Assembly (NCBI RefSeq): GCF_900167525.1
Contig: NZ_FUZQ01000002.1
Coordinates: 676,550-740,549, forward strand
Length of the DNA: 64,000 nucleotides
Origin: Krasilnikoviella flava
Lineage (GTDB): Bacteria > Actinomycetota > Actinomycetes > Actinomycetales > Cellulomonadaceae
Direction: 5' to 3'
Shown: positions 1 to 64,000 of the stretch, piece by piece
Position numbering within the stretch: the stretch's first letter is position 1
Layout of the letters: each line of letters opens with the position of its first letter
Translations under genes and position numbers: made by a program
The notes under the pieces: generated by a model
Database searches by the model: none
The model's input: only the letters and a program-made list of their open reading frames with translations
What the model was told of the DNA's origin: nothing

Positions 1-1
1 G

Positions 2-961
2 TCGGACCAGGGTGGGTTCGACGACAAGAGCTTCAACCAGCTGAGCTTCGAGGGGGCGACCGCGGGTTCGGACGAGTTCGGCGTGAAGCTGACGTCCGTC
101 CAGTCGCAGTCGGAGAGCGACTTCAAGCCGAACGTCGAGTCGCTCGTCGGGCAGAACTGCAGCCCGATCGTCTCGGTCGGCTTCGCGTTGTCGGCCGCGA
201 CGATCGAGTCCGCGACGGCGAACCCGGAGACCGAGTACATCATCATCGACGACGCGGCGGACGCGGACTTCGACGGCAAGACGGACGCTGAGAACATCAA
301 GCCGCTGCTGTACGACACGGCGCAGGCCGCGTTCCTGGCGGGCTACCTCTCGGCGGGGTACTCCGAGACGGGGAAGGTCGGCACCTTCGGCGGCCAGCCG
401 TACCCGACCGTGACCATCTTCATGGACGGTTTCAAGCAGGGCGTCGAGTACTACAACGAGACCAAGGACGCCAAGGTCGAGGTCGTCGGCTTCTCGGGCG
501 GCGAGGAGGGCTCGTTCACGGGCGGCTTCGAGGCCAACGAGACCGCGAAGACCACGGCGCAGAACATCATCGACCAGGGCGTCGACGTGCTCCTACCGGT
601 GGGTGGGCCGATCTACCAGTCCGCGATCGCCGCGATCCAGGACTCGGGCAAGGACATCGCCCTCATCGGTGCGGACGCGGACCTCTTCGAGTCCGACCCG
701 TCCACTCAGGACTACGTGCTCACGTCGGTCCTCAAGGCGATGGACCTGTCCACCGAGGAGGCGGTCGTGGCCGCGGGCAAGGGCGAGTTCGACGCGACGC
801 CCTACGTCGGCACCCTCGAGAACGAAGGCGTGGGCATCGCCCCGCTGCACAACTTCGAGGACAAGGTCGACCCCGCCCTGATGGAGGAGGTGACGGCGCT
901 GCAGGAGCAGATCATCTCCGGCGACGTCGTGGTGAAGTCCTACCTCTCCGGCCAGGAGTGA
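2..961 (+). CDS. BMP-family nucleoside-binding lipoprotein (partial, 5' end missing)
   Basis: Extracellular solute-binding protein of a nucleoside ABC importer of the BmpA/Med family. The frame is open from base 2, so the signal peptide and lipobox lie outside the window; about 319 residues are visible. The start of the visible part (GGFDDKSFNQ) matches the conserved N-terminal region of BMP proteins, and GGQPYPTV with the following FMDGFKQG is the central part of the fold. A strong hairpin follows, then the ATPase and two permeases on the same strand, and cytidine deaminase and thymidine phosphorylase further on. This context supports nucleosides as ligand. The family call is firm; the exact nucleoside is inferred. 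Confidence 0.93.
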   Translation, partial: SDQGGFDDKSFNQLSFEGATAGSDEFGVKLTSVQSQSESDFKPNVESLVGQNCSPIVSVGFALSAATIESATANPETEYIIIDDAADADFDGKTDAENIKPLLYDTAQAAFLAGYLSAGYSETGKVGTFGGQPYPTVTIFMDGFKQGVEYYNETKDAKVEVVGFSGGEEGSFTGGFEANETAKTTAQNIIDQGVDVLLPVGGPIYQSAIAAIQDSGKDIALIGADADLFESDPSTQDYVLTSVLKAMDLSTEEAVVAAGKGEFDATPYVGTLENEGVGIAPLHNFEDKVDPALMEEVTALQEQIISGDVVVKSYLSGQE

Positions 962-988
962 CCGCAGGTCCGGCACACCTCTGACGCC

Positions 989-1029
989 CGTGCGCGGGTC
1001 CGCGGGATCACCCCGCGGGCCCGCGCACG
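989..1029 (+). terminator. 18-bp stem hairpin after the binding-protein gene
   Basis: Arms at 989-1006 and 1012-1029 pair over 18 bp with one U-G wobble and a 5-nt loop. No T-run follows. It lies 27 nt after the stop of the binding-protein gene and about 100 nt before the ATPase. Such intra-operon hairpins often stabilise the upstream message or stop part of transcription, giving more binding protein than membrane components; that role is inferred. Confidence 0.7.
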
Positions 1030-1126
1030 ACCTGTGCGGGGCGGCGTCGACACCGTCCCGGTGAGAGGCTGACGACGATGCGTCGGTCCCGGCCTCGACG
1101 ACTCCTCGATCGATGGAAGGCAGAGC

Positions 1127-2671
1127 ATGCGGCTCGAGCTGCGCGGCATCACGAAGCGCTTCGGCGCCCTCGTGGCGAACGACCACATCGACCTGGTGGT
1201 GGCGCCGGGCGAGATCCACTGCCTGCTGGGCGAGAACGGCGCCGGCAAGTCCACCCTGATGAACGTGCTCTACGGCCTGTACCAGGCCGACGAGGGGCAG
1301 ATCCTGCTGGACGACGAGGTCCGGACGTTCGACGGGCCCGGTGACGCGATGGCCGCCGGCATCGGGATGGTGCACCAGCACTTCATGCTCGTGCCGGTGT
1401 TCACGGTGGCCGAGAACGTCATGCTCGGGCACGAGTCGACGCGGGCGGGCGGTGTCCTGGACCTCGACAGCGCGCGGGACCGGGTCACGGAGATCGCCGG
1501 TCGGTTCGGCTTCCACGTCGACCCGGACGCGGTCGTCGAGGACCTCCCCGTCGGCGTGCAGCAGCGCGTCGAGATCATCAAGGCGCTCTCCCGTGACGCC
1601 GACGTGCTCGTCTTCGACGAGCCGACCGCGGTGCTCACGCCCCAGGAGACCGACGAGCTCATGGCGATCATGCGCCAGCTGCGCGACGAGGGCGCCGCGA
1701 TCGTCTTCATCACGCACAAGCTGCGCGAGGTCCGGGCCGTCGCGGACCGCATCACCGTGGTGCGGCACGGCAAGGTCGTCGGCGAGGCGAGCCCCACTGC
1801 GACGGATGGCGAGCTGGCCTCCCTCATGGTGGGTCGCGCCGTCCAGCTGACCGTGCGCAAGGACGCCCCGCGCCCCACGGAGAGCGAGCTCGTCGTCTCC
1901 GACCTGCGGGTCACGGGGGCTGACGGGCAGGTGCTCGTCGACGACGTGAGCTTCACGGTGCGCGGCGGCGAGGTGCTGGCCGTGGCGGGCGTGCAGGGCA
2001 ACGGCCAGACCGAGCTCACCGAGGCGCTCGTGGGCCTGCAGGGCTCCGTGTCCGGCAGCGTGCGGCTCGACGGCAAGGAGCTGGTAGGCCGGTCGGTGCG
2101 GCGGATCCTGCAGTCGGGCGTGGGGTTCGTGCCCGAGGACCGCTCCGAGGACGGACTGGTCGGCGAGTTCACCATCGCCGAGAACCTCGTGCTCGACCGG
2201 ACCGACGGTCCCCCGTTCGTGCGCCGCGGCGCGCTGCAGCTGGCCACCCGCGACGAGTTCGCGCGCGAGAAGGTCGCCGAGTACGACGTCCGCACGCAGG
2301 GCATCGAGACCCGCGTGGGCCGACTCTCGGGCGGCAACCAGCAGAAGGTGGTCCTCGCGCGCGAGCTCTCCCGCGAGCTGAGGCTGCTCGTCGCCGCCCA
2401 GCCGACCCGCGGCGTCGACGTCGGGTCGATCGAGTTCATCCACAAGCGCATCGTCGAGACCCGCGACACGGGCATCCCCGTGGTGGTCGTGTCCACCGAG
2501 CTCGACGAGGCGGTCGCCCTCGCCGACCGGATCATGGTCATGTACCGCGGCCGGGTGGTCGGCATCGTCCCCGCGACGACCCCGCGCGACGTGCTCGGCC
2601 TGATGATGGCCGGCGTGCCGCCCGAGGAAGCCTCCGGGACCGACCCCGAGAACGAAGGAGACGTGGCGTGA
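1127..2671 (+). CDS. nucleoside ABC transporter, duplicated ATP-binding protein
   Basis: Cytoplasmic ATPase of the nucleoside importer (NupA/YufO type), 514 aa, with two ABC domains in tandem. Domain 1 has a canonical Walker A (GENGAGKST, residues 35-43) and Walker B (VLVFDEPTA). Domain 2 has a degenerate P-loop (GVQGNGQTE) without the lysine, then the signature LSGGNQQKV and AAQPTRGVD. That asymmetry is typical of the sugar/nucleoside duplicated ATPases. The stop overlaps the GTG of the first permease by 4 nt, so translation is probably coupled. Confidence 0.95.
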   Translation: MRLELRGITKRFGALVANDHIDLVVAPGEIHCLLGENGAGKSTLMNVLYGLYQADEGQILLDDEVRTFDGPGDAMAAGIGMVHQHFMLVPVFTVAENVMLGHESTRAGGVLDLDSARDRVTEIAGRFGFHVDPDAVVEDLPVGVQQRVEIIKALSRDADVLVFDEPTAVLTPQETDELMAIMRQLRDEGAAIVFITHKLREVRAVADRITVVRHGKVVGEASPTATDGELASLMVGRAVQLTVRKDAPRPTESELVVSDLRVTGADGQVLVDDVSFTVRGGEVLAVAGVQGNGQTELTEALVGLQGSVSGSVRLDGKELVGRSVRRILQSGVGFVPEDRSEDGLVGEFTIAENLVLDRTDGPPFVRRGALQLATRDEFAREKVAEYDVRTQGIETRVGRLSGGNQQKVVLARELSRELRLLVAAQPTRGVDVGSIEFIHKRIVETRDTGIPVVVVSTELDEAVALADRIMVMYRGRVVGIVPATTPRDVLGLMMAGVPPEEASGTDPENEGDVA

Positions 2672-4161
2672 GCGGCGAGACGCCCCGCCCCGACGGCGCG
2701 GAGCCGGACGGGCCCGCCCTCGGCGGCACCACACCCGGGCCCGAGACTCCCGAGCCGGGCGCACCCGACCTGACCGCACCCGACCTGACCAAGGCCGACG
2801 TCGACCCCGACTCGCCGCTGGGCGAGGCGATCGGGTCGGTCGACGCCGTCGCGGAGCCCGGGCTCGCGGAGGAGCTGGAGCAGGAGGTCGCGCGCGAGGC
2901 CGCCCCGGCAGTCGAGGAGTCGGGCGACCGGTGGCGCGACGCGCTGCGCCGCGCGACGTCCGGCGGCTGGGCCGTGGCCCTCGGCGCGATCGTGCTGGCC
3001 GTCGTCGCGGGCTCGATCCTCATCGTGGTCACCGACGAGAACGTGCTGGCGTCGGCGCCGTACTTCTTCGCGCGCCCGGCCGACACGTTCGCCGCGATCG
3101 GGCAGGCCGTGGGCGGCGCGTACTCCGCGCTCTTCCAGGGCGCGGTCTACAACTTCGGCGCGGACTCGTTCGCGCAGGGCATCCGGCCGCTGACGCAGAC
3201 CCTCACGAACGCCACGCCGCTCATCGCGGCCGGCCTCGGCGTCGCGCTCGCCTTCCGGGCCGGGCTGTTCAACATCGGTGGCCAGGGCCAGATGCTCATG
3301 GCGGCGACGGCCGCCGGCTGGATCGGCTTCGGCGTCACCGGGCTGCCCTTCCCGTGGCACCTGCTGCTCTGCCTGGTGGCCGGTATCGCCGCCGGCGCGC
3401 TGTGGGCCGGCATCGCGGGCCTGCTCAAGGCACGCACGGGCGCCCACGAGGTGATCGTCACGATCATGCTCAACTACGTGGCGTTCTACCTGCTGTCCTA
3501 CTTCCTGGCGACGCCGGGGCTCATGCAGGCGCCGGGGTCGGCGAACCCCAAGACCCCGCCGATGCAGGACTCGGCCGTGCTGCCTCCTCTCCTCGGCAGT
3601 TCGTACAACCTGCACTGGGGCTTCGTGCTGTCGCTGCTCGCGGTCGTGGGCGTGTGGTGGCTGCTCAACCGGTCGAGCGCGGGCTTCGCGTTCCGCGCGG
3701 TGGGGGAGAACCCCAAGGCCGCGCGCGTCGCCGGGATCGACGTCTCCCGCACCACGGTGCTCGTCATGCTCGTGGCCGGTGGCCTGGTCGGCCTCGCGGG
3801 CACCCAGCAGGTGCTGGGCAGCGTGACCACGGGCTTCAGCGTCGACATCGACGCGGGGATCGGGTTCGACGCGATCACCGTGGCGCTGCTCGGCGGCTCG
3901 TCGCCGTGGGGCGTGCTCGGCGCCGGCATCCTGTTCGGCGGGTTCAAGGCCGGCGGCTCGGCGATGCAGGCCGCGCAGGGCATCCCGATCGAGATCGTGC
4001 TCGTCGTGCAGTCCCTGATCGTGCTGTTCATCGCCGCCCCGCCGCTGGTGCGCGCGATCTTCCGCCTGCCGCAGCCCGAGCGCACACCCCGGCGTCGGGA
4101 GACCCGGCGGGACCGCCGTCGCGCCGCGAGCACGGGCACCACCGAGGGAGGACGGGCATGA
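2668..4161 (+). CDS. nucleoside ABC transporter permease 1
   Basis: Inner-membrane permease of the branched-chain/ribose/nucleoside permease family (BPD_transp_2), 497 aa. A hydrophilic, acidic and proline-rich N-terminus of about 95 residues precedes the first membrane helix, and a basic Arg-rich tail closes the protein. The conserved motif NIGGQGQML and the cytoplasmic-loop motif VGENPKAARVAGI are visible. The GTG start overlaps the ATPase stop (GTGA), and the stop overlaps the next permease start (ATGA). It pairs with permease 2 to form the channel. Confidence 0.93.
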   Translation: MSGETPRPDGAEPDGPALGGTTPGPETPEPGAPDLTAPDLTKADVDPDSPLGEAIGSVDAVAEPGLAEELEQEVAREAAPAVEESGDRWRDALRRATSGGWAVALGAIVLAVVAGSILIVVTDENVLASAPYFFARPADTFAAIGQAVGGAYSALFQGAVYNFGADSFAQGIRPLTQTLTNATPLIAAGLGVALAFRAGLFNIGGQGQMLMAATAAGWIGFGVTGLPFPWHLLLCLVAGIAAGALWAGIAGLLKARTGAHEVIVTIMLNYVAFYLLSYFLATPGLMQAPGSANPKTPPMQDSAVLPPLLGSSYNLHWGFVLSLLAVVGVWWLLNRSSAGFAFRAVGENPKAARVAGIDVSRTTVLVMLVAGGLVGLAGTQQVLGSVTTGFSVDIDAGIGFDAITVALLGGSSPWGVLGAGILFGGFKAGGSAMQAAQGIPIEIVLVVQSLIVLFIAAPPLVRAIFRLPQPERTPRRRETRRDRRRAASTGTTEGGRA

Positions 4162-5453
4162 CCGCCACGACCGTCGACGCGGCCGGGCCCGACGCCCGGG
4201 CGGCGCAGCGCACCGTGAGCACGGCGACGTGGAAGGCCGCCGTCGGCCTCGGCGTGGTGCTCGTGCTGTACGCGCTGCTCCTGCTGCTGGCGCCCCACGA
4301 GGGATCCGCGCGGTTCGCGCTCTCGACGAGCACGGACTTCGTCGTCCTGTCCACCATCGTCGTGCCGGCGATGGCCACCGCCTGGGTGTGCGGCGCCGTC
4401 GGGCTCCTCGTGCTCGGGTACGCCGTGGTGCGCACCCGCGCGGGCCGGCGCGTGCCCACCTGGGCGATCGCGGTCTTCGCGGTGGCGCTGCTGGTGGGCT
4501 TCCTCGCCTGGGCCGCCGCGGGCAGCCCGCGCGACCTGTCCGTCGTCGGCCTGCTGGGCGGCGCCGTCGGGCTGTCGGTCCCGCTCGTCTACGGCGCCCT
4601 CGGCGGCGTGGTGGGCGAGCGCGCGGGCGTGGTGAACATCGCGATCGAGGGGCAGCTGCTCGCCGGCGCGTTCGTCGCCGCCATCGTCGGCTCGATCACG
4701 AACAGCCCATGGGCCGGGCTGGTGGCGGCCGTGGTGGCGAGCGCCCTGGTGGCCCTCGTGCTGGGGGCGTTCACCATCACCTACAAGGTCAATCAGGTGA
4801 TCGTCGGCGTCGTGCTCAACGTGCTGGTGATCGGCCTGACGAGCTTCTTCTACTCCGAGCTGCTCGTGCCGAACGCCGAGACGCTCAACTCGACCACGCG
4901 CTTCGAGCGCCTGCCGATCCCGCTGCTCGAGAGCATCCCCGTCATCGGGCCGGTGCTGTTCAACCAGACCATCGTCGTGTACCTGATGTACATCGCGGTG
5001 CCGGCCGTCTGGTACGCCCTGTTCCGCACCCGCTGGGGCCTGCAGGTGCGCGCGGTGGGCGAGCACCCCAAGGCGGCGGACACGGTCGGGATCGACGTCG
5101 TGAAGGCCCGCTACCGCGCGGTCCTCATCGGCGGCGCGGTGGTCGGCCTCGGCGGCGCGTTCTACACCGTGGTGTCGATCAACCAGTTCGGCCGGGAGAT
5201 GACGGCGGGCGCCGGCTTCATCGCCCTCGCGGCGGTCATCTTCGGCAAGTGGGACCCGCTGCGCGCCGCCCTGGCAGGGCTGCTGTTCGGGTTCGCGACG
5301 AACCTGCAGAACGTGCTGTCCGTGGTCGGGTCGCCCGTGCCGAGCCAGTTCATGCTCATGCTCCCGTACCTGGTGACGCTCCTGGCGGTGGCCGGCCTGG
5401 TCGGCCGGTCCCGGGCACCCGCCGCGTCGGGCACCCCCTACACCAAGGAGTAG
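4158..5453 (+). CDS. nucleoside ABC transporter permease 2
   Basis: Second membrane subunit of the nucleoside importer, 431 aa. The ATG at 4158 overlaps the stop of permease 1, which fixes the start. The paired-permease motif NIAIEGQLL and the loop motif VGEHPKAADTVGI mirror those in permease 1. Four or so extra N-terminal membrane segments precede the family core. It is followed after 2 nt by cytidine deaminase, so transport and salvage are one transcription unit. Confidence 0.93.
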   Translation: MTATTVDAAGPDARAAQRTVSTATWKAAVGLGVVLVLYALLLLLAPHEGSARFALSTSTDFVVLSTIVVPAMATAWVCGAVGLLVLGYAVVRTRAGRRVPTWAIAVFAVALLVGFLAWAAAGSPRDLSVVGLLGGAVGLSVPLVYGALGGVVGERAGVVNIAIEGQLLAGAFVAAIVGSITNSPWAGLVAAVVASALVALVLGAFTITYKVNQVIVGVVLNVLVIGLTSFFYSELLVPNAETLNSTTRFERLPIPLLESIPVIGPVLFNQTIVVYLMYIAVPAVWYALFRTRWGLQVRAVGEHPKAADTVGIDVVKARYRAVLIGGAVVGLGGAFYTVVSINQFGREMTAGAGFIALAAVIFGKWDPLRAALAGLLFGFATNLQNVLSVVGSPVPSQFMLMLPYLVTLLAVAGLVGRSRAPAASGTPYTKE

Positions 5454-5455
5454 CG

Positions 5456-5911
5456 ATGGGTGACGTGACGCCCACCGGGCAGGTCGCGGCGGCGGCGGCC
5501 CCCCGTGTCGACTGGGACGCGCTCCGGGCGGCGGCGCGCGACGTCGTCGGCCGGGCCTACGCGCCCTACTCGGGGTTCCCCGTCGGCGCCGCGGCGCTCG
5601 CGGACGACGGCCGTGTGGTGGTGGGCTGCAACGTGGAGAACGCCGCCTACGGGGTGACGCTCTGTGCGGAGTGCTCGCTCGTGTCGGCGCTCGTCACGGG
5701 CGGCGGCGGGCGCCTGGTCGCCTTCACCTGCGTCGACGGCGCGGGGGAGACGCTCATGCCCTGCGGGCGGTGCCGTCAGCTGCTGTGGGAGCACGGCGGC
5801 CCCGACCTGCTGGTGGACTCGGTGCGGGGCGTGGTGCCCATGACCGAGGTGCTGCCGGACGCGTTCGGCGCACCGGACCTGGAGCGCCACCGGCGAAGGG
5901 AGACGACATGA
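5456..5911 (+). CDS. cdd: cytidine deaminase
   Basis: Hydrolytic deamination of (deoxy)cytidine to (deoxy)uridine, 151 aa, in the cytoplasm. The zinc site is present: CAEC carries the catalytic Glu and the first Cys ligand, and PCGRCRQ gives the other two Cys. GCNVENAAYG is the substrate-binding motif. ATG at 5456 is 2 nt after the permease stop; a longer upstream frame is a shadow of the permease gene. The gene overlaps deoA by 4 nt. Confidence 0.96.
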   Translation: MGDVTPTGQVAAAAAPRVDWDALRAAARDVVGRAYAPYSGFPVGAAALADDGRVVVGCNVENAAYGVTLCAECSLVSALVTGGGGRLVAFTCVDGAGETLMPCGRCRQLLWEHGGPDLLVDSVRGVVPMTEVLPDAFGAPDLERHRRRETT

Positions 5912-7215
5912 CCGGCACGCCGGGCGCCGAGCCGTTCGACGCCGTCGACGTCATCCGCACCAAGCGCGACGGGCACCCGCTCGAGGCCGCCCAGATCGAC
6001 TGGGTGGTGGACGCCTACACCCGCGGCGCCGTCGCCGAGGAGCAGATGTCGGCCCTCGCGATGGCGATCCTGCTGCGGGGCATGACGCGACCCGAGGTGG
6101 CCCGCTGGACGGGCGCGATGATCGCGTCGGGCGAGCGGATGGACTTCTCCGGACTGTCGCGCCCCACGTCGGACAAGCACTCCACCGGGGGCGTGGGGGA
6201 CAAGATCACGCTGCCGCTCGCGCCGCTGGTGGCGTCTTTCGGGGTGGCCGTGCCCCAGCTCTCGGGCCGCGGGCTGGGACACACGGGCGGCACCCTCGAC
6301 AAGCTCGAGGCGATCCCGGGCTGGCGCGCGTCCCTGAGCAACGCGGAGCTGATGGCCCAGCTCGAGGACGTGGGCGCGGTGGTCTGCGCCGCGGGCGCGG
6401 GCCTCGCTCCCGCGGACAAGAAGCTCTACGCGCTGCGCGACGTGACCGGCACCGTCGAGTCCGTGCCGCTCATCGCCAGCTCGATCATGAGCAAGAAGAT
6501 CGCGGAGGGCACCGGCGCGCTCGTCCTCGACGTCAAGGTGGGCTCCGGCGCGTTCATGAAGGACCTCGACGCGGCGCGCGAGCTCGCCCGCACGATGGTC
6601 GACCTCGGCACCGACGCTGGCGTGCGCACGGTCGCGCTGCTCACGGACATGGAGGTGCCGCTCGGGCGCACCGCGGGCAATGCGCTCGAGGTGCGGGAGT
6701 CGGTCGAGGTGCTCGACGGCGGCGGACCTGCCGACGTCGTCGACCTCACCGTGGCGCTGGCCGTCGAGATGCTCGCGGGCGCGGGCCGCCCCGTGCCGGA
6801 GGCCGAGGTGCGGGCGGCGCTGGGCGACGGACGCGCCAAGGACGTGTGGCGCCGGATGATCGCCGCGCAGGGCGGCGACCCGGACGCGCCGCTGCCCCGG
6901 GCGCGCGAGCGGCGGGAGGTGCTCGCGGACCGGTCCGGGGTCGTCACCCGCCTGGACGCCTACGCCGTGGGCATCGCCGCCTGGCGGCTCGGGGCGGGGC
7001 GCTCGCGTCGCGAGGACCCCGTGCAGGCCGGGGCGGGCGTGGAGCTGCACGCGAAGCCGGGCGACGAGATCACGGCCGGGCAGCCGCTGCTCACCCTGCA
7101 CACCGACACGCCCGCGCGCTTCGAGCGTGCCAGCGCGGCGCTCGCCGGGCGGTGGTCGGTCGACGACGCCGGTTCCGCCGGGCCGCGGCCGCTCGTGCTC
7201 GACCGGGTCGGCTGA
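5908..7215 (+). CDS. deoA: thymidine (pyrimidine-nucleoside) phosphorylase
   Basis: Phosphorolysis of thymidine or (deoxy)uridine to base and (deoxy)ribose 1-phosphate. 435 aa, the usual length. The glycosyltransferase family 3 signature is clear: KHSTGGVGDKI binds phosphate, then SGRGLGHTGGTLDKLE. The C-terminal domain ends with the typical beta-hammerhead region (GDEITAGQPLL). The ATG overlaps the cdd stop, so products of Cdd pass directly to this enzyme's substrate pool. Confidence 0.96.
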   Translation: MTGTPGAEPFDAVDVIRTKRDGHPLEAAQIDWVVDAYTRGAVAEEQMSALAMAILLRGMTRPEVARWTGAMIASGERMDFSGLSRPTSDKHSTGGVGDKITLPLAPLVASFGVAVPQLSGRGLGHTGGTLDKLEAIPGWRASLSNAELMAQLEDVGAVVCAAGAGLAPADKKLYALRDVTGTVESVPLIASSIMSKKIAEGTGALVLDVKVGSGAFMKDLDAARELARTMVDLGTDAGVRTVALLTDMEVPLGRTAGNALEVRESVEVLDGGGPADVVDLTVALAVEMLAGAGRPVPEAEVRAALGDGRAKDVWRRMIAAQGGDPDAPLPRARERREVLADRSGVVTRLDAYAVGIAAWRLGAGRSRREDPVQAGAGVELHAKPGDEITAGQPLLTLHTDTPARFERASAALAGRWSVDDAGSAGPRPLVLDRVG

Positions 7216-7235
7216 GCCGGTAGGGAGGGCGAGCC

Positions 7236-8069
7236 GTGCCGGCGCTGCGTCTGTCGGACGCCCTGGCGAGGCTGGGCATGTTCGCCGGCCCGCTGCCCGC
7301 GCCGGCGCCGGCGGGGAGGTTCGCCCGGCCGGAGCCGCCCGCCGATCTCGTGGCGGCGCTCGACGCGCTCGCCCCGGCGTTGCGGGCCCGGGTGCTCGAC
7401 CCGCTGGGTCGCGACGCGCCGTCGCCGGTCCCGGGTCGCCCGCGCACGCTGTCCCTCCCGTCGGACGAGGGTGTGGTCGCCCCGGCCCGGCAGGTTGACG
7501 AGCGCACCTGCGGGTCGGCCGTGCTGACGATGCTGGCGCTCGCGGGGGACCCGCGGCAGGCGCTCGAGCTGAGCCGTCGTCCGCGGGGTGCCGCCGCGTC
7601 GTTCGCGGCCGCCCAGCGGGCCCTGCACGCGCGCACCACCCGGGGCCCGGGCGGGCTGCCGGCCTGGCCCGCCGGCCTCGGCACGCCGCCGTGGGGTGCG
7701 GCCCGCGTCGCCCGGTACGGCCGCGTGCGCTACACCCACCGGGTGGTGGGCGGGCGCTCGGCCCCGCAGGTGCTGGTCGCGGCGGCCGGGGCGGCGGCCG
7801 CCGGCGTGCCCGTCCCGCTCTACACGGGCGGCGACCTGTCGCGCGGAGCGGCGACGGCGGTGCCGCGGCACGTCGTCCTCCTGACGGCCGTGCGGGGCGG
7901 GCTCGCGACGCTGTACGAGCCGTCGGCAGGCCGCCTGCACGCGGTACCGGTCGCCGGGCTCCTCGCGCCGGGAGGTCCCGGGAGCGGGGCCCGGCGGCTG
8001 CTCGCCCCCGCGCTGGGCGGCTGGCCGCACGTCGTGTGGGCCTTGCTGCCGCGCGACGCGCGCGGCTGA
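7236..8069 (+). CDS. C39/papain-like cysteine peptidase-like protein of unknown role
   Basis: 277 aa, GTG start 20 nt after deoA, with upstream GGAGGG as ribosome-binding site. No clear signal peptide. A central segment looks like a C39-type peptidase core: RQVDERTCGSAVLTML supplies a helix-capping Cys (residue 92) preceded by a Gln, PRHVVLLTAV supplies a His (about residue 212), and LYEPSAGR sits where these enzymes have the third catalytic Asp/Asn but shows Glu. The N-terminal 80 residues are Ala/Pro-rich. A role in nucleoside salvage is not obvious. The fold call is from motif pattern only. Confidence 0.6.
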   Translation: MPALRLSDALARLGMFAGPLPAPAPAGRFARPEPPADLVAALDALAPALRARVLDPLGRDAPSPVPGRPRTLSLPSDEGVVAPARQVDERTCGSAVLTMLALAGDPRQALELSRRPRGAAASFAAAQRALHARTTRGPGGLPAWPAGLGTPPWGAARVARYGRVRYTHRVVGGRSAPQVLVAAAGAAAAGVPVPLYTGGDLSRGAATAVPRHVVLLTAVRGGLATLYEPSAGRLHAVPVAGLLAPGGPGSGARRLLAPALGGWPHVVWALLPRDARG

Positions 8070-8170
8070 CGCACGAGACCTGGTCGCGCCACGGAATCTC
8101 CCTCTGGCGCGCCATCGGGCCCGGGGCCAGGATGGGAGCGCACTGCCGTCGAGCGAAGGAGGAGGGCTCC

Positions 8171-8434
8171 ATGAGCACCGTCCCGGAGGACGCCCGGCGA
8201 GACGCCGGGCTGGAGAACCCCGACGACACCACGAGCTTGGTCGAGGACGCCCTGACGCAGGACGAGGCGGCCCCCGACGACGCGGCGGGCGAGCGCCGCG
8301 CGGAGGAGTACCAGCCGCGGCACGCCCGGCCCGACCTGGACGGCGAGGCCGCGGAGGCCGACGTCGTCGAGCAGAGCCAGGAGGTGCCGGGCCTGGACGA
8401 GCCCGACGCCGACGACGAGGCTGACGGCCGGTAG
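8171..8434 (+). CDS. small acidic, probably disordered protein
   Basis: 87 aa, ATG at 8171 preceded by GGAGGAGGG at a good spacing. The composition is dominated by Asp, Glu and Ala, with no predicted helix-forming hydrophobic stretch, membrane segment or cysteine. It lies between the C39-like gene and add, with the add start 9 nt after its stop, so it probably belongs to the same transcript. I do not recognise a family. Confidence 0.65.
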
Positions 8435-8443
8435 GTTGGCCCC

Positions 8444-9562
8444 ATGACGCAAGCCCTCGTCGACGTGATCCCTGCCCTGCCCAAGGTGCTCCTGCACGAC
8501 CATCTCGACGGCGGCCTGCGACCGCAGACCGTGCTCGAGCTGGCTGCCGAGGTGGGCCACGAGCTGCCGGCGCACGACGCCGCCGCGCTCGGCACCTGGT
8601 TCGTCGAGTCGGCGGACTCGGGGTCGCTGGTGCGCTACCTGGAGACGTTCGACCACACGATCGCCGTCATGCAGACGGCCGACGCCCTGGTACGCGTGGC
8701 GCGCGAGGCGGTGCTCGACCTGGCCGCGGACGGTGTCGTGTACGCCGAGCAGCGCTGGGCGCCGGAGCAGCACCTCGCCCGCGGCCTGAGCCTTCCGGAG
8801 ACGGTCGAGGCCGTGCAGGCGGGCATCGACGAGGGTATCCGCGAGGCCGCCGCCCGCGGCCAGATCATCCGCGCGGGGCAGCTGGTCACCGCGATGCGGC
8901 ACACGGACCGGTGGCAGGAGATCGCCGAGCTGGCCGTCGCGTACCGCGACCGCGGCGTGGTGGGCTTCGACATCGCGGGCCCCGAGGACGGCTTCCCGCC
9001 GTCCCGGCACGCGGAGATCTGGCGCTACCTGGCCGAGCAGGACTTCCCGACGACGATCCACGCCGGCGAGGCCGCCGGCCCCGCGTCGATCGCCGAGGCC
9101 GTGCACCTGGGGCAGGCCGACCGGATCGGGCACGGTGTGCGGATCGTCGAGGACATCACGTTCCACGTGGGCTTCGACGACGACGGCGAGCGGCGCGCGG
9201 AGCTGGGGCGCCTGGCGCACTGGGTGCGCGACCACCAGATTCCGCTCGAGGTGGCGCCCGTCTCCAACTTGCAGACGGGCGCCACCCCGTCGGCGACGTC
9301 GGTGGCCGACCACCCGATCACCCGGCTCAAGGAGCTGGACTTCGCGGTGACGGTCAACACGGACAACCGGCTCATGTCCCGCACTTCCATGACGCACGAG
9401 ATGACGCGACTCGTCGCGGAGGCGGGCTGGACGATCGACGACCTGGCGGACGTCACGCTGACGGCCGCGTGGAGCGCGTTCATGCACCACGACGAGCGCC
9501 GCGCGCTCGTCGACGACGTCATCCTGCCGGGGTACCAGCGGGTCGAGGGAGCGCAGCGATGA
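8444..9562 (+). CDS. add: adenosine deaminase
   Basis: Converts (deoxy)adenosine to (deoxy)inosine. 372 aa, full length. Metal and catalytic residues of the amidohydrolase fold are visible: LHDHLDGG (the HxH metal pair), [10 protein letters not shown] (third His and nearby acid), RIGHGV (catalytic His) and NTDNR (Asp metal ligand). The stop overlaps the deoC start by 4 nt. Its product inosine is a substrate for the purine nucleoside phosphorylase encoded at 15392-16243. Confidence 0.96.
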
Positions 9563-10278
9563 ACGACACCGCCCGGCACCTCCCCGCCGACGCGATCGCG
9601 CTGGCGCAGTACGTGGACCACACGCTGCTCAAGCCGGAGGCGACGACGGCCGACGTCACCGCGCTGGTCGAGGAGGGCGTCCGACTCGGCGTGTTCTCGG
9701 TCTGCATCTCGCCCACCTTCGTCGCGCACGCGTCGCGCGTCGCAGCCGGCCGCCTCGCGGTGGCGACCGTGTGCGGGTTCCCCTCCGGCAAGCACGTCAG
9801 CGCGGTGAAGGCGGCGGAGGCCGCCCGCTCCGTGGCCGACGGCGCCGACGAGGTCGACATGGTGATCGACGTCGGCGCGGCCAAGGAGGGCGCGTTCGAC
9901 GCCGTCCGGGCCGACATCGCTGCCGTGCGGGCGGCCGTGCCCGCCGCGCACCTGCTCAAGGTGATCATCGAGGCCGCGGCGCTCACGGACGACGAGATCG
10001 TCGCCGTCTGCCGCGCCGCGCAGGATGCCGGCGCCGACTTCGTCAAGACGTCGACGGGTTTCCACCCGGCCGGGGGCGCGTCCGCGCACGCTGTGACCCT
10101 CATGGCCGAGACCGTCGGGGGTGCGCTGGGCGTCAAGGCCTCCGGCGGGGTCCGGACGCTGGACGACGCGCTCGCCATGATCGGTGCCGGCGCCACGCGG
10201 CTGGGCCTGTCCGGGACCGCGGGCGTGCTCGCGGGCTTCACCGGCGGGGCGGCGCCTGCCGGTGGCAGTGGCTACTGA
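9559..10278 (+). CDS. deoC: deoxyribose-phosphate aldolase
   Basis: Cleaves 2-deoxyribose 5-phosphate to glyceraldehyde 3-phosphate and acetaldehyde, ending deoxynucleoside catabolism. 239 aa, class I aldolase. The Schiff-base lysine is in FVKTSTGF and the second active-site lysine in [10 protein letters not shown]. The start HTLLKPEAT is diagnostic of the family. ATG at 9559 overlaps the add stop. It completes the deo-type pathway begun by cdd, deoA and add. Confidence 0.96.
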
Positions 10279-10918
10279 GCCGCTCGTCGACGTCCGCGCC
10301 GCGTCCCGCACGCACGGGACGGTGCAGGTCCTCGCACCGACGTCGCTGACGCTCGGTCCCGGCGAGGCGGCCGCCGTCGTCGGGCCGAACGGGAGCGGCA
10401 AGTCGACCCTGCTGCGGCTCGTCGCGGGCAAGGACGAGCCCACCACGGGCGAGGTGCGGGTGCTGGGGCTCCCCGCGGACCGGGCGCGGCTGCGGCGCCG
10501 CGAGGACGTCGCCGTGCTGCTCGGCGGCCTGTCCGCGTACCCGGACCTCACGGTGGCCGAGCACCTGCGCCTCGTCGCGTCGGCGTGGGCGGGCCGCCAC
10601 CCCGGGCCGGACGTCGAGACGGCGCTCGCCGCGGCCGAGCTCGACCGGGTGCGCGACCAGCTGCCGGGGGAGCTGTCGTCCGGCGAGGGGCAGATGTTCG
10701 CCCTCGCGACGACGCTCTACCGGCCTGCCCGACTCGTGCTCCTCGACGAGCCGGAGCAGCGCCTCGACGCCCGTTGGCGCGCCGTCGCCCGGCGCCTCGT
10801 CGACGGCGCGCTGGACGCCGGCCGGGCGCTGCTCGTCGCGACCCACGACCCGGATCTGCGCGCCGACCTCGCGCGCCGGGGCCGGAAGGTCGAGCTCGCC
10901 GCCCCGGGACCGCGATGA
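10268..10918 (+). CDS. ABC transporter ATP-binding protein
   Basis: 216 aa, single ABC domain: Walker [10 protein letters not shown], signature LSSGEGQM, Walker [10 protein letters not shown]. The GTG at 10268 overlaps the deoC end by 11 nt and gives the usual short N-terminus before the first beta strand; GTG 10262 is equally possible, while the longer ATG at 10184 would run deep into deoC. The partner is the polytopic protein starting at 11013, so this is probably a small exporter-type ABC system. Substrate unknown. Confidence 0.85.
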
Positions 10919-10968
10919 CGGGGACCGCGACGACGGGAACCGCGACGACGGGAACCGCGACGACGGGG
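10909..10968 (+). repeat. 15-bp tandem repeat, four copies
   Basis: Four near-identical 15-nt units of the form ACCGCGACGACGGGA run from just before the ATPase stop into the gap before the membrane protein. Differences are one or two bases per unit. The unit length is a multiple of three, so copy-number change keeps the mini-ORF frame and the coupling to the next gene. Confidence 0.9.
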
Positions 10969-11016
10969 ACCGTGCTGATGGCGATGGCGACGTCGGCTGG
11001 CGTGGTGGTGTCGTGA
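10915..11016 (+). CDS. 33-residue mini-ORF of TGTAT repeats, coupled at both ends
   Basis: The ATG overlaps the TGA of the ABC ATPase (ATGA), and its own TGA overlaps the GTG of the membrane protein (GTGA). It encodes Met, three TGTAT pentapeptides, then a short hydrophobic tail (LMAMATSAGVVVS). It is either a real small protein or a translational-coupling leader that carries ribosomes across the gap. No family known to me; the repeat composition alone would be weak evidence, but the double overlap is exact. Confidence 0.4.
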   Translation: MTGTATTGTATTGTATTGTVLMAMATSAGVVVS

Positions 11017-12569
11017 GCACGATGGCGCACGTCGACGACGGCGCCCGGGTGCCGTACCGGCGCTGGCGGCGGTGGGTCGCGTCGCTGCGGCGCCGGACGC
11101 TCGCGCTGCGCGCGGCGGAGTCCGGCGGTGACCCGCACGACCGCGTCTACCTCGGCTACGGCGTGGTGCTGCTCGCGCTGGTCTACGGGCCGATCCTCTG
11201 GTCGGCCCTCGCGCAGGCCGCTGCGGCCGTGCCGGTCCCGGACGGCCCGACGGCGCTTGCCGCGCTCGTCGTCGCCGGGTCGGCACTCGCGCTGGGGGTG
11301 ACGTGCGCCGCGGGGCTCGCGGCGGCCCGGGCAGGCGGGCCGTTGTGGACCAGCCCGGCCGAGGTGACCTTCGCCCTCGGCGGTCAGTTCCGCGCCCGCG
11401 ACGTGCTGCGCGGCCGTGCCCTGCTGCTGACGCTGGGCGCCGGGGCCGTCGGCGCGTTCGTCGCGACCGCGGCCGCGGCGGGGCTCGCGGGCGGCCCGGC
11501 CGCCGCCCCGCCCCCCGTGCTCCTCGGCGCCGCGGCAGTCGCCGCGCTGCTGGCGCAGGTGCCGCTGGCGGTCGGCTCGGCGGCGCAGGCTCCGCGACGG
11601 CGACGTGCCGCGGTGGGCGTCACCGTGCTGCTCCTGGCCCTCGGCGCCGTGGCGGCCCTGGGCGCCGCGACGCCGACGGCGGCGGCGGTGGCGATGTCCG
11701 GCCAGGCGTTGCCCGGGACCCGGACGGGCGTCCTGGCGGGCGCCGCGCTGGTCGCCGTCGTCGGGCTGCTGTCGGCGTGGCTGGTCGTGCGGGTGCTGCC
11801 GGACGAGCTCGACGTCGACCGGGCAGCCGCGGGCCAGGCGCGCACGGTGACGGCCGGGCGCGGCCTGGTGGGCGGCGACTCCGGCGCGGTGGCGGACGTC
11901 CTCGGGCCGCGGGTCCATGCGGGCCGCGCCGCGGGCCTGCCCGCCGTCCTGCTGCGCCGTGCGCCCCTGCTGGCGCGCGACCTCCTCGGCCTGCGTCGCC
12001 GCCCCGCGGCTGCCGTCGCCACCCTGGTCGCGGGGTGCGCCGGTGCGCTGCTCGTGCGCCTCGGCACGGAAGGCGGCCCCGCGCTCGCGACCGTCGCGGG
12101 CGCCCTGGCGCTGTACGGCGCGGCACGCACCTGGGCCGACGGGCTGCACGCGTTCGCCGCGCAGCCGGAGCCCGGCGCCCTCCTGCCCGGGACGACCGGC
12201 CGTGCCGTCGCCGGCCACGCAGTGGTGCCCGTGGCCCTCGCCCTGCTGGTGGCCGCCGCGAGCTCGGTGGGTGCGGGGGCCGACGCCGTCGTGGCGGTGC
12301 TCGTCCTGACCGGGCTCGCGCTCGGCGCGCGCGTCTGGGTGGCCGGCGCGACGGCGGCGCCCCCGGGGCTCTTCACCCCGATGATGACGCCGAACGGCGA
12401 CATGTCGATGCTCGTGCTCGGCGCCTGGTACCTGCGCGGGTGGCTCGTGGTGGCCGCCGCGGCCTGGCTGCTCGAGCGCGCCGGCCCCGGTGCCGTGACG
12501 GCCGGGCTGGTGCTGGCGCTCGCGGCAGGTCTCGCCGCGGCCGGGGTGCGACGGTTCGCCCGGGCATGA
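11013..12569 (+). CDS. polytopic membrane protein, probable ABC permease partner
   Basis: 518 aa, with about 12 hydrophobic segments after a basic N-terminus of about 45 residues. It resembles the actinobacterial DUF6297-type proteins that sit beside a lone ABC ATPase, though I assign this only from architecture and context. No binding protein is nearby, which favours export. The GTG start is set by the 4-nt overlap with the mini-ORF. Very Ala/Val/Leu-rich, as is usual for membrane proteins at this GC. Confidence 0.7.
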   Translation: MSTMAHVDDGARVPYRRWRRWVASLRRRTLALRAAESGGDPHDRVYLGYGVVLLALVYGPILWSALAQAAAAVPVPDGPTALAALVVAGSALALGVTCAAGLAAARAGGPLWTSPAEVTFALGGQFRARDVLRGRALLLTLGAGAVGAFVATAAAAGLAGGPAAAPPPVLLGAAAVAALLAQVPLAVGSAAQAPRRRRAAVGVTVLLLALGAVAALGAATPTAAAVAMSGQALPGTRTGVLAGAALVAVVGLLSAWLVVRVLPDELDVDRAAAGQARTVTAGRGLVGGDSGAVADVLGPRVHAGRAAGLPAVLLRRAPLLARDLLGLRRRPAAAVATLVAGCAGALLVRLGTEGGPALATVAGALALYGAARTWADGLHAFAAQPEPGALLPGTTGRAVAGHAVVPVALALLVAAASSVGAGADAVVAVLVLTGLALGARVWVAGATAAPPGLFTPMMTPNGDMSMLVLGAWYLRGWLVVAAAAWLLERAGPGAVTAGLVLALAAGLAAAGVRRFARA

Positions 12570-12623
12570 GCGCGCAGCCGGCATGGTGACCGACCTCACA
12601 CCGGGACTGGTGCCCCGAGGAAG

Positions 12624-12638
12624 TTAGGCTCGCCTCAC
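12624..12638 (+). promoter_or_regulatory. iron-box-like sequence (IdeR/DtxR type)
   Basis: TTAGGCTCGCCTCAC: the arms TTAGGC and GCCTCA are inverted with one mismatch around TC, and match the inner half of the IdeR/DtxR box consensus. It ends one base before the ATG of the siderophore-interacting protein, so binding would block both transcription and any leaderless start. Function is inferred from sequence match plus gene identity. Confidence 0.6.
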
Positions 12639-12639
12639 C

Positions 12640-13485
12640 ATGTCTGACAACCAGCCTGGGACGCCCGTCGGGCCGCCGGCCCGCAAGCGCACCCCTCACC
12701 ACGCGACCGTCTCGGCCGTGCGCCGCCTCACCCCGCACCTGGTGCGGGTCACGATCGCCGGCCCCGAGCTCGCCACCCTCGACCCCACCGGGCACACGGA
12801 CAGCTACGTGAAGCTCGTCCTCGGCGAGCTGACCGACGGCAGGCCGCTGCTGCGTGCCTACACGGTGCGCGCGGCCCGCGGCGCGGCCGCCGGCACGTCG
12901 GGGGAGGCCGAGTGGGACATCGACCTCGTGGTGCACGGCGACGAGGGCGTGGGAGGGCCGTGGGCCACGCGTGTCCAGCCGGGCGAGGAGGTCTCCTTCA
13001 TGGGCCCGGGCGGCGACTACGCACCGGACGCAGCCGCGCCGTGGCACCTGCTCGTCGGCGACGACTCGGCCCTGCCGGCCGTCGCCGCGGCCCTGGAGGC
13101 GCTCCCCGCGGGCGCCGTCGCGCACGCGGTGGTCGAGGTGCCCGGCCCGGCGGACGAGCTGCCGCTGGAGACCACTGCCGACCTGACGCTCACCTGGGTG
13201 CACCGGGGGAGCGGCGACGGGGTCGGCCTCGCCGGCACGGTCCGCGCCGCGCACGCCGCCGGGGCGTTCCCCGCCGGCGCGCCCCACGTCTTCCTGCACG
13301 GCGAGGCGGGCTGCGTGCGCGACCTGCGTCGCTGGGTCCGCGCCGAGCTCGGCGTGCCGCGCGAGCTGCTGTCGGCGTCGGGGTACTGGCGCCGCGGCAG
13401 CGACGACGAGGACTGGCGTGCGCGCAAGGGCGAGTGGAAGACCGCCGTCGAGCAGGACGACGCCGCCCTCACCGTCGCCGGCTGA
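12640..13485 (+). CDS. siderophore-interacting protein (flavin reductase-like)
   Basis: 281 aa, FAD-binding ferric-siderophore reductase of the ViuB/SIP family, which releases iron from imported chelates in the cytoplasm. The flavin-binding loop RAYTVR, GPGGDYAPD and LLVGDDSALPA are visible in order, and the C-terminal signature ASGYWRRG is present. The start follows the iron box directly. No siderophore importer is adjacent, so it may serve a system elsewhere. Confidence 0.9.
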   Translation: MSDNQPGTPVGPPARKRTPHHATVSAVRRLTPHLVRVTIAGPELATLDPTGHTDSYVKLVLGELTDGRPLLRAYTVRAARGAAAGTSGEAEWDIDLVVHGDEGVGGPWATRVQPGEEVSFMGPGGDYAPDAAAPWHLLVGDDSALPAVAAALEALPAGAVAHAVVEVPGPADELPLETTADLTLTWVHRGSGDGVGLAGTVRAAHAAGAFPAGAPHVFLHGEAGCVRDLRRWVRAELGVPRELLSASGYWRRGSDDEDWRARKGEWKTAVEQDDAALTVAG

Positions 13486-13512
13486 GCTCGTCGAGACCCG
13501 GCCCCGACAGGC

Positions 13513-15363
13513 TCAACCGGCGAGGCCCAACGCCGTCCGCAGGTCGGCCTTGATCCTGTCGAGCTTCTTGTGCGCCGCGACGCGCTGCCGGCCGACGTCG
13601 ATCGCCGTCGCATCGGGGTCCACGGGCTCCACGACCTCGAGGTAGCACTTCACCTTCGGCTCGGTGCCGCTGGGGCGCACCACGACGCGGGTGTCGTCGC
13701 CGCCCAGCAGCACGATGCCGTCGGTGGGCGGCAGGCCGTCGATGCCGTCGGACAGGTCGAGCACCTGGGCGACGCCGGCCCCCGCGAGCGTGCGCGGCGG
13801 CGACGTGCGCAGCCGCGCCATCGTCTCGGGGATGCGCTCCAGGTCGTCGAAGCGGACGGAGAGCTGGTCGGTGACGAACAGGCCGTTCTCGCGCGCCACG
13901 TCGTCGAGCGCGTCGACCAGCGTGCGGCCCGCCGCCTTCTCCCGGGCCGCGAGCAGCGCGACGAGCACCGCGGTGCTGAGGCCGTCCTTGTCGCGGACGT
14001 GGGCGGGGTCCACGCAGTAGCCGAGCGCCTCCTCGTAGCCGAACACCAGACCCGGGGTGCGCGAGATCCACTTGAACCCGGTGAGGGTGGTCGCGTGCCC
14101 GACGCCGTACCGCACGGCGATCGACGACAGCACGCGCGACGACACGACCGAGCACGCCACGACGGGCCCGCCGGAGCCGTCCGGCGCCTCGATCCCGCCC
14201 TGGGCGATGCGGCGTACCGCCTCCCGCCCGAGCAGCGCGCCCACCTCGTCGCCGTGCAGCATGCGCCAGCCGTGCGAGCGCGCCGTCTCGGCCCCTTGGT
14301 GGGTGCCGTAGCTGGGGTCGTAGACGGCCACCGCGCACCGATCGGCGTCGGGGTCGTTGGCGATGACCAGGTCGGCGTGCGCCTCGGCGAGCGCGACCGC
14401 CATGTCGATCGCGCCCGGCTCCTCGGGGTTGGGGAACCGGACCGTGGGGAAGGCCGGGTCGGGGTCGAGCTGCTCCTCGACGGGCAGCACCCGGGTGAAG
14501 CCGGCGTCGGCCAGCACCCGGGCGAGGACACGGCCGCCGACGCCGTGCAGCGAGGTCGTGACGATGCGCAGCGCCGCGCGCTCCTGCGGCCCGGTGGACG
14601 TGCCGGCGCGCTCGGCGAGGTCGTGCACCGACGCGACGTACGCGTCGACCACCTCACGGCCGAGGACCTGCCAGCCGGACTCCGCCCGCGGTACGCCCGA
14701 CGGCGGGCCCGCGGACGCGATGGCCTCGGCGATGCGGGCGTCGTGCGGCGGCACGATCTGCGCGCCCTGCCCCGCGTCGGTCACGACCCGGCCGCCCAGG
14801 TACACCTTGTAGCCGTTGTCCTGCGCCGGGTTGTGGCTCGCGGTGACCATGACGCCCGCGTCCGCGTCCAGGTGGCGCACGGCGAACGCGAGCACCGGGG
14901 TGGGCAGGGCGGCGGGCAGCAGCAGCACCTCGTGCCCTGCGGCGGTGAGCACCGCGGCCGTGTCCGCCGCGAAGGTGGACGACCGGTCGCGCGCGTCGTA
15001 GCCGACCACGACGCGCGCCGGCACGCCGCGTCGGAGCACGGAGGTGAGGTACGTGCCGAGCCCGGAGGCCGCCGTGGTCACGACGGCGCGGTTCATCCGG
15101 TTCGGGCCCGGCGCCATCGCGCCCCGCAGCCCCGCGGTGCCGAACTGGAGCGTGCCCGCGAACCGGTCGCGCAGCAGCGCCACGGCGTGCTCGCGGGTGC
15201 TGGACCGCTCGGACGTCGTCTGCTGGGCGAGGCGGGAGAGCTCCGCCTTGTCGTCGTCGTCGACGTCGTAGCGGATCCAGCGCTCCACCTCGTCGAGCAG
15301 CGTGGGCAGGTCGGTACCCGTCGTGGCCGGCTCGTAGGCCGGGTCGTCGGTGTCCAGGCTCAT
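13513..15363 (-). CDS. phosphohexomutase (phosphoglucomutase/phosphomannomutase family)
   Basis: 616 aa; interconverts 1- and 6-phosphates of hexoses (or 1- and 5-phosphates of pentoses). The phosphoserine loop TASHNPAQDNGYKVY is intact, followed by the metal-binding DPDADR and sugar-binding GYEEALGY. The C-terminal domain carries the phosphate-binding RPSGTEPK. Transcribed with the downstream-coded purine nucleoside phosphorylase (28 nt between them), which suggests use on ribose 1-phosphate, as in PmmB/DeoB-like mutases of this neighbourhood; glucose/mannose phosphate remain possible. Confidence 0.9.
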   Translation of the reverse strand: MSLDTDDPAYEPATTGTDLPTLLDEVERWIRYDVDDDDKAELSRLAQQTTSERSSTREHAVALLRDRFAGTLQFGTAGLRGAMAPGPNRMNRAVVTTAASGLGTYLTSVLRRGVPARVVVGYDARDRSSTFAADTAAVLTAAGHEVLLLPAALPTPVLAFAVRHLDADAGVMVTASHNPAQDNGYKVYLGGRVVTDAGQGAQIVPPHDARIAEAIASAGPPSGVPRAESGWQVLGREVVDAYVASVHDLAERAGTSTGPQERAALRIVTTSLHGVGGRVLARVLADAGFTRVLPVEEQLDPDPAFPTVRFPNPEEPGAIDMAVALAEAHADLVIANDPDADRCAVAVYDPSYGTHQGAETARSHGWRMLHGDEVGALLGREAVRRIAQGGIEAPDGSGGPVVACSVVSSRVLSSIAVRYGVGHATTLTGFKWISRTPGLVFGYEEALGYCVDPAHVRDKDGLSTAVLVALLAAREKAAGRTLVDALDDVARENGLFVTDQLSVRFDDLERIPETMARLRTSPPRTLAGAGVAQVLDLSDGIDGLPPTDGIVLLGGDDTRVVVRPSGTEPKVKCYLEVVEPVDPDATAIDVGRQRVAAHKKLDRIKADLRTALGLAG

Positions 15364-15391
15364 GGCGGACTCCCTCGGTCGGGTGCTCAGG

Positions 15392-16243
15392 TCACAGGGC
15401 GGTGACGATACGGGCGAGGAGCTCGCTGATGCGCGGTCCGGCCGTCCGGCCGGCCTCCAGCACCTCCTCGTGCGACAGCGGCTGCGGGCTGATGCCGGCG
15501 GCGAGGTTCGTCACGAGCGAGACGCCCAGCACCTCCATGCCGGCGTGCCGCGCGGCGATCGCCTCCAGGGTGGTCGACATGCCGACGAGGTCGGCGCCCA
15601 TGAGGCCGGCCATCTTGACCTCGGCGGGCGTCTCGTAGTGCGGGCCGTGGAACTGCGCGTACACGCCCTCGGGCAGCTCGGGGTCGACGGTGCGGGCGAT
15701 CTCGCGCAGGCGGGGCGAGTACAGGTCGGTGAGGTCGACGAACGTGGCGCCCTCGAGGGAGGACGTGCCGGTGAGGTTGATGTGGTCGCGGATGAGCACC
15801 GGCTGGCCCGGGCGCCACGCGATGTGCAGGCCGCCGCACCCGTTGGTGAGGACGACCGTCTCGCAGCCCGTGGCGGCGGCCGTGCGCACGCCGTGCGCGA
15901 CGCGGCGCACGCCCTTGCCCTCGTACAGGTGCGTGCGGCCGCCGATGACGAGCGCGTGCCGCACCGAGCCGTCGGGGCGCTCCACCCGGATCGAGCGGGT
16001 GGTCGCGGCATGGCCGGCGACGGCCGGCCGGGCGAAGCCGGGGATCTCGTGCGTGGGGATCTCCGCCACGACGTCACCGATCAGCTCGGCGGCACCGCCC
16101 CAGCCCGACCCGAGCACCAGCGCCACGTCGTGGCCGGGCACCCCCGTGGCCTCGGCGATGTGGTCGGCCGCGGCGCGGGCGACGTCGAACGGGTCGGTAG
16201 TCGGGTCGTCGAGGTCCCCGACGCTGCGGCTCGTGGTGCTCAT
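15392..16243 (-). CDS. punA: purine-nucleoside phosphorylase
   Basis: Phosphorolysis of inosine/guanosine to base and ribose 1-phosphate. 283 aa, trimeric (class II) type: LGSGWGG binds phosphate, RTHLYEGKG and TNGCGG are core motifs, and LMGADLVGMST and the later TNLAAGI are in the purine site. I chose ATG 16243 over an in-frame ATG 23 codons upstream because the upstream part lies in the shared promoter region and lacks family similarity. First gene of the unit with the phosphomutase. Confidence 0.93.
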   Translation of the reverse strand: MSTTSRSVGDLDDPTTDPFDVARAAADHIAEATGVPGHDVALVLGSGWGGAAELIGDVVAEIPTHEIPGFARPAVAGHAATTRSIRVERPDGSVRHALVIGGRTHLYEGKGVRRVAHGVRTAAATGCETVVLTNGCGGLHIAWRPGQPVLIRDHINLTGTSSLEGATFVDLTDLYSPRLREIARTVDPELPEGVYAQFHGPHYETPAEVKMAGLMGADLVGMSTTLEAIAARHAGMEVLGVSLVTNLAAGISPQPLSHEEVLEAGRTAGPRISELLARIVTAL

Positions 16244-16311
16244 GGTCCCGAGGGTAGTCCGGGGCGGGGCACGCCGCCGCGCCGGCGCAGGGGCCCCCGC
16301 GGCCTGACACA

Positions 16312-17808
16312 ATGGCCTCCGTGCCTCCCGCGAACACCCCTTCCCCGGACACCCCTGCCTCGACCGTCGCCCCCACCCCCGGCGTCCCCGAGTCCGATCC
16401 TCGCGCCCCCCACGTCGTGGTCGTCGGCGGCGGCCCCGGCGGCTACGAGGCCGCCCTCGTGGCCCGCCGCCTGGGCGCCCGCGTCACCGTCGTCGAGCGG
16501 CAGGGCCTGGGCGGCGCCGCCGTCCTCACCGACGTCGTGCCGTCCAAGACCCTCATCGCCACCGCCGAGTGGTTCACCACGGCCGAGCAGGGGCCGGAGC
16601 TCGGAGTCCGCGGCGAGGCCCCGGCGGGCGAGCGCCGCGACCTGGTCGACCTCAAGGCCGTGAACTCGCGCGTCCTCGCGCTCGCCGACGCGCAGTCGCG
16701 CGACATCCACGCGCGCCTGGAGCGGGAGGGCGTCGACATCGTCACCGGCACCGGCCGGCTCGACGGGCCGTCGCGGGTCGTGGTCGAGGAGGGCACGGAG
16801 ACGGGCACGGTCGCGACGACGACTCTCGACGCCGATACCGTGCTCCTCGCGGTCGGCGCGACCCCGCGCACGCTGCCCACCGCTGTCCCCGACGGCGAGC
16901 GGATCCTCACCTGGACCCAGCTGTACCGGCTCACCGAGCTGCCCGAGCGGCTGATCGTGGTGGGCTCGGGCGTCACCGGCGCGGAGTTCGCCGGCGCGTA
17001 CCAGGCGCTGGGCTCCCAGGTCGTGCTGGTCTCCTCCCGCGACCGCGTGCTGCCGGGCGAGGACATGGACGCCGCCGAGCTGCTCGAGGGCGTCTTCCGC
17101 TCCCGCGGCATGACCGTCATGTCCCGCTCGCGCGCCGCCTCCGCCGAGCGCACCGCCGACGGGGTCGCCGTCACGCTCTCGGACGGTCGTGTCGTCGAGG
17201 GTTCGCACGTGCTCATCGCCGTCGGCGGGGTGCCGTCGACCGCAGGCCTCGGGCTCGAGGAGGCGGGCGTGCGGCTCTCCGCGACCGGCCACGTCGAGGT
17301 GGACCGCGTGTCGCGCACCTCGGTGCCCGGCGTGTACGCCGCCGGCGACTGCACCGGGGTGCTGCCCCTCGCGTCCGTCGCCGCCATGCAGGGACGCATC
17401 GCCATGTCGCACGCCCTCGGCGACGCAGTCGCGCCGCTCAAGCCGGGTCGCGTCGCGGCCAACATCTTCACGGCCCCCGAGATCGCGACCGTCGGCCTCA
17501 GCGAGGAGAAGCTGCGCGAGCGCGGCTACCGGTACGTCACGACCACCCTGCCGCTGGCGCGCAACCCCCGCGCCAAGATGCTGGGCATGCGCGACGGCTT
17601 CGTGAAGCTCTTCGCGCACCCCGACGCCGGGGCCGTGCTGGGCGGCGTGGTCGTGGCCCCGCGGGCGAGCGAGCTGATCTTCCCGATCACGCTGGCCGTC
17701 GCGCACCGGCTCACGGTGGACGACGTCGCGGACTCGTTCACCGTGTACCCGTCGCTCTCCGGCTCGATCGCGGAGGCGGCGCGCGTGCTGCACGGCCAGC
17801 TGCGCTGA
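16312..17808 (+). CDS. lpdA: LpdA-like NAD(P)H quinone reductase (flavoprotein disulfide reductase fold)
   Basis: 498 aa, FAD/NAD(P) pyridine nucleotide-disulfide oxidoreductase fold: dinucleotide motif VVGGGPGGYEA, second NAD(P) motif VVGSGVTGAEFAG, FAD motif YAAGDCTG. The redox CxxxxC that defines true lipoamide dehydrogenases is replaced by LGGAAVLTDVVPSK. This is the hallmark of mycobacterial LpdA (Rv3303c), shown to reduce quinones. Start codon is ATG 16312, with GTG 16321 possible. Divergent from the purine nucleoside phosphorylase. Confidence 0.9.
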   Translation: MASVPPANTPSPDTPASTVAPTPGVPESDPRAPHVVVVGGGPGGYEAALVARRLGARVTVVERQGLGGAAVLTDVVPSKTLIATAEWFTTAEQGPELGVRGEAPAGERRDLVDLKAVNSRVLALADAQSRDIHARLEREGVDIVTGTGRLDGPSRVVVEEGTETGTVATTTLDADTVLLAVGATPRTLPTAVPDGERILTWTQLYRLTELPERLIVVGSGVTGAEFAGAYQALGSQVVLVSSRDRVLPGEDMDAAELLEGVFRSRGMTVMSRSRAASAERTADGVAVTLSDGRVVEGSHVLIAVGGVPSTAGLGLEEAGVRLSATGHVEVDRVSRTSVPGVYAAGDCTGVLPLASVAAMQGRIAMSHALGDAVAPLKPGRVAANIFTAPEIATVGLSEEKLRERGYRYVTTTLPLARNPRAKMLGMRDGFVKLFAHPDAGAVLGGVVVAPRASELIFPITLAVAHRLTVDDVADSFTVYPSLSGSIAEAARVLHGQLR

Positions 17809-17910
17809 TCCGCACCCGACGCCAGGCGGGGGGTTGACCTCGACCGCGGTCGAGGTCCGAGCATGGTCGCCATGCGGATCCCGACGCGGGCACGGGGAAG
17901 GGGCCGGTCG

Positions 17911-18453
17911 TCAGGACGGCGCCGCGGCGCCGTGGTCGAGCAGGCGGAGCAGGTCGGGCAGCGCCGCGCCGAACGCGGGGAGCAGCGGCAGCCCGTCGAG
18001 CTCCTCGAGCGCGACCCAGCGGACGTCGAGGCTCTCCGGGTCGGCGGGCGCGGGCTCGACGACGGCCCCGGGGGCGACCTCGCCCACGACCGTCGTGTAG
18101 GACCACGGGCCGTGGTCGAGCACGTGCGTGCCGACGACGCCGACGGCCTCGGGCGGGATCGCCGCCTCCTCGAGGGACTCGCGCAGGGCCCCCTCGACGG
18201 CGGTCTCGCCCGGCGCGAGCGCCCCGCCCGGCACGCCCCACGTGCCGCCCTGGTGGGACCACAGCGCGCGGTGCTGCAGCACCACGTCCGTCACCGGGCC
18301 GGGGGCGCCGCCGGTGCCGGGGGCGCCGCGACGCCGCGCGAGCAGCAGGCCGGCGGCCCCGTGCAGGCCCCAGTGCCGATGGTCGCCGCAGCGCACCCAG
18401 CCGTCCCCGGCCTGGCGGTGCAGCGCGTCTCGGGGCGGAAAAGAGGTCGGCAC
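17911..18453 (-). CDS. Nudix hydrolase
   Basis: 180 aa, single Nudix domain. The box is complete: GGALAPGETAVEGALRES followed by LEEAAI gives the GX5EX7REUXEEXGU metal site. The N-terminus (HWGLHGAAGLLL) is typical of actinobacterial Nudix proteins that act on nucleoside diphosphate derivatives. Substrate cannot be read from sequence. It stands alone between lpdA and the MFS gene. Confidence 0.9.
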   Translation of the reverse strand: MPTSFPPRDALHRQAGDGWVRCGDHRHWGLHGAAGLLLARRRGAPGTGGAPGPVTDVVLQHRALWSHQGGTWGVPGGALAPGETAVEGALRESLEEAAIPPEAVGVVGTHVLDHGPWSYTTVVGEVAPGAVVEPAPADPESLDVRWVALEELDGLPLLPAFGAALPDLLRLLDHGAAAPS

Positions 18454-18637
18454 GCCGTCAGGCTACAAGGCAGGATCGAGAGCGGGGCCCGCGACGGGCG
18501 GTGCGTCCACCGCGGCGCCGATGAGTGCCGCGCCCGCTCGCGGTCGTACCCGGCACGGGCGCCGCCGGCCCGCACTGTCAGCCCGTCCGCGGCCCGCCGC
18601 ACGCCCACGACCCGACGAACGAAGGCCCGACCGGACC

Positions 18638-20026
18638 ATGACCGATCCCGCCCGCAGCTCCGCGTCCGACACCACGACCGCCCCGACCGGCCCGACCGAT
18701 CCGACGACCGCCCCGACGACCGAGGACGGGGGGAGCGCCGTCACCGACCCGAGGGCCGGCGTCGCCGAGGACGACCCCCGGTGGAAGCGGAACATCGCGA
18801 TCTTCCTCACCGGCCAGACGGTCTCCCTGCTCGGCTCGATGCTGGTGCAGTTCGCCGTGATGTGGCACCTGACGATCCTGACGCAGTCGGGCTCGGTGCT
18901 GATGCTCAGCATCGTGTTCGGCATGCTGCCCCAGGCGTTCGTCTCGATCTTCGGCGGTGTGTGGGCGGACCGGCACAGCCGCAAGCTCCTCATCGTCGGC
19001 GCCGACAGCACCATCGCCGTGGTCACGCTCGGGCTCGCCCTGCTCATGCTGTCGGGCGTCGACGACCTGTGGGTCATCTACGCGGCGCTGGCCGTGCGGT
19101 CGACCTTCGCCGGCATCCAGACGCCGGCGGTGAGCGCGATGGTGCCGCAGATCGTCCCCGCCTCGCAGCTCATCCGCGTCAACGGGATCAACCAGACGAT
19201 CCAGTCGGGCATGATGCTCCTCGCGCCGGCGCTCGCCGCCGCGATCTACGCGAACTTCGACATCGTCGCCGTGTTCTTCCTGGACGTCGTCACCGCGCTG
19301 GTGGGCGTGGGCCTGCTGCTGCTCGTCAAGGTCCCGCGGCTCGTGCGGTCGGACGAGGGCGCGCCGGTGAGCTACTTCGGCGACCTCGCCGCCGGGGTCC
19401 GCTACATCCGCACGCACGCCCCGGTGCGGTGGCTGATGACGATCTTCGCGGTGACGATGCTGCTGGTCGGCGCGCCGTCGTACCTGACGCCGCTCATGGT
19501 CACCCGGACCTTCGGCACCGAGGTGTGGAAGCTCACCGCCAACGAGATCTTCTGGGCATCGGGGATGCTCGCCGGCGGCCTGCTCATGGCGTTCCTGGGG
19601 CCTCGGGTGCGCCACCGCGTCGCGCTGGTCGTGGGGGCGACGCTGGGCGCCGGCGTGCTCACCGCCGGCCTCGGCGTCGCCGGGAACCTGTGGGTCTTCT
19701 ACGCGCTGGGCCTCGGCGTGGGCGCGGCGTTCACGCTGATGTCGACCCCGGCGATGTCGATCCTGCAGGAGACGGTCGCGCTCGAGATGCAGGGACGGGT
19801 CTTCGGGTTCGTGGGCATCGTCATGACCGTCGCGATGCCGCTGAGCATGGTGGTGTTCGGTCCGCTCGCGGACCGGTACGCCGTCGAGTCGCTCCTGGTG
19901 GTCGCCGGGGCGCTGCTCACCGCGTTCGTGGCAGTGGTCCTGGTGATCCCGTCGGCGCGCCGCTCGCTCGCCGCCGTCTCCCGCCCGGCGCAGGACGTCG
20001 GGGCGGTCCCCGAAGCCGCGAGGTAG
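18638..20026 (+). CDS. MFS transporter (MFS_3/enterobactin-exporter-like)
   Basis: 462 aa, 12 membrane segments after a Thr/Pro/Asp-rich cytoplasmic N-terminus of about 50 residues. The segment FLTGQTVSLLGSMLVQFAVMW and the loop motif GGVWADRHSRK match the MFS_3 group that includes EntS-type exporters and macrolide exporters. ATG at 18638 is preceded by AACGAAGG. An alternative frame extension upstream overlaps the Nudix gene and is rejected. Substrate unknown. Confidence 0.88.
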   Translation: MTDPARSSASDTTTAPTGPTDPTTAPTTEDGGSAVTDPRAGVAEDDPRWKRNIAIFLTGQTVSLLGSMLVQFAVMWHLTILTQSGSVLMLSIVFGMLPQAFVSIFGGVWADRHSRKLLIVGADSTIAVVTLGLALLMLSGVDDLWVIYAALAVRSTFAGIQTPAVSAMVPQIVPASQLIRVNGINQTIQSGMMLLAPALAAAIYANFDIVAVFFLDVVTALVGVGLLLLVKVPRLVRSDEGAPVSYFGDLAAGVRYIRTHAPVRWLMTIFAVTMLLVGAPSYLTPLMVTRTFGTEVWKLTANEIFWASGMLAGGLLMAFLGPRVRHRVALVVGATLGAGVLTAGLGVAGNLWVFYALGLGVGAAFTLMSTPAMSILQETVALEMQGRVFGFVGIVMTVAMPLSMVVFGPLADRYAVESLLVVAGALLTAFVAVVLVIPSARRSLAAVSRPAQDVGAVPEAAR

Positions 20027-20090
20027 CCCGATCGTCCGCGAGGTAGCGCGCAGACCGAACTACCTCGCGGAGGATCCGACTACCTCGGCG
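20016..20090. repeat. cluster of GAGGTAG intergenic repeat copies
   Basis: Four copies of a short element built on CGAGGTAG, two direct (20016-20030, 20036-20050) and two inverted (about 20058-20070, 20078-20090), fill the gap between two convergent genes. The inverted copy reads CCGCGAGGTAGTTCGG on the other strand. A related pair sits at 49844-49877 between another convergent gene pair. Confidence 0.7.
20035..20071. terminator. bidirectional hairpin, 12-bp perfect stem
   Basis: TCCGCGAGGTAG (20035-20046) and its exact complement (20060-20071) with a 13-nt loop, between the converging MFS and carboxylase genes. It is formed by inverted copies of the dispersed repeat. No T-run on either side; likely end of both transcripts. 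Confidence 0.7.
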
Positions 20091-21881
20091 TCAGTCGACG
20101 ATCTCGCAGATGGCGGCACCGGCGGTGACGCTCGCGCCGGGCGCGGCGGACAGGGACCGCACGGTGCCGGCCTTGTGCGCCAGCAGCGGCTGTTCCATCT
20201 TCATGGCCTCGAGCACGACGACGAGGTCGCCCTCGGCCACCTGGGCGCCGTCCTCGACCGCGACCTTGACGATGGTGCCCTGCATGGGCGACGCGAGGGT
20301 GGCGCCGCTCGCGGCCGCGGACGTGCGGCCGTTGCCGCGGCGGGCGGGACGACGGGCGGCGTTCGCGCGGCGCGCGCGTCCGGCGGCGACGCCGAGGCCC
20401 GCGGGCAGCACGACCTCGAGGCGTCGGCCGCCGACCTCGACGACGACGCGCTCGGCGAGCTCCTCGGGCGACTCCTCGGAGTCGGGCACGGGGGCCGGGG
20501 CGGCCGGGGCCAGCGCGCCGAGCTCGTCCGCGAAGTCCGTCTCGATCCAGCGGGTGTGCACGCGGAACGCCGTGCCGTCGGTCGGGACGAAGTCCTCGGC
20601 CTCCATCACCGCGCGGTGGAACGGGACGACGGTGGGGATGCCCGCCACGTCGAGCTCACGCAGCGCGCGGCGGGCGCGCTGCGCCGCCTGCTCGCGGGTG
20701 GCGCCGGTGACGATCAGCTTGGCGATCATGGAGTCGAACGCGCCGGAGATCGTGTCGCCCTCGACGACGCCGGTGTCGACACGCACGCCCGGGCCCGACG
20801 GCCAGCGCAACGTGGAGACGGTGCCGGGGGAGGGCAGGAAGCCCGCGGCCGGGTCCTCGCCGTTGATGCGGAACTCGAACGAGTGGCCGCGCACCGTGGT
20901 GGAGTCGTAGCCCAGCGGCTCCCCGGTCGCGATGCGCAGCTGCTCGCGCACCAGGTCGATGCCGGTGACCTCCTCGGTGACGGGGTGCTCCACCTGCAGG
21001 CGGGTGTTGACCTCGAGGAACGACAGGGTGCCGTCGGTGCCGACGAGGAACTCGCAGGTGCCGGCGCCCACGTAGCCCGCCTCGGCGAGGATGGCTCGCG
21101 ACGCGCGGTCGAGCTCGGCCTCCTGCTCGGGGGTGAGGAACGGCGCGGGCGCCTCCTCGACGAGCTTCTGGTGGCGGCGCTGCAGGGAGCAGTCGCGGGT
21201 GGAGACCACCACGACGTTCCCGTGCGCGTCGGCGAGGCACTGCGTCTCGACGTGCCGCGGCCGGTCGAGGTACCGCTCCACGAAGCACTCGCCGCGGCCG
21301 AACGCGGCGACCGCCTCGCGCACCGCGGACTCGTACAGCTCGTCGATCTCGTCGGCCGTGCGGGCCACCTTCAGGCCGCGGCCACCGCCGCCGAACGCCG
21401 CCTTGATGGCGATGGGCAGGCCGTGCTCCGCGGCGAAGGCGTGCACCTCGTCCGCGCCCTGCACCGGGTCGGAGGTGCCGGGCACCAGGGGTGCCCCCGC
21501 GGCCTGCGCGATGTGCCGCGCGCTCACCTTGTCGCCGAGCGACTCGATCGCCGCCGGCGGGGGCCCGATCCACACCAGCCCGGCGTCGAGCACGGCCTGC
21601 GCGAACTGCGCGTTCTCCGACAGGAATCCGTAGCCGGGGTGCACCGCGTCCGCGCCCGAGCGTCGTGCGACGTCGAGCAGCTTCTCGACGTCGAGGTAGG
21701 TGTCGGCGGCGCGCTGGCCCTGCAGCGCGAACGCCTCGTCGGCGAGCCGGACGTGCAGCGCGTCACGGTCGGAGTCGGCGTAGACGGCGACGGAGGCGAT
21801 CCCGGCGTCGGTGCAGGCGCGGGCGATGCGGACGGCGATCTCGCCGCGGTTCGCGACGAGGACCTTGCTGATGGTGGGCAC
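20091..21881 (-). CDS. acyl-CoA carboxylase alpha subunit (biotin carboxylase + biotin carrier)
   Basis: 596 aa, actinobacterial AccA3-type chain. Biotin carboxylase part: [17 protein letters not shown] at the start, the ATP-grasp Gly-rich loop GGGGRGLK, and the catalytic [15 protein letters not shown] Pro/Ala-rich linker with a basic patch follows, then the carrier domain with the biotinylated lysine in EAMKMEQ about 35 residues from the end. It works with AccD (33201-34820), AccE and BirA in this window to make malonyl- or methylmalonyl-CoA. ATG 21881 is well supported. Confidence 0.95.
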
Positions 21882-21972
21882 GGCTCACGGTAACGCGTGC
21901 CCCGCCGTCCTCCGGCACCCGCGGGACGCCCGCGCCGAAGTCTGTGCCCGGTGCCAACGACGATCCGAGCCG

Positions 21973-21989
21973 TTTGGAGGGATCCCACA
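21973..21989 (-). promoter_or_regulatory. shared motif upstream of the carboxylase alpha gene
   Basis: TTTGGAGGGATCCCACA on the plus strand, 92-108 nt upstream of the alpha-subunit start. The same 17 nt with one change (T to C at position 11) lies at 34887-34903 upstream of accD. The intervening 177-nt gap after maf holds no gene. A common operator or promoter element for carboxylase genes is inferred. Confidence 0.55.
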
Positions 21990-22058
21990 TGGACCTGGGC
22001 GCGAGGCGGTGCCAGACGTGCTCGGAGTTGGTGGTTTCGGCAGTCGTTCTCGGCCCGC

Positions 22059-22757
22059 TCAACCAGCGCTGCGGAGCGAGCGCCAGGGCACGCCCAGCTC
22101 GCCGAGCAGCTCGCGCAGCAGGGGCAGGCTCAGGCCGACGACGCCGTGGTGGTCGCCCTCGATCCGGTCCACGTACGGCCCGCCGAGACCGTCGATCGTG
22201 AACGCGCCGGCCACGTGCAGGGGCTCGCCGGTCGCGACGTAGGCGTCGATCTCCGCGTCGTCCACGTCGGCGAAGTGCACGGTGGTGGCCGACGACGCGC
22301 CGAGGGTGCCGCCGGTGCCGCCGTCCTCCGGGTCCCGCAGGTCCACGAGCCAGTGGCCCGTGTGCAGCACGGCAGCGCGGCCTCGCATCGAGCGCCAGCG
22401 GCGCCGGGCCTCCGCGGCGTCGGACGGCTTGCCCACCACCTCGCCCCGGCCCCCGGGAAGCTCGAGCATCGAGTCGCAGCCGAGCACGAGGGCGGACTCC
22501 TCGCCCTCGACGCGGCCGCTCACGTCTTCCGCCTTGGCCCGGGCCAGCACGAGGACGGCGTCCGCGGGGTCGAGGTCGCCGCCGACACCGGCGCGCGCGG
22601 CGTCGAGCACGGCGGGCTCGTCGACGTCGGAGACGACGACCCGGGGCGTGACCCCGGCCGCCGCGAGGGTGGCGAGGCGGGCGGGGGACTGGGAGGCGAG
22701 GACGAGGCGCACGGCGTCGTTCACGGGGGCGTCAGGGGCGTCGGGGGTGTCGGGCAC
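22059..22757 (-). CDS. maf: Maf-like nucleotide pyrophosphatase
   Basis: 232 aa. Hydrolyses non-canonical or pyrimidine nucleoside triphosphates; a house-cleaning and septum-related family. The N-terminal motif LASQSPARLATL and the catalytic-region VLGCDSML are visible; GKPSDAAEARR and GPYVDRIEGD complete the family pattern. In actinobacteria maf commonly lies inside the acyl-CoA carboxylase cluster, as it does here, 177 nt before the alpha-subunit gene. Confidence 0.92.
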   Translation of the reverse strand: MPDTPDAPDAPVNDAVRLVLASQSPARLATLAAAGVTPRVVVSDVDEPAVLDAARAGVGGDLDPADAVLVLARAKAEDVSGRVEGEESALVLGCDSMLELPGGRGEVVGKPSDAAEARRRWRSMRGRAAVLHTGHWLVDLRDPEDGGTGGTLGASSATTVHFADVDDAEIDAYVATGEPLHVAGAFTIDGLGGPYVDRIEGDHHGVVGLSLPLLRELLGELGVPWRSLRSAG

Positions 22758-22797
22758 GCACGCACCCTATCCAGGCGTGCGGCCCCGGCGGCGTGGC

Positions 22798-23724
22798 TCA
22801 GCCCGTGTGCAGCAGCAGGGAGGACACGAGCAGCACGACCGGCGACGCGACGGTCGTGACCAGGATCGTGTCGCGTGCGAGCATCTCGCCCGTGCGGAAG
22901 CGGGCCGCGTAGTTGTACACGTTCTGCGCGACGGGCAGCGCCGCGAGCGTCACCGCCGTGGCGACCTGCACGTCGTCGAGCCCGACGACGTACCGCGCCA
23001 GGACGAACGCGAGGGCGGGCATGACGACCGCCTTGAGGACCGACGCGACGACCACGGCGGCACGCCCGCCGGGCTGCTGGAACGGGCGCGTCCCGTGCAG
23101 CGACATCCCGAACGCGAGCAGGATCATCGGCACGGCCGCGCCGCCGAGGATCTCCAGCGGCGCGAGCACGGGCGCGGGCACGCTCCACCCGGTCACGGAC
23201 ACGACCGCGCCGGCGAGCGAGCCGAGGATGATCGGGTTGCGCACGGGCTGCGCCAGCACGAACCGCACCGAGACCCGGCCCGACGTCTGCGCGTCGAGCA
23301 CCAGCAGCGTGAGGGGCGCGAGCACCAGCAGCTGCAGGAGGATCACCGGCACGACGACGGCCGGGTCGCCCAGCACGTACACCGCCACGGGCAGCCCGAT
23401 GTTGTTGGCGTTCACGTAGCCGGCCGACACCGCGCCGATCGTGACCTCGGTGGCCGGGCGGCGCAGCCACAGCAGGTTCACGAGCACGAACAGGCCCGCG
23501 GCCGCCACGGCGGCCACCGCCTGCACCAGCAGGGGGGCCTGGAAGAGCTCGCCGACGTCGGCGTCCGCGATCACCGTGAACAGCAGCGCGGGGCTCGCGA
23601 CGAAGAACCCGATGCGGTTCAGCGCCGTCCGGGCGTCGGGACCGCCGAGGCGCAGCCGCGCCGCGACGTACCCGACGACGATGACGACGCCGATGATCGC
23701 GAAGCCGGTGAGGATGCCTTCCAT
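22798..23724 (-). CDS. AEC-family transporter (auxin efflux carrier type)
   Basis: 308 aa, about ten hydrophobic segments arranged as two repeats of five. The segments LNRIGFFVASPALLF near the N-terminus and YVNANNIGLPVAVYVLG in the middle are characteristic of the AEC/MleP family, which exports or exchanges organic acids or small metabolites. It is followed downstream by maf. No clue to substrate. Confidence 0.85.
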   Translation of the reverse strand: MEGILTGFAIIGVVIVVGYVAARLRLGGPDARTALNRIGFFVASPALLFTVIADADVGELFQAPLLVQAVAAVAAAGLFVLVNLLWLRRPATEVTIGAVSAGYVNANNIGLPVAVYVLGDPAVVVPVILLQLLVLAPLTLLVLDAQTSGRVSVRFVLAQPVRNPIILGSLAGAVVSVTGWSVPAPVLAPLEILGGAAVPMILLAFGMSLHGTRPFQQPGGRAAVVVASVLKAVVMPALAFVLARYVVGLDDVQVATAVTLAALPVAQNVYNYAARFRTGEMLARDTILVTTVASPVVLLVSSLLLHTG

Positions 23725-23757
23725 GCCGGATGACCTGCGGTGCCCGGGCGCGCCGCG

Positions 23758-25491
23758 TCAGCGGGCGTCGCGCAGCGCGCCGGTCAGCACGTCGAGCCCG
23801 ACGGAACCGAGTCCCAGCGCCCGGGCGTGGAACGCCCGCAGGTCGAACTCCTCGCCGCGGTCCCGCGCCGCCGACCGGGCGTCGTCGCGGGCCTGCTCCC
23901 ACAGGCGCTGGCCCACCTTGTACGACGGCGCCTGCCCGGGCCAGCCGAGGTAGCGGTTGAGCTCGAAGCGCACGAACGACTCCGGCATGTTGACGTTCGC
24001 CCGGAGGAACGGCCACGCCTTCTCGGCGTCCCAGGTGCCGCCACCCCACTCCTCGGGGGCCTTCTTGCCCAGGTGCACGCCGATGTCGAGCACCACGCGT
24101 GCCGCGCGCATCCGCTGCGCGTCGAGCATGCCGAACCGGTCGCCGGGGTCGTCCAGGTGGCCGAGGTCGGCCATGAGCCGCTCGGCGTACAGCGCCCAGC
24201 CCTCGCCGTGGCCGGAGACCCAGCACATGAGGCGGCGCCACGAGTTGAGGGTGTCGCGGGCGACGACGGCGGCCGCGCACTGCAGGTGGTGGCCCGGCAC
24301 GCCCTCGTGGTAGACGGTCGTCTTCTCGCGCCAGGTGTTGAACTCCGTGACGTCGGCGGGCACCGACCACCACATGCGACCGGGGCGCGAGAAGTCGTCG
24401 CTCGGCGGCGTGTAGTAGATCCCGCCGGTCTGCGTGGGCGCGATGCGGCACTCGATGGTGCGCACCGGTCCCTCGATGTCGAAGTGGGTGCCGGCGAGGT
24501 CCTCGATCGCGGCGTCCGCCGTCTCCTGCATCCAGCGGCGCAGGGCGTCCGTGCCGTGCAGGGTGCGGGCGGGGTCGGCGTCGAGCGCGGCGACCGCGTC
24601 CTCGACGCTCGCGCCCGGGCCGGCGATCTGCCGGGCCACGGCCCCCTGCTCGGCGACGATGCGGGCCAGCTCGTCGAGACCCCACGCGTACGTCTCGTCG
24701 AGGTCCACCTCCGCACCGAGGAACTCGCGCGAGAAGCGCGCGTAGCGGTCGCGGCCGACCGCGTCGCCCTCCGGCGCCTGGGGTGCGAGGTCGCGCTCGA
24801 GGAACTCGGCAAGGCGGGCGTAGGCGCCGCGGGCGGCGCTCGCGCCGCGCTCGAGCTCGGCGCGCACGAGGCTGCACGCGGACGACTCGTCCAGGACGGC
24901 GGCGGCGTCGTCGCCGCGCACGAGGCCGAGGAAGAACGAGTCCTCGCCGGCGAGCTCACGCGACTGGGACACGCCCTCGCGCACCTGCCGGATCGCGGCG
25001 ACCTGTCCCCGCCGTGCCGCCTCGGTGAGGGACGCGACGTAACCGTCGACCGCGTCCGGGACGGCGTTCAGGCGGGCGGCGACGTTCTCCCACGCCTCGA
25101 CCGAGCCGGTGGGCATGAGGTCGAAGACGTCGCGCAGCTGCTGCACCGGCGACTCGATGTTGTTGAGGCTCGCCAGCGGCTCGCCCGCGTCGTGCAGCTC
25201 GAGCGCCAGGCCCACCCGCTCGCGCATCGCGGCGAGGGTGACCCGGTCGACCTCGTCGAGCGGCCCGCCGTCGCGCTCCGCCGCGTCGAGCTCGCGCAGC
25301 ACCGCGCGGTCGGACCCGGCGCGGGCCTCGTGCCCGGCGGGGGAGAGGTCGGTCATGCGGTGGTCGTGACCGGGCAGCCCGATCGCGGTGGCGAGCAACG
25401 GGTCGAGCTCGGCGGAGCGGGTGACGTACGCGTCGGCGACGGCGTCGACCGCGGAGGGCGTGCGGGGCGGGGTGGGGGTGCTCGAGGTCAC
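23758..25491 (-). CDS. DUF885 family protein (predicted zinc peptidase)
   Basis: 577 aa. DUF885 proteins are predicted M32/gluzincin-like metallopeptidases. The metal motif HEGVPGHHLQ (HExxH-like with the second acid supplied later) is present, preceded by GGIYYTPP and followed by GHGEGWALYAERLM, the rest of the site. I use GTG 25491, since ATG 25533 would overlap the upstream LacI gene; both are in frame. No signal peptide, so probably cytoplasmic. Confidence 0.85.
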   Translation of the reverse strand: MTSSTPTPPRTPSAVDAVADAYVTRSAELDPLLATAIGLPGHDHRMTDLSPAGHEARAGSDRAVLRELDAAERDGGPLDEVDRVTLAAMRERVGLALELHDAGEPLASLNNIESPVQQLRDVFDLMPTGSVEAWENVAARLNAVPDAVDGYVASLTEAARRGQVAAIRQVREGVSQSRELAGEDSFFLGLVRGDDAAAVLDESSACSLVRAELERGASAARGAYARLAEFLERDLAPQAPEGDAVGRDRYARFSREFLGAEVDLDETYAWGLDELARIVAEQGAVARQIAGPGASVEDAVAALDADPARTLHGTDALRRWMQETADAAIEDLAGTHFDIEGPVRTIECRIAPTQTGGIYYTPPSDDFSRPGRMWWSVPADVTEFNTWREKTTVYHEGVPGHHLQCAAAVVARDTLNSWRRLMCWVSGHGEGWALYAERLMADLGHLDDPGDRFGMLDAQRMRAARVVLDIGVHLGKKAPEEWGGGTWDAEKAWPFLRANVNMPESFVRFELNRYLGWPGQAPSYKVGQRLWEQARDDARSAARDRGEEFDLRAFHARALGLGSVGLDVLTGALRDAR

Positions 25492-25501
25492 GAGGGGCAG
25501 C

Positions 25502-26548
25502 CTAGGGCGTGGCCCCGCCGCGGTCCCGCCCATTCCGCGCCGGCCCGGTCGACCCGCGCCAGATGATGGTGTTCAGCGGGGTCGCGGGCGGGGGCGGGGC
25601 GGGCTCGCCCCGCAGCCTCGCGACCATCCGGGCCATCGCGGCACGCCCCAGCCGGTGGTGGTCGACCTGGACGGTCGTGAGGGTGGGCTCGAGGTACGCG
25701 CCGAGAAGGCTGTTGTCCCAGCCGGTGACGCTGAGGTCCTCAGGGATCGACCAGCCGCGCTCCCGGGCGCCCTGGACCACGCCGGCGGCGACGGGGTCGC
25801 TGGCCGCGACCACCGCCGTCGGGTGGTCGTGCTCCGCCAGGGCGTGGACCGCTGCGCGCCCGGAGGCGGGCGACCAGTCGCCCTCGTGCACGATCGCCGG
25901 GCCCAGCCCGAGCCGCTCGATCGTGGCGACGAAGACGTCGCGGCGGCCCCGCGCGGAGGCGAAGTCGAGCGCGCCGGTGACGTGCAGGAACCGCCGGTGC
26001 CCGAGCTCGGCGAGGTGCTCGACGATCTCGGCCACGGGGGAGCCGTCGGCCAGCTCGCCGACCCCGCGGAAGCGGTCGTCGTAGTCGGCCGACGCGACGA
26101 TGGCCGCGCGCGCGGGCACCTGGTGCTCGGACGCCGGAGGGAGCGGCGCGAGCGCGAGCACACCCTCGACCTGGCCCGAGTCGGCGAGCTCCAGGACCCG
26201 GTCGAAGCGCTGCGCCGCGGACCCCTCGACGCTGAGGGCCTCGATCGTGTACCCGTGCTCGTGGGCCACCTCCATGACGCCGCCGAGGATCTGCGGCGGG
26301 CCGTACGTCGCGACGGCGGGCAGGAGGACGGCGACCCGGCCGGTGCGACGCGTGCGCATCGACCGGGCGGTGAGGTTGGGACGGTAGTCGAGCTCCGCGA
26401 CGGCGCGGGCGACCCGCTCGACCGTCTCGGGGCGCATGCGGGGGTCGTCCCGCAGGTAGCGGGAGACCGTCTGGTGGGAGACCCCGGCCGTCTTGGCGAC
26501 CTCCCAGATGGTCGCCCGCCGGTCCCGTCCCGCCCGCTGCTCCGTCAT
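25502..26548 (-). CDS. LacI-family transcriptional regulator
   Basis: 348 aa. The N-terminal helix-turn-helix reads ATIWEVAKTAGVSHQTVSRYL and the hinge helix region YRPNLTARSMRT follows. The rest is a periplasmic-binding-protein-like ligand domain. ATG 26548 is chosen; the longer frame to 26656 would start inside the first operator. It is divergent from the sugar ABC operon and probably represses it and itself through two GTGATCGATCAC sites. Ligand unknown. Confidence 0.93.
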   Translation of the reverse strand: MTEQRAGRDRRATIWEVAKTAGVSHQTVSRYLRDDPRMRPETVERVARAVAELDYRPNLTARSMRTRRTGRVAVLLPAVATYGPPQILGGVMEVAHEHGYTIEALSVEGSAAQRFDRVLELADSGQVEGVLALAPLPPASEHQVPARAAIVASADYDDRFRGVGELADGSPVAEIVEHLAELGHRRFLHVTGALDFASARGRRDVFVATIERLGLGPAIVHEGDWSPASGRAAVHALAEHDHPTAVVAASDPVAAGVVQGARERGWSIPEDLSVTGWDNSLLGAYLEPTLTTVQVDHHRLGRAAMARMVARLRGEPAPPPPATPLNTIIWRGSTGPARNGRDRGGATP

Positions 26549-26644
26549 GGCTCGTCCTTGCTGGTCATCGCGCCGGCCTCGGTGCGGCGCCCGGTCATTC
26601 TGGCACGGCGCCGTCGCGGAGGCGTGGCAGGAGGTGGTTGCGGT

Positions 26645-26656
26645 GTGATCGATCAC
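26645..26656. promoter_or_regulatory. LacI-type operator 1
   Basis: GTGATCGATCAC, a perfect 12-bp palindrome with the central CG typical of LacI-family operators, about 100 nt upstream of the regulator gene. Its centre is 34 bp from operator 2. Confidence 0.75.
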
Positions 26657-26676
26657 CTTCTACGGTGTCGCCCTGG

Positions 26677-26692
26677 AAGTGATCGATCACTT
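26677..26692. promoter_or_regulatory. LacI-type operator 2
   Basis: AAGTGATCGATCACTT, a perfect 16-bp palindrome containing the same core as operator 1. It lies about 115 nt upstream of the first permease gene and would block that promoter. Assignment to the adjacent LacI protein is by position. Confidence 0.8.
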
Positions 26693-26807
26693 TTGCACCG
26701 GCGCAGCACGCGGAACATCGCGGTTCCCGATGCTCGACCGCTCGACGACGAGAGGACCGACCCATGGCACCACGCCCATCCCTGCGGACACGGCCGCGGA
26801 GGGACGG

Positions 26808-27815
26808 ATGACCGCGGTCGAGGAGGCCGGCACGCGGCACCGCCTCCGTTCCCGGGACGACGAGGGCGCGCCGTCCGGCGAGGAGCCCGGCGCGCCGCGC
26901 CCGCCGCTCCCGTGGTACCGCCGGATGTTCCGCGACCGTGCCGTGCTGCTCCTGGCCCTGCCGGCGATGGCCGTCGTCATCGTGTTCCAGTACCTGGCGC
27001 TGGGCGGCAACGTCATCGCGTTCCAGGACTACCAGCCGTACCTCGGCGTCGGGCGCTCCCTGTGGGTGGGACTCGAGAACTTCTCGATCCTGTTCTCCGG
27101 CGACCCGGAATTCCTCGCCGCCCTGCGCAACACGCTCATCATCACCCTGCTGCAGACGGTGCTCGTCTTCCCGGCGCCGATCATCCTGGCACTGCTGCTG
27201 CACAGCCTGGTGTCCAACCGGGTGCGGCAGTGGGTGCAGTCGGTGCTGTACCTGCCCCACTTCCTGTCCTGGGTGATCGTCGTCGCCGTCTTCCAGCAGG
27301 TGCTCGGCGGCGCGGGCATGATCAACAACTTCCTGCGCGCCCACGGGTGGCAGCCGATCGACGTCATCGGCAACTCCGACGCCTTCTACGGGCTCATCAC
27401 CTCGCAGGTGATCTGGAAGGACACCGGCTGGGCGACCATCCTCTTCCTCGCCGTGCTCGCGGGGATCGACAAGTCGCTCTACGAGGCCTCCGCCGTCGAC
27501 GGCGCCACCCGCTGGCGCCAGACCTGGCACATCACGCTGCCGGGGATGCGGCCGATCATCATCATGCTGCTCATCCTCAAGCTCGGGGACTCCCTCAGCG
27601 TCGGCTTCGAGCAGCTGATCCTCCAGCAGGACGCCGTCGGCCTCGGCGTGTCCCAGGTGCTGGACACCTACGTCTACAACCAGGGCGTCGTCGGCGGGTA
27701 CTGGGGCGTCGCGGCCGCCGTCGGGCTCGTCAAGGGCGTGCTCGGCCTGGTCCTGGTGCTCGTCGCGAACAAGGTCGCCCACATGTTCGGCGAGGAAGGG
27801 GTCTACCGCGCATGA
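26808..27815 (+). CDS. carbohydrate ABC transporter permease 1 (LplB-type, CUT1)
   Basis: 335 aa, six membrane segments after a hydrophilic N-terminus of about 45 residues. The EAA loop reads YEASAVDGATRWRQTWHITL. ATG 26808 has GGAGGG at the right distance; an in-frame upstream ATG at 26679 lies in operator 2 and is rejected. LplB-type permeases serve oligosaccharide importers without a dedicated ATPase, which shares a common MsiK-like ATPase encoded elsewhere; none is seen here. Confidence 0.92.
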   Translation: MTAVEEAGTRHRLRSRDDEGAPSGEEPGAPRPPLPWYRRMFRDRAVLLLALPAMAVVIVFQYLALGGNVIAFQDYQPYLGVGRSLWVGLENFSILFSGDPEFLAALRNTLIITLLQTVLVFPAPIILALLLHSLVSNRVRQWVQSVLYLPHFLSWVIVVAVFQQVLGGAGMINNFLRAHGWQPIDVIGNSDAFYGLITSQVIWKDTGWATILFLAVLAGIDKSLYEASAVDGATRWRQTWHITLPGMRPIIIMLLILKLGDSLSVGFEQLILQQDAVGLGVSQVLDTYVYNQGVVGGYWGVAAAVGLVKGVLGLVLVLVANKVAHMFGEEGVYRA

Positions 27816-28774
27816 CCATCACCCGAGAGCCCGCCACCCGCGGACCGGTCGGCGGCCCCGCCGGCGCGCCGCCCCGGCGCCGCCGGCGCGCGGTGGTCGA
27901 CGGGGTCGCGATGCCGGGTCCCGTCGAGCGGACCGCCAAGGGCATCATCCTCACGATCGCGTGCGCGCTGGTGATCCTGCCGTTCGTCGGGATCGTCTCC
28001 ACCAGCCTCGCGACGCCCGAGCAGGTCACCGAGGCCGGCGGCTTCGTCCTGCTGCCCACGGGGATCGACCTCAGCGCGTACCGCATGATCTTCGCCGGCG
28101 GCGTCGTCACGCAGGCCCTGTGGGTCAGCGTGCTGGTCACCGTGGTCGGCACCGCGATCAGCCTCGCCCTCACGACCACCCTGGGCTGGGCGCTCAGCCG
28201 CCGCGGCGCGTTCGGCGTCCGCGCGATGCTGCTGCTGGTGCTCGTCAGCCTGCTGTTCAACCCGGGCATGATCCCCAGCTACCTCGTGGTGCAGCGGCTC
28301 GGGCTGCTGGACAGCCTCTGGGCGCTGATCATCCCGACGTCGGTCTCCGCGTTCAACGTGGTCGTGGTGCGGGCGTTCTTCGTGCAGCTGCCGCAGGAGA
28401 TCATCGACAGCGCCCGCATCGACGGGGCCACCGAGTGGCAGCTCTTCCGCCGCATCGGTCTGCCGCTGTCCAAGCCCGTGCTCGCCGTCGTGGGCCTGTT
28501 CTACGGCGTCGGCTACTGGAACGCCTTCTTCAGCGCGCTGCTCTACCTGTCCGACGCCAGCAAGTGGCCGCTGCAGCTCGTGCTGCGCACCTACGTCGTC
28601 GACGGCGCCCAGCTCGGCTCGCAGGACCTGGGCATCGACGCCTCGTCCCTGCCACCGCAGACCTCCCTGCAGATGGCGATCCTCGTGGTCTCCGTCGTGC
28701 CGGTGCTCCTGGTCTACCCCTTCCTGCAGCGTCACTTCGCCAAGGGGATGCTCACCGGCGCCGTCAAGGGCTGA
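27812..28774 (+). CDS. carbohydrate ABC transporter permease 2 (LplC-type, CUT1)
   Basis: 320 aa, six membrane segments, EAA loop IDSARIDGATEWQLFRRIGL. The ATG overlaps the stop of permease 1 (ATGA). A basic, proline-rich N-terminus precedes the first helix. The motif LLFNPGMIPSYLVVQRLGLL is typical of LplC/YtcP proteins. It forms the channel with permease 1 and takes substrate from the lipoprotein encoded next. Confidence 0.92.
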   Translation: MTITREPATRGPVGGPAGAPPRRRRRAVVDGVAMPGPVERTAKGIILTIACALVILPFVGIVSTSLATPEQVTEAGGFVLLPTGIDLSAYRMIFAGGVVTQALWVSVLVTVVGTAISLALTTTLGWALSRRGAFGVRAMLLLVLVSLLFNPGMIPSYLVVQRLGLLDSLWALIIPTSVSAFNVVVVRAFFVQLPQEIIDSARIDGATEWQLFRRIGLPLSKPVLAVVGLFYGVGYWNAFFSALLYLSDASKWPLQLVLRTYVVDGAQLGSQDLGIDASSLPPQTSLQMAILVVSVVPVLLVYPFLQRHFAKGMLTGAVKG

Positions 28775-28836
28775 CCGCGCCGCACCCGTCTCATCACCCC
28801 GCACACCGTCTCGACCTCACTCGACGAGGAGTAGTC

Positions 28837-30486
28837 ATGCCTGACATCCGCACCACCGGTCGGCAGCCGTCCCGGCGCAACGTCCTGTTCGGCGGCCTGG
28901 GGGTGGGCGCGTTCGCCCTCCTCGCGGCCGCCGGCTGCAGCAACGAGGGCCGCGGCGGCGTGGGCGCGGTCTCCGCGGCCCAGAACAGCTCCGTGCTGCC
29001 GAAGTACATCCCCTACACCGGCGTCCCCATGGACATCAAGGGCGCGGACGGCGTCCCCGACACGATGCTGAAGTACCCGGCGAGCCCGAAGAAGGCGACC
29101 AGCGGTCAGCCGGGCGACGGCGAGGACGTGGGCGTCTTCGTCATGACGAACACGCCCGCGCCGCCCAAGCTCGAGAAGAACGCGTACTGGCAGGAGCTCA
29201 ACGAGCGGCTCGGGTTCGGCCTCTCGGTCGCGCTCACGCCGAGCGGCGACTACTCCGACCGCTTCCAGACGACGGTCGCGGGCGACCAGCTCCCCGACAT
29301 CTTCGCGATGTTCTCCGGTGACATCCCCGGCCTGCCGAGCCTCCTCGAGGAGCGCGCCGTCGACCTCACCGAGTACCTCGCGGGCGACGCCGTGGCGAAG
29401 TATCCGTTCCTGGCGAACATCCCGACCGAGAGCTGGCAGTCGTGCGTCTACAACGGGAAGGTCTTCGCCGTGCCGGTGCCGCGCGGCCCGGCGCAGAGCA
29501 TGGTGATGTACGCGCGGCAGGACTACTTCGAGTCCGAGGGCATCGACCCGCAGGTGACGTCCTTCGAAGAGTTCTACGACCTGTGCAAGGAGCTCTCCGG
29601 CGGGAACACGTGGGCGCTCGGCCGCGTGCCCCTGGGGTTCATCCGGCAGATGTACGAGATCCCGAACGGCTGGTCGGAGGCCGGCGGCACCCTCACCAGC
29701 GCGAACCTGCACGAGCGCCAGCAGGACGCACTCGAGGCCGCGCGGCGCCTCGTGGCCGACGGGTTCGTGCACCCCGACGGCGTCACCGCCGCGCAGCCGC
29801 AGCGCAAGACGTGGCTCGTGAACGGCACCATCCGCTTCCTCGACGACACGTTCAGCGCCTGGCCCGACTTCTCCAACTACCCGCTCGGGGAGGGCTTCCA
29901 GCTCGCCGTGGTGCCGCCGCCGCTCGCGGAGGGCGGCGGCACGGCGGGCATCCACATGGGGCCGCAGGTCCAGAACATCACCTCGATCAGCGCGAAGTCG
30001 GCGGACCGCGTCGAGGCGCTGCTCGACGTGATCAACTATCTCGCCGCCCCGTTCGGCACCGAGGAGCACATGTTCAAGACCTACGGCGTCGAGGGCGTGC
30101 ACTACGAGCTGGACGGCACGGACCCGGTGCCCACGGAGAAGGGGCGCACCGAGGTGCAGCTCGGCCTCAAGTACGTCGTCGAAGGGCCGTGGGTGAACTT
30201 CCAGGCAGGCGACCCGAGCGTGGCGCAGGCCGAGCACGACGCCCAGGCCGCCGTCGTCCCGTCGGCGGTGAAGAACCCGGCGTCCGGGCTGTTCAGCGAC
30301 ACGGCCAGCCGCAAGGGCGGCCAGATCGGCGAGAAGCTGGGGGCGGTGGAGACCGACATCCTCGCGGGGCGCCAGAAGGTCGGTGCCTGGCAGCCCGCCG
30401 CGGAGGCCTGGGCCAAGGGCGGCGGCGACAAGATCCGCGCCGAGCTCGAGAAGGCGCTCGCGGACCGGAAGAAGACGGAGGGCTGA
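28837..30486 (+). CDS. extracellular sugar-binding lipoprotein (LplA-type)
   Basis: 549 aa. The N-terminus has a twin-arginine-like SRRNVLFGG followed by a hydrophobic stretch and the lipobox LLAAAGC (Cys at residue 33), so it is probably a Tat- or Sec-exported lipoprotein. The body is a large family-1 solute-binding protein of the LplA/YtcQ group that binds oligosaccharides. GAGGAG precedes the ATG. Third gene of the LacI-controlled operon; the sugar is not known. Confidence 0.9.
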   Translation: MPDIRTTGRQPSRRNVLFGGLGVGAFALLAAAGCSNEGRGGVGAVSAAQNSSVLPKYIPYTGVPMDIKGADGVPDTMLKYPASPKKATSGQPGDGEDVGVFVMTNTPAPPKLEKNAYWQELNERLGFGLSVALTPSGDYSDRFQTTVAGDQLPDIFAMFSGDIPGLPSLLEERAVDLTEYLAGDAVAKYPFLANIPTESWQSCVYNGKVFAVPVPRGPAQSMVMYARQDYFESEGIDPQVTSFEEFYDLCKELSGGNTWALGRVPLGFIRQMYEIPNGWSEAGGTLTSANLHERQQDALEAARRLVADGFVHPDGVTAAQPQRKTWLVNGTIRFLDDTFSAWPDFSNYPLGEGFQLAVVPPPLAEGGGTAGIHMGPQVQNITSISAKSADRVEALLDVINYLAAPFGTEEHMFKTYGVEGVHYELDGTDPVPTEKGRTEVQLGLKYVVEGPWVNFQAGDPSVAQAEHDAQAAVVPSAVKNPASGLFSDTASRKGGQIGEKLGAVETDILAGRQKVGAWQPAAEAWAKGGGDKIRAELEKALADRKKTEG

Positions 30487-30503
30487 CCGGGCCGGCCCCT
30501 CGG

Positions 30504-30540
30504 GCGGGGCGTGGGTCGTCGCGAGACGCCCGCGCCCCGC
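30504..30540 (+). terminator. hairpin terminator after the sugar-importer operon
   Basis: GCGGGGCGTGGG (30504-30515) pairs with CCCGCGCCCCGC (30529-30540) over 12 bp with one G-U pair and a 13-nt loop, directly after the binding-protein stop and before glycerate kinase. Confidence 0.65.
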
Positions 30541-30568
30541 TCCGCCCGACCGGCTAACCTCGACCACC

Positions 30569-31759
30569 GTGCACGAGGACGTGAAGAACCCCGCTGTCTC
30601 CCCGCGGCCGCTCCGGGTGGTGGTCGCCCCCGACTCGTTCAAGGGCAGCGCCACCGCCACGCAGGTGGCCACGGCGCTCGCTGCCGGCGCCCGCGCAGGC
30701 CTGGGCGACGGCGCCGACGTGCGGGCCGTGCCGTTCGCGGACGGCGGGGAGGGCACTCTCGACGCGATCCTCGGAGCATGGGGCGAGCCGCCGCGCTCGT
30801 GCTCCACGACCGACGCCCTGGGCCGCCCCACGACGGCGCGGTACGGGGTCTCGCCCGACGGCCGCACGCTCGCGGTCGAGGCGGCCGAGGCATACGGCCT
30901 CCCGAAGGTGTCGGACGTGCCGCTGCGTCCGCTCGACGCGACCAGCCACGGCGTCGGCACCGTCGTCCTCACCGCCCTCGACGACGCCCCCGAGGCGCAG
31001 GAGGTCGTGCTCTTCGTCGGCGGCTCCGCGAGCACGGACGGCGGCGCCGGCCTGCTCACGGCGCTCGGCGCCGCCCTGCTCGACGACGGCGGCGCGGCGG
31101 TGCCGCCGGGCGGCGGGGGCCTGCGGTCCCTCGCGCGGGTCGACCTGGCCGGCCTGGACCCGCGCGCCCGCGCGCTGCGGTGGCGCATCGCGTGCGACGT
31201 GGACAACCCGCTGCTCGGGCCGCGCGGCGCGGCCGCGGTCTTCGGGCCGCAGAAGGGCGCGACGGACGGCGACGTCGCGCTGCTCGACGACGGCCTGGCG
31301 CACCTCGCCGACGCGCTCGCCGCCGCGACGGGTCACGACGCACGCGACCTGCCGGGCGCCGGTGCGTCCGGGGGGCTGCCCGTGGGGCTGTCGGCCGCCC
31401 TGGGCGCCGCCCTGGTGCCCGGCGGGGAGCTCGTCGCCGATGCGGTGGGCCTGGCAGACGCCCTCGAGGGCGCCGACCTGGTGCTCACGGGCGAGGGGCG
31501 TCTGGACGAGCAGTCGCTGCACGGCAAGGTCGTGGACACCGTGGTGCGGCTCGTCGCGGGCCGTGCGCCGGTGGTTGTGGTCGCCGGCGGGGTCGAGCTC
31601 ACGCCCGCGCAGGCCGCAGCGGCAGGTATCGCCGCCGCGTTCTCCCTCGCGCCGGGCCCCCGGTCCCTCGCCGAGCTCTCCCGGGACGCCGTGACAGAGC
31701 TGGAGCGCACCGCCGAGCACGCGTGCCGGCTGTTCGCCGCGGGGCGCGCACGGCGCTGA
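30569..31759 (+). CDS. glycerate kinase (GlxK/GarK type)
   Basis: 396 aa. Phosphorylates D-glycerate to 2- or 3-phosphoglycerate. The family motif VAPDSFKGSATATQV is near the N-terminus, then PFADGGEGT and GGSASTDGGAG in the active site, and ADLVLTGEGRLD near the C-terminus. I use GTG 30569; the frame upstream overlaps the binding-protein gene. It is separated from the sugar operon by a hairpin, so it may be independent. Confidence 0.93.
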   Translation: MHEDVKNPAVSPRPLRVVVAPDSFKGSATATQVATALAAGARAGLGDGADVRAVPFADGGEGTLDAILGAWGEPPRSCSTTDALGRPTTARYGVSPDGRTLAVEAAEAYGLPKVSDVPLRPLDATSHGVGTVVLTALDDAPEAQEVVLFVGGSASTDGGAGLLTALGAALLDDGGAAVPPGGGGLRSLARVDLAGLDPRARALRWRIACDVDNPLLGPRGAAAVFGPQKGATDGDVALLDDGLAHLADALAAATGHDARDLPGAGASGGLPVGLSAALGAALVPGGELVADAVGLADALEGADLVLTGEGRLDEQSLHGKVVDTVVRLVAGRAPVVVVAGGVELTPAQAAAAGIAAAFSLAPGPRSLAELSRDAVTELERTAEHACRLFAAGRARR

Positions 31760-31794
31760 GGGCCCGCCGTGGACGGTCGCGGAACCCGTCGGGA

Positions 31795-32367
31795 TCAGCG
31801 ACCCCCCGCACGCCTCCGCACCGCGTCGGCCCAGTCGCGGTGGTACCGCACCACGACGGTCTCCGTGCCCGGTGCCCACCAGACGTCCACCGGGTCGCCG
31901 TCGCGCGGGGGCGGGAGCTCGTCCTCCTCGTCGCGGCGCACCAGGTGCGAGTAGGCGCGGTCGGCGACGCCCTCGTCGGTCGGGTACGACACGACTCCGC
32001 TGAGCAGCAGACCGGAGCTGGTGCGGCGCTCGTTCACCGTGACCGTCCCGGTGACCGACCGGGCGCCCGCCGCGAACGCCTGGGCGGCCCTGCCCTCGGC
32101 GGCCGTGCGCTGGTCGTCGCGGTAGCGCACCAGGGCGGCGACGGCCGTGACCATCAGCCCCGCGAGCATCCCCATGAACAACCACAGCTCGAGCTCGCCG
32201 GACGGGTCCTCGATCGTGCGGCGCAGCACGTACAGGCCCGCCGACACGACCAGCGCGGGTGCCCACACCCAGCGCCGCAGCCACCCGGGCCGCGGGGGAG
32301 CGGGCAGCTCCTGCAGCGGGGCGTCGACGTCGTCCGCGCCGTCCACCTGTTGCCAGACGACGCTCAC
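31795..32367 (-). CDS. small membrane protein at the end of the acc operon
   Basis: 190 aa, GTG at 32367 overlapping the accE stop by 4 nt. Two adjacent membrane segments lie at about residues 35-75 (WVWAPALVVSAGLYVL and LWLFMGMLAGLMVTAVAAL), followed by a soluble C-terminal domain with a beta-rich look (GTVTVNERRTSSGLLLSGVV) resembling DUF3592-like domains. No recognised function. Position suggests co-expression with the acyl-CoA carboxylase. Confidence 0.7.
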   Translation of the reverse strand: MSVVWQQVDGADDVDAPLQELPAPPRPGWLRRWVWAPALVVSAGLYVLRRTIEDPSGELELWLFMGMLAGLMVTAVAALVRYRDDQRTAAEGRAAQAFAAGARSVTGTVTVNERRTSSGLLLSGVVSYPTDEGVADRAYSHLVRRDEEDELPPPRDGDPVDVWWAPGTETVVVRYHRDWADAVRRRAGGR

Positions 32368-32603
32368 GAGTGCAGGCTCCAGCGCCACGCGTCGGCATTG
32401 TGGCGGCCCCAGCGGCCGCCGAAGCTCTTCGCCGTCACGCCGGCGCCGTTGCCGCGCACCGACCGGGCGCGGTTGGTCCACTCCTCGACGGGCGTCTCGT
32501 CGTCCGGCAGCCCGTCGGCGGACGCCACCGCCGCGAGGCCGGCGACGAGCGCGGCGACCTCCACGTCGTCCGGCCGCCCGCGCACCACGCGCACCTCGTT
32601 CAT
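32364..32603 (-). CDS. accE: acyl-CoA carboxylase epsilon subunit
   Basis: 79 aa. Small subunits of this type bind the beta subunit of actinobacterial acyl-CoA carboxylases and stimulate activity. Diagnostic are the start MNEVRVVRGRPDDVEVAAL, a variable middle, and a C-terminal WxR-type end (NADAWRWSLHS). It overlaps the genes on both sides by 4 nt. Identity rests on size, terminal motifs and its place near accD. Confidence 0.85.
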   Translation of the reverse strand: MNEVRVVRGRPDDVEVAALVAGLAAVASADGLPDDETPVEEWTNRARSVRGNGAGVTAKSFGGRWGRHNADAWRWSLHS

Positions 32604-33169
32604 CGCGCACCTCCGAGCGGGTCTTCGCCGTCCTCGTCGTCCTCGTCGTCGAGGTCGTCGTCCCCGAACTCGACCGCGGCGCCGCGCGACGTCGCCCACT
32701 CCGCGACCTCGTAACCGCCGTCGAAGAGGCGCTGCGCGACATCGCCACCGGCCTCGTCGAGCAGCTCCACGACGCCGTCCAGCGTGCCGGGGGACCCGGG
32801 CGCCGGGTCCGCCACGACGAAGCCGAGGTAGAAGACCTCGGCCGGCACGGCACCCTCCGGCGCGTCGTGCGCGTGCTCGGGCTCCTCGTCGTCGCCCTCC
32901 CACACGGAGCTCGTGAGGTCGGGGTGCATGCCCAGCTCGTCGTGCAGCGCGTCGAAGACGGCGGCGTTGAGCTGGCCCACCCGGCTCTCCAGCGCGAGCA
33001 CGCGCGGGTCCTCGTCCGCCTCGGACGCGCCGAACTCGGCGCGCACGCCGACCGCGGTCTGCACGTACTCGTGCAGCGCGGTCGCCAGCGCGTCGACGGC
33101 GCGGTGCATCGGTTCCGGGTCGACCGACCCCAGCGGGGCCGGTCCGTGCGTGGCGTCCTCGTGGCTCAT
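32600..33169 (-). CDS. unknown acidic protein between accD and accE
   Basis: 189 aa, ATG 33169. An N-terminal helical part (residues 20-90) with ALATALHEYVQTAVGVRAEF is followed by EVFYLGFVVADPAPGSPGTLDG and ends with a run of Asp/Glu (residues 160-185). No cysteines or membrane segments. Stop overlaps the accE start (ATGA). I do not recognise it; the acidic tail and the location argue for a partner or stability factor of the carboxylase, which is inference. Confidence 0.7.
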   Translation of the reverse strand: MSHEDATHGPAPLGSVDPEPMHRAVDALATALHEYVQTAVGVRAEFGASEADEDPRVLALESRVGQLNAAVFDALHDELGMHPDLTSSVWEGDDEEPEHAHDAPEGAVPAEVFYLGFVVADPAPGSPGTLDGVVELLDEAGGDVAQRLFDGGYEVAEWATSRGAAVEFGDDDLDDEDDEDGEDPLGGAR

Positions 33170-33200
33170 CAGGCGATTGTCCTCCAGCAGCTGGCCGCGG

Positions 33201-34820
33201 TCACAGCGGGATGTTGCCGTGCTTCTTGGGCGGCAGGCTCGCGCGCTTGGTACGCAGCGCGCGCAGCGCGCGCACCACCTGCACGCGCGTCTCGGACGGG
33301 CGGATGACGGCGTCCACGTACCCGCGCTCGGCCGCGTCCCACGGGTTGACGATCGCGTCGGTGTACTCGTCCGTGAGGCGCCGGCGCTCCGCCTCGACGT
33401 CGCCGCCGGCCTCCGCGACCTCCTTGAGCGCCGAGCGCTGCAGGATGTTCACCGCGCCGGACGCGCCCATGACGGCGACCTGCGCCGTCGGCCACGCGAG
33501 GTTGACGTCGGCGCCGAGCTGCTTGGAGCCCATGACGATGTAGGCGCCGCCGTAGGCCTTGCGCGTGATGACCGTGACCAGCGGGACGGTCGCCTCGGCG
33601 TAGGCGTAGATGAGCTTGGCGCCGCGGCGGATGATGCCCTGGTGCTCCTGGCCGACGCCCGGCAGGAAGCCCGGCACGTCGACGAAGGTCAGCACGGGCA
33701 GGTTGAACGCGTCGCACGTGCGCACGAACCGGGCGGCCTTCTCGGCGGCGTCGATGTCGAGCGTGCCCGCCATGGACAGCGGCTGGTTGGCGATGATGCC
33801 CACCGACTGGCCCTCGACGTGGCCGAAGCCGATGAGCACGTTCTGCGCGAACAGCGGCTGCACCTCGAGGAACGAGTCCGGGTCGAGGACCGTCTCCACG
33901 ACGGCACGCATGTCGTACGGCTGGTTGTCGCTGTCCGGGACGATGACGTCCAGCGTCTCGTCGTCGGGGGTGACCTCCAGCGGCGTCTCGTCCTCGGGCG
34001 GGAACGAGGGCGGGTCGCCGAGGTTGTTCTGCGGCAGGTAGCCCACGAGGTGGCGCGCGTAGTCGATCGCGTCGTCCTCGTCCGCGCCCAGGTAGTGCGC
34101 CACGCCCGACGTCGCGTTGTGGGTGCGGCCGCCGCCGAGGGTCTCGAAGTCGACGTCCTCGCCGGTCACCGTGCGGATCACGTCGGGGCCGGTGATGAAC
34201 ATGTTCGACGTGCCGTCGGCCATGACGATGAAGTCCGTCAGGGCAGGGGAGTAGACGGCGCCACCCGCGCTGGGGCCGAGGATGAGCGAGATCTGCGGGA
34301 TCACGCCCGAGGCCGCGACGTTGCGCCGGAACATCTCCGCGAACTGGGTCAGCGCGGCCACGCCCTCCTGGATGCGCGCGCCGCCGCCGTCCGAGATGCC
34401 GATGATCGGCACGCCCGTACGCAGCGCGAGGTCCTGGACCTTGGCGATCTTCTGGCCGTGCACCTCGCCGAGCGACCCGCCGAAGACGGTGAAGTCCTGG
34501 CTGAACACGCACACCTGGCGCCCGTCGATCGTGCCGTGGCCCGTCACCACGCCGTCGCCCGCGATGCGGCGCCGGTCCAGGCCGAAGTTGCGGCTGCGGT
34601 GCTTCGCCAGGGCGTCCAGCTCGACGAAGCTGCCCGCGTCCAGCAGCGCCTCGATGCGCTCCCGCGCCGTCTTCTTGCCGCGCGGGTGCTGGCGAGCCTG
34701 GGCCTTCTCCTCGGCGTCGGCGACGGCCTCGGCCCGGCGGCGCTCCAGGTCGGCGAGCTTGGCGGCGGTGCCGGTGGGGGTGGTCGGCTCGACGTCGGTC
34801 GAGGGGGTGGCGTCGTTCAC
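33201..34820 (-). CDS. accD: acyl-CoA carboxylase beta subunit (carboxyltransferase)
   Basis: 539 aa. Transfers carboxyl from carboxybiotin to acetyl-/propionyl-CoA. Start chosen at GTG 34820 (VNDATPSTD), since the frame upstream runs antisense through birA. The N-terminal [19 protein letters not shown], the oxyanion regions GGGARIQEG and [13 protein letters not shown], and a C-terminal KHGNIPL are those of PccB/AccD5-type subunits. It heads an operon with the unknown protein, accE and the membrane protein. Confidence 0.95.
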
Positions 34821-34886
34821 CCGACCGACCCTAGTTGGTGGGTTGCCACGCATCGATGCGTGACAGGCTGCGGTGCTCCCGGATTC

Positions 34887-34903
34887 TTTGGAGGGACCCC
34901 ACA
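34887..34903 (-). promoter_or_regulatory. shared motif between accD and birA
   Basis: TTTGGAGGGACCCCACA on the plus strand; flanks extend it to CTTTG...CAAAG, an inverted repeat. It differs at one base from 21973-21989. It is 67-83 nt upstream of accD and about 40 nt upstream of birA, so it could act on both genes. Confidence 0.55.
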
Positions 34904-34943
34904 AAGGAGGGGGACGGCGCGGGGATGCGGCACGATCGGGAGC

Positions 34944-35834
34944 ATGACCCGCGACCCGCACCGTGCCCCGCTGGACGCCACCACCCTGTGCCGCGACCTG
35001 GTCGCGCCCGCCGGACCGCTGGCGCGCCTCGACGTCGTCGACGTCTCCGGGTCGACGAACGCCGACCTGGTCGAGGCCGTGCGACGGACCCCGCAGGAGT
35101 GGCCCGCGCCCGCGGCACTCGTCGCCGAGCACCAGGTGGCCGGGCGAGGGCGCGCGGGGCGGGCCTGGCAGACGCCGCCGCGGGCCGCTCTGACCGTGTC
35201 CGTGCTGCTGCGGCCGCGGCTCGCTCCCGCCCGGCTCGGCTGGCTGCCGCTGCTCGCGGGGCTCGCCGTCGTCCGGGCGGTCGACGCCGCCGGGACGACC
35301 CGGGCGGGCACCGCGCTCAAGTGGCCCAACGACGTGCTGCTGCCGGCCGCCGACGACGTGCCCGGGCTGGGGCCGTTCCGCAAGGTGGCCGGCGTGCTGG
35401 CGGAGGTGGTGCCGGGGGCCTCCGGCGCGGCTCCCGCCGTCGTCGTCGGCGTGGGGCTGAACGTGGACCAGTCCGCGGCGGAGCTGCCGGTGCCGACCGC
35501 GACGTCGCTGGCGCTCGCCGGGGTGGGTGGCGAGCGGGCGGCCCTGCTCGGCGGGCTGGTGCGCGAGCTCGTGGGCGCCGTCGCGCGGCTGGAGGGCGCC
35601 GGGGGCGACGCGGCGGCGGCCGGTCTCGCCGCCGAGTACGCCGCCCGGTCGGCCACGCTCGGCACGACCGTGCGCGCCGAGCTGGCAGGGGGGAGCGAGG
35701 CGGTCGAGGGCGAGGCGCTGCGCGTCGCGGCCGACGGCGCGCTGGTGATCGCCACGCCCGACGGCGAGCAGACCGTGACGGCGGGCGACGTGCACCACCT
35801 GCGCCGCTCCCAGCCGGGGCACAGCGGGCGCTGA
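34944..35834 (+). CDS. birA: biotin--[acetyl-CoA-carboxylase] ligase
   Basis: 296 aa. Attaches biotin to the carrier lysine of the alpha subunit. The biotinyl-AMP site GRGRAGRAW and the KWPNDVLL motif are intact, and the small C-terminal SH3-like domain is present. There is no N-terminal DNA-binding domain, so it is a monofunctional ligase. ATG 34944 fits the family start. Divergent from accD, the target pathway. Confidence 0.95.
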
Positions 35835-35847
35835 TTACAGTGGGGGC

Positions 35848-36909
35848 GTGACGAGCGACACCACCATGGGACCCGATCTGCCGACGGACGACGATGCCCG
35901 ACGGGCGGGAGACACCGCGGCCCGGCTGGACGAGGAGATCCTCGGCGGCCCGCGCCGGTACACGCTGTCGGACCTCGTGCAGGGCACCGGCCTGTCGCAG
36001 GAGTTCATCGAGAACTACTGGCGCTGGCTGGGCCTGCCCGTCACCCACCCGGCCGAGGTGGGGTTCACCGACGCGGACATGCGGGCGCTGCGGGAGATCG
36101 GCGAGCTCGTGGACGCCGAGCGGCTGGACGAGCAGGCGCAGATGACGCTCATCCGCTCCCTCGGGCACACCACGGACCGCCTGGCGCTGTGGCAGGTGGA
36201 GGCGTTCGTCGAGCACCTCAGCCGCCGCGACGGACTGGACGACGTGAGCGCGCGGCTCGCCGCGATCGACCGCATGCCGGACCTCACCTCGCAGCTGTCC
36301 CACCAGCTCGAGCACGCCTGGCGGCGCCAGCTCGCCGCGCTCACCGGGCGGCTCGCCACGGAGTTCGGGGGCGCGCGCCGCGGCACCCAGGAGGTCCATG
36401 ACGACGAGCTGCCGCTGCCGCGCGCCGTCGGGTTCGCCGACATCGTGTCGTTCACCAAGCGCACGGCGGGCCTCGGGTCGCAGGAGCTGTCGGAGTTCGT
36501 GCAGCTCTTCGAGTCCCGGGCCCGTGACGTCATCACCGAGGCGGGCGGCCGCGTGGTCAAGACCATCGGCGACGCCGTCCTGTTCGTGGCCGACGACGTG
36601 ACGACCGGCGCCGAGGTGGCGCTGGGCCTGGCCGCGCCGCACGCGTCGGAACCCGAGATCCCCGTCCGGGTCGGCTTCGTCTGGGGCCGGGTGCTGTCCC
36701 GGTTCGGCGACGTGTTCGGCTCCGACGTGAACCTCGCCTCCCGCATCACCGAGCTCGCCGAGCCCGCCGCGGTGCTGGTCGACCCGCACACGGCGTCCCT
36801 GCTCGCGTCGTCGTCCCGCTACGCGCTGACGGCGCAGCCCGCGCAGGAGGTGCAGGGCATCGGCGAGATCACGCCGGTGCGGCTGCAGAGGGCGTACACC
36901 GGCGCCTGA
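35848..36909 (+). CDS. class III adenylate/guanylate cyclase with regulatory N-terminus
   Basis: 353 aa, GTG start 13 nt after birA. Residues 1-180 are helical with LSDLVQGTGLSQEFIENYWRW, resembling the regulatory domain of mycobacterial pH-sensing cyclases such as Rv1264. The catalytic domain follows: FADIVSFTKR (first metal Asp), VVKTIGDAVLFV (second metal Asp and substrate-specifying position) and GSDVNLASRI with the transition-state Asn/Arg. No membrane segment. It probably makes cAMP in the cytoplasm; sensing input is unknown. Confidence 0.88.
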   Translation: MTSDTTMGPDLPTDDDARRAGDTAARLDEEILGGPRRYTLSDLVQGTGLSQEFIENYWRWLGLPVTHPAEVGFTDADMRALREIGELVDAERLDEQAQMTLIRSLGHTTDRLALWQVEAFVEHLSRRDGLDDVSARLAAIDRMPDLTSQLSHQLEHAWRRQLAALTGRLATEFGGARRGTQEVHDDELPLPRAVGFADIVSFTKRTAGLGSQELSEFVQLFESRARDVITEAGGRVVKTIGDAVLFVADDVTTGAEVALGLAAPHASEPEIPVRVGFVWGRVLSRFGDVFGSDVNLASRITELAEPAAVLVDPHTASLLASSSRYALTAQPAQEVQGIGEITPVRLQRAYTGA

Positions 36910-37234
36910 GCCCGGACCCGGTCAGGCCGCGTCGCTGCGCACCACCCCGCAGGGTGCGGTCGCGCCCACCGCTCGGTGAGCTCCGCGCCGGCGAGCACCA
37001 CCAGGGCGTCGACCCTCTCGGCGAGGAACGGGTCGGACGGCAGGGACTCGCGCTGCAGGTCGGCCACCACCCGGTCCGCCACGACGTCCCGGTCGGGGAA
37101 GACGTCGCGGGCGCGCGGACCCGTCAGCAGGACGGGCGCCCCGGGCGCTCCGCGCTCGGCTGCCTGTTCGACGCGCGCGAGGTCGCGAATGCGATCGTGT
37201 CTACCCGGTCGGCGGCCAGCACGGGCATCACCGG
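36910..37234. other. 325-nt gap without a supported gene
   Basis: Between the cyclase stop and the LysR stop. On the minus strand one frame reads sensibly for about 75 residues (PVLLTGPRARDVFPD then VDALVVLAGAELTERW) but has no credible start and merges into antisense of LysR and the cyclase. It may be the tail of a decayed gene. Plus-strand frames look like shadows. Confidence 0.5.
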
Positions 37235-38167
37235 TCAAGGGGTCGCGGTGACCGGCGGGGCCTGAGGGGCGTCGCCAGGCCGGTCCGTCGACCCGCGGAC
37301 CGCCTCGACGAAGCGGTCGACGGCCGGCCCGCCACGTCCGGACACCCAGGCGGGCACCCATTCCAGCGGCGGCGTGCCCCTGAGCGGGAGGTACACGACA
37401 TCGTCGCGGGCGTAGAAGCGGCGCATCTGTGCCCCCAGGACGAGGGCGCCCGAACCCGCGCCGATGAGTGCGAGCGCCTCCTGGACGGTGGAGAAGGACG
37501 GCCCGGCCATCACGGGTCTCCCGCCCGGTGTGCGGCGGGGCGTGCGGTCCGAGCGCCAGTGGACGGGCGTGGCGTCCGGCAGCTGCAGCGCGGGGATCTC
37601 GGCGAGGTCCTCGAGGGTGGCCGACACCCGGCGTGCCAGGGGGTGGTCGGCCGGGACCGCGAGCACCCGCGCGTCGGTGAGGACGACGGGTCCCGTGACC
37701 ACGTCGGGCTCGTCCAGGGGGAGGGGGAGCACGAGGACGTCGAGCTGGCCGTCGCGCAGGCGGGCGACGGCGTCGACGGCCTGCACCTCGCGCAGCTCGG
37801 CACGGTGGCCGGGGTTGCGTCGTGCGAACAGCTCGGCGGCGCGGGCCACTAGCTGTCCGGCACCCGCGCTGAGGAATCCGACCCTCAGCACCGTGACGGC
37901 GCCCCGCCCCTCGGCGACGGTGCGCGCCCATACCGCCTCGACCTGCTGGTAGGCGGGGCGCAGGTCGTCGGCGAGCCGGGCTCCGAGCGGCGTGACCGCC
38001 ACCGTGCGGCTGGTCCGCTCGAAAAGCGGCGCGCCGGCGAGGCGCTCCAGCTTCTTGATGGTCTGGCTGACCCGGCTCGTGGTCACCTGCAGCCGCTCGG
38101 CCGTACGGCCGAAGTGCAGCTCGTCCACCAGGGTCAGGAAGGCCTCGATCTCCAGGCGTTCGAGCAT
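37235..38167 (-). CDS. LysR-family transcriptional regulator
   Basis: 310 aa. The winged helix is at residues 1-60: ERLEIEAFLTLVDELHFGR, then LQVTTSRVSQTIKKLE. The effector domain contains ADHPLARR and a hydrophobic pocket region. ATG 38167 is the family start; an in-frame ATG 45 codons upstream would run through the operator. Divergent from the glyoxalase-fold/SDR/hydrolase operon, which it probably controls via the inverted repeat at 38198-38216. Confidence 0.93.
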   Translation of the reverse strand: MLERLEIEAFLTLVDELHFGRTAERLQVTTSRVSQTIKKLERLAGAPLFERTSRTVAVTPLGARLADDLRPAYQQVEAVWARTVAEGRGAVTVLRVGFLSAGAGQLVARAAELFARRNPGHRAELREVQAVDAVARLRDGQLDVLVLPLPLDEPDVVTGPVVLTDARVLAVPADHPLARRVSATLEDLAEIPALQLPDATPVHWRSDRTPRRTPGGRPVMAGPSFSTVQEALALIGAGSGALVLGAQMRRFYARDDVVYLPLRGTPPLEWVPAWVSGRGGPAVDRFVEAVRGSTDRPGDAPQAPPVTATP

Positions 38168-38197
38168 GCGGTCCTCTCGTCGTGGGCGTCGTCGGAT

Positions 38198-38216
38198 CGT
38201 TGAGCGAGGCTCAACG
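38198..38216. promoter_or_regulatory. LysR-type operator
   Basis: CGTTGAGC-GAG-GCTCAACG, perfect 8-bp arms with a 3-nt spacer, containing the T-N11-A pattern of LysR sites. It lies 31 nt upstream of the regulator and 89 nt upstream of the divergent gene. Confidence 0.75.
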
Positions 38217-38304
38217 AGCGTTTCGGGATCGTGCCTTGCCGAGAATCCTCCCTGCATCGAGGCTGAGTGACGTCGGGACTCGCCCAGCTTCACGAGAGGC
38301 ATTC

Positions 38305-38691
38305 ATGCAGATCAACGGCACCGCCCTGTCACTCAACGTCGACGACGAGGTCGCGTCGGCCGAGTTCGCCAAGCGGCACCTCGGCTTCGCCGAGACGATG
38401 TCCGCCGACGGGTTCGTCTCGCTGCGCCATCCTGACGCCGCGTTGGACGTCATCTTCCTGCGGACGGGGCTCGGCACGTTCAAGCCCGCGCAGATCGCCG
38501 GCTCCGCCGGGCAGGGGATGCTGCTCGCGTTCGTCGTCGAGGACGTCGACGCCGAGTTCGCCCGCCTCGCCGCTGCCGGCGCCGCGGTGATCACCGCGCC
38601 GGAGACCGAGCCCTGGGGCGAGCGCTACTGCCAGTTCGCCGATCCGAACGGGATCGTCTGGCAGCTCGTCTCCTGGCTCGAGCAGCCCTGA
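38305..38691 (+). CDS. VOC-fold (glyoxalase/bleomycin-resistance-like) protein
   Basis: 128 aa, two beta-alpha-beta-beta-beta modules: QINGTALSLNVDDEVASAEF opens module 1 and GMLLAFVVEDVDAEFARL opens module 2. The end WGERYCQFADPNGIVWQLV is the usual C-terminal strand with a Glu/Asp ligand position. Could be a dioxygenase, lyase or drug-binding protein; the sequence does not decide. First gene of the LysR-divergent operon. Confidence 0.88.
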   Translation: MQINGTALSLNVDDEVASAEFAKRHLGFAETMSADGFVSLRHPDAALDVIFLRTGLGTFKPAQIAGSAGQGMLLAFVVEDVDAEFARLAAAGAAVITAPETEPWGERYCQFADPNGIVWQLVSWLEQP

Positions 38692-38749
38692 CAAGACCCA
38701 CGTCCCCTTCCCGCCCGCCGACCGTCAGGTCCCCCCGCCGAGGAGCGCT

Positions 38750-39601
38750 GTGCCGCCTTCATTCCCCACCCCCCGCACCTGGTTCATCACGGGCGCCAGC
38801 CGAGGCCTCGGTCACGCGCTCGCAGCCGCCGCTCTCGAGCGCGGCGACCGGGTCGTCGCCGCAGCCAGGACCGCGACCGTCGACTCCTTCGACTCCGCGC
38901 ACCGGGACCGAGTCCTCGCGCTGCGCCTGGACGTGACGGACCGGGAGGCCGTCCGCGCCGCGGTCGACACCGCCGTCGAGCACCTCGGGCGCCTCGACGT
39001 CGTGGTGAACAACGCCGGGACGTTGTCCATGGGCATGGTCGAGGAGTTCACCGAGGCCCAGGCCAGGGCGCAGCTCGAGGTGAACTTCTTCGGTGCCCTC
39101 TGGGTCGACCAGGCCGTGCTGCCGCACCTGCGTCGGCAGGGCTCGGGTCACATCCTGCAGGTCTCGAGCATCGCGGCCCTCGGCGGGTTCGCGAGCACCG
39201 GGCTGTACAGCGCGAGCAAGTTCGCGCTGGAGGGGATGAGCGAGGCCTTGGCGGCGGAGGCGGCGGCCTTCGGCGTCGCCGTGACGATCGTGCAACCCGG
39301 CGGATACTGGACCGACCTCTACGCCGGCATGGAGTCGACGACCCCGCACGAGGCCTACGGCCCGCTCCGGGCGGAGCTGGAGCGCCAGTGGGCGGAGGGC
39401 TCCGTGGACAGCGACCCCCGCCTCGCCGCCGAGGCGATGCTCACCCTGGTCGACAGCGACGAGCCGCCGTCGCGCCTCCTGCTCGGCAGCATGGTCTACG
39501 ACCTGGCCCAGGACGTCTCGCGTCAACGGATCGCGACGTGGGCGTCCTGGGAGCAGGTCAGCCGGGCCGCCGAGCGTGCCTTCACCGAGGTGCGCTCATG
39601 A
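38750..39601 (+). CDS. short-chain dehydrogenase/reductase
   Basis: 283 aa, classical SDR. Cofactor motif TGASRGLG at residues 15-22, VVVNNAG for the adenine ring, catalytic Ser in QVSSIAAL, and YSASK with the Tyr/Lys pair. The length and ERG/AAAR region suggest NADP(H). GTG start with GAGGAG upstream. Its stop overlaps the next gene's ATG by 4 nt. Substrate unknown. Confidence 0.93.
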   Translation: MPPSFPTPRTWFITGASRGLGHALAAAALERGDRVVAAARTATVDSFDSAHRDRVLALRLDVTDREAVRAAVDTAVEHLGRLDVVVNNAGTLSMGMVEEFTEAQARAQLEVNFFGALWVDQAVLPHLRRQGSGHILQVSSIAALGGFASTGLYSASKFALEGMSEALAAEAAAFGVAVTIVQPGGYWTDLYAGMESTTPHEAYGPLRAELERQWAEGSVDSDPRLAAEAMLTLVDSDEPPSRLLLGSMVYDLAQDVSRQRIATWASWEQVSRAAERAFTEVRS

Positions 39602-40410
39602 CGTCGACGACGTCGCCCGCCACGTCGTGGACGGGGATGGTGCCGGTCGAGGACACGGCCCTGGCCGTCACGGACACCGGCGGCACCGGCGTCCCCGTGC
39701 TCTACCTGAACGGGCAGTTCGCCACTCAGGGGTACTGGCGGCGCGTCGTCGCCGAGCTGGGCCCTGCCTCCTTCCGGCACATCACCTTCGACGAGCGTGC
39801 GCGCGGCCGCAGGTCGGGGACCTCCACGGACTACTCGTTCGAAGCTGCGGTGCGGGACGTGGACGCCGTCCTCGCGGCGCGTGGCGTCGAGGGAGCGCTG
39901 CTGGTGGGCTGGTCCTACGGGGCGGTGGTCGCCGCGCACTGGGCCGCCCGCCGGCCTGGCCGCGCGCTGGGAGCCGTCCTGGTCGACGGCGCCTTCCCCG
40001 ACGACTGGCTGGACGACGCGATGGAGCAGCGAATCCGCACGCTGTTCCGCCGGATTGCTTGGCTCCGGCCCGTGCTACGCCCTCTGGGACTCGTCCCGCG
40101 GATGACCGCGGCGCAGCAGGCGGAGAGCAACATCGAGCTGGGCCGGCTCTCCCGGCGGAGCGAGCTGGGCCCCGTCCTCGAGGCCCTCACCGTCCCGACC
40201 CGATACGTGGTCGCCTCGGGGACCTCCTTCGGGAGCCGCGGGGACGAGCAGGAACGCATCCGCGCCGGCCTCGACGACGTGATCGCCGGCCACCCGCACG
40301 TGCGGGTCAGCGCGAAGGTGACCAGCAACCACGGCGCGATCCTGCGCAAGGACGCCCCGGCCGTCGCTCGGGCCGTCCGCGAGGTGAGCGGGGCTACGCC
40401 TCCGTCGTGA
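39598..40410 (+). CDS. alpha/beta hydrolase
   Basis: 270 aa. Nucleophile elbow GWSYG, preceded by the strand LLVGW, and late catalytic His in SNHGAIL. The oxyanion-hole region is LNGQFAT, where many relatives have HG, so activity is not certain. The ATG overlaps the SDR stop. The 3' end overlaps the converging SRAP gene by 17 nt. Third gene of the LysR-linked operon. Confidence 0.88.
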   Translation: MTSTTSPATSWTGMVPVEDTALAVTDTGGTGVPVLYLNGQFATQGYWRRVVAELGPASFRHITFDERARGRRSGTSTDYSFEAAVRDVDAVLAARGVEGALLVGWSYGAVVAAHWAARRPGRALGAVLVDGAFPDDWLDDAMEQRIRTLFRRIAWLRPVLRPLGLVPRMTAAQQAESNIELGRLSRRSELGPVLEALTVPTRYVVASGTSFGSRGDEQERIRAGLDDVIAGHPHVRVSAKVTSNHGAILRKDAPAVARAVREVSGATPPS

Positions 40411-41179
40411 CGACGTCCGGGTCCCGCGGGTCGGGGTCCACGTCGAGGAGCGACGGCCGGTTGTTCTGCACCGACCCGACGGCGTCGCCTACCGGGTGCG
40501 TGGCCATCCCGACCTGGGGGCCCGTGACGATGCCCATCGCCTGCTCGGCCCCGACCGCGGGGTCGAGCCAGGCGTCCCAGGACGTGCGGGGGAGGACGAC
40601 GGGCATGCGGTCGTGGATGCGCTCCAGGTCCTGCGACGCGGCCGTGGTGATCACCGTCGCGGAGACCAGCCAGCGTTCGGGGTCGTCGTCCGCCTTCGAG
40701 CGGTCGCGCCAGAACTCGTAGAGGCCCGCGAGCGCGGCGACGCCGCCGTCGTCCGGGTGGATCCAGTACGGCTGCTTCGGCACCTTCGCCCTGGCCGGCG
40801 CGCCCGGCGGCAGCTCGAGCTTGCGCCACTCGTAGTAGCCGTCGGCCGGGAGCAGGCAGCGGCGCACGCCGAGGGGCTTGGCGAACGCCGACTTCTCGAG
40901 CAGCGTCTCCGTGCGGGCGTTGATCATGCGCGCGCCGATCGACGGGTCCTTCGCCCAGGACGGGACGAGCCCCCAGCGCGCCAGCCGCAGCGAGCGTGTG
41001 ATCTCACCGGTCTGGCCGCCCTCGAGCCGCTGCGGGCGCTCGACGACGATGCGCACGGCGTCGGTGGGGGCGACGTTCCACGACGGGGACAGGAGGCGCG
41101 CGTCCTCCGCGATCTCGGCGACGGCGAGGTCGTCGGCGATGTCCTGGGCGTCGCGGAAGGACGCGTAGCGGCCGCACAT
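40394..41179 (-). CDS. SOS response-associated peptidase (YedK/HMCES, SRAP domain)
   Basis: 261 aa. Crosslinks to abasic sites in single-stranded DNA through Cys2, exposed after Met removal. The start must therefore be ATG 41179 (MCGRYAS), not the ATG six codons upstream. Other site residues are visible in NARTETL (Asn), LPADGYYEW (Glu) and IHDRMPVVL (His). The 3' end overlaps the converging hydrolase gene. No LexA box was identified. Confidence 0.93.
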   Translation of the reverse strand: MCGRYASFRDAQDIADDLAVAEIAEDARLLSPSWNVAPTDAVRIVVERPQRLEGGQTGEITRSLRLARWGLVPSWAKDPSIGARMINARTETLLEKSAFAKPLGVRRCLLPADGYYEWRKLELPPGAPARAKVPKQPYWIHPDDGGVAALAGLYEFWRDRSKADDDPERWLVSATVITTAASQDLERIHDRMPVVLPRTSWDAWLDPAVGAEQAMGIVTGPQVGMATHPVGDAVGSVQNNRPSLLDVDPDPRDPDVVTTEA

Positions 41180-41262
41180 GGGTCCATCGTGACGCATCCC
41201 ACCGACAGTCGTCCGAGCGGGCGGGGCGTTCGCCCTGGGCGCGGTCGTAACGATTCGATAGG

Positions 41263-42501
41263 ATGGCGGCCATGCCCGACGACTCTGCGAGACTTCCGCG
41301 CGCCCGCTCTCCGTACCGTTGGGTCATCATGCTCGGCGCCCTCGCGGCGCTGCCTGCGTTCACCGTCGACATGTACCTGCCGTCGCTCCCCGAGGTGGCG
41401 GCGGACCTCGACTCCTCCGCGTCGTTCGCGCAGCTCTCGGTCTCCGTGATGCTCATCGGCGGCGCGCTGGGCCAGCTCACCATCGGTCCGCTGTCGGACC
41501 GTTTCGGGCGGCGGGCGCCCCTCATGTGGGGGCTGGCGCTGCACGTCGTGACGTCGGTCCTGTGCGCCTTCGCGCCGAACATGACGATCCTCATCGGCCT
41601 GCGCCTCATGCAGGGGTTCTTCAACGCCGCCTGCGGCGTCGCCGCGATGGCGGTGGTGCGCGACCGGTTCGTCGGCGCCGAGGCCGCGCGCATCCTGTCC
41701 CGGCTCATGCTCGTCATCGGGGTCGCGCCCATGCTGGCGCCGACCTTCGGCTCCGCGGTCGCCGCGGCGGCCGGCTGGCGCTGGGTCTTCGGGTTCCTCG
41801 CGCTCGCGGGCGTCGCGATGGGGTTCGTCGTGTGGCGGTTCATGCCGGAGACGCTGCCGGCGGGGCGTCGCCAGACCGGCGGCACGCGCAGCGTGTTCGC
41901 CGGCTACCGCACGCTGGTCAAGGACAAGCAGTTCATGGCGCTCGCCGTCATCCCCGGCCTGGGGCAGGCCGTGCTGATGAGCTACGTCGTCGGGTCGCCG
42001 TTCATCTTCCAGGAGGGGTACGGCCTGAGCCACGGGCAGTTCTCCGTGCTGTTCGCCGTCAACGGCCTCGGGCTCGTGCTGTCCGCGCAGGTGAACGCCG
42101 CCCTGGTGCGGCGGGTCGCGCCCATCCGGCTGCTGCGCGCCGCGCTCGCGATCCAGGGCGTCGTCGCGGTCGGGCTCCTGGCCGTGGCCCTCACGGGTGC
42201 CGGCGGGCTGATCGGGCTGCTCGCGATGCTCTGGCTCGTGCTCGCGTTCCAGGGGCTCATCCCCGCCAACGCGTCGGCGATCGCCCTGTCCCGGCACGGC
42301 GAGCGCGCCGGTACGGCCGCCGCCGTCATCGGCGCCGTGCAGTCCGGGGTCGCGGGCCTCGTCTCGCCCCTGGTGGGCGTGCTCGGCGGCGACGCGGTCG
42401 CGATGTCCTGGGTCATTCTCGGCGCGCTGGCCTGCGCGCTGGCCGTGCTCGCCTTCGCCACCCCGGCCTACCGTCGCGACGGCTGGGTCAAGCTGGCCTG
42501 A
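41263..42501 (+). CDS. Bcr/CflA-family MFS multidrug transporter
   Basis: 412 aa, 12 membrane segments. FTVDMYLPSLPEVA in helix 1 is the Bcr/CflA hallmark, followed by the motif A loop GPLSDRFGRRAPL. Start could be ATG 41263 or ATG 41272 (MPDDSARL); the second is closer to a family start. Typical substrates are bicyclomycin, chloramphenicol or small peptides/cysteine; the actual one is unknown. Confidence 0.92.
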   Translation: MAAMPDDSARLPRARSPYRWVIMLGALAALPAFTVDMYLPSLPEVAADLDSSASFAQLSVSVMLIGGALGQLTIGPLSDRFGRRAPLMWGLALHVVTSVLCAFAPNMTILIGLRLMQGFFNAACGVAAMAVVRDRFVGAEAARILSRLMLVIGVAPMLAPTFGSAVAAAAGWRWVFGFLALAGVAMGFVVWRFMPETLPAGRRQTGGTRSVFAGYRTLVKDKQFMALAVIPGLGQAVLMSYVVGSPFIFQEGYGLSHGQFSVLFAVNGLGLVLSAQVNAALVRRVAPIRLLRAALAIQGVVAVGLLAVALTGAGGLIGLLAMLWLVLAFQGLIPANASAIALSRHGERAGTAAAVIGAVQSGVAGLVSPLVGVLGGDAVAMSWVILGALACALAVLAFATPAYRRDGWVKLA

Positions 42502-42526
42502 CGGCCGGCCGGGGCGGGCCCCGGGC

Positions 42527-43906
42527 TCAGGCGAAGCCGAAGACCGGGCCGAAGGCGACCACCACGAACGCCGCCCACACCGCGTACACGGGCAGGAAGC
42601 GGGTCTGCCAGCGGACCAGCGCGCCGAACGGCCGCCGCTCGCGCAGGAAGCCGAGCAGCAGCAGGCCCGACCGGGCCAGGTGCACCAGGAGCAGCAGGTT
42701 GAGGCCGAGGGCGGCCACCTTGTTGGGGCTGAAGCCGAACTCGGCGATCCGGGTGAGCATCGCCGTGAGCGCGACGGCGTCGACGGCGAGCGCCGCGGCC
42801 ACCAGCACCAGCTGCAGCCCGTCGAACCAACCGGGGCGGGCGAGGGAGTCGCGCGCCGAGACGGAGTAGAGCAGCAGGCACAGCACCAGCAGCAGGATCG
42901 CGTCCATGAGGATCAGCAGCTCGCGCTCGACGTCGGCGAGGCCACCGGCACCGAGCAGCACGACCAGCGTCACGAGCAGCATCACCGTGGTCAGCGGCGT
43001 GAAGACGCGGGTGAGCACCGGGGCGATGTTCTCCACGACGTCCTGCTTGGCCTCGACCAGCCACGCCCCCACGACGACGGCGCCGGGCACGGCGAACGGC
43101 ATGATCCAGCTCTCCATCGCCGGCTCGATGTCCACGCCGACGAGGCTCAGCGTCGCGGCCGTGAGGCCCAGCAGCACGCCGCCGCCGATCGCCAGCAGCG
43201 TGACGTACACGACGAGCTCGCCGGTGAAGCGCGCGAAGTCCATCCGCGGGTCCTGGGCCCGCCAGCGGCCGCCGACGTAGACCACGCCGACCAGCGCCCA
43301 CAGCACGACGGGGGCGTGCACGGCGGCGAGCACCACCGTCGAACCGTTCTCGACGTAGGGGTAGACGTTGAGCACGACGGCGAGCAGGGCGTACGGCACG
43401 AGCAGCGCGGCGACGACGCGCCAGGAGACCCGGCGCTTCCACACGAAGTAGCCGGCCAGGAACGGCGCCGTCATCAGGGGGACGTTGCGCAGCAGCACGG
43501 AGTCCGTGTCGAACGCGGCGAGCGCGACCTTCACGGCGATCCCGGCACCGACGGCGAGCGCGAGGACGACGGCGAGCTCGCGCCACGCGGGCGCCGACCC
43601 CTCCGAGGGCTCGTCCGGGACCAGCACGAGCTGCTTCCACAGCCGCTCCGAGTGCTCGCGCGCGAACTCGCGCGAGACGGCGTCGAGGTTGCCCATGCGC
43701 CGCACCGCGACGAGGAACGCCTCGTCATCGTCGAGCCCGGTGGCCGTGAGGTCGGCGACCCTGCCGCGCAGGTGGTCCTCCATCTCGTCGACGTCGGCGG
43801 GCGAGATGGCGCGGTGCCGCTGCACGTAGGAGCGCCACTGGTCGATCTGCGTCTCGAGCCGGCCGTGCCCGCCCGCGGGCTCGACCCGCTCCTCCTGCCC
43901 GGCCAT
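42527..43906 (-). CDS. PadR-linked membrane protein with HAAS-like N-terminal domain
   Basis: 459 aa. Residues 10-90 form a helical domain (LETQIDQWRSYVQ; VDEMEDHLRGRVADL) of the permease-prefix/HAAS type, which accompanies PadR regulators. About ten membrane segments follow. ATG 43906 overlaps the PadR stop by one base (TGATG), so translation is coupled. No catalytic motif seen; likely a sensor or envelope transport component controlled by the co-encoded PadR. Confidence 0.85.
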   Translation of the reverse strand: MAGQEERVEPAGGHGRLETQIDQWRSYVQRHRAISPADVDEMEDHLRGRVADLTATGLDDDEAFLVAVRRMGNLDAVSREFAREHSERLWKQLVLVPDEPSEGSAPAWRELAVVLALAVGAGIAVKVALAAFDTDSVLLRNVPLMTAPFLAGYFVWKRRVSWRVVAALLVPYALLAVVLNVYPYVENGSTVVLAAVHAPVVLWALVGVVYVGGRWRAQDPRMDFARFTGELVVYVTLLAIGGGVLLGLTAATLSLVGVDIEPAMESWIMPFAVPGAVVVGAWLVEAKQDVVENIAPVLTRVFTPLTTVMLLVTLVVLLGAGGLADVERELLILMDAILLLVLCLLLYSVSARDSLARPGWFDGLQLVLVAAALAVDAVALTAMLTRIAEFGFSPNKVAALGLNLLLLVHLARSGLLLLGFLRERRPFGALVRWQTRFLPVYAVWAAFVVVAFGPVFGFA

Positions 43907-44286
43907 CACGCCCACCCCTCGGCGACGGCCGGGCGGGCGGGGGCCTGCGCGGCCTGCTGGGCGGACCGCCAGACCTGCTGCAGGACGTCCGCGACGACGG
44001 ACCACTGCTCCTGGCGCTCGGCCAGCGCGTCGCGCCCGGCCGCGGTGAGGGCGTAGTGCTTGCGGCGGCGGCCGGCCTCGGAGGTGCCCCACGTGGCGAC
44101 GACCAGGCCGAGCCGCTCGAGCCGGTGCAGCAGCGGGTAGAGCATGCCGTCGGTCCACTGCATGCGACCCCCGGAGAGCTCGGTGACCCGCTTGAGGATG
44201 GCGTAGCCGTAGGACTCGCCCTCGGCGAGGATGCCGAGCACGAGCGGGGTGGCGGACGCCGCCACCAGGTCCTTGTCGAAGCGCAC
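43906..44286 (-). CDS. PadR-family transcriptional regulator
   Basis: 126 aa. Winged helix: PLVLGILAEGESYGYAILKRV then GRMQWTDGMLYPLLHRLERLGLV, followed by the GRRRKHYALTAAG wing and a C-terminal helix for dimerisation. It co-transcribes with the HAAS-like membrane protein. A perfect 14-bp inverted repeat lies 16 nt upstream of its start and is the likely operator for self-control. Confidence 0.93.
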   Translation of the reverse strand: MRFDKDLVAASATPLVLGILAEGESYGYAILKRVTELSGGRMQWTDGMLYPLLHRLERLGLVVATWGTSEAGRRRKHYALTAAGRDALAERQEQWSVVADVLQQVWRSAQQAAQAPARPAVAEGWA

Positions 44287-44301
44287 CTAGGGCTCCTATG
44301 T

Positions 44302-44338
44302 CTAGATCTGCTAGGGGTGCCGAACCTAGCAGATCTAG
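44302..44338. promoter_or_regulatory. PadR operator candidate, 14-bp perfect inverted repeat
   Basis: CTAGATCTGCTAGG at 44302-44315 and its exact complement at 44325-44338, with a 9-nt spacer. The low-GC, repeat-rich arms stand out in a high-GC background. Position just upstream of padR strongly suggests autoregulation. Confidence 0.8.
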
Positions 44339-44473
44339 GCATGACTCGGGAGGGGGTCGCCGGGTGGTTCGCGTGCCGGGCGCCGTCAGGCGCCACCGGA
44401 TCGTCGCCCGGCGGACGGCCAGGGTTCATCCGGGGTTCGTCGAGCCGTCGCGGAGCGCCGGTGGGATCGGCCC

Positions 44474-46774
44474 ATGACCCGCTCACCGATCCACGCCCGC
44501 GCGCTGCGTGTCGTCGCGTCCGGCGCCGCCGCGGCCGTCGTCCTGACCACCGTGGCCGGGACCGCCGCCCTCGCCGGCGGCCCCGGCGACCACGGCACGC
44601 CCGGCCCCGGGCGGCCCGGCACCGTCGCGACCCACCTCGTCCCGACGCTCGAGGGGCGGGCGACGCTGTCCGCCGACTTCCTCGCCGAGGGGCCGCCGTC
44701 CGGCGCCCGGGCCTCCGCCGCCAACGGCCGGCAGGGGCCCTGGGACGGCCAGGTGATCCCGGGCTTCTCGGCGATGGTCGACAACGGCGACGGCACGTTC
44801 TGGGCGCAGCCGGACAACGGCTTCGGCAGCCAGGGCAACTCCGCGGACTTCCTGCTGCGCAGCTACCTCGTACGGCCCGACTGGGACACGGGGCGCACGG
44901 GCTCCGGGGAGATCGAGGTGCTCGACCACATCTCGTACAACGACGCGGACGAGGTGCTCGACGTCGACATCGTGAACGGCGACACGGACGGGCGGCTACT
45001 CACCGGTGCCGACTTCGACATCGAGTCCGTGGTGCGCGCCGACGACGGCACCCTGTGGGTGGGCGAGGAGTTCGGACCGTTCCTGCTGCACTTCGACGCG
45101 GACGGCACGCTGCTGGAGAAGCCGTACCCCCTGCCCGGCGGGCTGAAGTCCCCGCAGAACCCGTACCTCGGCGACGGCGAGGAGCCCACGGTGCGCGCCA
45201 GCCGCGGGTTCGAGGCCATGGCGGGCGTCCGGGGCGGGCGCTACCTGTACCCCGTGCTCGAGGGCGCCCTGGTCGGCGACGCCGACCAGCGCCGGCGCGT
45301 GATCCACGAGTTCGACACCCGCCGCGGCGAGTACACCGGCCGCACCTGGGACTACCAGGCCGACCAGGAGGCCAACGTGCTCGGCGACGCGTTCGCCGTC
45401 GGCAAGGACTCCTTCTGGGTCGTCGAGCGCGACGACTTCGAGGGCCCGGCATCGGTCACCAAGCGGGTCTACGAGATCGACCTGAGCGAGACCGACGGCG
45501 ACGGCACGGGTGGGAGCGGGCATCTGCGCAAGGAGCTCGTGCTCGACGCGCTGCGCGTGGAGAACCCCGACGGCATCGACGCGGGGGAGGGCTACGGCCT
45601 CGGCGAGACGTACGCGCTGCCCGTCCAGTCGTTCGAGACGGTGCTGCGGCTGCGCGACGGGCGCATCCTCATCGGCAACGACAACAACTACCCGGGCAAC
45701 GCGGCCCGCAACCCCGGCACGCCGGACGACACCGAGATGGTCGTGATCGACCTGGAGAAGCAGCGCACCCGGGACGACGGCGTCACCGTCGTCGGGCACC
45801 GCGGCGCGTCCGGCGACCGGCCCGAGCACACGCTCGCCGCGTACGAGCAGGCCGTCCTGCAGTGCGCGGACGTCATCGAGCCCGACGTCGTGCCGACCAA
45901 GGACGGCGTGCTCGTGGCCCGGCACGAGAACGAGATCGGCGGCACGACCGACGTCGCCGACCACCCCGAGTTCGCCGACCGCCGTACCACCAGGACGATC
46001 GACGGGAAGGCCGTCACCGGCTGGTTCACCGAGGACTTCACGCTCGCAGAGCTGCGCACGCTGCGCGCCGAGGAGCGGCTGCCCGAGGTCCGGCCCGGCA
46101 ACACGGCCTACGACGGGCTGTACCAGGTGCCGACCCTCGACGAGGTGCTCGACCTGGCCCGGCACTCCGAGACCTGCGACGGCCGGCCCGTCGGCGTCGC
46201 CCCCGAGACCAAGCACCCCACGTACTTCGACTCGATCGGGCTGCCCCTGTCCGCACCCCTGGTCGCCGAGCTCGCGGCGAACGGTCTCGACTCGCGGCGC
46301 GCCCCCGTCGTCGTGCAGTCGTTCGAGACCACGAACCTGCGCGAGCTCGACCGGCTGACCGACGTGCGCCTCGCGCTCAACGTCTCGCCCAGCGGCGCGC
46401 CGTACGACCTGGTGGCCGCGGGAGACCCGCGCACCTATGCCGACCTGGTGACTCCGCGCGGCCTGCGCGAGGTCGCCCGGTACGCCGACATCGCGAGCCT
46501 GGAGAAGAACGTCGTCATCCCGCGCACCGCCGCGGGCACGCTCGGTGAGCCCACCTCCGTGGTCCGCGACGCGCACCGTGCCGGGCTGGACGTGTACGCC
46601 TGGACGTTCCGCGCCGAGAACCAGTTCCTGCCGGCGGAGCACCGCTCGTCGGCCGACCCGGCCGCGCACGGCGACCTGGCGGGCGAGCTGGACGCGTTCC
46701 TCGACGCCGGCGTGGACGGGGTCTTCTCCGACCAGCCGGGCCTCGCGGTCGCCGCGGTCGCGGCCCGGCGGTGA
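44474..46774 (+). CDS. secreted fusion: phytase-like esterase + glycerophosphodiester phosphodiesterase
   Basis: 766 aa. An N-terminal signal peptide (basic start, hydrophobic AAAAVVLTTVAGTAALAGG) is followed by a beta-propeller-like 'esterase-like activity of phytase' domain (about 60-430; GFSAMVDNGDGTFWAQPDNGFG, FDIESVVRADDGTLWVGEEFG). From about 437 a GDPD domain begins with VVGHRGASGDRPEHT and has IEPDVVPTKDG and ARHENEI as catalytic and metal residues. Likely acts outside the cell on glycerophosphodiesters or teichoic-acid material. Single gene; not linked to a pho regulator here. Confidence 0.9.
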   Translation: MTRSPIHARALRVVASGAAAAVVLTTVAGTAALAGGPGDHGTPGPGRPGTVATHLVPTLEGRATLSADFLAEGPPSGARASAANGRQGPWDGQVIPGFSAMVDNGDGTFWAQPDNGFGSQGNSADFLLRSYLVRPDWDTGRTGSGEIEVLDHISYNDADEVLDVDIVNGDTDGRLLTGADFDIESVVRADDGTLWVGEEFGPFLLHFDADGTLLEKPYPLPGGLKSPQNPYLGDGEEPTVRASRGFEAMAGVRGGRYLYPVLEGALVGDADQRRRVIHEFDTRRGEYTGRTWDYQADQEANVLGDAFAVGKDSFWVVERDDFEGPASVTKRVYEIDLSETDGDGTGGSGHLRKELVLDALRVENPDGIDAGEGYGLGETYALPVQSFETVLRLRDGRILIGNDNNYPGNAARNPGTPDDTEMVVIDLEKQRTRDDGVTVVGHRGASGDRPEHTLAAYEQAVLQCADVIEPDVVPTKDGVLVARHENEIGGTTDVADHPEFADRRTTRTIDGKAVTGWFTEDFTLAELRTLRAEERLPEVRPGNTAYDGLYQVPTLDEVLDLARHSETCDGRPVGVAPETKHPTYFDSIGLPLSAPLVAELAANGLDSRRAPVVVQSFETTNLRELDRLTDVRLALNVSPSGAPYDLVAAGDPRTYADLVTPRGLREVARYADIASLEKNVVIPRTAAGTLGEPTSVVRDAHRAGLDVYAWTFRAENQFLPAEHRSSADPAAHGDLAGELDAFLDAGVDGVFSDQPGLAVAAVAARR

Positions 46775-46778
46775 CCGG

Positions 46779-46825
46779 TCGCGCGAGGGGTGAACCTGCC
46801 GGGGCGGAGGGGACCCCTCGCGCGA
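46779..46825. terminator. 13-bp perfect inverted repeat after the fusion gene
   Basis: TCGCGCGAGGGGT (46779-46791) and its exact complement (46813-46825) around a 21-nt GC-rich loop. It begins 5 nt after the phosphodiesterase stop and ends 30 nt before the LCP start, so it is probably a terminator; an operator is possible. Confidence 0.6.
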
Positions 46826-46854
46826 ACGTGCTGCTCACGGCCTAGGATCGCGCT

Positions 46855-48168
46855 GTGCGGACCCTGCCACGGCACGCGAGCAGCCTCGCCTCGCACCGCG
46901 TCGTCCGTTCGATCGCTCTCGTCGTCACCGCGGTGGTGGCGTTCGTGTCGGCGGCCGCGGTCGCGTCGTTCGTCGACCTGCGCTCTCAGATCGCGGTCTC
47001 CGACGTCGACGACCTCCTCGCGGACGACGACCGCCCGCCCGAGGTCGCGGCAGAGCAGGACCCGAGCGACCCGTTCGCGGGCAAGGACCTCAACATCCTG
47101 GTCATGGGGACCGACTTCCGGGACGAGGCGAACGCCGAGATCGCCGGGGCGGGCGACGAGTTCCACTCCGACACGACGCTGCTGGTGCACCTGTCGGGCG
47201 ACCGGAGCCGGATCGAAGCCGTCTCGATCCCGCGCGACTCGCTCGTGGACATCCCGGCCTGCAAGCTGCCGGGCGGCGGCGAGACCTCGCCGCAGTCGGA
47301 CGCGATGTTCAACTCGTCGTTCACGCTGGGCGGCGGTGCGGACAAGGACGTCACCGGCGCGGCCGCCTGCACCATCCGCACGGTCGAGGAGCTCACCGGG
47401 GTGCGTATCTCCGACCACGTCGTGGTGCAGATGACCGGCGTGATCGGTGTCGTCGACGCCATCGGCGGGGTCACCATGTGCCTGCCCGAGCCGGTCAAGG
47501 GCGAGCGCGTGGACCTCGACCTGCCGGAGGGGAAGCAGAAGCTCGACGGGTACACCGCGATCAACTTCCTGCGCGCCCGCAAGGGCGAGGGCATGGGCCT
47601 GGAGATCGGCAGCGACCTCAAGCGCATTGAGCGGCAGCAGGCGTTCTTCGACGCCGCCATGCGCGAGATCCTGTCGCAGAACGTCATCACCGACTCGCCC
47701 CGCCTGTACCGGATGGTGCGCGAGATCCTCGGCTCCATCTCGACGGACCCCGAGCTCGCCAGCCCGACGGCGCTCGCGGGCCTGGCGTGGAGCATCCGGG
47801 ACATCGACCCGTCACGCATCGTGTTCACGTCCGTGCCCGTAGCCACCGCGCCCAGCGACCCCAACCGCGTCGTGTGGACGTCGGAGGCCGACGCGATCTG
47901 GGAGCGGATCCGCGCCGACGAGGCGCCGCCCGGCACCCCGGAGCCGGACCGGGACGCGAGCAGGAGGCCGTCGGGCGCGACCGCCGTCGACGACGACGTC
48001 GCGTCGCCGGACAGCGACGAGCCGGGTGCCACCGGGACGTCGGGCAGTGGCGAAGGCAAGGGCGACGTCGCCGGCGAGGACGGCGGCACGCGCGGCGGCA
48101 AGGAGGGGGACGGCGGCTCGCCCGACCCGTCGCCCAGCCCGTCCGTGCTGCCGGGGGTCTGCGCCTGA
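46855..48168 (+). CDS. LCP (LytR-CpsA-Psr) family ligase
   Basis: 437 aa. One N-terminal membrane segment (about 17-40), then an extracellular LCP domain: DLNILVMGTDFRD, then DTTLLVHLSGDRSRIEAVSI with the catalytic Arg in PRDSLVDIP, and the later RARKGEGMG. LCP proteins attach glycopolymers to peptidoglycan. A Ser/Gly/Asp-rich disordered tail of about 80 residues follows. GTG start. Confidence 0.92.
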   Translation: MRTLPRHASSLASHRVVRSIALVVTAVVAFVSAAAVASFVDLRSQIAVSDVDDLLADDDRPPEVAAEQDPSDPFAGKDLNILVMGTDFRDEANAEIAGAGDEFHSDTTLLVHLSGDRSRIEAVSIPRDSLVDIPACKLPGGGETSPQSDAMFNSSFTLGGGADKDVTGAAACTIRTVEELTGVRISDHVVVQMTGVIGVVDAIGGVTMCLPEPVKGERVDLDLPEGKQKLDGYTAINFLRARKGEGMGLEIGSDLKRIERQQAFFDAAMREILSQNVITDSPRLYRMVREILGSISTDPELASPTALAGLAWSIRDIDPSRIVFTSVPVATAPSDPNRVVWTSEADAIWERIRADEAPPGTPEPDRDASRRPSGATAVDDDVASPDSDEPGATGTSGSGEGKGDVAGEDGGTRGGKEGDGGSPDPSPSPSVLPGVCA

Positions 48169-48177
48169 CGGGCGGCC

Positions 48178-49125
48178 TCAGGACTGGGGGAGCGCGCGGC
48201 GGGCCTCGCCGCGCAGGGCGTCGGCGACCCGGTCGAGGACGCCCGAGCGCAGCTTCCACTGCTGCAGGTAGATCGGGACGTCCACGACGGCGTCGCGATC
48301 GAGCAGCACCACGTCTGCGCCCGCGTCACCCGGCCCGCCGGCGAGCATGCCGAAGCGCGCCCCCGGGCCGGGCAGCGGGCCCCACATGCCCCACCCGAGC
48401 CCGCGGCGGATCGCGTCGACGTACTCGGGGGTGCTCGGCACGTGGTGGCGCGGTGGCGACGGGACGGCGGCGCCCGCCGCGGCGGCGCGGTCGCGCAGCC
48501 AGGCGTCCTGCAGGTCGTCGGCGCGGTTGAACACCAGCATCGGCGCCCGGCCCAGCGCCTCGACCGTGGGCCCGTCGGGGAACCACCGCTCGACGACGGC
48601 GCGGGTGGCCGCCGGCCGGTACCGGGTGACGCCGAGGAACGTCGAGGTGCAGCCCTGGACCGGTGCCCGCTGCGAGGTGATCGCGGCCATCACCGCGCCG
48701 GCCGGCAGGAGGTCCACCGTCCGGTCCTGGTCGTCGCGGTAGAGGTCGAAGCAGACGCCTTCCACCCGCGTGAGCGCGGGCAGCACCCAGGTCGCGAGCG
48801 AGTCCGCGTTCACGGCGAGGGGCACCGTGACGGGCCGTGGCGCGTCGTCGTCCTCGGGCTCGGCGTCCCGCGGCCCGAGCTCGCGGCCCGCCTCCGCGCC
48901 GAGCAGCTCGACCTGGCGGGCCAGGCGCAGCAGCGTGCGCCCTGGCTCGGTGGGGGCGACGGGGCGGGTGCGCTGCACGAGCACCGAGCCGGCCGCGTTC
49001 TCGAGCGCCCGCACCCGTTGGCTGACCGCCGACGGCGTCACGTGCAGCGCGTGGGCCGCGGCCTCGAACGACCCCTCCGTGATGACGGCCGCGAGTGCCT
49101 CGAGCTGCCGGGAGTCCCATCGCAT
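48178..49125 (-). CDS. lysG: LysR-family regulator, LysG/ArgP type
   Basis: 315 aa. Helix-turn-helix at residues 1-60 (RQLEALAAVITEGSFEAAAH; TPSAVSQRVRALE). LysG/ArgP activates a lysine/arginine exporter in response to the amino acid. The divergently transcribed gene is exactly that kind of exporter (49210), with 84 nt between starts. This pairing makes the assignment strong. Confidence 0.92.
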   Translation of the reverse strand: MRWDSRQLEALAAVITEGSFEAAAHALHVTPSAVSQRVRALENAAGSVLVQRTRPVAPTEPGRTLLRLARQVELLGAEAGRELGPRDAEPEDDDAPRPVTVPLAVNADSLATWVLPALTRVEGVCFDLYRDDQDRTVDLLPAGAVMAAITSQRAPVQGCTSTFLGVTRYRPAATRAVVERWFPDGPTVEALGRAPMLVFNRADDLQDAWLRDRAAAAGAAVPSPPRHHVPSTPEYVDAIRRGLGWGMWGPLPGPGARFGMLAGGPGDAGADVVLLDRDAVVDVPIYLQQWKLRSGVLDRVADALRGEARRALPQS

Positions 49126-49209
49126 GGCGACACCCTAGATGAAGCAGTGCTGCACCAGGTGTAGAAACAGTAGATGGACTTCATCTGATGTCGCGCCTAG
49201 CGTCGAGAG

Positions 49210-49839
49210 GTGCTCACCCTCCTCGCAGGCCTCGGCTTCGGCCTGTCCCTCATCGTCGCCATCGGCGCGCAGAACGCCTTCGTGCTGCGTCAGGGCGTGC
49301 GACGCGAGCACGTCGGCCTCGTCGTCGCCGTCTGCGCGGCGTCCGACGTCCTGCTGTACCTCGCGGGGACGGCCGGGCTCGGGGCGCTCGTCGTGAGCCA
49401 CCCCGCCGTCGTGGAGGTCGCGCGCTGGGCCGGGGCCGCCGTCGTGCTCGGCTACGGCGCCCTCGCGGCACGCCGCGCCTGGCGCGGCGACGAGGCGGGG
49501 CTGGCGGCGGCGTCGGACGGGACGGTCGCCGACGCCGGGAGGCGTGCGCGCCCGGTGCTGCTCACGGCCCTCGCGCTCACGTGGCTCAACCCGCACGTGT
49601 ACCTCGACACCATCGTGCTGCAGGGGTCGCTCGCCGCGTCGCACGGCGACGAGCGCTGGCTCTTCACCGCCGGGGCGATCGTCTCCAGCGTGCTGTGGTT
49701 CGTCGGCCTCGGCTACGGGGCACGGCTGCTCGCGCCCGTGCTCGCGCGGCCGGGCGCCTGGCGCGTCGTGGACGGCGTCGTCGCGGCGATCATGCTCGTG
49801 GTCGCGGCGACCCTGGTCCTGCCCGCGCTCACGTCGTAG
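49210..49839 (+). CDS. lysE: LysE/ArgO amino-acid exporter
   Basis: 209 aa, six membrane segments. FGLSLIVAIGAQNAFVLRQG is the LysE-family signature and ALTWLNPHVYLDTIVLQG the second conserved block. Exports lysine or arginine. The GTG start lies 84 nt from lysG. The downstream side holds copies of the GAGGTAG repeat. Confidence 0.93.
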   Translation: MLTLLAGLGFGLSLIVAIGAQNAFVLRQGVRREHVGLVVAVCAASDVLLYLAGTAGLGALVVSHPAVVEVARWAGAAVVLGYGALAARRAWRGDEAGLAAASDGTVADAGRRARPVLLTALALTWLNPHVYLDTIVLQGSLAASHGDERWLFTAGAIVSSVLWFVGLGYGARLLAPVLARPGAWRVVDGVVAAIMLVVAATLVLPALTS

Positions 49840-49843
49840 CCCG

Positions 49844-49877
49844 CCGAGGTAGTTCGAGGCGTGCCGAGGTGGTTCGG
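49844..49877. repeat. GAGGTAGTTCG intergenic repeat, two copies
   Basis: CCGAGGTAGTTCG at 49844-49856 and GCCGAGGTGGTTCGG at 49863-49877, direct, in the gap between lysE and the converging aminotransferase. They match the elements at 20016-20090. Confidence 0.65.
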
Positions 49878-49896
49878 AACCTGGCGAGGACGCCGC

Positions 49897-51120
49897 CTAG
49901 CTCGCCAGGCGGTGCAGACGCCCGACGGCGTCGCGCAGCACGTCCTCGCGCTTGACGAACGTGAAGCGGACGCGCGAGGCAAGCGCGGCCGACGTCGGGG
50001 ACCCGGGGCGGCAGAACGCGGAGACGGGGACGCCGACGACGCCGGCGAGCTCGGGCAGACGGCGGCAGAGGTCGTGGCCGTCGGCGACGCCCAGGCGGCC
50101 CAGCAGGTGCGCGCCGTCCGCCACGACGAAGTACGTGCCCTGCGGGACGACGACGTCGAAGCCTGCGGCGGTCAGCCCTTCGCACAGCAGGTCGCGCCGG
50201 GCGGCGAGCGACGTCGCGAGCGCGCGCGGCGTCTCGTCGTCCCCGAGGGCGCGGGCGATCGCGGGCTGGAACGGCGCGCCCGAGGTGTAGGTGAGGAACT
50301 GCTTCACGGTGCGCACGGCGGTGACGAGCTCGGCCGGGCCGTGCACCCAGCCCACCTTCCAACCGGTGAGGCTGAACGTCTTGCCGCTCGAGGAGACGGT
50401 GAGGGTGCGCTCCGCCATGCCCGGCAGGGTCGCGATCGGGACGTGCACGGCGTCGCCGAAGGTGAGGTGCTCGTACACCTCGTCGGTGAGGACCACCGCG
50501 TCGGACTCGCGCGCGATCGCGGCGACCTGCTCCAGCTCGGCTCGCGTGAGCACCGTCCCCGTGGGGTTGTGCGGGGTGTTGAGCACGATGAGGCGGGTGC
50601 GCGGGGTGACGGCGGCGCGCAGGGCGGCGGCGTCGAGCCGGAAGCCCTCGGCCGTGAGCGGGACCGGCACGTGCGTGGCCCCGGCCAGCGCGATGCCCGC
50701 CGCGTGCGAGTCGTAGAAGGGCTCGAGGGTGACCACCTCGTCGCCCGGGCCGGCGAGCGCGAGGATCGACGCCGCCAGCGCCTCCGTGGCGCCGGTGGTG
50801 ACCAGCACCTCCGTGTCCGGGTCGACGTCGAGCCCGTAGTGGCGGAGCTGGTGGTCGGCGATCGCGCGGCGCAGCTCGGGGACGCCGTCGCCGGGCGGGT
50901 ACTGGTTGCGGCCCGCGTCGATCGCGTCCTTGGCGGCGGTCCGGATGAACTCGGGGCCGTCGACGTCGGGGAAGCCCTGGCCCAGGTTGATCGCGCCGGT
51001 GCGCGCCGCGAGCGCCGTCATCTCGGCGAAGATCGTCTGCGCGACCGCGCCGTCCGGGCCCAGCAGCCCGGTCGCGCGGGCGACGTCGTTCCAGCGGCCG
51101 GGCGGGGGAGAGGTCGGCAT
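49897..51120 (-). CDS. class I/II pyridoxal-phosphate aminotransferase
   Basis: 407 aa. PLP lysine in SSSGKTFSLTGWK, the N-terminal INLGQGFPDVDGP, and NTPHNPTG with the Asn of the cofactor pocket. The closest relatives by pattern are methionine/kynurenine aminotransferases (YbdL type) and DapC. The adjacent lysE/lysG would be consistent with a lysine-linked role, but convergent orientation makes this weak. Confidence 0.9.
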   Translation of the reverse strand: MPTSPPPGRWNDVARATGLLGPDGAVAQTIFAEMTALAARTGAINLGQGFPDVDGPEFIRTAAKDAIDAGRNQYPPGDGVPELRRAIADHQLRHYGLDVDPDTEVLVTTGATEALAASILALAGPGDEVVTLEPFYDSHAAGIALAGATHVPVPLTAEGFRLDAAALRAAVTPRTRLIVLNTPHNPTGTVLTRAELEQVAAIARESDAVVLTDEVYEHLTFGDAVHVPIATLPGMAERTLTVSSSGKTFSLTGWKVGWVHGPAELVTAVRTVKQFLTYTSGAPFQPAIARALGDDETPRALATSLAARRDLLCEGLTAAGFDVVVPQGTYFVVADGAHLLGRLGVADGHDLCRRLPELAGVVGVPVSAFCRPGSPTSAALASRVRFTFVKREDVLRDAVGRLHRLAS

Positions 51121-51172
51121 GGTCCTCGACCCTAGCCCCGGCAGGTGGCGTGCGCGGCTCGCGTCCGTCTAT

Positions 51173-51206
51173 CGTAGTGACCAGTATCTTAAAAGTGGTC
51201 ACTACG
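51173..51206. promoter_or_regulatory. TetR operator candidate, 11-bp perfect inverted repeat
   Basis: CGTAGTGACCA (51173-51183) and its exact complement (51196-51206) with a 12-nt AT-rich spacer. It ends 10 nt before the GTG of the tetR gene, overlapping its ribosome-binding region, so it is well placed for self-repression. The reduced GC of the spacer probably holds the -10 region. Confidence 0.8.
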
Positions 51207-51216
51207 GAGGTGTTCC

Positions 51217-51903
51217 GTGCCCCGCCCCCTCGTCCCCGACCGCCGTGCGCGCATCCTCGACGCCGCCCGGTCCCTGATCCTCGAACGGGGGTGGCCGCGT
51301 ACCACGGTCGCCGACGTCGCGGCGCGGGCCGGGATCGGCAAGGGCGCCGTCTACCTCGAGCTCCCCGACAAGGCCGCGATCCTCGACGCCGTGCTGCGGC
51401 GCAGCACCCGGGACCTGACCGCCGCGGTGCACCGGCGCGTCGTCGAGGCCGCCGGCCTCGTGGACCTGCCCGCCGTCTACCGGTTCGGGATGGACGCGCT
51501 GCTGGCCGACCCGCTCATGCGGGCCCTCACCGTGGGCGACGAGACGCTGCTGGGCGACCACGTGCGCGACGTCGCCGCCGGGGAAGGCCGCTACGCGGCG
51601 CGCCTCGCGTGGCTCGCGGAGTACGTCGCACGCCTGCAGGACGCCGGCGTCGTCGACCCGTCGGTCCCCACGGAGGCGGTGGTGCGGGTGCTCGGCGTCT
51701 TCAGCGTCGGCCTGGTGCACGCGCCGGGCACGATCGGCACGACGTCGGACGACGAGCTGCGCGACGCGGTCGCACTCTTCGCCGACCTCGTCGGCCGCGG
51801 GCTCGCCGCCGACCGTCCCGCCGACCCCGAGGCCGCCCGCAGAGCCCAGCTCGGGCTCCTCGCCCGCCTCGACCACCAGCTCGACCTCCTGGAGGAGCCA
51901 TGA
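51217..51903 (+). CDS. TetR/AcrR-family transcriptional regulator
   Basis: 228 aa. DNA-binding domain at residues 8-55: RRARILDAARSLILERGW then TVADVAARAGIGKGAVYLEL. The C-terminal ligand domain is not assigned. GTG 51217 has GGAGGTG upstream. Its stop overlaps the hydrolase start by 4 nt, so both are under the operator at 51173-51206. Confidence 0.92.
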   Translation: MPRPLVPDRRARILDAARSLILERGWPRTTVADVAARAGIGKGAVYLELPDKAAILDAVLRRSTRDLTAAVHRRVVEAAGLVDLPAVYRFGMDALLADPLMRALTVGDETLLGDHVRDVAAGEGRYAARLAWLAEYVARLQDAGVVDPSVPTEAVVRVLGVFSVGLVHAPGTIGTTSDDELRDAVALFADLVGRGLAADRPADPEAARRAQLGLLARLDHQLDLLEEP

Positions 51904-52802
51904 CCGGCCGTCCCGTGACCGACGTCTTCGCCACCTGGACCGACCTCACCGTCGCGGGCGGACCCGTGCGCCACTACCGCGCGGGAGACACCGGCCCGCC
52001 CGTCCTGCTGCTGCACGGCGGCATGCTCGACACGGCCGCCGGGGTGTGGCGCCACGTCGCGGGAGGGCTCGCGGCGGACCACCGGGTCCACGTGATCGAC
52101 CTGCCTCGGCACGGCGGCAGCCGCCCGTGGAGCGGGCTGCTCGACGACGCGTTCTACCGTGCCTTCCTCGGCGAGCTCCTGGACGCACTCGGCCTGGAGA
52201 GCGCGGCCCTGGTGGGGCTGTCCCTGGGGGCGGGCGTGTCCGTCGGGTTCGCGCTGGACCACCCGGAGCGCGTCGACGCGCTCGTGGCGATCGGGCCCGG
52301 CGGGATCGGCGCGCGGCGTCGCGCGCAGCTGATCACCTGGCTCGCGCTGCGCACGCCCGGCCTGCTGCGCCTCACCAGCCGCTTCCTCGCGCGGCGGCCC
52401 GCCGTGGTGCGCCGCTCGATGGCGGACAACCTCGTGGCCGGTGAGGGCACGGACGGCTTCGAGGAGATCGTGGGGCTCGTCGTCGAAGAGGCGCGCGCGA
52501 AGGCGGCTCACCGCGAGCCGGCCCTCGACGACTGGATGGTCCGCGCCTACGGCCCGCGCGCCATGGCGCTCGACCACCTGGCCGACCTGTCGCGGCTGCG
52601 CGTCCCGTCGCTGTGGGTGCGCGGCGACCGCGACCCGCTCGTGGGGCACGCCGAGCTGGCCGCGGCAGCCGCGGCGGCCCCGGGCGCCCGCCTGACCACC
52701 ATCCGAGACGCCGGGCACATCGTGACCTACGACCAGCCCGAGGAGACGTCGCGGCTGGTCAGGGAGTTCCTCGCCGCGGCGCGCGAGGGCCGTCCCGCCT
52801 AG
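51900..52802 (+). CDS. alpha/beta hydrolase
   Basis: 300 aa. Nucleophile elbow GLSLG, HGG oxyanion motif (LLLHGGMLDTA), acid in RGDRDPLVG and catalytic His in DAGHIV. Full catalytic triad pattern, so likely an active esterase, dehalogenase-like or C-C hydrolase. The ATG overlaps the tetR stop. The pair is presumably induced by the ligand it hydrolyses, which is inference. Confidence 0.92.
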   Translation: MTGRPVTDVFATWTDLTVAGGPVRHYRAGDTGPPVLLLHGGMLDTAAGVWRHVAGGLAADHRVHVIDLPRHGGSRPWSGLLDDAFYRAFLGELLDALGLESAALVGLSLGAGVSVGFALDHPERVDALVAIGPGGIGARRRAQLITWLALRTPGLLRLTSRFLARRPAVVRRSMADNLVAGEGTDGFEEIVGLVVEEARAKAAHREPALDDWMVRAYGPRAMALDHLADLSRLRVPSLWVRGDRDPLVGHAELAAAAAAAPGARLTTIRDAGHIVTYDQPEETSRLVREFLAAAREGRPA

Positions 52803-52926
52803 CGGCTCGGCGCTGGTGGCAGGGTGTGTCCACAGGCGGTCCTCAGCCGGTTGCCCGGGACCCCTATCCTGGTCCCGCCTTGCCGCCCCGCGCACCCGCC
52901 GTGGCACGACGAGAGGGAACAGATCA

Positions 52927-54189
52927 GTGTCGATCGACACCTTGGCGCCGACGGACGCCCCCGCGATCCTCGAGCACGAGGTGCGCGAGCTGGTACGCCG
53001 CCGCGCCCTCGACCCGGTCCGTGACCGGGCCGGGCTCGAGCGCCTCGTCGCGGAGGCCGCCGCCGACTACGCCGAGCGCGCCACGCGCGGCGTCGTGCCG
53101 GCTCTCGCGGACCCGCAGGGCGCCGCACGGGCGGTCGTCGACGCCCTCGGCGGCCTCGGCCCGCTGCAGCGCTACCTCGACGACCCCGAGGTCGAGGAGA
53201 TCTGGATCAACTCGCCCGCCAAGGTCTTCGTCGCGCGGCGCGGCGTCCCGGAGCTCACGACGACGATCCTCACCGCCGCGCAGGTGCGCGACCTCGTGGA
53301 GCGGATGCTCAAGGCGTCCGGCCGCCGTCTCGACCTGAGCAGCCCCTTCGTCGACGCCTCCCTGCCGGGCGGCGAGCGGTTGCACGTCGTGATCCCGGAC
53401 GTCACGCGCGAGCACATGGCCGTCAACATCCGCAAGCACCTGGTGCGCGCGGACCACCTCGACCACCTGGTGCGCCTCGGCTCGCTCACGTCGCACGCCG
53501 CCGCCTTCCTCGACGCGGCGGTGCGGGCCGGGCTGAACGTGCTGGTCTCGGGCGCGACGCAGGCGGGCAAGACGACGATGCTCAACGCGTTGGCCGGCTC
53601 GATCCCCGCAGGGCAGCGGGTGATCTCCTGCGAAGAGGTCTTCGAGGTGCGCTTCGCGGCCCGTGACCACGTGGCCATGCAGTGCCGGCAGCCCAGCCTG
53701 GAGGGCACCGGGGAGATCCCGCTGCGCCGTCTGGTCAAGGAGGCGCTGCGGATGCGGCCGGACCGGATCGTCATCGGCGAGGTGCGCGAGGCCGAGAGCT
53801 TCGACATGCTCGTGGCGCTCAACGCCGGGATCCCGGGGATGTGCACCGTGCACGCGAACTCGGCCCGCGAGGCCGTCACGAAGATGTGCACGCTGCCGCT
53901 GCTCGCGGGCGAGAACGTGTCCGACCGCTTCGTCGTCCCGACTGTCGCGTCGGCGATCGACCTCGTGGCGCACCTCGACGTGGCGTCGGACGGTGCCCGG
54001 CAGGTGCGCGAGATCGTCGCCGTGACGGGTCGCGTCGAGGGGGACCGCGTCGAGACCGCCGGCATCTTCCACCGGCTGCCCGCCGAGCAGGGCGGCGACC
54101 TGGTGCGCGGCGACGGCTTCCCGCCGGGGGAGGAGCGCTTCGCCCGTGTCGGCGTCGACGTCCGCGCCCTCCTGGCCGGGGGCCGCTGA
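52927..54189 (+). CDS. cpaF: CpaF/TadA-type pilus secretion ATPase
   Basis: 420 aa. Powers Tad (Flp) pilus assembly or DNA-uptake pili. Walker A SGATQAGKTTM, Asp-box region and Walker B/His-box GEVREAESFDML and CTVHANSAREA are present. I use GTG 52927, since the upstream in-frame ATG lies in a non-coding region with stop-rich context in relatives. It is followed directly by tadB and tadC, giving the standard order. Confidence 0.93.
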   Translation: MSIDTLAPTDAPAILEHEVRELVRRRALDPVRDRAGLERLVAEAAADYAERATRGVVPALADPQGAARAVVDALGGLGPLQRYLDDPEVEEIWINSPAKVFVARRGVPELTTTILTAAQVRDLVERMLKASGRRLDLSSPFVDASLPGGERLHVVIPDVTREHMAVNIRKHLVRADHLDHLVRLGSLTSHAAAFLDAAVRAGLNVLVSGATQAGKTTMLNALAGSIPAGQRVISCEEVFEVRFAARDHVAMQCRQPSLEGTGEIPLRRLVKEALRMRPDRIVIGEVREAESFDMLVALNAGIPGMCTVHANSAREAVTKMCTLPLLAGENVSDRFVVPTVASAIDLVAHLDVASDGARQVREIVAVTGRVEGDRVETAGIFHRLPAEQGGDLVRGDGFPPGEERFARVGVDVRALLAGGR

Positions 54190-55046
54190 TGGGGGTCGTG
54201 GTCGGGCTGCTGCTCGGGGCGGGCCTGGCGTGCGTCTGGCTGTCGTGCTGGGAGGCTCCGGCGCGTCCGCGCCGCCGGGTGGGCCGTTCCGCCGCCGTGC
54301 AGGACCTGCTCGTCCAGGCCGGCGCGCCGTCGGTGACCCCGGCGGCACTGTGGTGGCTCAGCGCGATGGCGGGCGTCGTGGTGCTGCTCGCCGGGCTGGC
54401 GCTCACCCGCTCGCCCGCCATCGCCGGGTGTTTCGCCCTCATGTCGGCCGCGGCGCCCGAGATGCTCGTGCGGGTGCGTGCGCGGCGGCGCCGGCGGGAC
54501 CTGCGGGAGGTATGGCCGGAGGTGGTCGATCACTTGGCGTCGGGTGTGCGGGCCGGGCTGTCGCTGCCGGAGGCCGTGGCCCAGCTGAGCGAGCGCGGCC
54601 CGGTCGAGCTCCGCGAGCCGTTCTCCCGCTTCGCGGCGGACTACCGGGCGACCGGCCGCTTCGGGGAGTGCCTCGACCTGCTCAAGGCGCGGCTGGCCGA
54701 CCCGGTGGCGGACCGGATCGTCGAGGCCCTGCGACTCACGCGCGAGGTGGGCGGCACCGACCTGGGTCGGCTGCTGCGCACGCTGTCGACGTTCCTGCGC
54801 GAGGACGCGCGGACGCGCGGCGAGCTCGAGGCGCGGCAGTCGTGGACCGTGAACGGGGCCAGGCTCGCGGCGGCGGGCCCGTGGGTGGTCCTGGCATTCC
54901 TCGCGACCCGCCCGGAGACGGCGCAGGCCTACAACTCGGCCGCCGGTGTCGCGGTCCTCGCGGCCGGTGCGGCCACGTCGGTGCTGGCCTACTGGCTGAT
55001 GCGACGCATCGGCCGGTTGCCCGAGGAGGGGCGGGTGCTGCGATGA
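54189..55046 (+). CDS. tadB: TadB-type pilus assembly inner-membrane protein
   Basis: 285 aa, type II secretion F-domain (GspF) protein. Membrane segments near both termini bracket the cytoplasmic F domain: EVVDHLASGVRAGLSLPEAV and later LRLTREVGGTDLGRLLRTL. The ATG overlaps the cpaF stop by one base (TGATG). It forms the platform with TadC, and full length here, in contrast with its neighbour. Confidence 0.92.
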   Translation: MGVVVGLLLGAGLACVWLSCWEAPARPRRRVGRSAAVQDLLVQAGAPSVTPAALWWLSAMAGVVVLLAGLALTRSPAIAGCFALMSAAAPEMLVRVRARRRRRDLREVWPEVVDHLASGVRAGLSLPEAVAQLSERGPVELREPFSRFAADYRATGRFGECLDLLKARLADPVADRIVEALRLTREVGGTDLGRLLRTLSTFLREDARTRGELEARQSWTVNGARLAAAGPWVVLAFLATRPETAQAYNSAAGVAVLAAGAATSVLAYWLMRRIGRLPEEGRVLR

Positions 55047-55831
55047 CCGCGCCCTGGTTCTCCGGCGTCGGTGCGCTGGTGGGGCTGCTCGGCGGCCTCG
55101 GCATCCTGCTCGTGATCTCGCGGGTCCGCGCGCGCCGGGCGACGCTCGACCAGCGACTGGCCCCGGCGCTGCGCCCGCGCGACGCCACGTCCGGACTGCT
55201 GCGCGAGCAGCCCACCCACACGCCGTTCCCCGTCCTCGAGCGCCTGCTCGCGCCGTGGATCGCGGACGCCGCGCACTGGTTCGAGCGGCTCGGGTCGTCC
55301 CGCGCGGACGTGCGCCGACGCCTGGACCGCGCGGGCTGGCACGAGAGCGTCGAGGCGTTCCGGGCGCGCCAGGTCGTCTCGGCCGCACTCGGGCTGGCGG
55401 CCGGCCTCGTGCTCGCGCTGCTCCTCGCCGCCACGCGCGGGTCGTCGCCGGTACCCCTGGCGGCGCTCGTCCTGCTGTGCGGTGCCACCGGTTTCGTCCT
55501 GTGCGACCAGTGGCTGAGCCGCGCCGTGCAGCGCCGTGAGGAGCGGATGCTCGCCGAGTTCCCGACCGTCGCCGAGCTGCTCGCCCTCGCCGTCACGGCG
55601 GGCGAGGGTCCCGTGCCCGCGCTCGAGCGGGTCGCGACCACGGCCCGCGGCGAGATCTCCGGCGAGATCTCCACGATGCTCGCCGACGTCCGAGCCGGCG
55701 CGCCGATCGCGACCGCTCTGACGGCGATGGCCGACCGGACCGGACTGTCCTCGCTCACGCGCTTCGCCGAGGGCGTCGCCGTGGCGCTGGAGCGCGGCAC
55801 CCCGCAATCGCCTATAACGCTGCTACCGTAG
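55043..55831 (+). pseudogene. tadC: tadC, 3' end lost to an integrated element
   Basis: 262 codons, of which the last nine are foreign. The protein begins with a membrane segment and the F domain (EFPTVAELLALAVTAGEGPV) and is normal up to AVALERGTP; intact TadC continues for about 50 residues with a final membrane helix. Instead it reads PQSPITLLP and stops, where the serine-recombinase gene begins. The missing 3' part should lie past the right edge of the element. ATG overlaps the tadB stop. Confidence 0.85.
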
Positions 55832-55833
55832 CA
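55821..55833. promoter_or_regulatory. palindrome upstream of integrase
   Basis: TGCTACCGTAGCA, perfect 6-bp arms around one base, ending 3 nt before the integrase GTG. TATAAC at 55813-55818 could be the -10 of its promoter. The palindrome may bind a regulator or belong to the recombined attachment site. Confidence 0.5.
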
Positions 55834-55836
55834 ACG

Positions 55837-57363
55837 GTGAGAGCACTTGTCTACGTCCGGCTGTCCGACTGGCGCGGCGAGGAGGACCCGAGCCTGAGCC
55901 CGCAGGGGCAGGAGGAAGCGGGGCGCGCGTACTGCAAATCTAAGGGCTGGGACGTCGTGGACGTCGTGCGGGACCTCGACCAGTCCGGCAGTGACAAGGG
56001 GCTGGGGCTCAGCCGTCCGGGCATCAAGGAACTACGAACGTATTACGGCAAGGCTGATGCCGTGGTGTTCAAACGCCTTGACCGCCTCGCACGCGACGTT
56101 GCCGACTTCGGAGCGCTCATGAAGGAGGCGAGGGCTAACGGAATGGCGCTCGTATCCATCAACGAGGGCGTCGATATGACAACCGACCAAGGCGAGTTCT
56201 TCGCAACAATCGTCATGGCTTTTGCTCAGATGGAATCGCGCATGATTGCCGCGAGGGTCAAGGATGGGCGTAGGGAGCAGCGCACTGCCCGACGCTGGGG
56301 CGGGGGATTCACGCCCTGGGGCTATGAAAGCGCACCGAACCCTGATGGTCCGGGAAGGGTACTCATCGTCAAGAAGGACGAGGCGGAGATCCTAAAGGAA
56401 TGTGCCGCAAGGGTCGTACGCGGCGAATCTCTCTACTCCATCGGGCAAGATCTCGTGAGGCGAGGCGTTCCGGGCAAGCGCTCGGGCACGTGGGACGCAA
56501 CCAAGATCAAGCGCATTGTCACGTCACCTGCGAGTGTTGGCGTGATGATGCATGGCAAAGAGCCATTGAGGGACGAGCTCGGCCTACCCGTCAGGGCGTG
56601 GCCGGCAGCGCTTGACCCTGACTTGCAGGCTCAGGCGCGCGCCGCGCTCAAGCCGGGCAAGAAGTCTGGTCAGGTGAAGCGACAGAAGGCCGCGCGCCTT
56701 CTTTCGGGGCTGATTGTCTGCCCGTCCTGCCGTCGCTCGCTGGCACTCAAGAGCGTTAGAGGAGTCGTCCAGTATGCGTGTTCGTCGCGCGCTAGAGGCC
56801 TTGCATGTGCGGGCGGTGTCAGTGTCCGGGCAGAGTCTGCCGAGTCCGAGGTGGAGCGTCGCCTACTGCTAAAGATCGGCTCGTGGAGGCGGCTCTTGGA
56901 CGTCGCACGTGAGGTTGCGCCGGACCGGGAAGCCTTAAGGGACATCGAGCAAGCGCTTGGAGAGATCGGCATGGCGTTTCAGGAGCCCACGGCCGACGTT
57001 CCCGCCCTTGTCGCACGTCGGGACGCGCTACTACAAATGCGCGAAAATCTCGGGGTGACAGAGCCCGTGCACGAGACCGTCGAGTCAAGCACGACCGTTC
57101 GTGAGGAGTGGGACCACGGGGATGTGATCGACCGGCAGAAGCTCCTTCAGGAGTACGTCAGAAGAGTCACCGTGCGTCCGTCGCAAGGGCGTAGAGGATT
57201 CTCCCCGGACCGCATCGTCATTGAGTGGGGAGAGTTCCTGACGATCGACCAGCCGGAGCACGGACTCATTGGTGAGGGGTTCTGGATTACTTCGGACGAT
57301 CCCGAGACGCTGCGGCGCATTCAGGAACCGCCGCAGCGGGCGGAAGGCTCGCTGACGGTCTGA
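55837..57363 (+). CDS. large serine recombinase (phage integrase)
   Basis: 508 aa. The resolvase domain occupies 1-150: catalytic Ser10 in VYVRLSD, then the arginine-rich VVFKRLDRLARDVADFG and AQMESRMIAAR. A recombinase domain follows with GESLYSIGQDLVRRGVPGK, then a zinc ribbon (CPSCRRSLALK ... CSSRARGLACAG; about 295-330) and a coiled-coil region near 350-410. Lies at the element edge, as is normal for this class. GTG start. Confidence 0.95.
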   Translation: MRALVYVRLSDWRGEEDPSLSPQGQEEAGRAYCKSKGWDVVDVVRDLDQSGSDKGLGLSRPGIKELRTYYGKADAVVFKRLDRLARDVADFGALMKEARANGMALVSINEGVDMTTDQGEFFATIVMAFAQMESRMIAARVKDGRREQRTARRWGGGFTPWGYESAPNPDGPGRVLIVKKDEAEILKECAARVVRGESLYSIGQDLVRRGVPGKRSGTWDATKIKRIVTSPASVGVMMHGKEPLRDELGLPVRAWPAALDPDLQAQARAALKPGKKSGQVKRQKAARLLSGLIVCPSCRRSLALKSVRGVVQYACSSRARGLACAGGVSVRAESAESEVERRLLLKIGSWRRLLDVAREVAPDREALRDIEQALGEIGMAFQEPTADVPALVARRDALLQMRENLGVTEPVHETVESSTTVREEWDHGDVIDRQKLLQEYVRRVTVRPSQGRRGFSPDRIVIEWGEFLTIDQPEHGLIGEGFWITSDDPETLRRIQEPPQRAEGSLTV

Positions 57364-57381
57364 CGGTCTGACGGTCTGACG
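57352..57381 (+). repeat. 8-bp tandem repeat at the integrase stop
   Basis: CTGACGGT repeated three times plus a partial copy; the stop codon TGA lies in the second unit. Slippage here would extend or change the C-terminus slightly. Confidence 0.75.
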
Positions 57382-57406
57382 CAGCGTCGGCGCCCGGATA
57401 CACGAA

Positions 57407-57448
57407 AAGACCCCTCTACCGGCGTACAGAACGCTGTAGAGGGGTCTT
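57407..57448. terminator. bidirectional terminator between integrase and lsr2
   Basis: AAGACCCCTCTAC (57407-57419) pairs perfectly with 57436-57448 around a 16-nt loop; A-rich and T-containing flanks are on both sides. It separates the converging integrase and lsr2 genes. Confidence 0.85.
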
Positions 57449-57465
57449 CGTGGCTGGTGCTAGTG

Positions 57466-57834
57466 CTACTTGCCGACCTGGACGGTCTCGCCCGTCGCCT
57501 TCTCGTATGCCTCGACCAGGGCGTGGCTCGGCCGGCCTCGGTCGGCCACACTGAAGCCGTTGGCCCGGCCCCAGTCCTTGACCCGCCCGTAGATGCCAGG
57601 GTTGCCGACCGTGCCCTGACGGTTGAGCCGGGACGTCGGGACGGTGCGTGCTGCTCGGCGGGAGATCTTGCGGCCTGCTTTGACGTAGGGGTCGAGCAGG
57701 CGGAACAGCTCGGCGGCTTCGTCCTTCGTCAGGTCGACCTCAAAGGACGAGTCCTGTACGGCGAAGGTGTACTGCTCGGCACCTTCAGCGCCGGAAAGGT
57801 CGCTGTAGGTGGTGGTCTCGATCCGCTGGGCCAT
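57466..57834 (-). CDS. lsr2: Lsr2-family nucleoid-associated protein (element-borne)
   Basis: 122 aa. Lsr2 bridges AT-rich DNA and silences foreign genes. The N-terminal dimerisation part is FAVQDSSFEVDLTKDEAAEL and the DNA-binding part is near the C-terminus (VKDWGRANGFSVADRGR; the AT-hook-like RGR is intact). Elements that carry their own copy are known among mycobacteriophages. It may silence the element's genes or interfere with host Lsr2. Confidence 0.93.
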   Translation of the reverse strand: MAQRIETTTYSDLSGAEGAEQYTFAVQDSSFEVDLTKDEAAELFRLLDPYVKAGRKISRRAARTVPTSRLNRQGTVGNPGIYGRVKDWGRANGFSVADRGRPSHALVEAYEKATGETVQVGK

Positions 57835-57885
57835 GGCCGTGAGGTTATCGCACGCACAGGGCGTTCCGAGGTGGACGAGCGGCGG

Positions 57886-58206
57886 TCACAGATGCTCGGA
57901 CCCGGGGCGGCTCAGGTCCACATCAGCAAGGTTGTAGTGCCCTTTCCAGGTGGGTTGACGGGCAACCCTTCCGGGCAGGGTGCGCCAGCCATTGAGCTTC
58001 TCAATCGGCCAGGCGGAGACGATCGGGACGCAGGACGGGCAAGGCGGCGCGGTCACGGTGAAACCGAGCTGAGTGCCGTTGGCCAGGTGTACTGCACAGA
58101 GCAGGCACAGGCCAGCTCGCTCGGCGTACCTGACGATGCGCTGGTGGTCTCGGGCTTCGCTGAACGACTCGGGGGTGGAGGCGACAGTCACAGAGGCTCT
58201 CTCCAA
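57886..58206 (-). CDS. small zinc-finger-like protein
   Basis: 106 aa. One CxxC pair at CLLC and one at CPSC, 20 or so residues apart, would form a zinc ribbon. The C-terminus is basic and aromatic (ARQPTWKGHYNLADVDL). Stop and start are compatible with co-transcription with lsr2 (51 nt apart). No family recognised. Confidence 0.6.
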   Translation of the reverse strand: MERASVTVASTPESFSEARDHQRIVRYAERAGLCLLCAVHLANGTQLGFTVTAPPCPSCVPIVSAWPIEKLNGWRTLPGRVARQPTWKGHYNLADVDLSRPGSEHL

Positions 58207-58394
58207 CGAGAACGAAGGGAACCCGGCTCTTCGCTGAACCAGGCTCTCTCATGGGTGAGTGGTGGGGGATGGGCAGGCGGCATGCACACGTGCGGGAGCA
58301 CAGGGGCCGTGAGTGTGGATCTCAGGGCTTCGGGCCCTGATCACCCATGAAGCCCTGAGGTCCATGCCTGAAGGGCTCGTGCGGCCCGGTGGCC

Positions 58395-58613
58395 CTACCG
58401 GAAGACCAGCCGGAGTGCTGCGGCGCGCTCGACCTCGTGAGGGTCGGCGTCGGGGTCCGCCTTCCGGTAGTTCACCCGAGCGCGGTATGCGGCCTGGCGG
58501 CAACGGTTAGAACAGAAAGTCATGGTCCAGTTGTCATGCTCAGGGAGCGGCTCGGCGCATCGGGCGCAGAGATCGAAGTTCCAGCGGCGCAGGGCCTCGG
58601 CCTGGTCGATCAC
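58395..58613 (-). CDS. small zinc-finger protein
   Basis: 72 aa. LCARCAEPLPEHDN and FCSNRCRQAAYRARVNY give a C-x2-C / C-x3-C site like those in short phage and plasmid proteins that end in a CRQxxYRxR helix. Its ATG overlaps the stop of the large upstream gene by 4 nt (ATGA), so they are translationally coupled. Confidence 0.7.
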   Translation of the reverse strand: MIDQAEALRRWNFDLCARCAEPLPEHDNWTMTFCSNRCRQAAYRARVNYRKADPDADPHEVERAAALRLVFR

Positions 58614-59719
58614 GCTGCTGCCTCGATGGTGAAGGTTGCCTTGTAGACACTGACCGTGCCCCGGTCCTGGCGCTGGTAGTAGCCGCCCTTGAGCTGCATG
58701 AGAACGTCGCCAACGCTCATCGTCTCGCGGGTTACCTTCGCCTCACGGACCCGCCCGAGGTGAGGGGTCACCCCGCCGACACGCGAGGCCATCACGCGCT
58801 CGACCAGAGCGCCAACGTCACCGACACGGTCCCCCATGCCCTCGTTGACCCAAACGTCAAAGATGGCTTCGATCGTGATCCGACGGACACCCTTGGCGGC
58901 ATTGTTCGCGGTGACCGAGTGGTTGATGATCTTCACACCGAGGGCGTGTACATCCACGTTCGTGGCGAATCCACGATCGTTTGTAGTAGCCGCCTGATAA
59001 GCCGGACTGCCCTTGACGAGCGTAACAATGTGATCGACAAAGCCACTGACGGTGTGATCGCCTAGCGTCCCGCTGGGGATGCTTGGAAGGTCAGGGAAAA
59101 TCGAGTTCACGGAGAAGGTCACGGAGTCCACCAGGTCCTGTGTGCCTACACTGGACATGCTTACCTGTCCGGCCTTCGAGTAGTGCCGGTTCAGGCGGGT
59201 CTCGATGTCCTGACCGTTGATGGGGGTTCCCGCCCATCCTGGACGGAAGAACTTGCCGTGGACGATGCCCTTGTACGAGCCGAAAGGCTCCGTGCTCCAA
59301 CCCTTGTCGGCCCGTTCGGCGGCGTGAGGCTGCACGAGGAACATGGCGGGAACGTCGCTAGGCGCCTCAGCGGGCGCCTTCTCCACGACATGCACGGGGA
59401 CCATCAGCTCCTCGGCCATGACGTCGGCCAGCGCCTCAGCGACCCACGGTCGGAACGGTGCGCGATCCTCGAGTTCCTTCACGGCCTTCTCGGCGCCGTC
59501 GAGCAGTAGTTGAGCCCGATCTGCGGCGGCGAGGCCGCGCGCGTAGTCGTCTGGCGTCACGGACTCGTCGCCCGACGTGAGGCGCGCCTTCAGGTCGGCT
59601 ACATCCGCCTGGGCGGTCGTGAGTACATCCGCGTGCGCAGTCACCTTCGTCTGGGCGGTCGTGAGTGCCGCGGCGTGGAGCTCGAACTTGTCGGAGGTCT
59701 TCGTGGTCTTGGTGGCCAA
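58610..59719 (-). CDS. large unrecognised element protein
   Basis: 369 aa if started at TTG 59719, which has AAGGGG 7 nt upstream; the open frame runs to 60010. N-terminal 95 residues look helical and coiled (ALTTAQTKVTAHADVLTTAQ). A central globular region has EPFGSYKGIVHGKFFRPGW and a C-terminal region GVRRITIEAIFDVWVNEGM and the closing VYKATFTIEAA. No motif or signal I recognise. Frames upstream of 59719 pass through a GGGGTCC repeat, so the true start is uncertain. Confidence 0.6.
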   Translation of the reverse strand: MATKTTKTSDKFELHAAALTTAQTKVTAHADVLTTAQADVADLKARLTSGDESVTPDDYARGLAAADRAQLLLDGAEKAVKELEDRAPFRPWVAEALADVMAEELMVPVHVVEKAPAEAPSDVPAMFLVQPHAAERADKGWSTEPFGSYKGIVHGKFFRPGWAGTPINGQDIETRLNRHYSKAGQVSMSSVGTQDLVDSVTFSVNSIFPDLPSIPSGTLGDHTVSGFVDHIVTLVKGSPAYQAATTNDRGFATNVDVHALGVKIINHSVTANNAAKGVRRITIEAIFDVWVNEGMGDRVGDVGALVERVMASRVGGVTPHLGRVREAKVTRETMSVGDVLMQLKGGYYQRQDRGTVSVYKATFTIEAAA

Positions 59720-60157
59720 CTTGTTCCCCTTGTTGCGCCCACCCTTGGGCGCGATTGTCGTAGTGAGTTTGTGACTGCCTCGCGAGCCTCTTCCGGCTCG
59801 TCGGGGTCCGGGGTCCGGGGTCCGGGGTCCGGGGTCCGGGGTGACATCCGGTTGGTCTTGTTCCGATCCTCCCTGAACATCGCTTCCACCTTGTGGGGAA
59901 GAGCGCGACGGCGCACACGCCCTCGGTCGGGAAGGAACCGGGCGGCGTGTGCACACAGTCCTCGGAGTTCGGCTTCGTCGCTGTAAGGACGCCCCCGCTG
60001 AGACCTGCACGCTTCGGCGAGTTCTGCACGCGGCTCAGGTGACGCTTGCGCTCCGAGTGCTGGAAGCGCTTGATCCGGTCAGGTGCCGGTACGTCGAGCC
60101 CTGGCTCCGTGTCCGCGGCGAAGTCAGCGTGGACGGCGTCGAGCGCGGTCGGCGCGT
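59720..60157. other. repeat-bearing stretch with uncertain reading frame
   Basis: All three minus-strand frames remain open for 60 to 150 codons here because of GC-rich repeats. Frame 1 continues into the large protein; a second starts MQNSPKRAGLSGG near 60029; a third starts MFREDRN at 59880 with a plausible ribosome-binding site. No plus-strand gene is convincing. Confidence 0.4.
59803..59842. repeat. 7-bp tandem repeat GGGGTCC, about 5.7 copies
   Basis: Forty nt of a perfect heptamer. Because seven is not a multiple of three, each gain or loss of a unit shifts the reading frame of any gene reading across it. On the minus strand it encodes PDPGPRTPDPGPR in the long frame. Confidence 0.95.
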
Positions 60158-60695
60158 TCAGGGGTCATGTTTGGGGGCCAAATAGAGAGGAACGTACACG
60201 TTCCCCGTTGGAGAGGCCGGGGAGTAGTAGCTGGGTGCGCTCACGCAGCACCGAGAAAGTTGGAAATGAGGCAGGCACACTTCACCTTCGGAAAAGATGG
60301 GGTGAATCCTTTGCCGTGTGCCGGCCAGGGTGCGAGCCATGGTGTACACGCCCACAGTCTCGACTGCCTGGGAGGTCGCCCCGATTCCGTATCGCGTCGT
60401 CTCGGTGCGACGGAACCTCCGCTCGATCCGACGACGCTTGGCGGCAAGGGTGGCTCTGCCGTCGCGGGATGACTTGACCCGGTGGCGGTATCCACGGAGC
60501 GCAGCGAGGTTGGACTCTCGATGGTCGTCAACGGGTCGAACATGGTCCACGTCGGTCGCAGCCTCCCGAGCACCGCTCGTTGTACTGGTCTCGGTGCGCG
60601 CCTCGGTAGCCGTCACGATGCAGCACACGACGTCGGATGGCCTCCATGTCGGACGGGAGGCGGGAGCGACCGTCGGAGCCGCCCCACAACGCCAT
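60158..60695 (-). pseudogene. HNH endonuclease remnant, frameshifted
   Basis: Starts at ATG 60695 with MALWGGSDGRSRLPSDMEAI and HRDGYRG, the typical start of phage HNH proteins that precede terminase genes. After about 43 codons the frame is wrong; removing one G at about 60562-60567 restores ATDVDHVRPVDDHRESNLAA, the HNH core, then KSSRDGRATLAAKRRR. The usual zinc cysteines are changed (GYRC to GYRG; two C to R before and after the H). The core similarity ends near 60375, though the frame stays open to 60158. Confidence 0.65.
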
Positions 60696-60908
60696 TTGGT
60701 GCGATTTTGGCTGCTATGGGTTGAACTGGGTCAGGCGCGCGTGGGCGCTCCGAAACACTGGCGGAACGTCACCGGAGGTCACGGCTCGATAACGGTTGCC
60801 GTGGGCGCCCAAGAGCGGTTGACCCTGATGCCTGATGCATGGAACAGTTCAAGAGATCGCAAACAGACTTTGCGACGAGCCAAAAATCCAACGAAGGAGA
60901 CTCGTCTC

Positions 60909-61670
60909 GTGAAGAGAACTGCACTCTCTACCGCAACGGCGCTGGTGATTTCCGGGGTGATCGTAGCTGGCACAGCACTCCCGGCGCAGGCCGCAATCTA
61001 CACGTGGTTCGACCGCAATGGGACGGCCGGAACTCGCTACTACGACCACGTAGTGGGAAGCCAGGCGGATAGCTTCAGCCGGACCGGTGTGCATGCCGAG
61101 GTGGACGGAAGCGGATACACCTGGCAGACGAGCGTTTGGTTCGGATCTTATACTACTACGGGTTCAGCGAGCGCGACGATCACTGGACCGCGGAGCTTTA
61201 ACAAGACATCCTTCCGCATCACAAACGCGGTTGGCACCGGTTCCATCGGAATGAAGGCGTGGCTCACTGATGCCAGAATGGCTGGCTTTGCCAGCTCTGA
61301 CGCCGCTGAGCTGGAGCCAGATCCGGAAGTCTCCTCGTCTGGGTCCGCCGGCGAGATCGCGGCCGACGAGATCCGCGCGGATAGCGTTGAAGGGCGCGAC
61401 ATCACGAAGGTTGGTGCAGACGAGCAGGTGGAGTTCTGGGCCAGCGAAAGCGACGACGCCGCTGAGATTTGCCTGTACACGACCTGGGAAGAGTACGCAG
61501 CGTATACTTGCGAAGAGTCGTCGGCTGTGCAGGCCGTGGGAATCAGGAGCGAGGCGTCCGGTCCGGAATTCGAATCTGAACTTGAAATCCCCGCGGAGAA
61601 CGAGCGCACGCTGTCGTCGGGTGGGAGCCTTAGCGATGGAGTCACGTTCTCGGTGAACCACCTGGATTGA
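60909..61670 (+). CDS. secreted protein of unknown function
   Basis: 253 aa. GTG 60909 with AAGGAG 9 nt upstream; the frame runs on upstream but has no coding character there. Signal peptide at residues 1-28 (VKRTALSTATALVISGVIV...ALPAQA) with an AxA cleavage site. The mature protein has an aromatic, beta-like first half (AIYTWFDRNGTAG; YTWQTSVWFGSYTTTG) and a strongly acidic second half with a Cys pair in EICLYTTWEEYAAYTCEES. No family recognised. Confidence 0.75.
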   Translation: MKRTALSTATALVISGVIVAGTALPAQAAIYTWFDRNGTAGTRYYDHVVGSQADSFSRTGVHAEVDGSGYTWQTSVWFGSYTTTGSASATITGPRSFNKTSFRITNAVGTGSIGMKAWLTDARMAGFASSDAAELEPDPEVSSSGSAGEIAADEIRADSVEGRDITKVGADEQVEFWASESDDAAEICLYTTWEEYAAYTCEESSAVQAVGIRSEASGPEFESELEIPAENERTLSSGGSLSDGVTFSVNHLD

Positions 61671-61700
61671 TAGATCGTCAGAGCAAGGGAGGGCTGAGCA

Positions 61701-61898
61701 ATGAGTGACAAATCGCCAGACCGCGAACCTTCGCCTCCGCTGCCCGCTATTCAACAGTGGTCGGGGATAAACGATAGTCCGATGGCACGGATGCAGGATC
61801 CTGTTCGAAACACTCCCGAATCAAACGGGTGGTTGAAGTTCGGAATTCCCGCGCTCGCATCGGTCGTTATCGTGGTGCTTGTGGTTCTCTTCCTCTGA
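61701..61898 (+). CDS. small tail-anchored membrane protein
   Basis: 65 aa, ATG 61701 with a GGAGGG about 10 nt upstream. Residues 1-43 are polar and proline-rich; residues 46-65 form one membrane helix ending the protein (FGIPALASVVIVVLVVLFL). Thirty nt after the secreted protein on the same strand, followed by a terminator, so the two make an operon. Possibly an anchor or partner for the secreted protein. Confidence 0.7.
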   Translation: MSDKSPDREPSPPLPAIQQWSGINDSPMARMQDPVRNTPESNGWLKFGIPALASVVIVVLVVLFL

Positions 61899-61912
61899 CG
61901 TCAGAAGCACGG

Positions 61913-61945
61913 CTAAGCGCTCTCGATATCGATGAGAGCGCTTAG
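61913..61945 (+). terminator. rho-independent-like terminator, 12-bp perfect stem
   Basis: CTAAGCGCTCTC (61913-61924) and exact complement (61934-61945), 9-nt loop, followed by TTGTGT. Ends the two-gene unit. Confidence 0.85.
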
Positions 61946-62057
61946 TTGTGTCAATTGCGCAACTGCCAGGAGTCCGAGCCTGGGCCCGCGGCCTCGAAAC
62001 TGCTGCCTGCCCAAATTTGAATCGGTGGCATGGGTGCCACGCATTGGTTGGCGGGCT

Positions 62058-62130
62058 TTCTCATGGCAGGACTCGAACCTGCGACACGGTGGTTAACGGC
62101 CACCTGCTCTGCCAACTGAACTACGGGTCA
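62058..62130 (-). tRNA. tRNA-Asn(GTT)-like, degenerate
   Basis: D arm AGTTCAGTTGGCAGAGC, anticodon stem GGTGG/CCACC with loop CCGTTAA (anticodon GTT), and T arm GCAGG-TTCGAGT-CCTGC are clear. But the acceptor stem fails (TGACCCG against CATGAGA pairs at three of seven) and the universal U33 is C. Probably not functional, or a decayed copy. Confidence 0.6.
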
Positions 62131-62135
62131 ATGCG

Positions 62136-62209
62136 TTAGGATGACAGGTCTCGAAGCTGCGGCCCCCCGGGTCCCAAACCGGGCGCTCTACCAACTGAGA
62201 TACACCCAA
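62136..62209 (-). tRNA. tRNA-Pro(TGG)-like
   Basis: Acceptor TTGGGTG pairs with CATCCTA at five or six of seven positions. D arm TCTCAGTTGGTAGAGC, anticodon loop TTTGGGA (anticodon TGG), T loop TTCGAGA. The anticodon stem has one C-C mismatch and the T stem one mismatch plus a G-U. Lies 5 nt upstream of the Asn-like gene; no CCA encoded. Function uncertain. Confidence 0.6.
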
Positions 62210-62580
62210 GAGTGCGCGGGGTCGCCCGCGCCATGAAGAGTGAATGCCCCGCTGACGACGCCATTGTCGAAAGCGGGGCGCGGGGAGTTGCACGTGAGAG
62301 GAGGAGAGCCGTGCCACCTCAACCCGCAGTAGGACCCCGCCCGTGTAGGTCGACGATGACCACGGACGCGGGGAGCCCTTAAGATTAATACGAAGCCGAA
62401 TCCGTTCGGCGTCATCGGCGCTTCGCGCCGACTTGCCTCACTTTCCTCAACTTCACCATCTATATATATAAGGACCTCAGGACCCCAGGTCGCGCAACCA
62501 AGTTCCCGTGTGACCTGCCCCACACAATCACAGAGGGCCTGCGATGCGAGCGGATACGCCGTCCGCGCCGCGATCCTTGA
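62210..62580. other. gap with no supported gene
   Basis: A minus-strand frame (62188-62523) exists but overlaps the tRNA and has no coding character. A run of alternating TA at about 62463-62471 is the only clear AT-rich patch and could be a promoter element for the minus-strand tRNA-like genes. Confidence 0.4.
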
Positions 62581-62910
62581 CTAGGGGCAGCGGGGGAGTG
62601 GAGACAGGCGGCGCGGAGCGCCGTGTAGCCCTACTTCTTGGCCCTGGGCTTCCTGGCCGGAGTCTTTCTTCTTGGGGCCGCTGGCGCGGCCCAGGAGCCT
62701 CGCCTGAGTATCAGCATCACCGGGCACCTGCCCGTTCGGCTGGTTGACCACGATGATCCCGCCGTCGTCACAGAAGACGAGGCGACGCTTGTCTCCACCA
62801 GCCAGCTCGAGCGACTTCGCCGTCACCCACGGGTGAATCTTGCGGACCCTCGCCGGCTCAGCCGGACGCTCGCCGGAGGGCTGGACCAAACGTGTCTTTC
62901 GTTGCGCCAC
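62581..62910 (-). CDS. small unrecognised basic protein
   Basis: 109 aa from GTG 62910 (VAQRKTRLVQPSGERP); ATG 62982 is an alternative. The middle, VRKIHPWVTAKSLELAGG and RRLVFCDDGGIIVVNQPNG, looks like a genuine small beta-domain. The last 25 residues are low-complexity and may come from a frameshift or overlap. No family recognised. Confidence 0.5.
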   Translation of the reverse strand: MAQRKTRLVQPSGERPAEPARVRKIHPWVTAKSLELAGGDKRRLVFCDDGGIIVVNQPNGQVPGDADTQARLLGRASGPKKKDSGQEAQGQEVGLHGAPRRLSPLPRCP

Positions 62911-63065
62911 GTAACCACTCTGCCCGCCGCGGTGGTCAGATGCGAAACCGCAGGATCCTGCGGATTTTGGCTGCATACTCATGCATGGACCGGAGCCGCG
63001 CCCAATCGGTCATCGACTCTGGAACCCGTACAGGATCTCATCTGCTATACGCTGGCGGACCCAGA

Positions 63066-63851
63066 TCATCCCTCTTGGGGGTCATGCCCCGGGCTTGCAT
63101 CGCCTTGAGCTTGCTCTCCGCCTGTTGCCGGCGCGGATGATTCCTCGGACATGTCTTCTTCGAGACGTCCGAGCGCAAGAGAAAGCCCGTGCAACGTGGG
63201 CCCCTCCTCGGCGCTAGAGGGGAGTTCTTGCAATAGCGCCTGAGCGAGAACGCTCCTCTGCGTCGAATCGGTCTCGGCTGCAAGTTCTCGAACCAGCCGA
63301 GCGATTCGACTACCTTCGTTCGTCGTCTCGTCCCGACGGGAAGGGGTCGTTAGCCATAACTTGGGGACAAAGTCAAACTTTACACCCAGATCCCCAAATG
63401 AGGATTTGGTTTTCCAGATATCCGAGGGTTCACTGGGCTGTCGCTGGACGACGCCCTCCGCCGCAAGGTTGGCGAGGAGCCTTCCCATTTGTGTCCTGGT
63501 CGTGAATAGGGAAGCGCTCCGGCCTGACGGCGTTGACTCCGCCCCGCGGTCGGAAACCTGAGTATCGATCTCGATATGTGGATTTAGCGCAGAAGCTAGG
63601 TCTTCTGGGGCTCCACTTTCTTCGGAGGCGGCTTTTCCCTGCTGGACTGGCCGCCGACGATCAGATGTTGAGTCGGCGTCGGCTTGGGTGGCTGTGCTGA
63701 CGGTGTCCCCAGCTTGCTCGTTGGGGACGATGAGGCCCCAAGCGGTGAGTTCGCGCTCAACCTCTGCGGCGGCTCGAATTCGACGTCGTTTGGTGAACGG
63801 CAGGCGGAAGAGAGCTCCGCCACGTGAGCGCAGAATCGGGTCGATAGGCAT
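63066..63851 (-). CDS. unrecognised element protein
   Basis: 261 aa, ATG 63851 with a GGTGAGGTGA region upstream; ATG 63872 is possible. N-terminus basic (LPFTKRRRIRAAAEVERELTAW), central part polar and disordered, then a helical segment SLFTTRTQMGRLLANLAAEGVV that could be a winged-helix-like fold, and an acidic end. No motif identifies it. GC is lower than in the host genes. Confidence 0.55.
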   Translation of the reverse strand: MPIDPILRSRGGALFRLPFTKRRRIRAAAEVERELTAWGLIVPNEQAGDTVSTATQADADSTSDRRRPVQQGKAASEESGAPEDLASALNPHIEIDTQVSDRGAESTPSGRSASLFTTRTQMGRLLANLAAEGVVQRQPSEPSDIWKTKSSFGDLGVKFDFVPKLWLTTPSRRDETTNEGSRIARLVRELAAETDSTQRSVLAQALLQELPSSAEEGPTLHGLSLALGRLEEDMSEESSAPATGGEQAQGDASPGHDPQEG

Positions 63852-63936
63852 CGCGGTCACCTCACCTTCCAATCAGCAATGCTAGCGCTCCGAAAACAGC
63901 CGAGGTGAATCGCCCTGGGTCTGATGGAGGCTCTGG

Positions 63937-64000
63937 TTATTTGATCTCGGCCAGGGCCCTCGACCCCTGCTGGGTAGCGTAGAGGGCGCTCTCGAACTCG
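63937..64000 (-). CDS. C-terminal end of a further gene (partial)
   Basis: The last 20 or so codons, EFESALYATQQGSRALAEIK followed by TAA, read naturally on the minus strand and run off the window. Too short to identify. Confidence 0.5.
   Translation of the reverse strand, partial: EFESALYATQQGSRALAEIK

Follow-up and report, generated by a model that had tools for sequence, protein, structure and literature searches.

Prophages of the A118 type in Listeria reportedly carry a serine integrase, lie within a competence-linked gene, comK, and engage in active lysogeny. More widely, mobile genetic elements (MGEs) are described as inserting recurrently in comK, comYC (Streptococcus and Lactococcus), comFA (Bacillus) and comM (several bacteria); integrase-borne elements thereby cut a gene for DNA uptake, divergent integrases arrive at the same gene, and these cases form one of the main arguments for transformation as a process that cures genomes of their parasites (PMC4774983). 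Tad pili enter the subject through Micrococcus luteus, for which both tad clusters are described as necessary for transformation and for pili, the authors themselves allowing that their deletions were possibly polar (PMC4322843); a later paper restates that tad-1, including TadA1/CpaF, is essential (PMC8467076).

Here, we describe a window of 64,000 nucleotides (the whole stretch of DNA analysed), in which tadC of an Isoptericola-like bacterium is split exactly in two by a mobile element. As in the described competence-gene prophages and islands, an integrase-borne element interrupts a gene connected with DNA uptake; unlike them, the hosts are Actinomycetales, the targets are Tad/Flp motor and platform genes hit at about nine positions in three genes, and the role in uptake is a predicted one. 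With the Listeria prophage, the element reportedly shares a serine integrase and a competence-linked target, whereas the target here is the pilus machine rather than a regulator, and none of the 17 proteins scanned from both parts of the element gave a structural PHROG match (capsid, terminase, portal or tail). The initial annotation had drawn the parallel with comK, and the comparison is apt, because the tad clusters are reported to be required for M. luteus transformation (PMC4322843) and comK is likewise a competence gene.

Results

As the initial annotation held, tadC is cut where a large serine recombinase begins, the integrase ORF opening 5 bases past the tadC stop, and the upstream cpaF and tadB are intact, with their T2SSE and T2SSF domains present and relatives matching them over nearly their whole length (near full-length copies of cpaF in the genus are 79-91% identical). 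The truncation of tadC, put there at ~50 codons, in fact amounts to 59. The 254 native codons end with the core, ACCCCGC, after which eight foreign codons lead to a stop at 55829-55831; the T2SSF domain is interrupted, residues 178-254 corresponding to profile positions 3-76 of 125. The missing 59 codons, which the initial annotation proposed to seek beyond the right edge of the element together with a short repeat, are found in frame on contig C4 (locus L006) from position 6273, led by the same seven bases. Comparison with element-free relatives, also proposed at the outset, shows that the truncation is not theirs: in six of six Isoptericola loci without the element, tadC reads uninterrupted and in frame through the insertion site to the end of the gene. 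A TadC protein lacking the final 59 residues is presumably non-functional.

Table 1. Features of the interrupted tad locus and of the element, in window coordinates
Feature	Coordinates	Strand	Evidence or remark
cpaF/tadA (T2SSE motor ATPase), intact here; commonest target in relatives	52816..54189	+	PF00437, E 3.8e-35
tadB (T2SSF platform), intact here	54183..55046	+	PF00482, E 7.9e-10; full-length relatives
tadC 5' part (254 native and 8 foreign codons, stop)	55043..55831	+	Remainder: G000:C4 (L006) 6273-6455 plus stop
Core ACCCCGC, common to both element edges	55799..55805	+	Other copy L006:6273-6279
Element, as far as the contig extends	55806..64000	.	Probable join via IS into L006:1-6272; ~14.4 kb in total
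Large serine integrase, 508 aa	55837..57363	+	PF00239, PF07508, PF13408; phrog_95 integrase, E 5.9e-92
Lsr2-like nucleoid protein, element-borne	57466..57834	-	PF11774, PF23359; phrog_1223
Cargo protein, no homologue detected (part of ORF 58610-60010)	58610..59758	-	Search returned itself only
Nested IS, first 95 bases	63906..64000	-	Same sequence as L006:1-95; the whole IS spans L006:1-1365 and has AGG on either side

The right end of the window is the end of contig C8, and C8 and C4 connect through the nested IS, which we take from its transposase sequence to be of the IS3 type, flanked by a 3-base target duplication; from the IS overlap and the duplication, the element is estimated at ~14.4 kb. 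Its integrase has the catalytic (Resolvase), Recombinase and zinc-ribbon domains of a large serine recombinase, and an identical short core at both edges (the right edge lying on the other contig, by way of the probable join), together with the uninterrupted site in relatives, further characterizes it as a serine-integrase element. The G+C content per kilobase falls from ~75% before the element edge to 59-65% after it. The predicted attP and attB are no more palindromic than shuffled sequences, 199 and 789 of 2000 shuffles, respectively, reaching their level. The cargo protein has no match in Pfam, PHROG or PADLOC, and its single-sequence fold (mean pLDDT 50) is too weak for use.

The initial annotation was right to see a serine-integrase element in a morphogenesis gene, with both halves retained, but missed that the insertion is one of many in this operon; their recurrence is a stronger finding than the single cut in tadC. 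Different elements have repeatedly inserted in cpaF, tadB and tadC, and distantly related integrases have reached the same position. Within the family, 20 serine-integrase insertions were counted in these three genes, in 19 of 221 genomes and at eight sites, with cpaF the target of 14; an insertion was scored where halves of the gene were found with an integrase no further than 1.5 kb from an edge, and the census is a lower bound, 28 of the 221 genomes having been re-queried for cpaF and 15 for tadB, for the most part because their best scores were poor. Among 358 genomes from outside the family, at least 12 carry an insertion in cpaF; most of these occupy the positions already used within the family, and the integrase lies no more than 100 bases from the edge (30 of the 358 re-queried, for cpaF alone). 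Across the order, this gives at least 32 insertions into the corresponding pilus genes, at about nine positions in cpaF, tadB and tadC. Each of three positions (cpaF~340, tadB~213 and cpaF~250) has been reached by two integrase lineages separated by starred branches in the tree, so that divergent integrases recur in one gene set, as in MGEs of the comYC/comK class. Tad genes also adjoin 10 of 30 integrase loci chosen for likeness to the integrase of the window.

One insertion (G118) has its halves on separate contigs but was counted, as the integrase directly adjoins one of the halves. Left uncounted were G143, G092 and G061 and, outside the family, G499, G310 and G256 (pieces on at least two contigs), as well as G325, G407 and G421 (partner piece unseen) and G553 (edge and integrase 1.9 kb apart). 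No serine integrase was found in the stretches examined around three splits in the family (G125, G181 and G192) and three in the order (G451, G566 and G445). Several other candidates were rejected as insertions: the cpaF and tadB pieces of G014 are directly adjacent, which is a deletion; the halves in G176 and G441 are adjacent or overlapping, with no insert; G300 shows stops; and G056 and G186 each have a single partial tadB match, probably at contig ends. On viral contigs, which often come without host flanks, two of 104 loci (L199 and L218) have a tad gene directly beside the integrase, and in L160 and L208 tad genes lie further off; most of the 104 show none.

An explanation that needs no benefit to the element is that serine integrases settle on common and dispensable genes, such as the tad motor genes, and that the element gains nothing when the pilus is lost. 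The target is indeed widely available, 187 of the 221 family genomes owning this cpaF (E 1e-70 or better), and any tad gene is more than 1.5 kb distant from close relatives of the G039 integrase (L041, L042, L045 and L049). Equally available genes are, however, hardly ever split. A ComEC domain broken in two occurs in one of 205 genomes (among the matches listed in the per-genome table; the remaining 16 of the 221, G197 and G143 included, have no ComEC match), and paralogous ATPases are split in none of 51 rows. By Fisher's test, cpaF differs from both (14/187 versus 1/205, p 0.0003; 14/187 versus 0/51, p 0.045), with the provisos that these controls cover less than the target does, the ComEC domain spanning 270 positions, and that the paralogues were counted in a set of 28 genomes selected for their low cpaF scores, where a paralogue in two weak halves escapes detection. 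ComEC is not a hotspot, and competence genes in general are therefore not the target. Nor are the cpaF sites simply the most conserved DNA: the seven 7-codon windows tested around them range from the 15th to the 87th percentile of the gene, two being well conserved (78th and 87th) as neutral targeting would have it, whereas the remaining five fall between 15 and 60. Nor would a single lucky site account for about nine positions spread over three neighbouring genes, of which three positions have two integrase lineages each, and we regard neutral targeting as rather unlikely.

Discussion

The anatomy of the insertion makes it possible that tadC is switched by excision, the element leaving and restoring the gene when the pilus is needed, by analogy with the comK prophage of Listeria. 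The exact core, the open integrase frame and the in-frame remainder would suit such active lysogeny, as would the stop-free interior in most rows of split genes and the few non-synonymous differences in the 61 codons of the tadC remainder (0, 0, 4, 1 and 1 relative to L105, L106, L107, L109 and L110, respectively). The tadC tail is, however, conserved among intact genes anyway, an excised or circular form was not seen, the element carries an IS, and the one hint of a directionality factor is the similarity of a DUF2637 protein to the phrog_733 'excisionase'; we consider a reversible switch improbable. To the idea that the pilus is a phage receptor, whose loss lets the element exclude rival phages, we likewise assign a low probability, although inserts of phage size (33-39 kb, on one contig) as well as small elements use the operon, and the near absence of ComEC splits agrees with it.

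The reading that we favour, with moderate confidence, is that the element in the window, as one of the insertions counted above, has probably disabled a pilus with a predicted role in DNA import and would thereby be shielded from transformation. The serine-integrase element has inserted site-specifically into tadC at the 7-base core; the insertion likely disables the predicted uptake pilus, and the element would therefore be protected from removal by incoming DNA. We infer both the loss of competence and its benefit to the element and, beyond these, that selection on the elements has favoured the loss of uptake. More tentatively, the Tad operon may be the chief arena in which intragenomic conflict plays out in the Actinomycetales, with phages, capsid-carrying satellites and other small elements from many integrase lineages having evolved convergently to target the motor and platform genes, blocking transformation so as not to be recombined away; some of them may excise and return the pilus.

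The host genome itself retains a comEC ORF, one further ORF that we read as a putative comEA, and a second, open tad locus with matches to T2SSE, T2SSF, TadE, Tad and DUF4244, the site of the DUF4244 protein reading as Flp-type. The interrupted locus has a TadE match, and no pilin match (no DUF4244) was found among the three downstream proteins scanned. As in M. luteus, there are two tad loci in the genome; the DUF4244 pilin-like protein was found at the second. The likeness of the hit cluster to tad-1 is one of gene content. By analogy with tad-1, the hit cluster would serve DNA uptake. No demonstration of competence in this genus was found in the literature consulted, which counts against a competence reading.

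If true, a convergent tad hotspot would extend the genome-curing argument to a phylum in which competence has barely been studied, and would point to which of the tad clusters is the DNA-uptake pilus; it would also supply natural knockouts, and serine integrases with known sites. We found no earlier report of such a hotspot in the open-access literature searched, subscription papers and preprints lying outside the scope of the search.

Among the elements in the operon, five of ~7.5-9 kb (G018, G038, G111, G132 and G197) carry an integrase and one common protein group, and we presume them to be cf-PICI-like. They resemble the capsid-carrying satellites described as candidate Mycobacterium PICIs (PMC10654092, a paper in which 'tad' and 'pilus' do not occur), whereas the element of the window is without these features, no capsid gene of its own being present among the 17 proteins scanned. 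The two members of the common protein group that were scanned, from G111 and G018, both match the major head protein phrog_283, so that these two elements combine an integrase with a capsid gene of their own; in addition, G111 has a head-tail adaptor and G018 a weak match to a small terminase.

The tadC break and its empty site

The initial annotation had tadC cut by a serine-integrase element, and this is confirmed. Downstream of cpaF and tadB, both of which are whole, the tadC ORF is native to codon 254, after which it runs through eight foreign codons to a stop; the T2SSF profile is matched from position 3 to 76 of 125, so the remainder of the domain is missing, and G+C per kilobase passes from about 0.75 to 0.59–0.65 at the element edge. 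The remainder, which should lie beyond the right edge, was found on contig C4 by a T2SSF search of the same genome, with domain positions 73–124 encoded in a frame that reads TPLADVL...QIGL before a stop. The expected short repeat is present at both edges as the 7-base ACCCCGC. When the flanks are joined over this core, they align without gaps to all four relatives aligned, and tadC reads through the site to its end in six of six element-free Isoptericola loci (found by name); thus, the empty site is known and tadC has lost 59 codons. The annotated loss of the 3' end stands, albeit not its figure of about 50 codons.

The window ends with contig C8, the last 95 bases of which are the first 95 of an insertion sequence (IS; 1365 bases) that opens C4. 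This IS occurs at four contig ends of the genome, plus two short partial matches, and is flanked on the left by C8 and C5, and on the right by C4 and C3. Of the left–right combinations, just C8/C4 (AGG) and C5/C3 (CTC) carry matching bases, 3 in each case, next to the IS, the pattern expected of a 3-base target duplication, and C8 is paired with C4 on this basis. Over the inferred C8–IS–C4 join, the element would measure 8107 + 1365 + 4907 = 14379 bases. A second copy of the IS lies at the C5/C3 junction.

Recurrent insertion into tad genes

The main finding is a convergent targeting of tad genes, kin to that of known competence-gene-disrupting elements. An integrase search of the 221 family genomes yielded 30 loci with flanks, and in 10 of these, our own locus among them, CpaF, TadB or TadC matched the flank by tblastn. 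In wider stretches around the other nine, the element is flanked by both halves of its target gene in eight cases, with 7.4–11.4 kb between them; the 40 kb fetched for the ninth, G089, contains the tadC 3' half only, and the insert would be about 49 kb, judging by the position of its cpaF and tadB at C11:4824-6915. Re-queries with CpaF (28 genomes with low CpaF scores) and TadB (15 genomes) revealed further split cpaF genes and split tadB genes, respectively, with two insertions in G040. Counting those with a serine integrase at most 1.5 kb from an edge, the family has at least 20 insertions in 19 genomes at eight positions; separations between halves that share a contig range from about 5 kb in G039 up to 39 kb in G126. 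Thus interrupted, cpaF is found in 14 of the 187 genomes having this gene, or in 19 of 187 if G125, G181, G192, G143 and G092 are added (genes split across two contigs, or for which no integrase was seen at an edge). The two serine-integrase elements of G040 (C2:147461-193716; loci L069, L070 and L130) occupy one operon, with 11 kb in cpaF and about 33 kb in tadB. No serine integrase was seen in the 61 kb interruption of the G192 cpaF, which encloses CBASS genes (oligonucleotide cyclase, E1–E2 and JAB) adjoining the cut gene at L129:672-3932.

Features of the window's element and positions of the tad-gene insertions (L006 is a locus on contig C4; insertion positions are in residues or codons)
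Feature	Position	Genome	Remark
tadC ORF	55043-55831	own genome	truncated
Large serine recombinase, 508 residues	55837-57363	own genome	start 5 bases past tadC-ORF stop
ACCCCGC repeat	55799-55805; L006:6273-6279	own genome	
Nested IS	window 63906-64000; L006:1-1365	own genome	breaks the assembly
T2SSF match of the tadC remainder	C4:6267-6422	own genome	domain positions 73–124
Insertion	cpaF ~133	G027	edge serine integrase
Insertion	cpaF ~194	G050, G118, G126, G159, G219	edge serine integrase
Insertion	cpaF ~250	G039, G040	edge serine integrase
Insertion	cpaF ~285	G215	edge serine integrase
Insertion	cpaF ~340	G007, G018, G031, G038, G132	edge serine integrase
Insertion	tadB ~213	G040, G111, G197, G212	edge serine integrase
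Insertion	tadC ~131	G089	edge serine integrase
Insertion	tadC 254	own genome	edge serine integrase

With junctions chosen by best score against a distant reference, each of the 19 insertions examined (all but G089) gave one that keeps the register of the reference protein. The core is identical over at least 2 bases in 16 of the 19 and over at least 4 in 14, some cores being probably understated because of the distant reference. Across 29 other cpaF loci, 7-codon windows at seven cpaF positions fall at DNA-conservation percentiles 15, 38, 55, 59, 60, 78 and 87, so the sites do not just coincide with the best-conserved DNA.

Two controls were considered. Among the matches listed per genome, 205 of 221 genomes have the ComEC domain, which is split in two in G128 alone and low-scoring in G044 and G186; 16 genomes, including G143 and G197, have no match. 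Paralogous ATPases (from the second tad locus and others, 29–43% identical) account for 51 rows of the 28-genome CpaF re-query, each spanning at least 281 query positions, so that there are no halves among them. Given the smaller length of the ComEC domain relative to CpaF and the non-random choice of the 28 genomes, Fisher tests of cpaF against ComEC (14/187 versus 1/205 among the matches listed, p = 0.0003) and against the paralogues (14/187 versus 0/51, p = 0.045; 19/187 versus 0/51, p = 0.016) are supporting, not decisive.

The order survey covered 396 genomes, 38 of them from the family, with 30 outliers re-queried. A serine integrase lies <100 bases from a split cpaF in 12 genomes of six other families (G263, G321, G328, G341, G385, G412, G431, G446, G447, G455, G505 and G560), at positions of about 133, 175, 194–203, 250 and 340, which largely coincide with the family positions; order-level halves are 5 to 105 kb apart. 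In G451, G566 and G445, cpaF is split with no serine integrase seen, and G553 was left out of the count, its serine integrase being 1.9 kb away. G505 also carries four cpaF 5' fragments in series (C8:508334-517306, partly L257; query 7–216, 8–126, 8–100 and 9–100), three of which contain a stop; these look like stacked insertions, or elements carrying a cpaF 5' end. The G499 cpaF is in three pieces, each on its own contig (C50, C51 and C93), with breaks close to residues 135 and 340 that may reflect two insertions in the gene. In the IMG/VR viral contigs L199 and L218, an integrase abuts a cpaF piece, which is the integrated state in another collection.

Integrase lineages and cargo

Among 40 integrases placed in a tree, 20 from tad genes and 20 from integrase-search loci without a tad gene in the flanks, the tad-inserted enzymes are not one clade. 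Those at cpaF ~194 are a single clade; for each of cpaF ~340, tadB ~213 and cpaF ~250, the integrases fall in two parts of the tree, with starred branches between. Some near kin of tad-inserted enzymes lie at other sites, such as that of locus L049, which groups beside the G039 integrase. The serine integrases of L041, L042, L045 and L049 adjoin a rolling-circle initiator, putative from its motif, and the G039 cpaF insertion, of only about 5 kb, has an integrase of this group.

The cargo of the window's element comprises the integrase, an Lsr2-like protein, DUF2637 and DUF2511 proteins, and others without assignment. The DUF2637 protein resembles phrog_733 'excisionase' (E 3e-12), one cargo protein has weak winged-helix and replication-initiator matches (E 0.002–0.008), and that at 58610-59758 (minus strand) has no homologue beyond itself among 7998 scored candidates. 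As none of the 17 proteins scanned against PHROGs matches a capsid, terminase, portal or tail protein, the element is not filed as a prophage. Only the integrase and one short ORF group are common to it and the other inserts compared. One protein group is common to five small elements (G018, G038, G111, G132 and G197) and to the G089 insert, and both of its scanned members match the phrog_283 major head protein; G111 also has a head–tail adaptor, and G018 a small-terminase match (E 9e-5). The small elements look like capsid-carrying satellites. A second, distant large serine recombinase is encoded elsewhere in our genome (G000:C8:322879-324261, L056).

Pilus function, competence and possible switching

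By gene content, the interrupted locus resembles tad-1 of M. luteus. In that organism, deletions made in two tad clusters are reported to eliminate both transformation and Flp pili, and a tadB deletion to lower transformation over 100-fold, although for single tad genes the authors allow for polar effects (PMC4322843). Excerpts of a further study again call tad-1, with TadA1/CpaF, essential, and place missense changes there among R-mutations (PMC8467076). Croucher et al., in the portion available, interpret insertion of mobile elements in comK, comYC, comFA and comM as a block on their removal by transformation (PMC4774983); 'Actinobacteria' does not occur in that portion, nor 'tad' in the accessible text of a 2025 prophage/transformation study (PMC12637031). 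By analogy with M. luteus and this mobile-element literature, a cut pilus would entail a loss of competence, which would benefit the element.

The initial annotation had also proposed that excision might switch the pilus; from its sequence, the window's element is a possible excisable switch, and no excision was seen for it. The tadC remainder differs from the element-free loci L105 and L106 at 17 and 15 synonymous and no non-synonymous positions of 61 codons, and from L107, L109 and L110 at 4, 1 and 1 non-synonymous positions of 61, which, as the tail is conserved in intact tadC too, shows only an absence of decay; over the 200 codons before it, non-synonymous differences number 15 against L105 and 13 against L106.

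Our genome also has a comEC ORF, a further ORF interpreted as comEA, and a second tad locus that is open and includes a DUF4244 protein with a processing site that reads like that of Flp.
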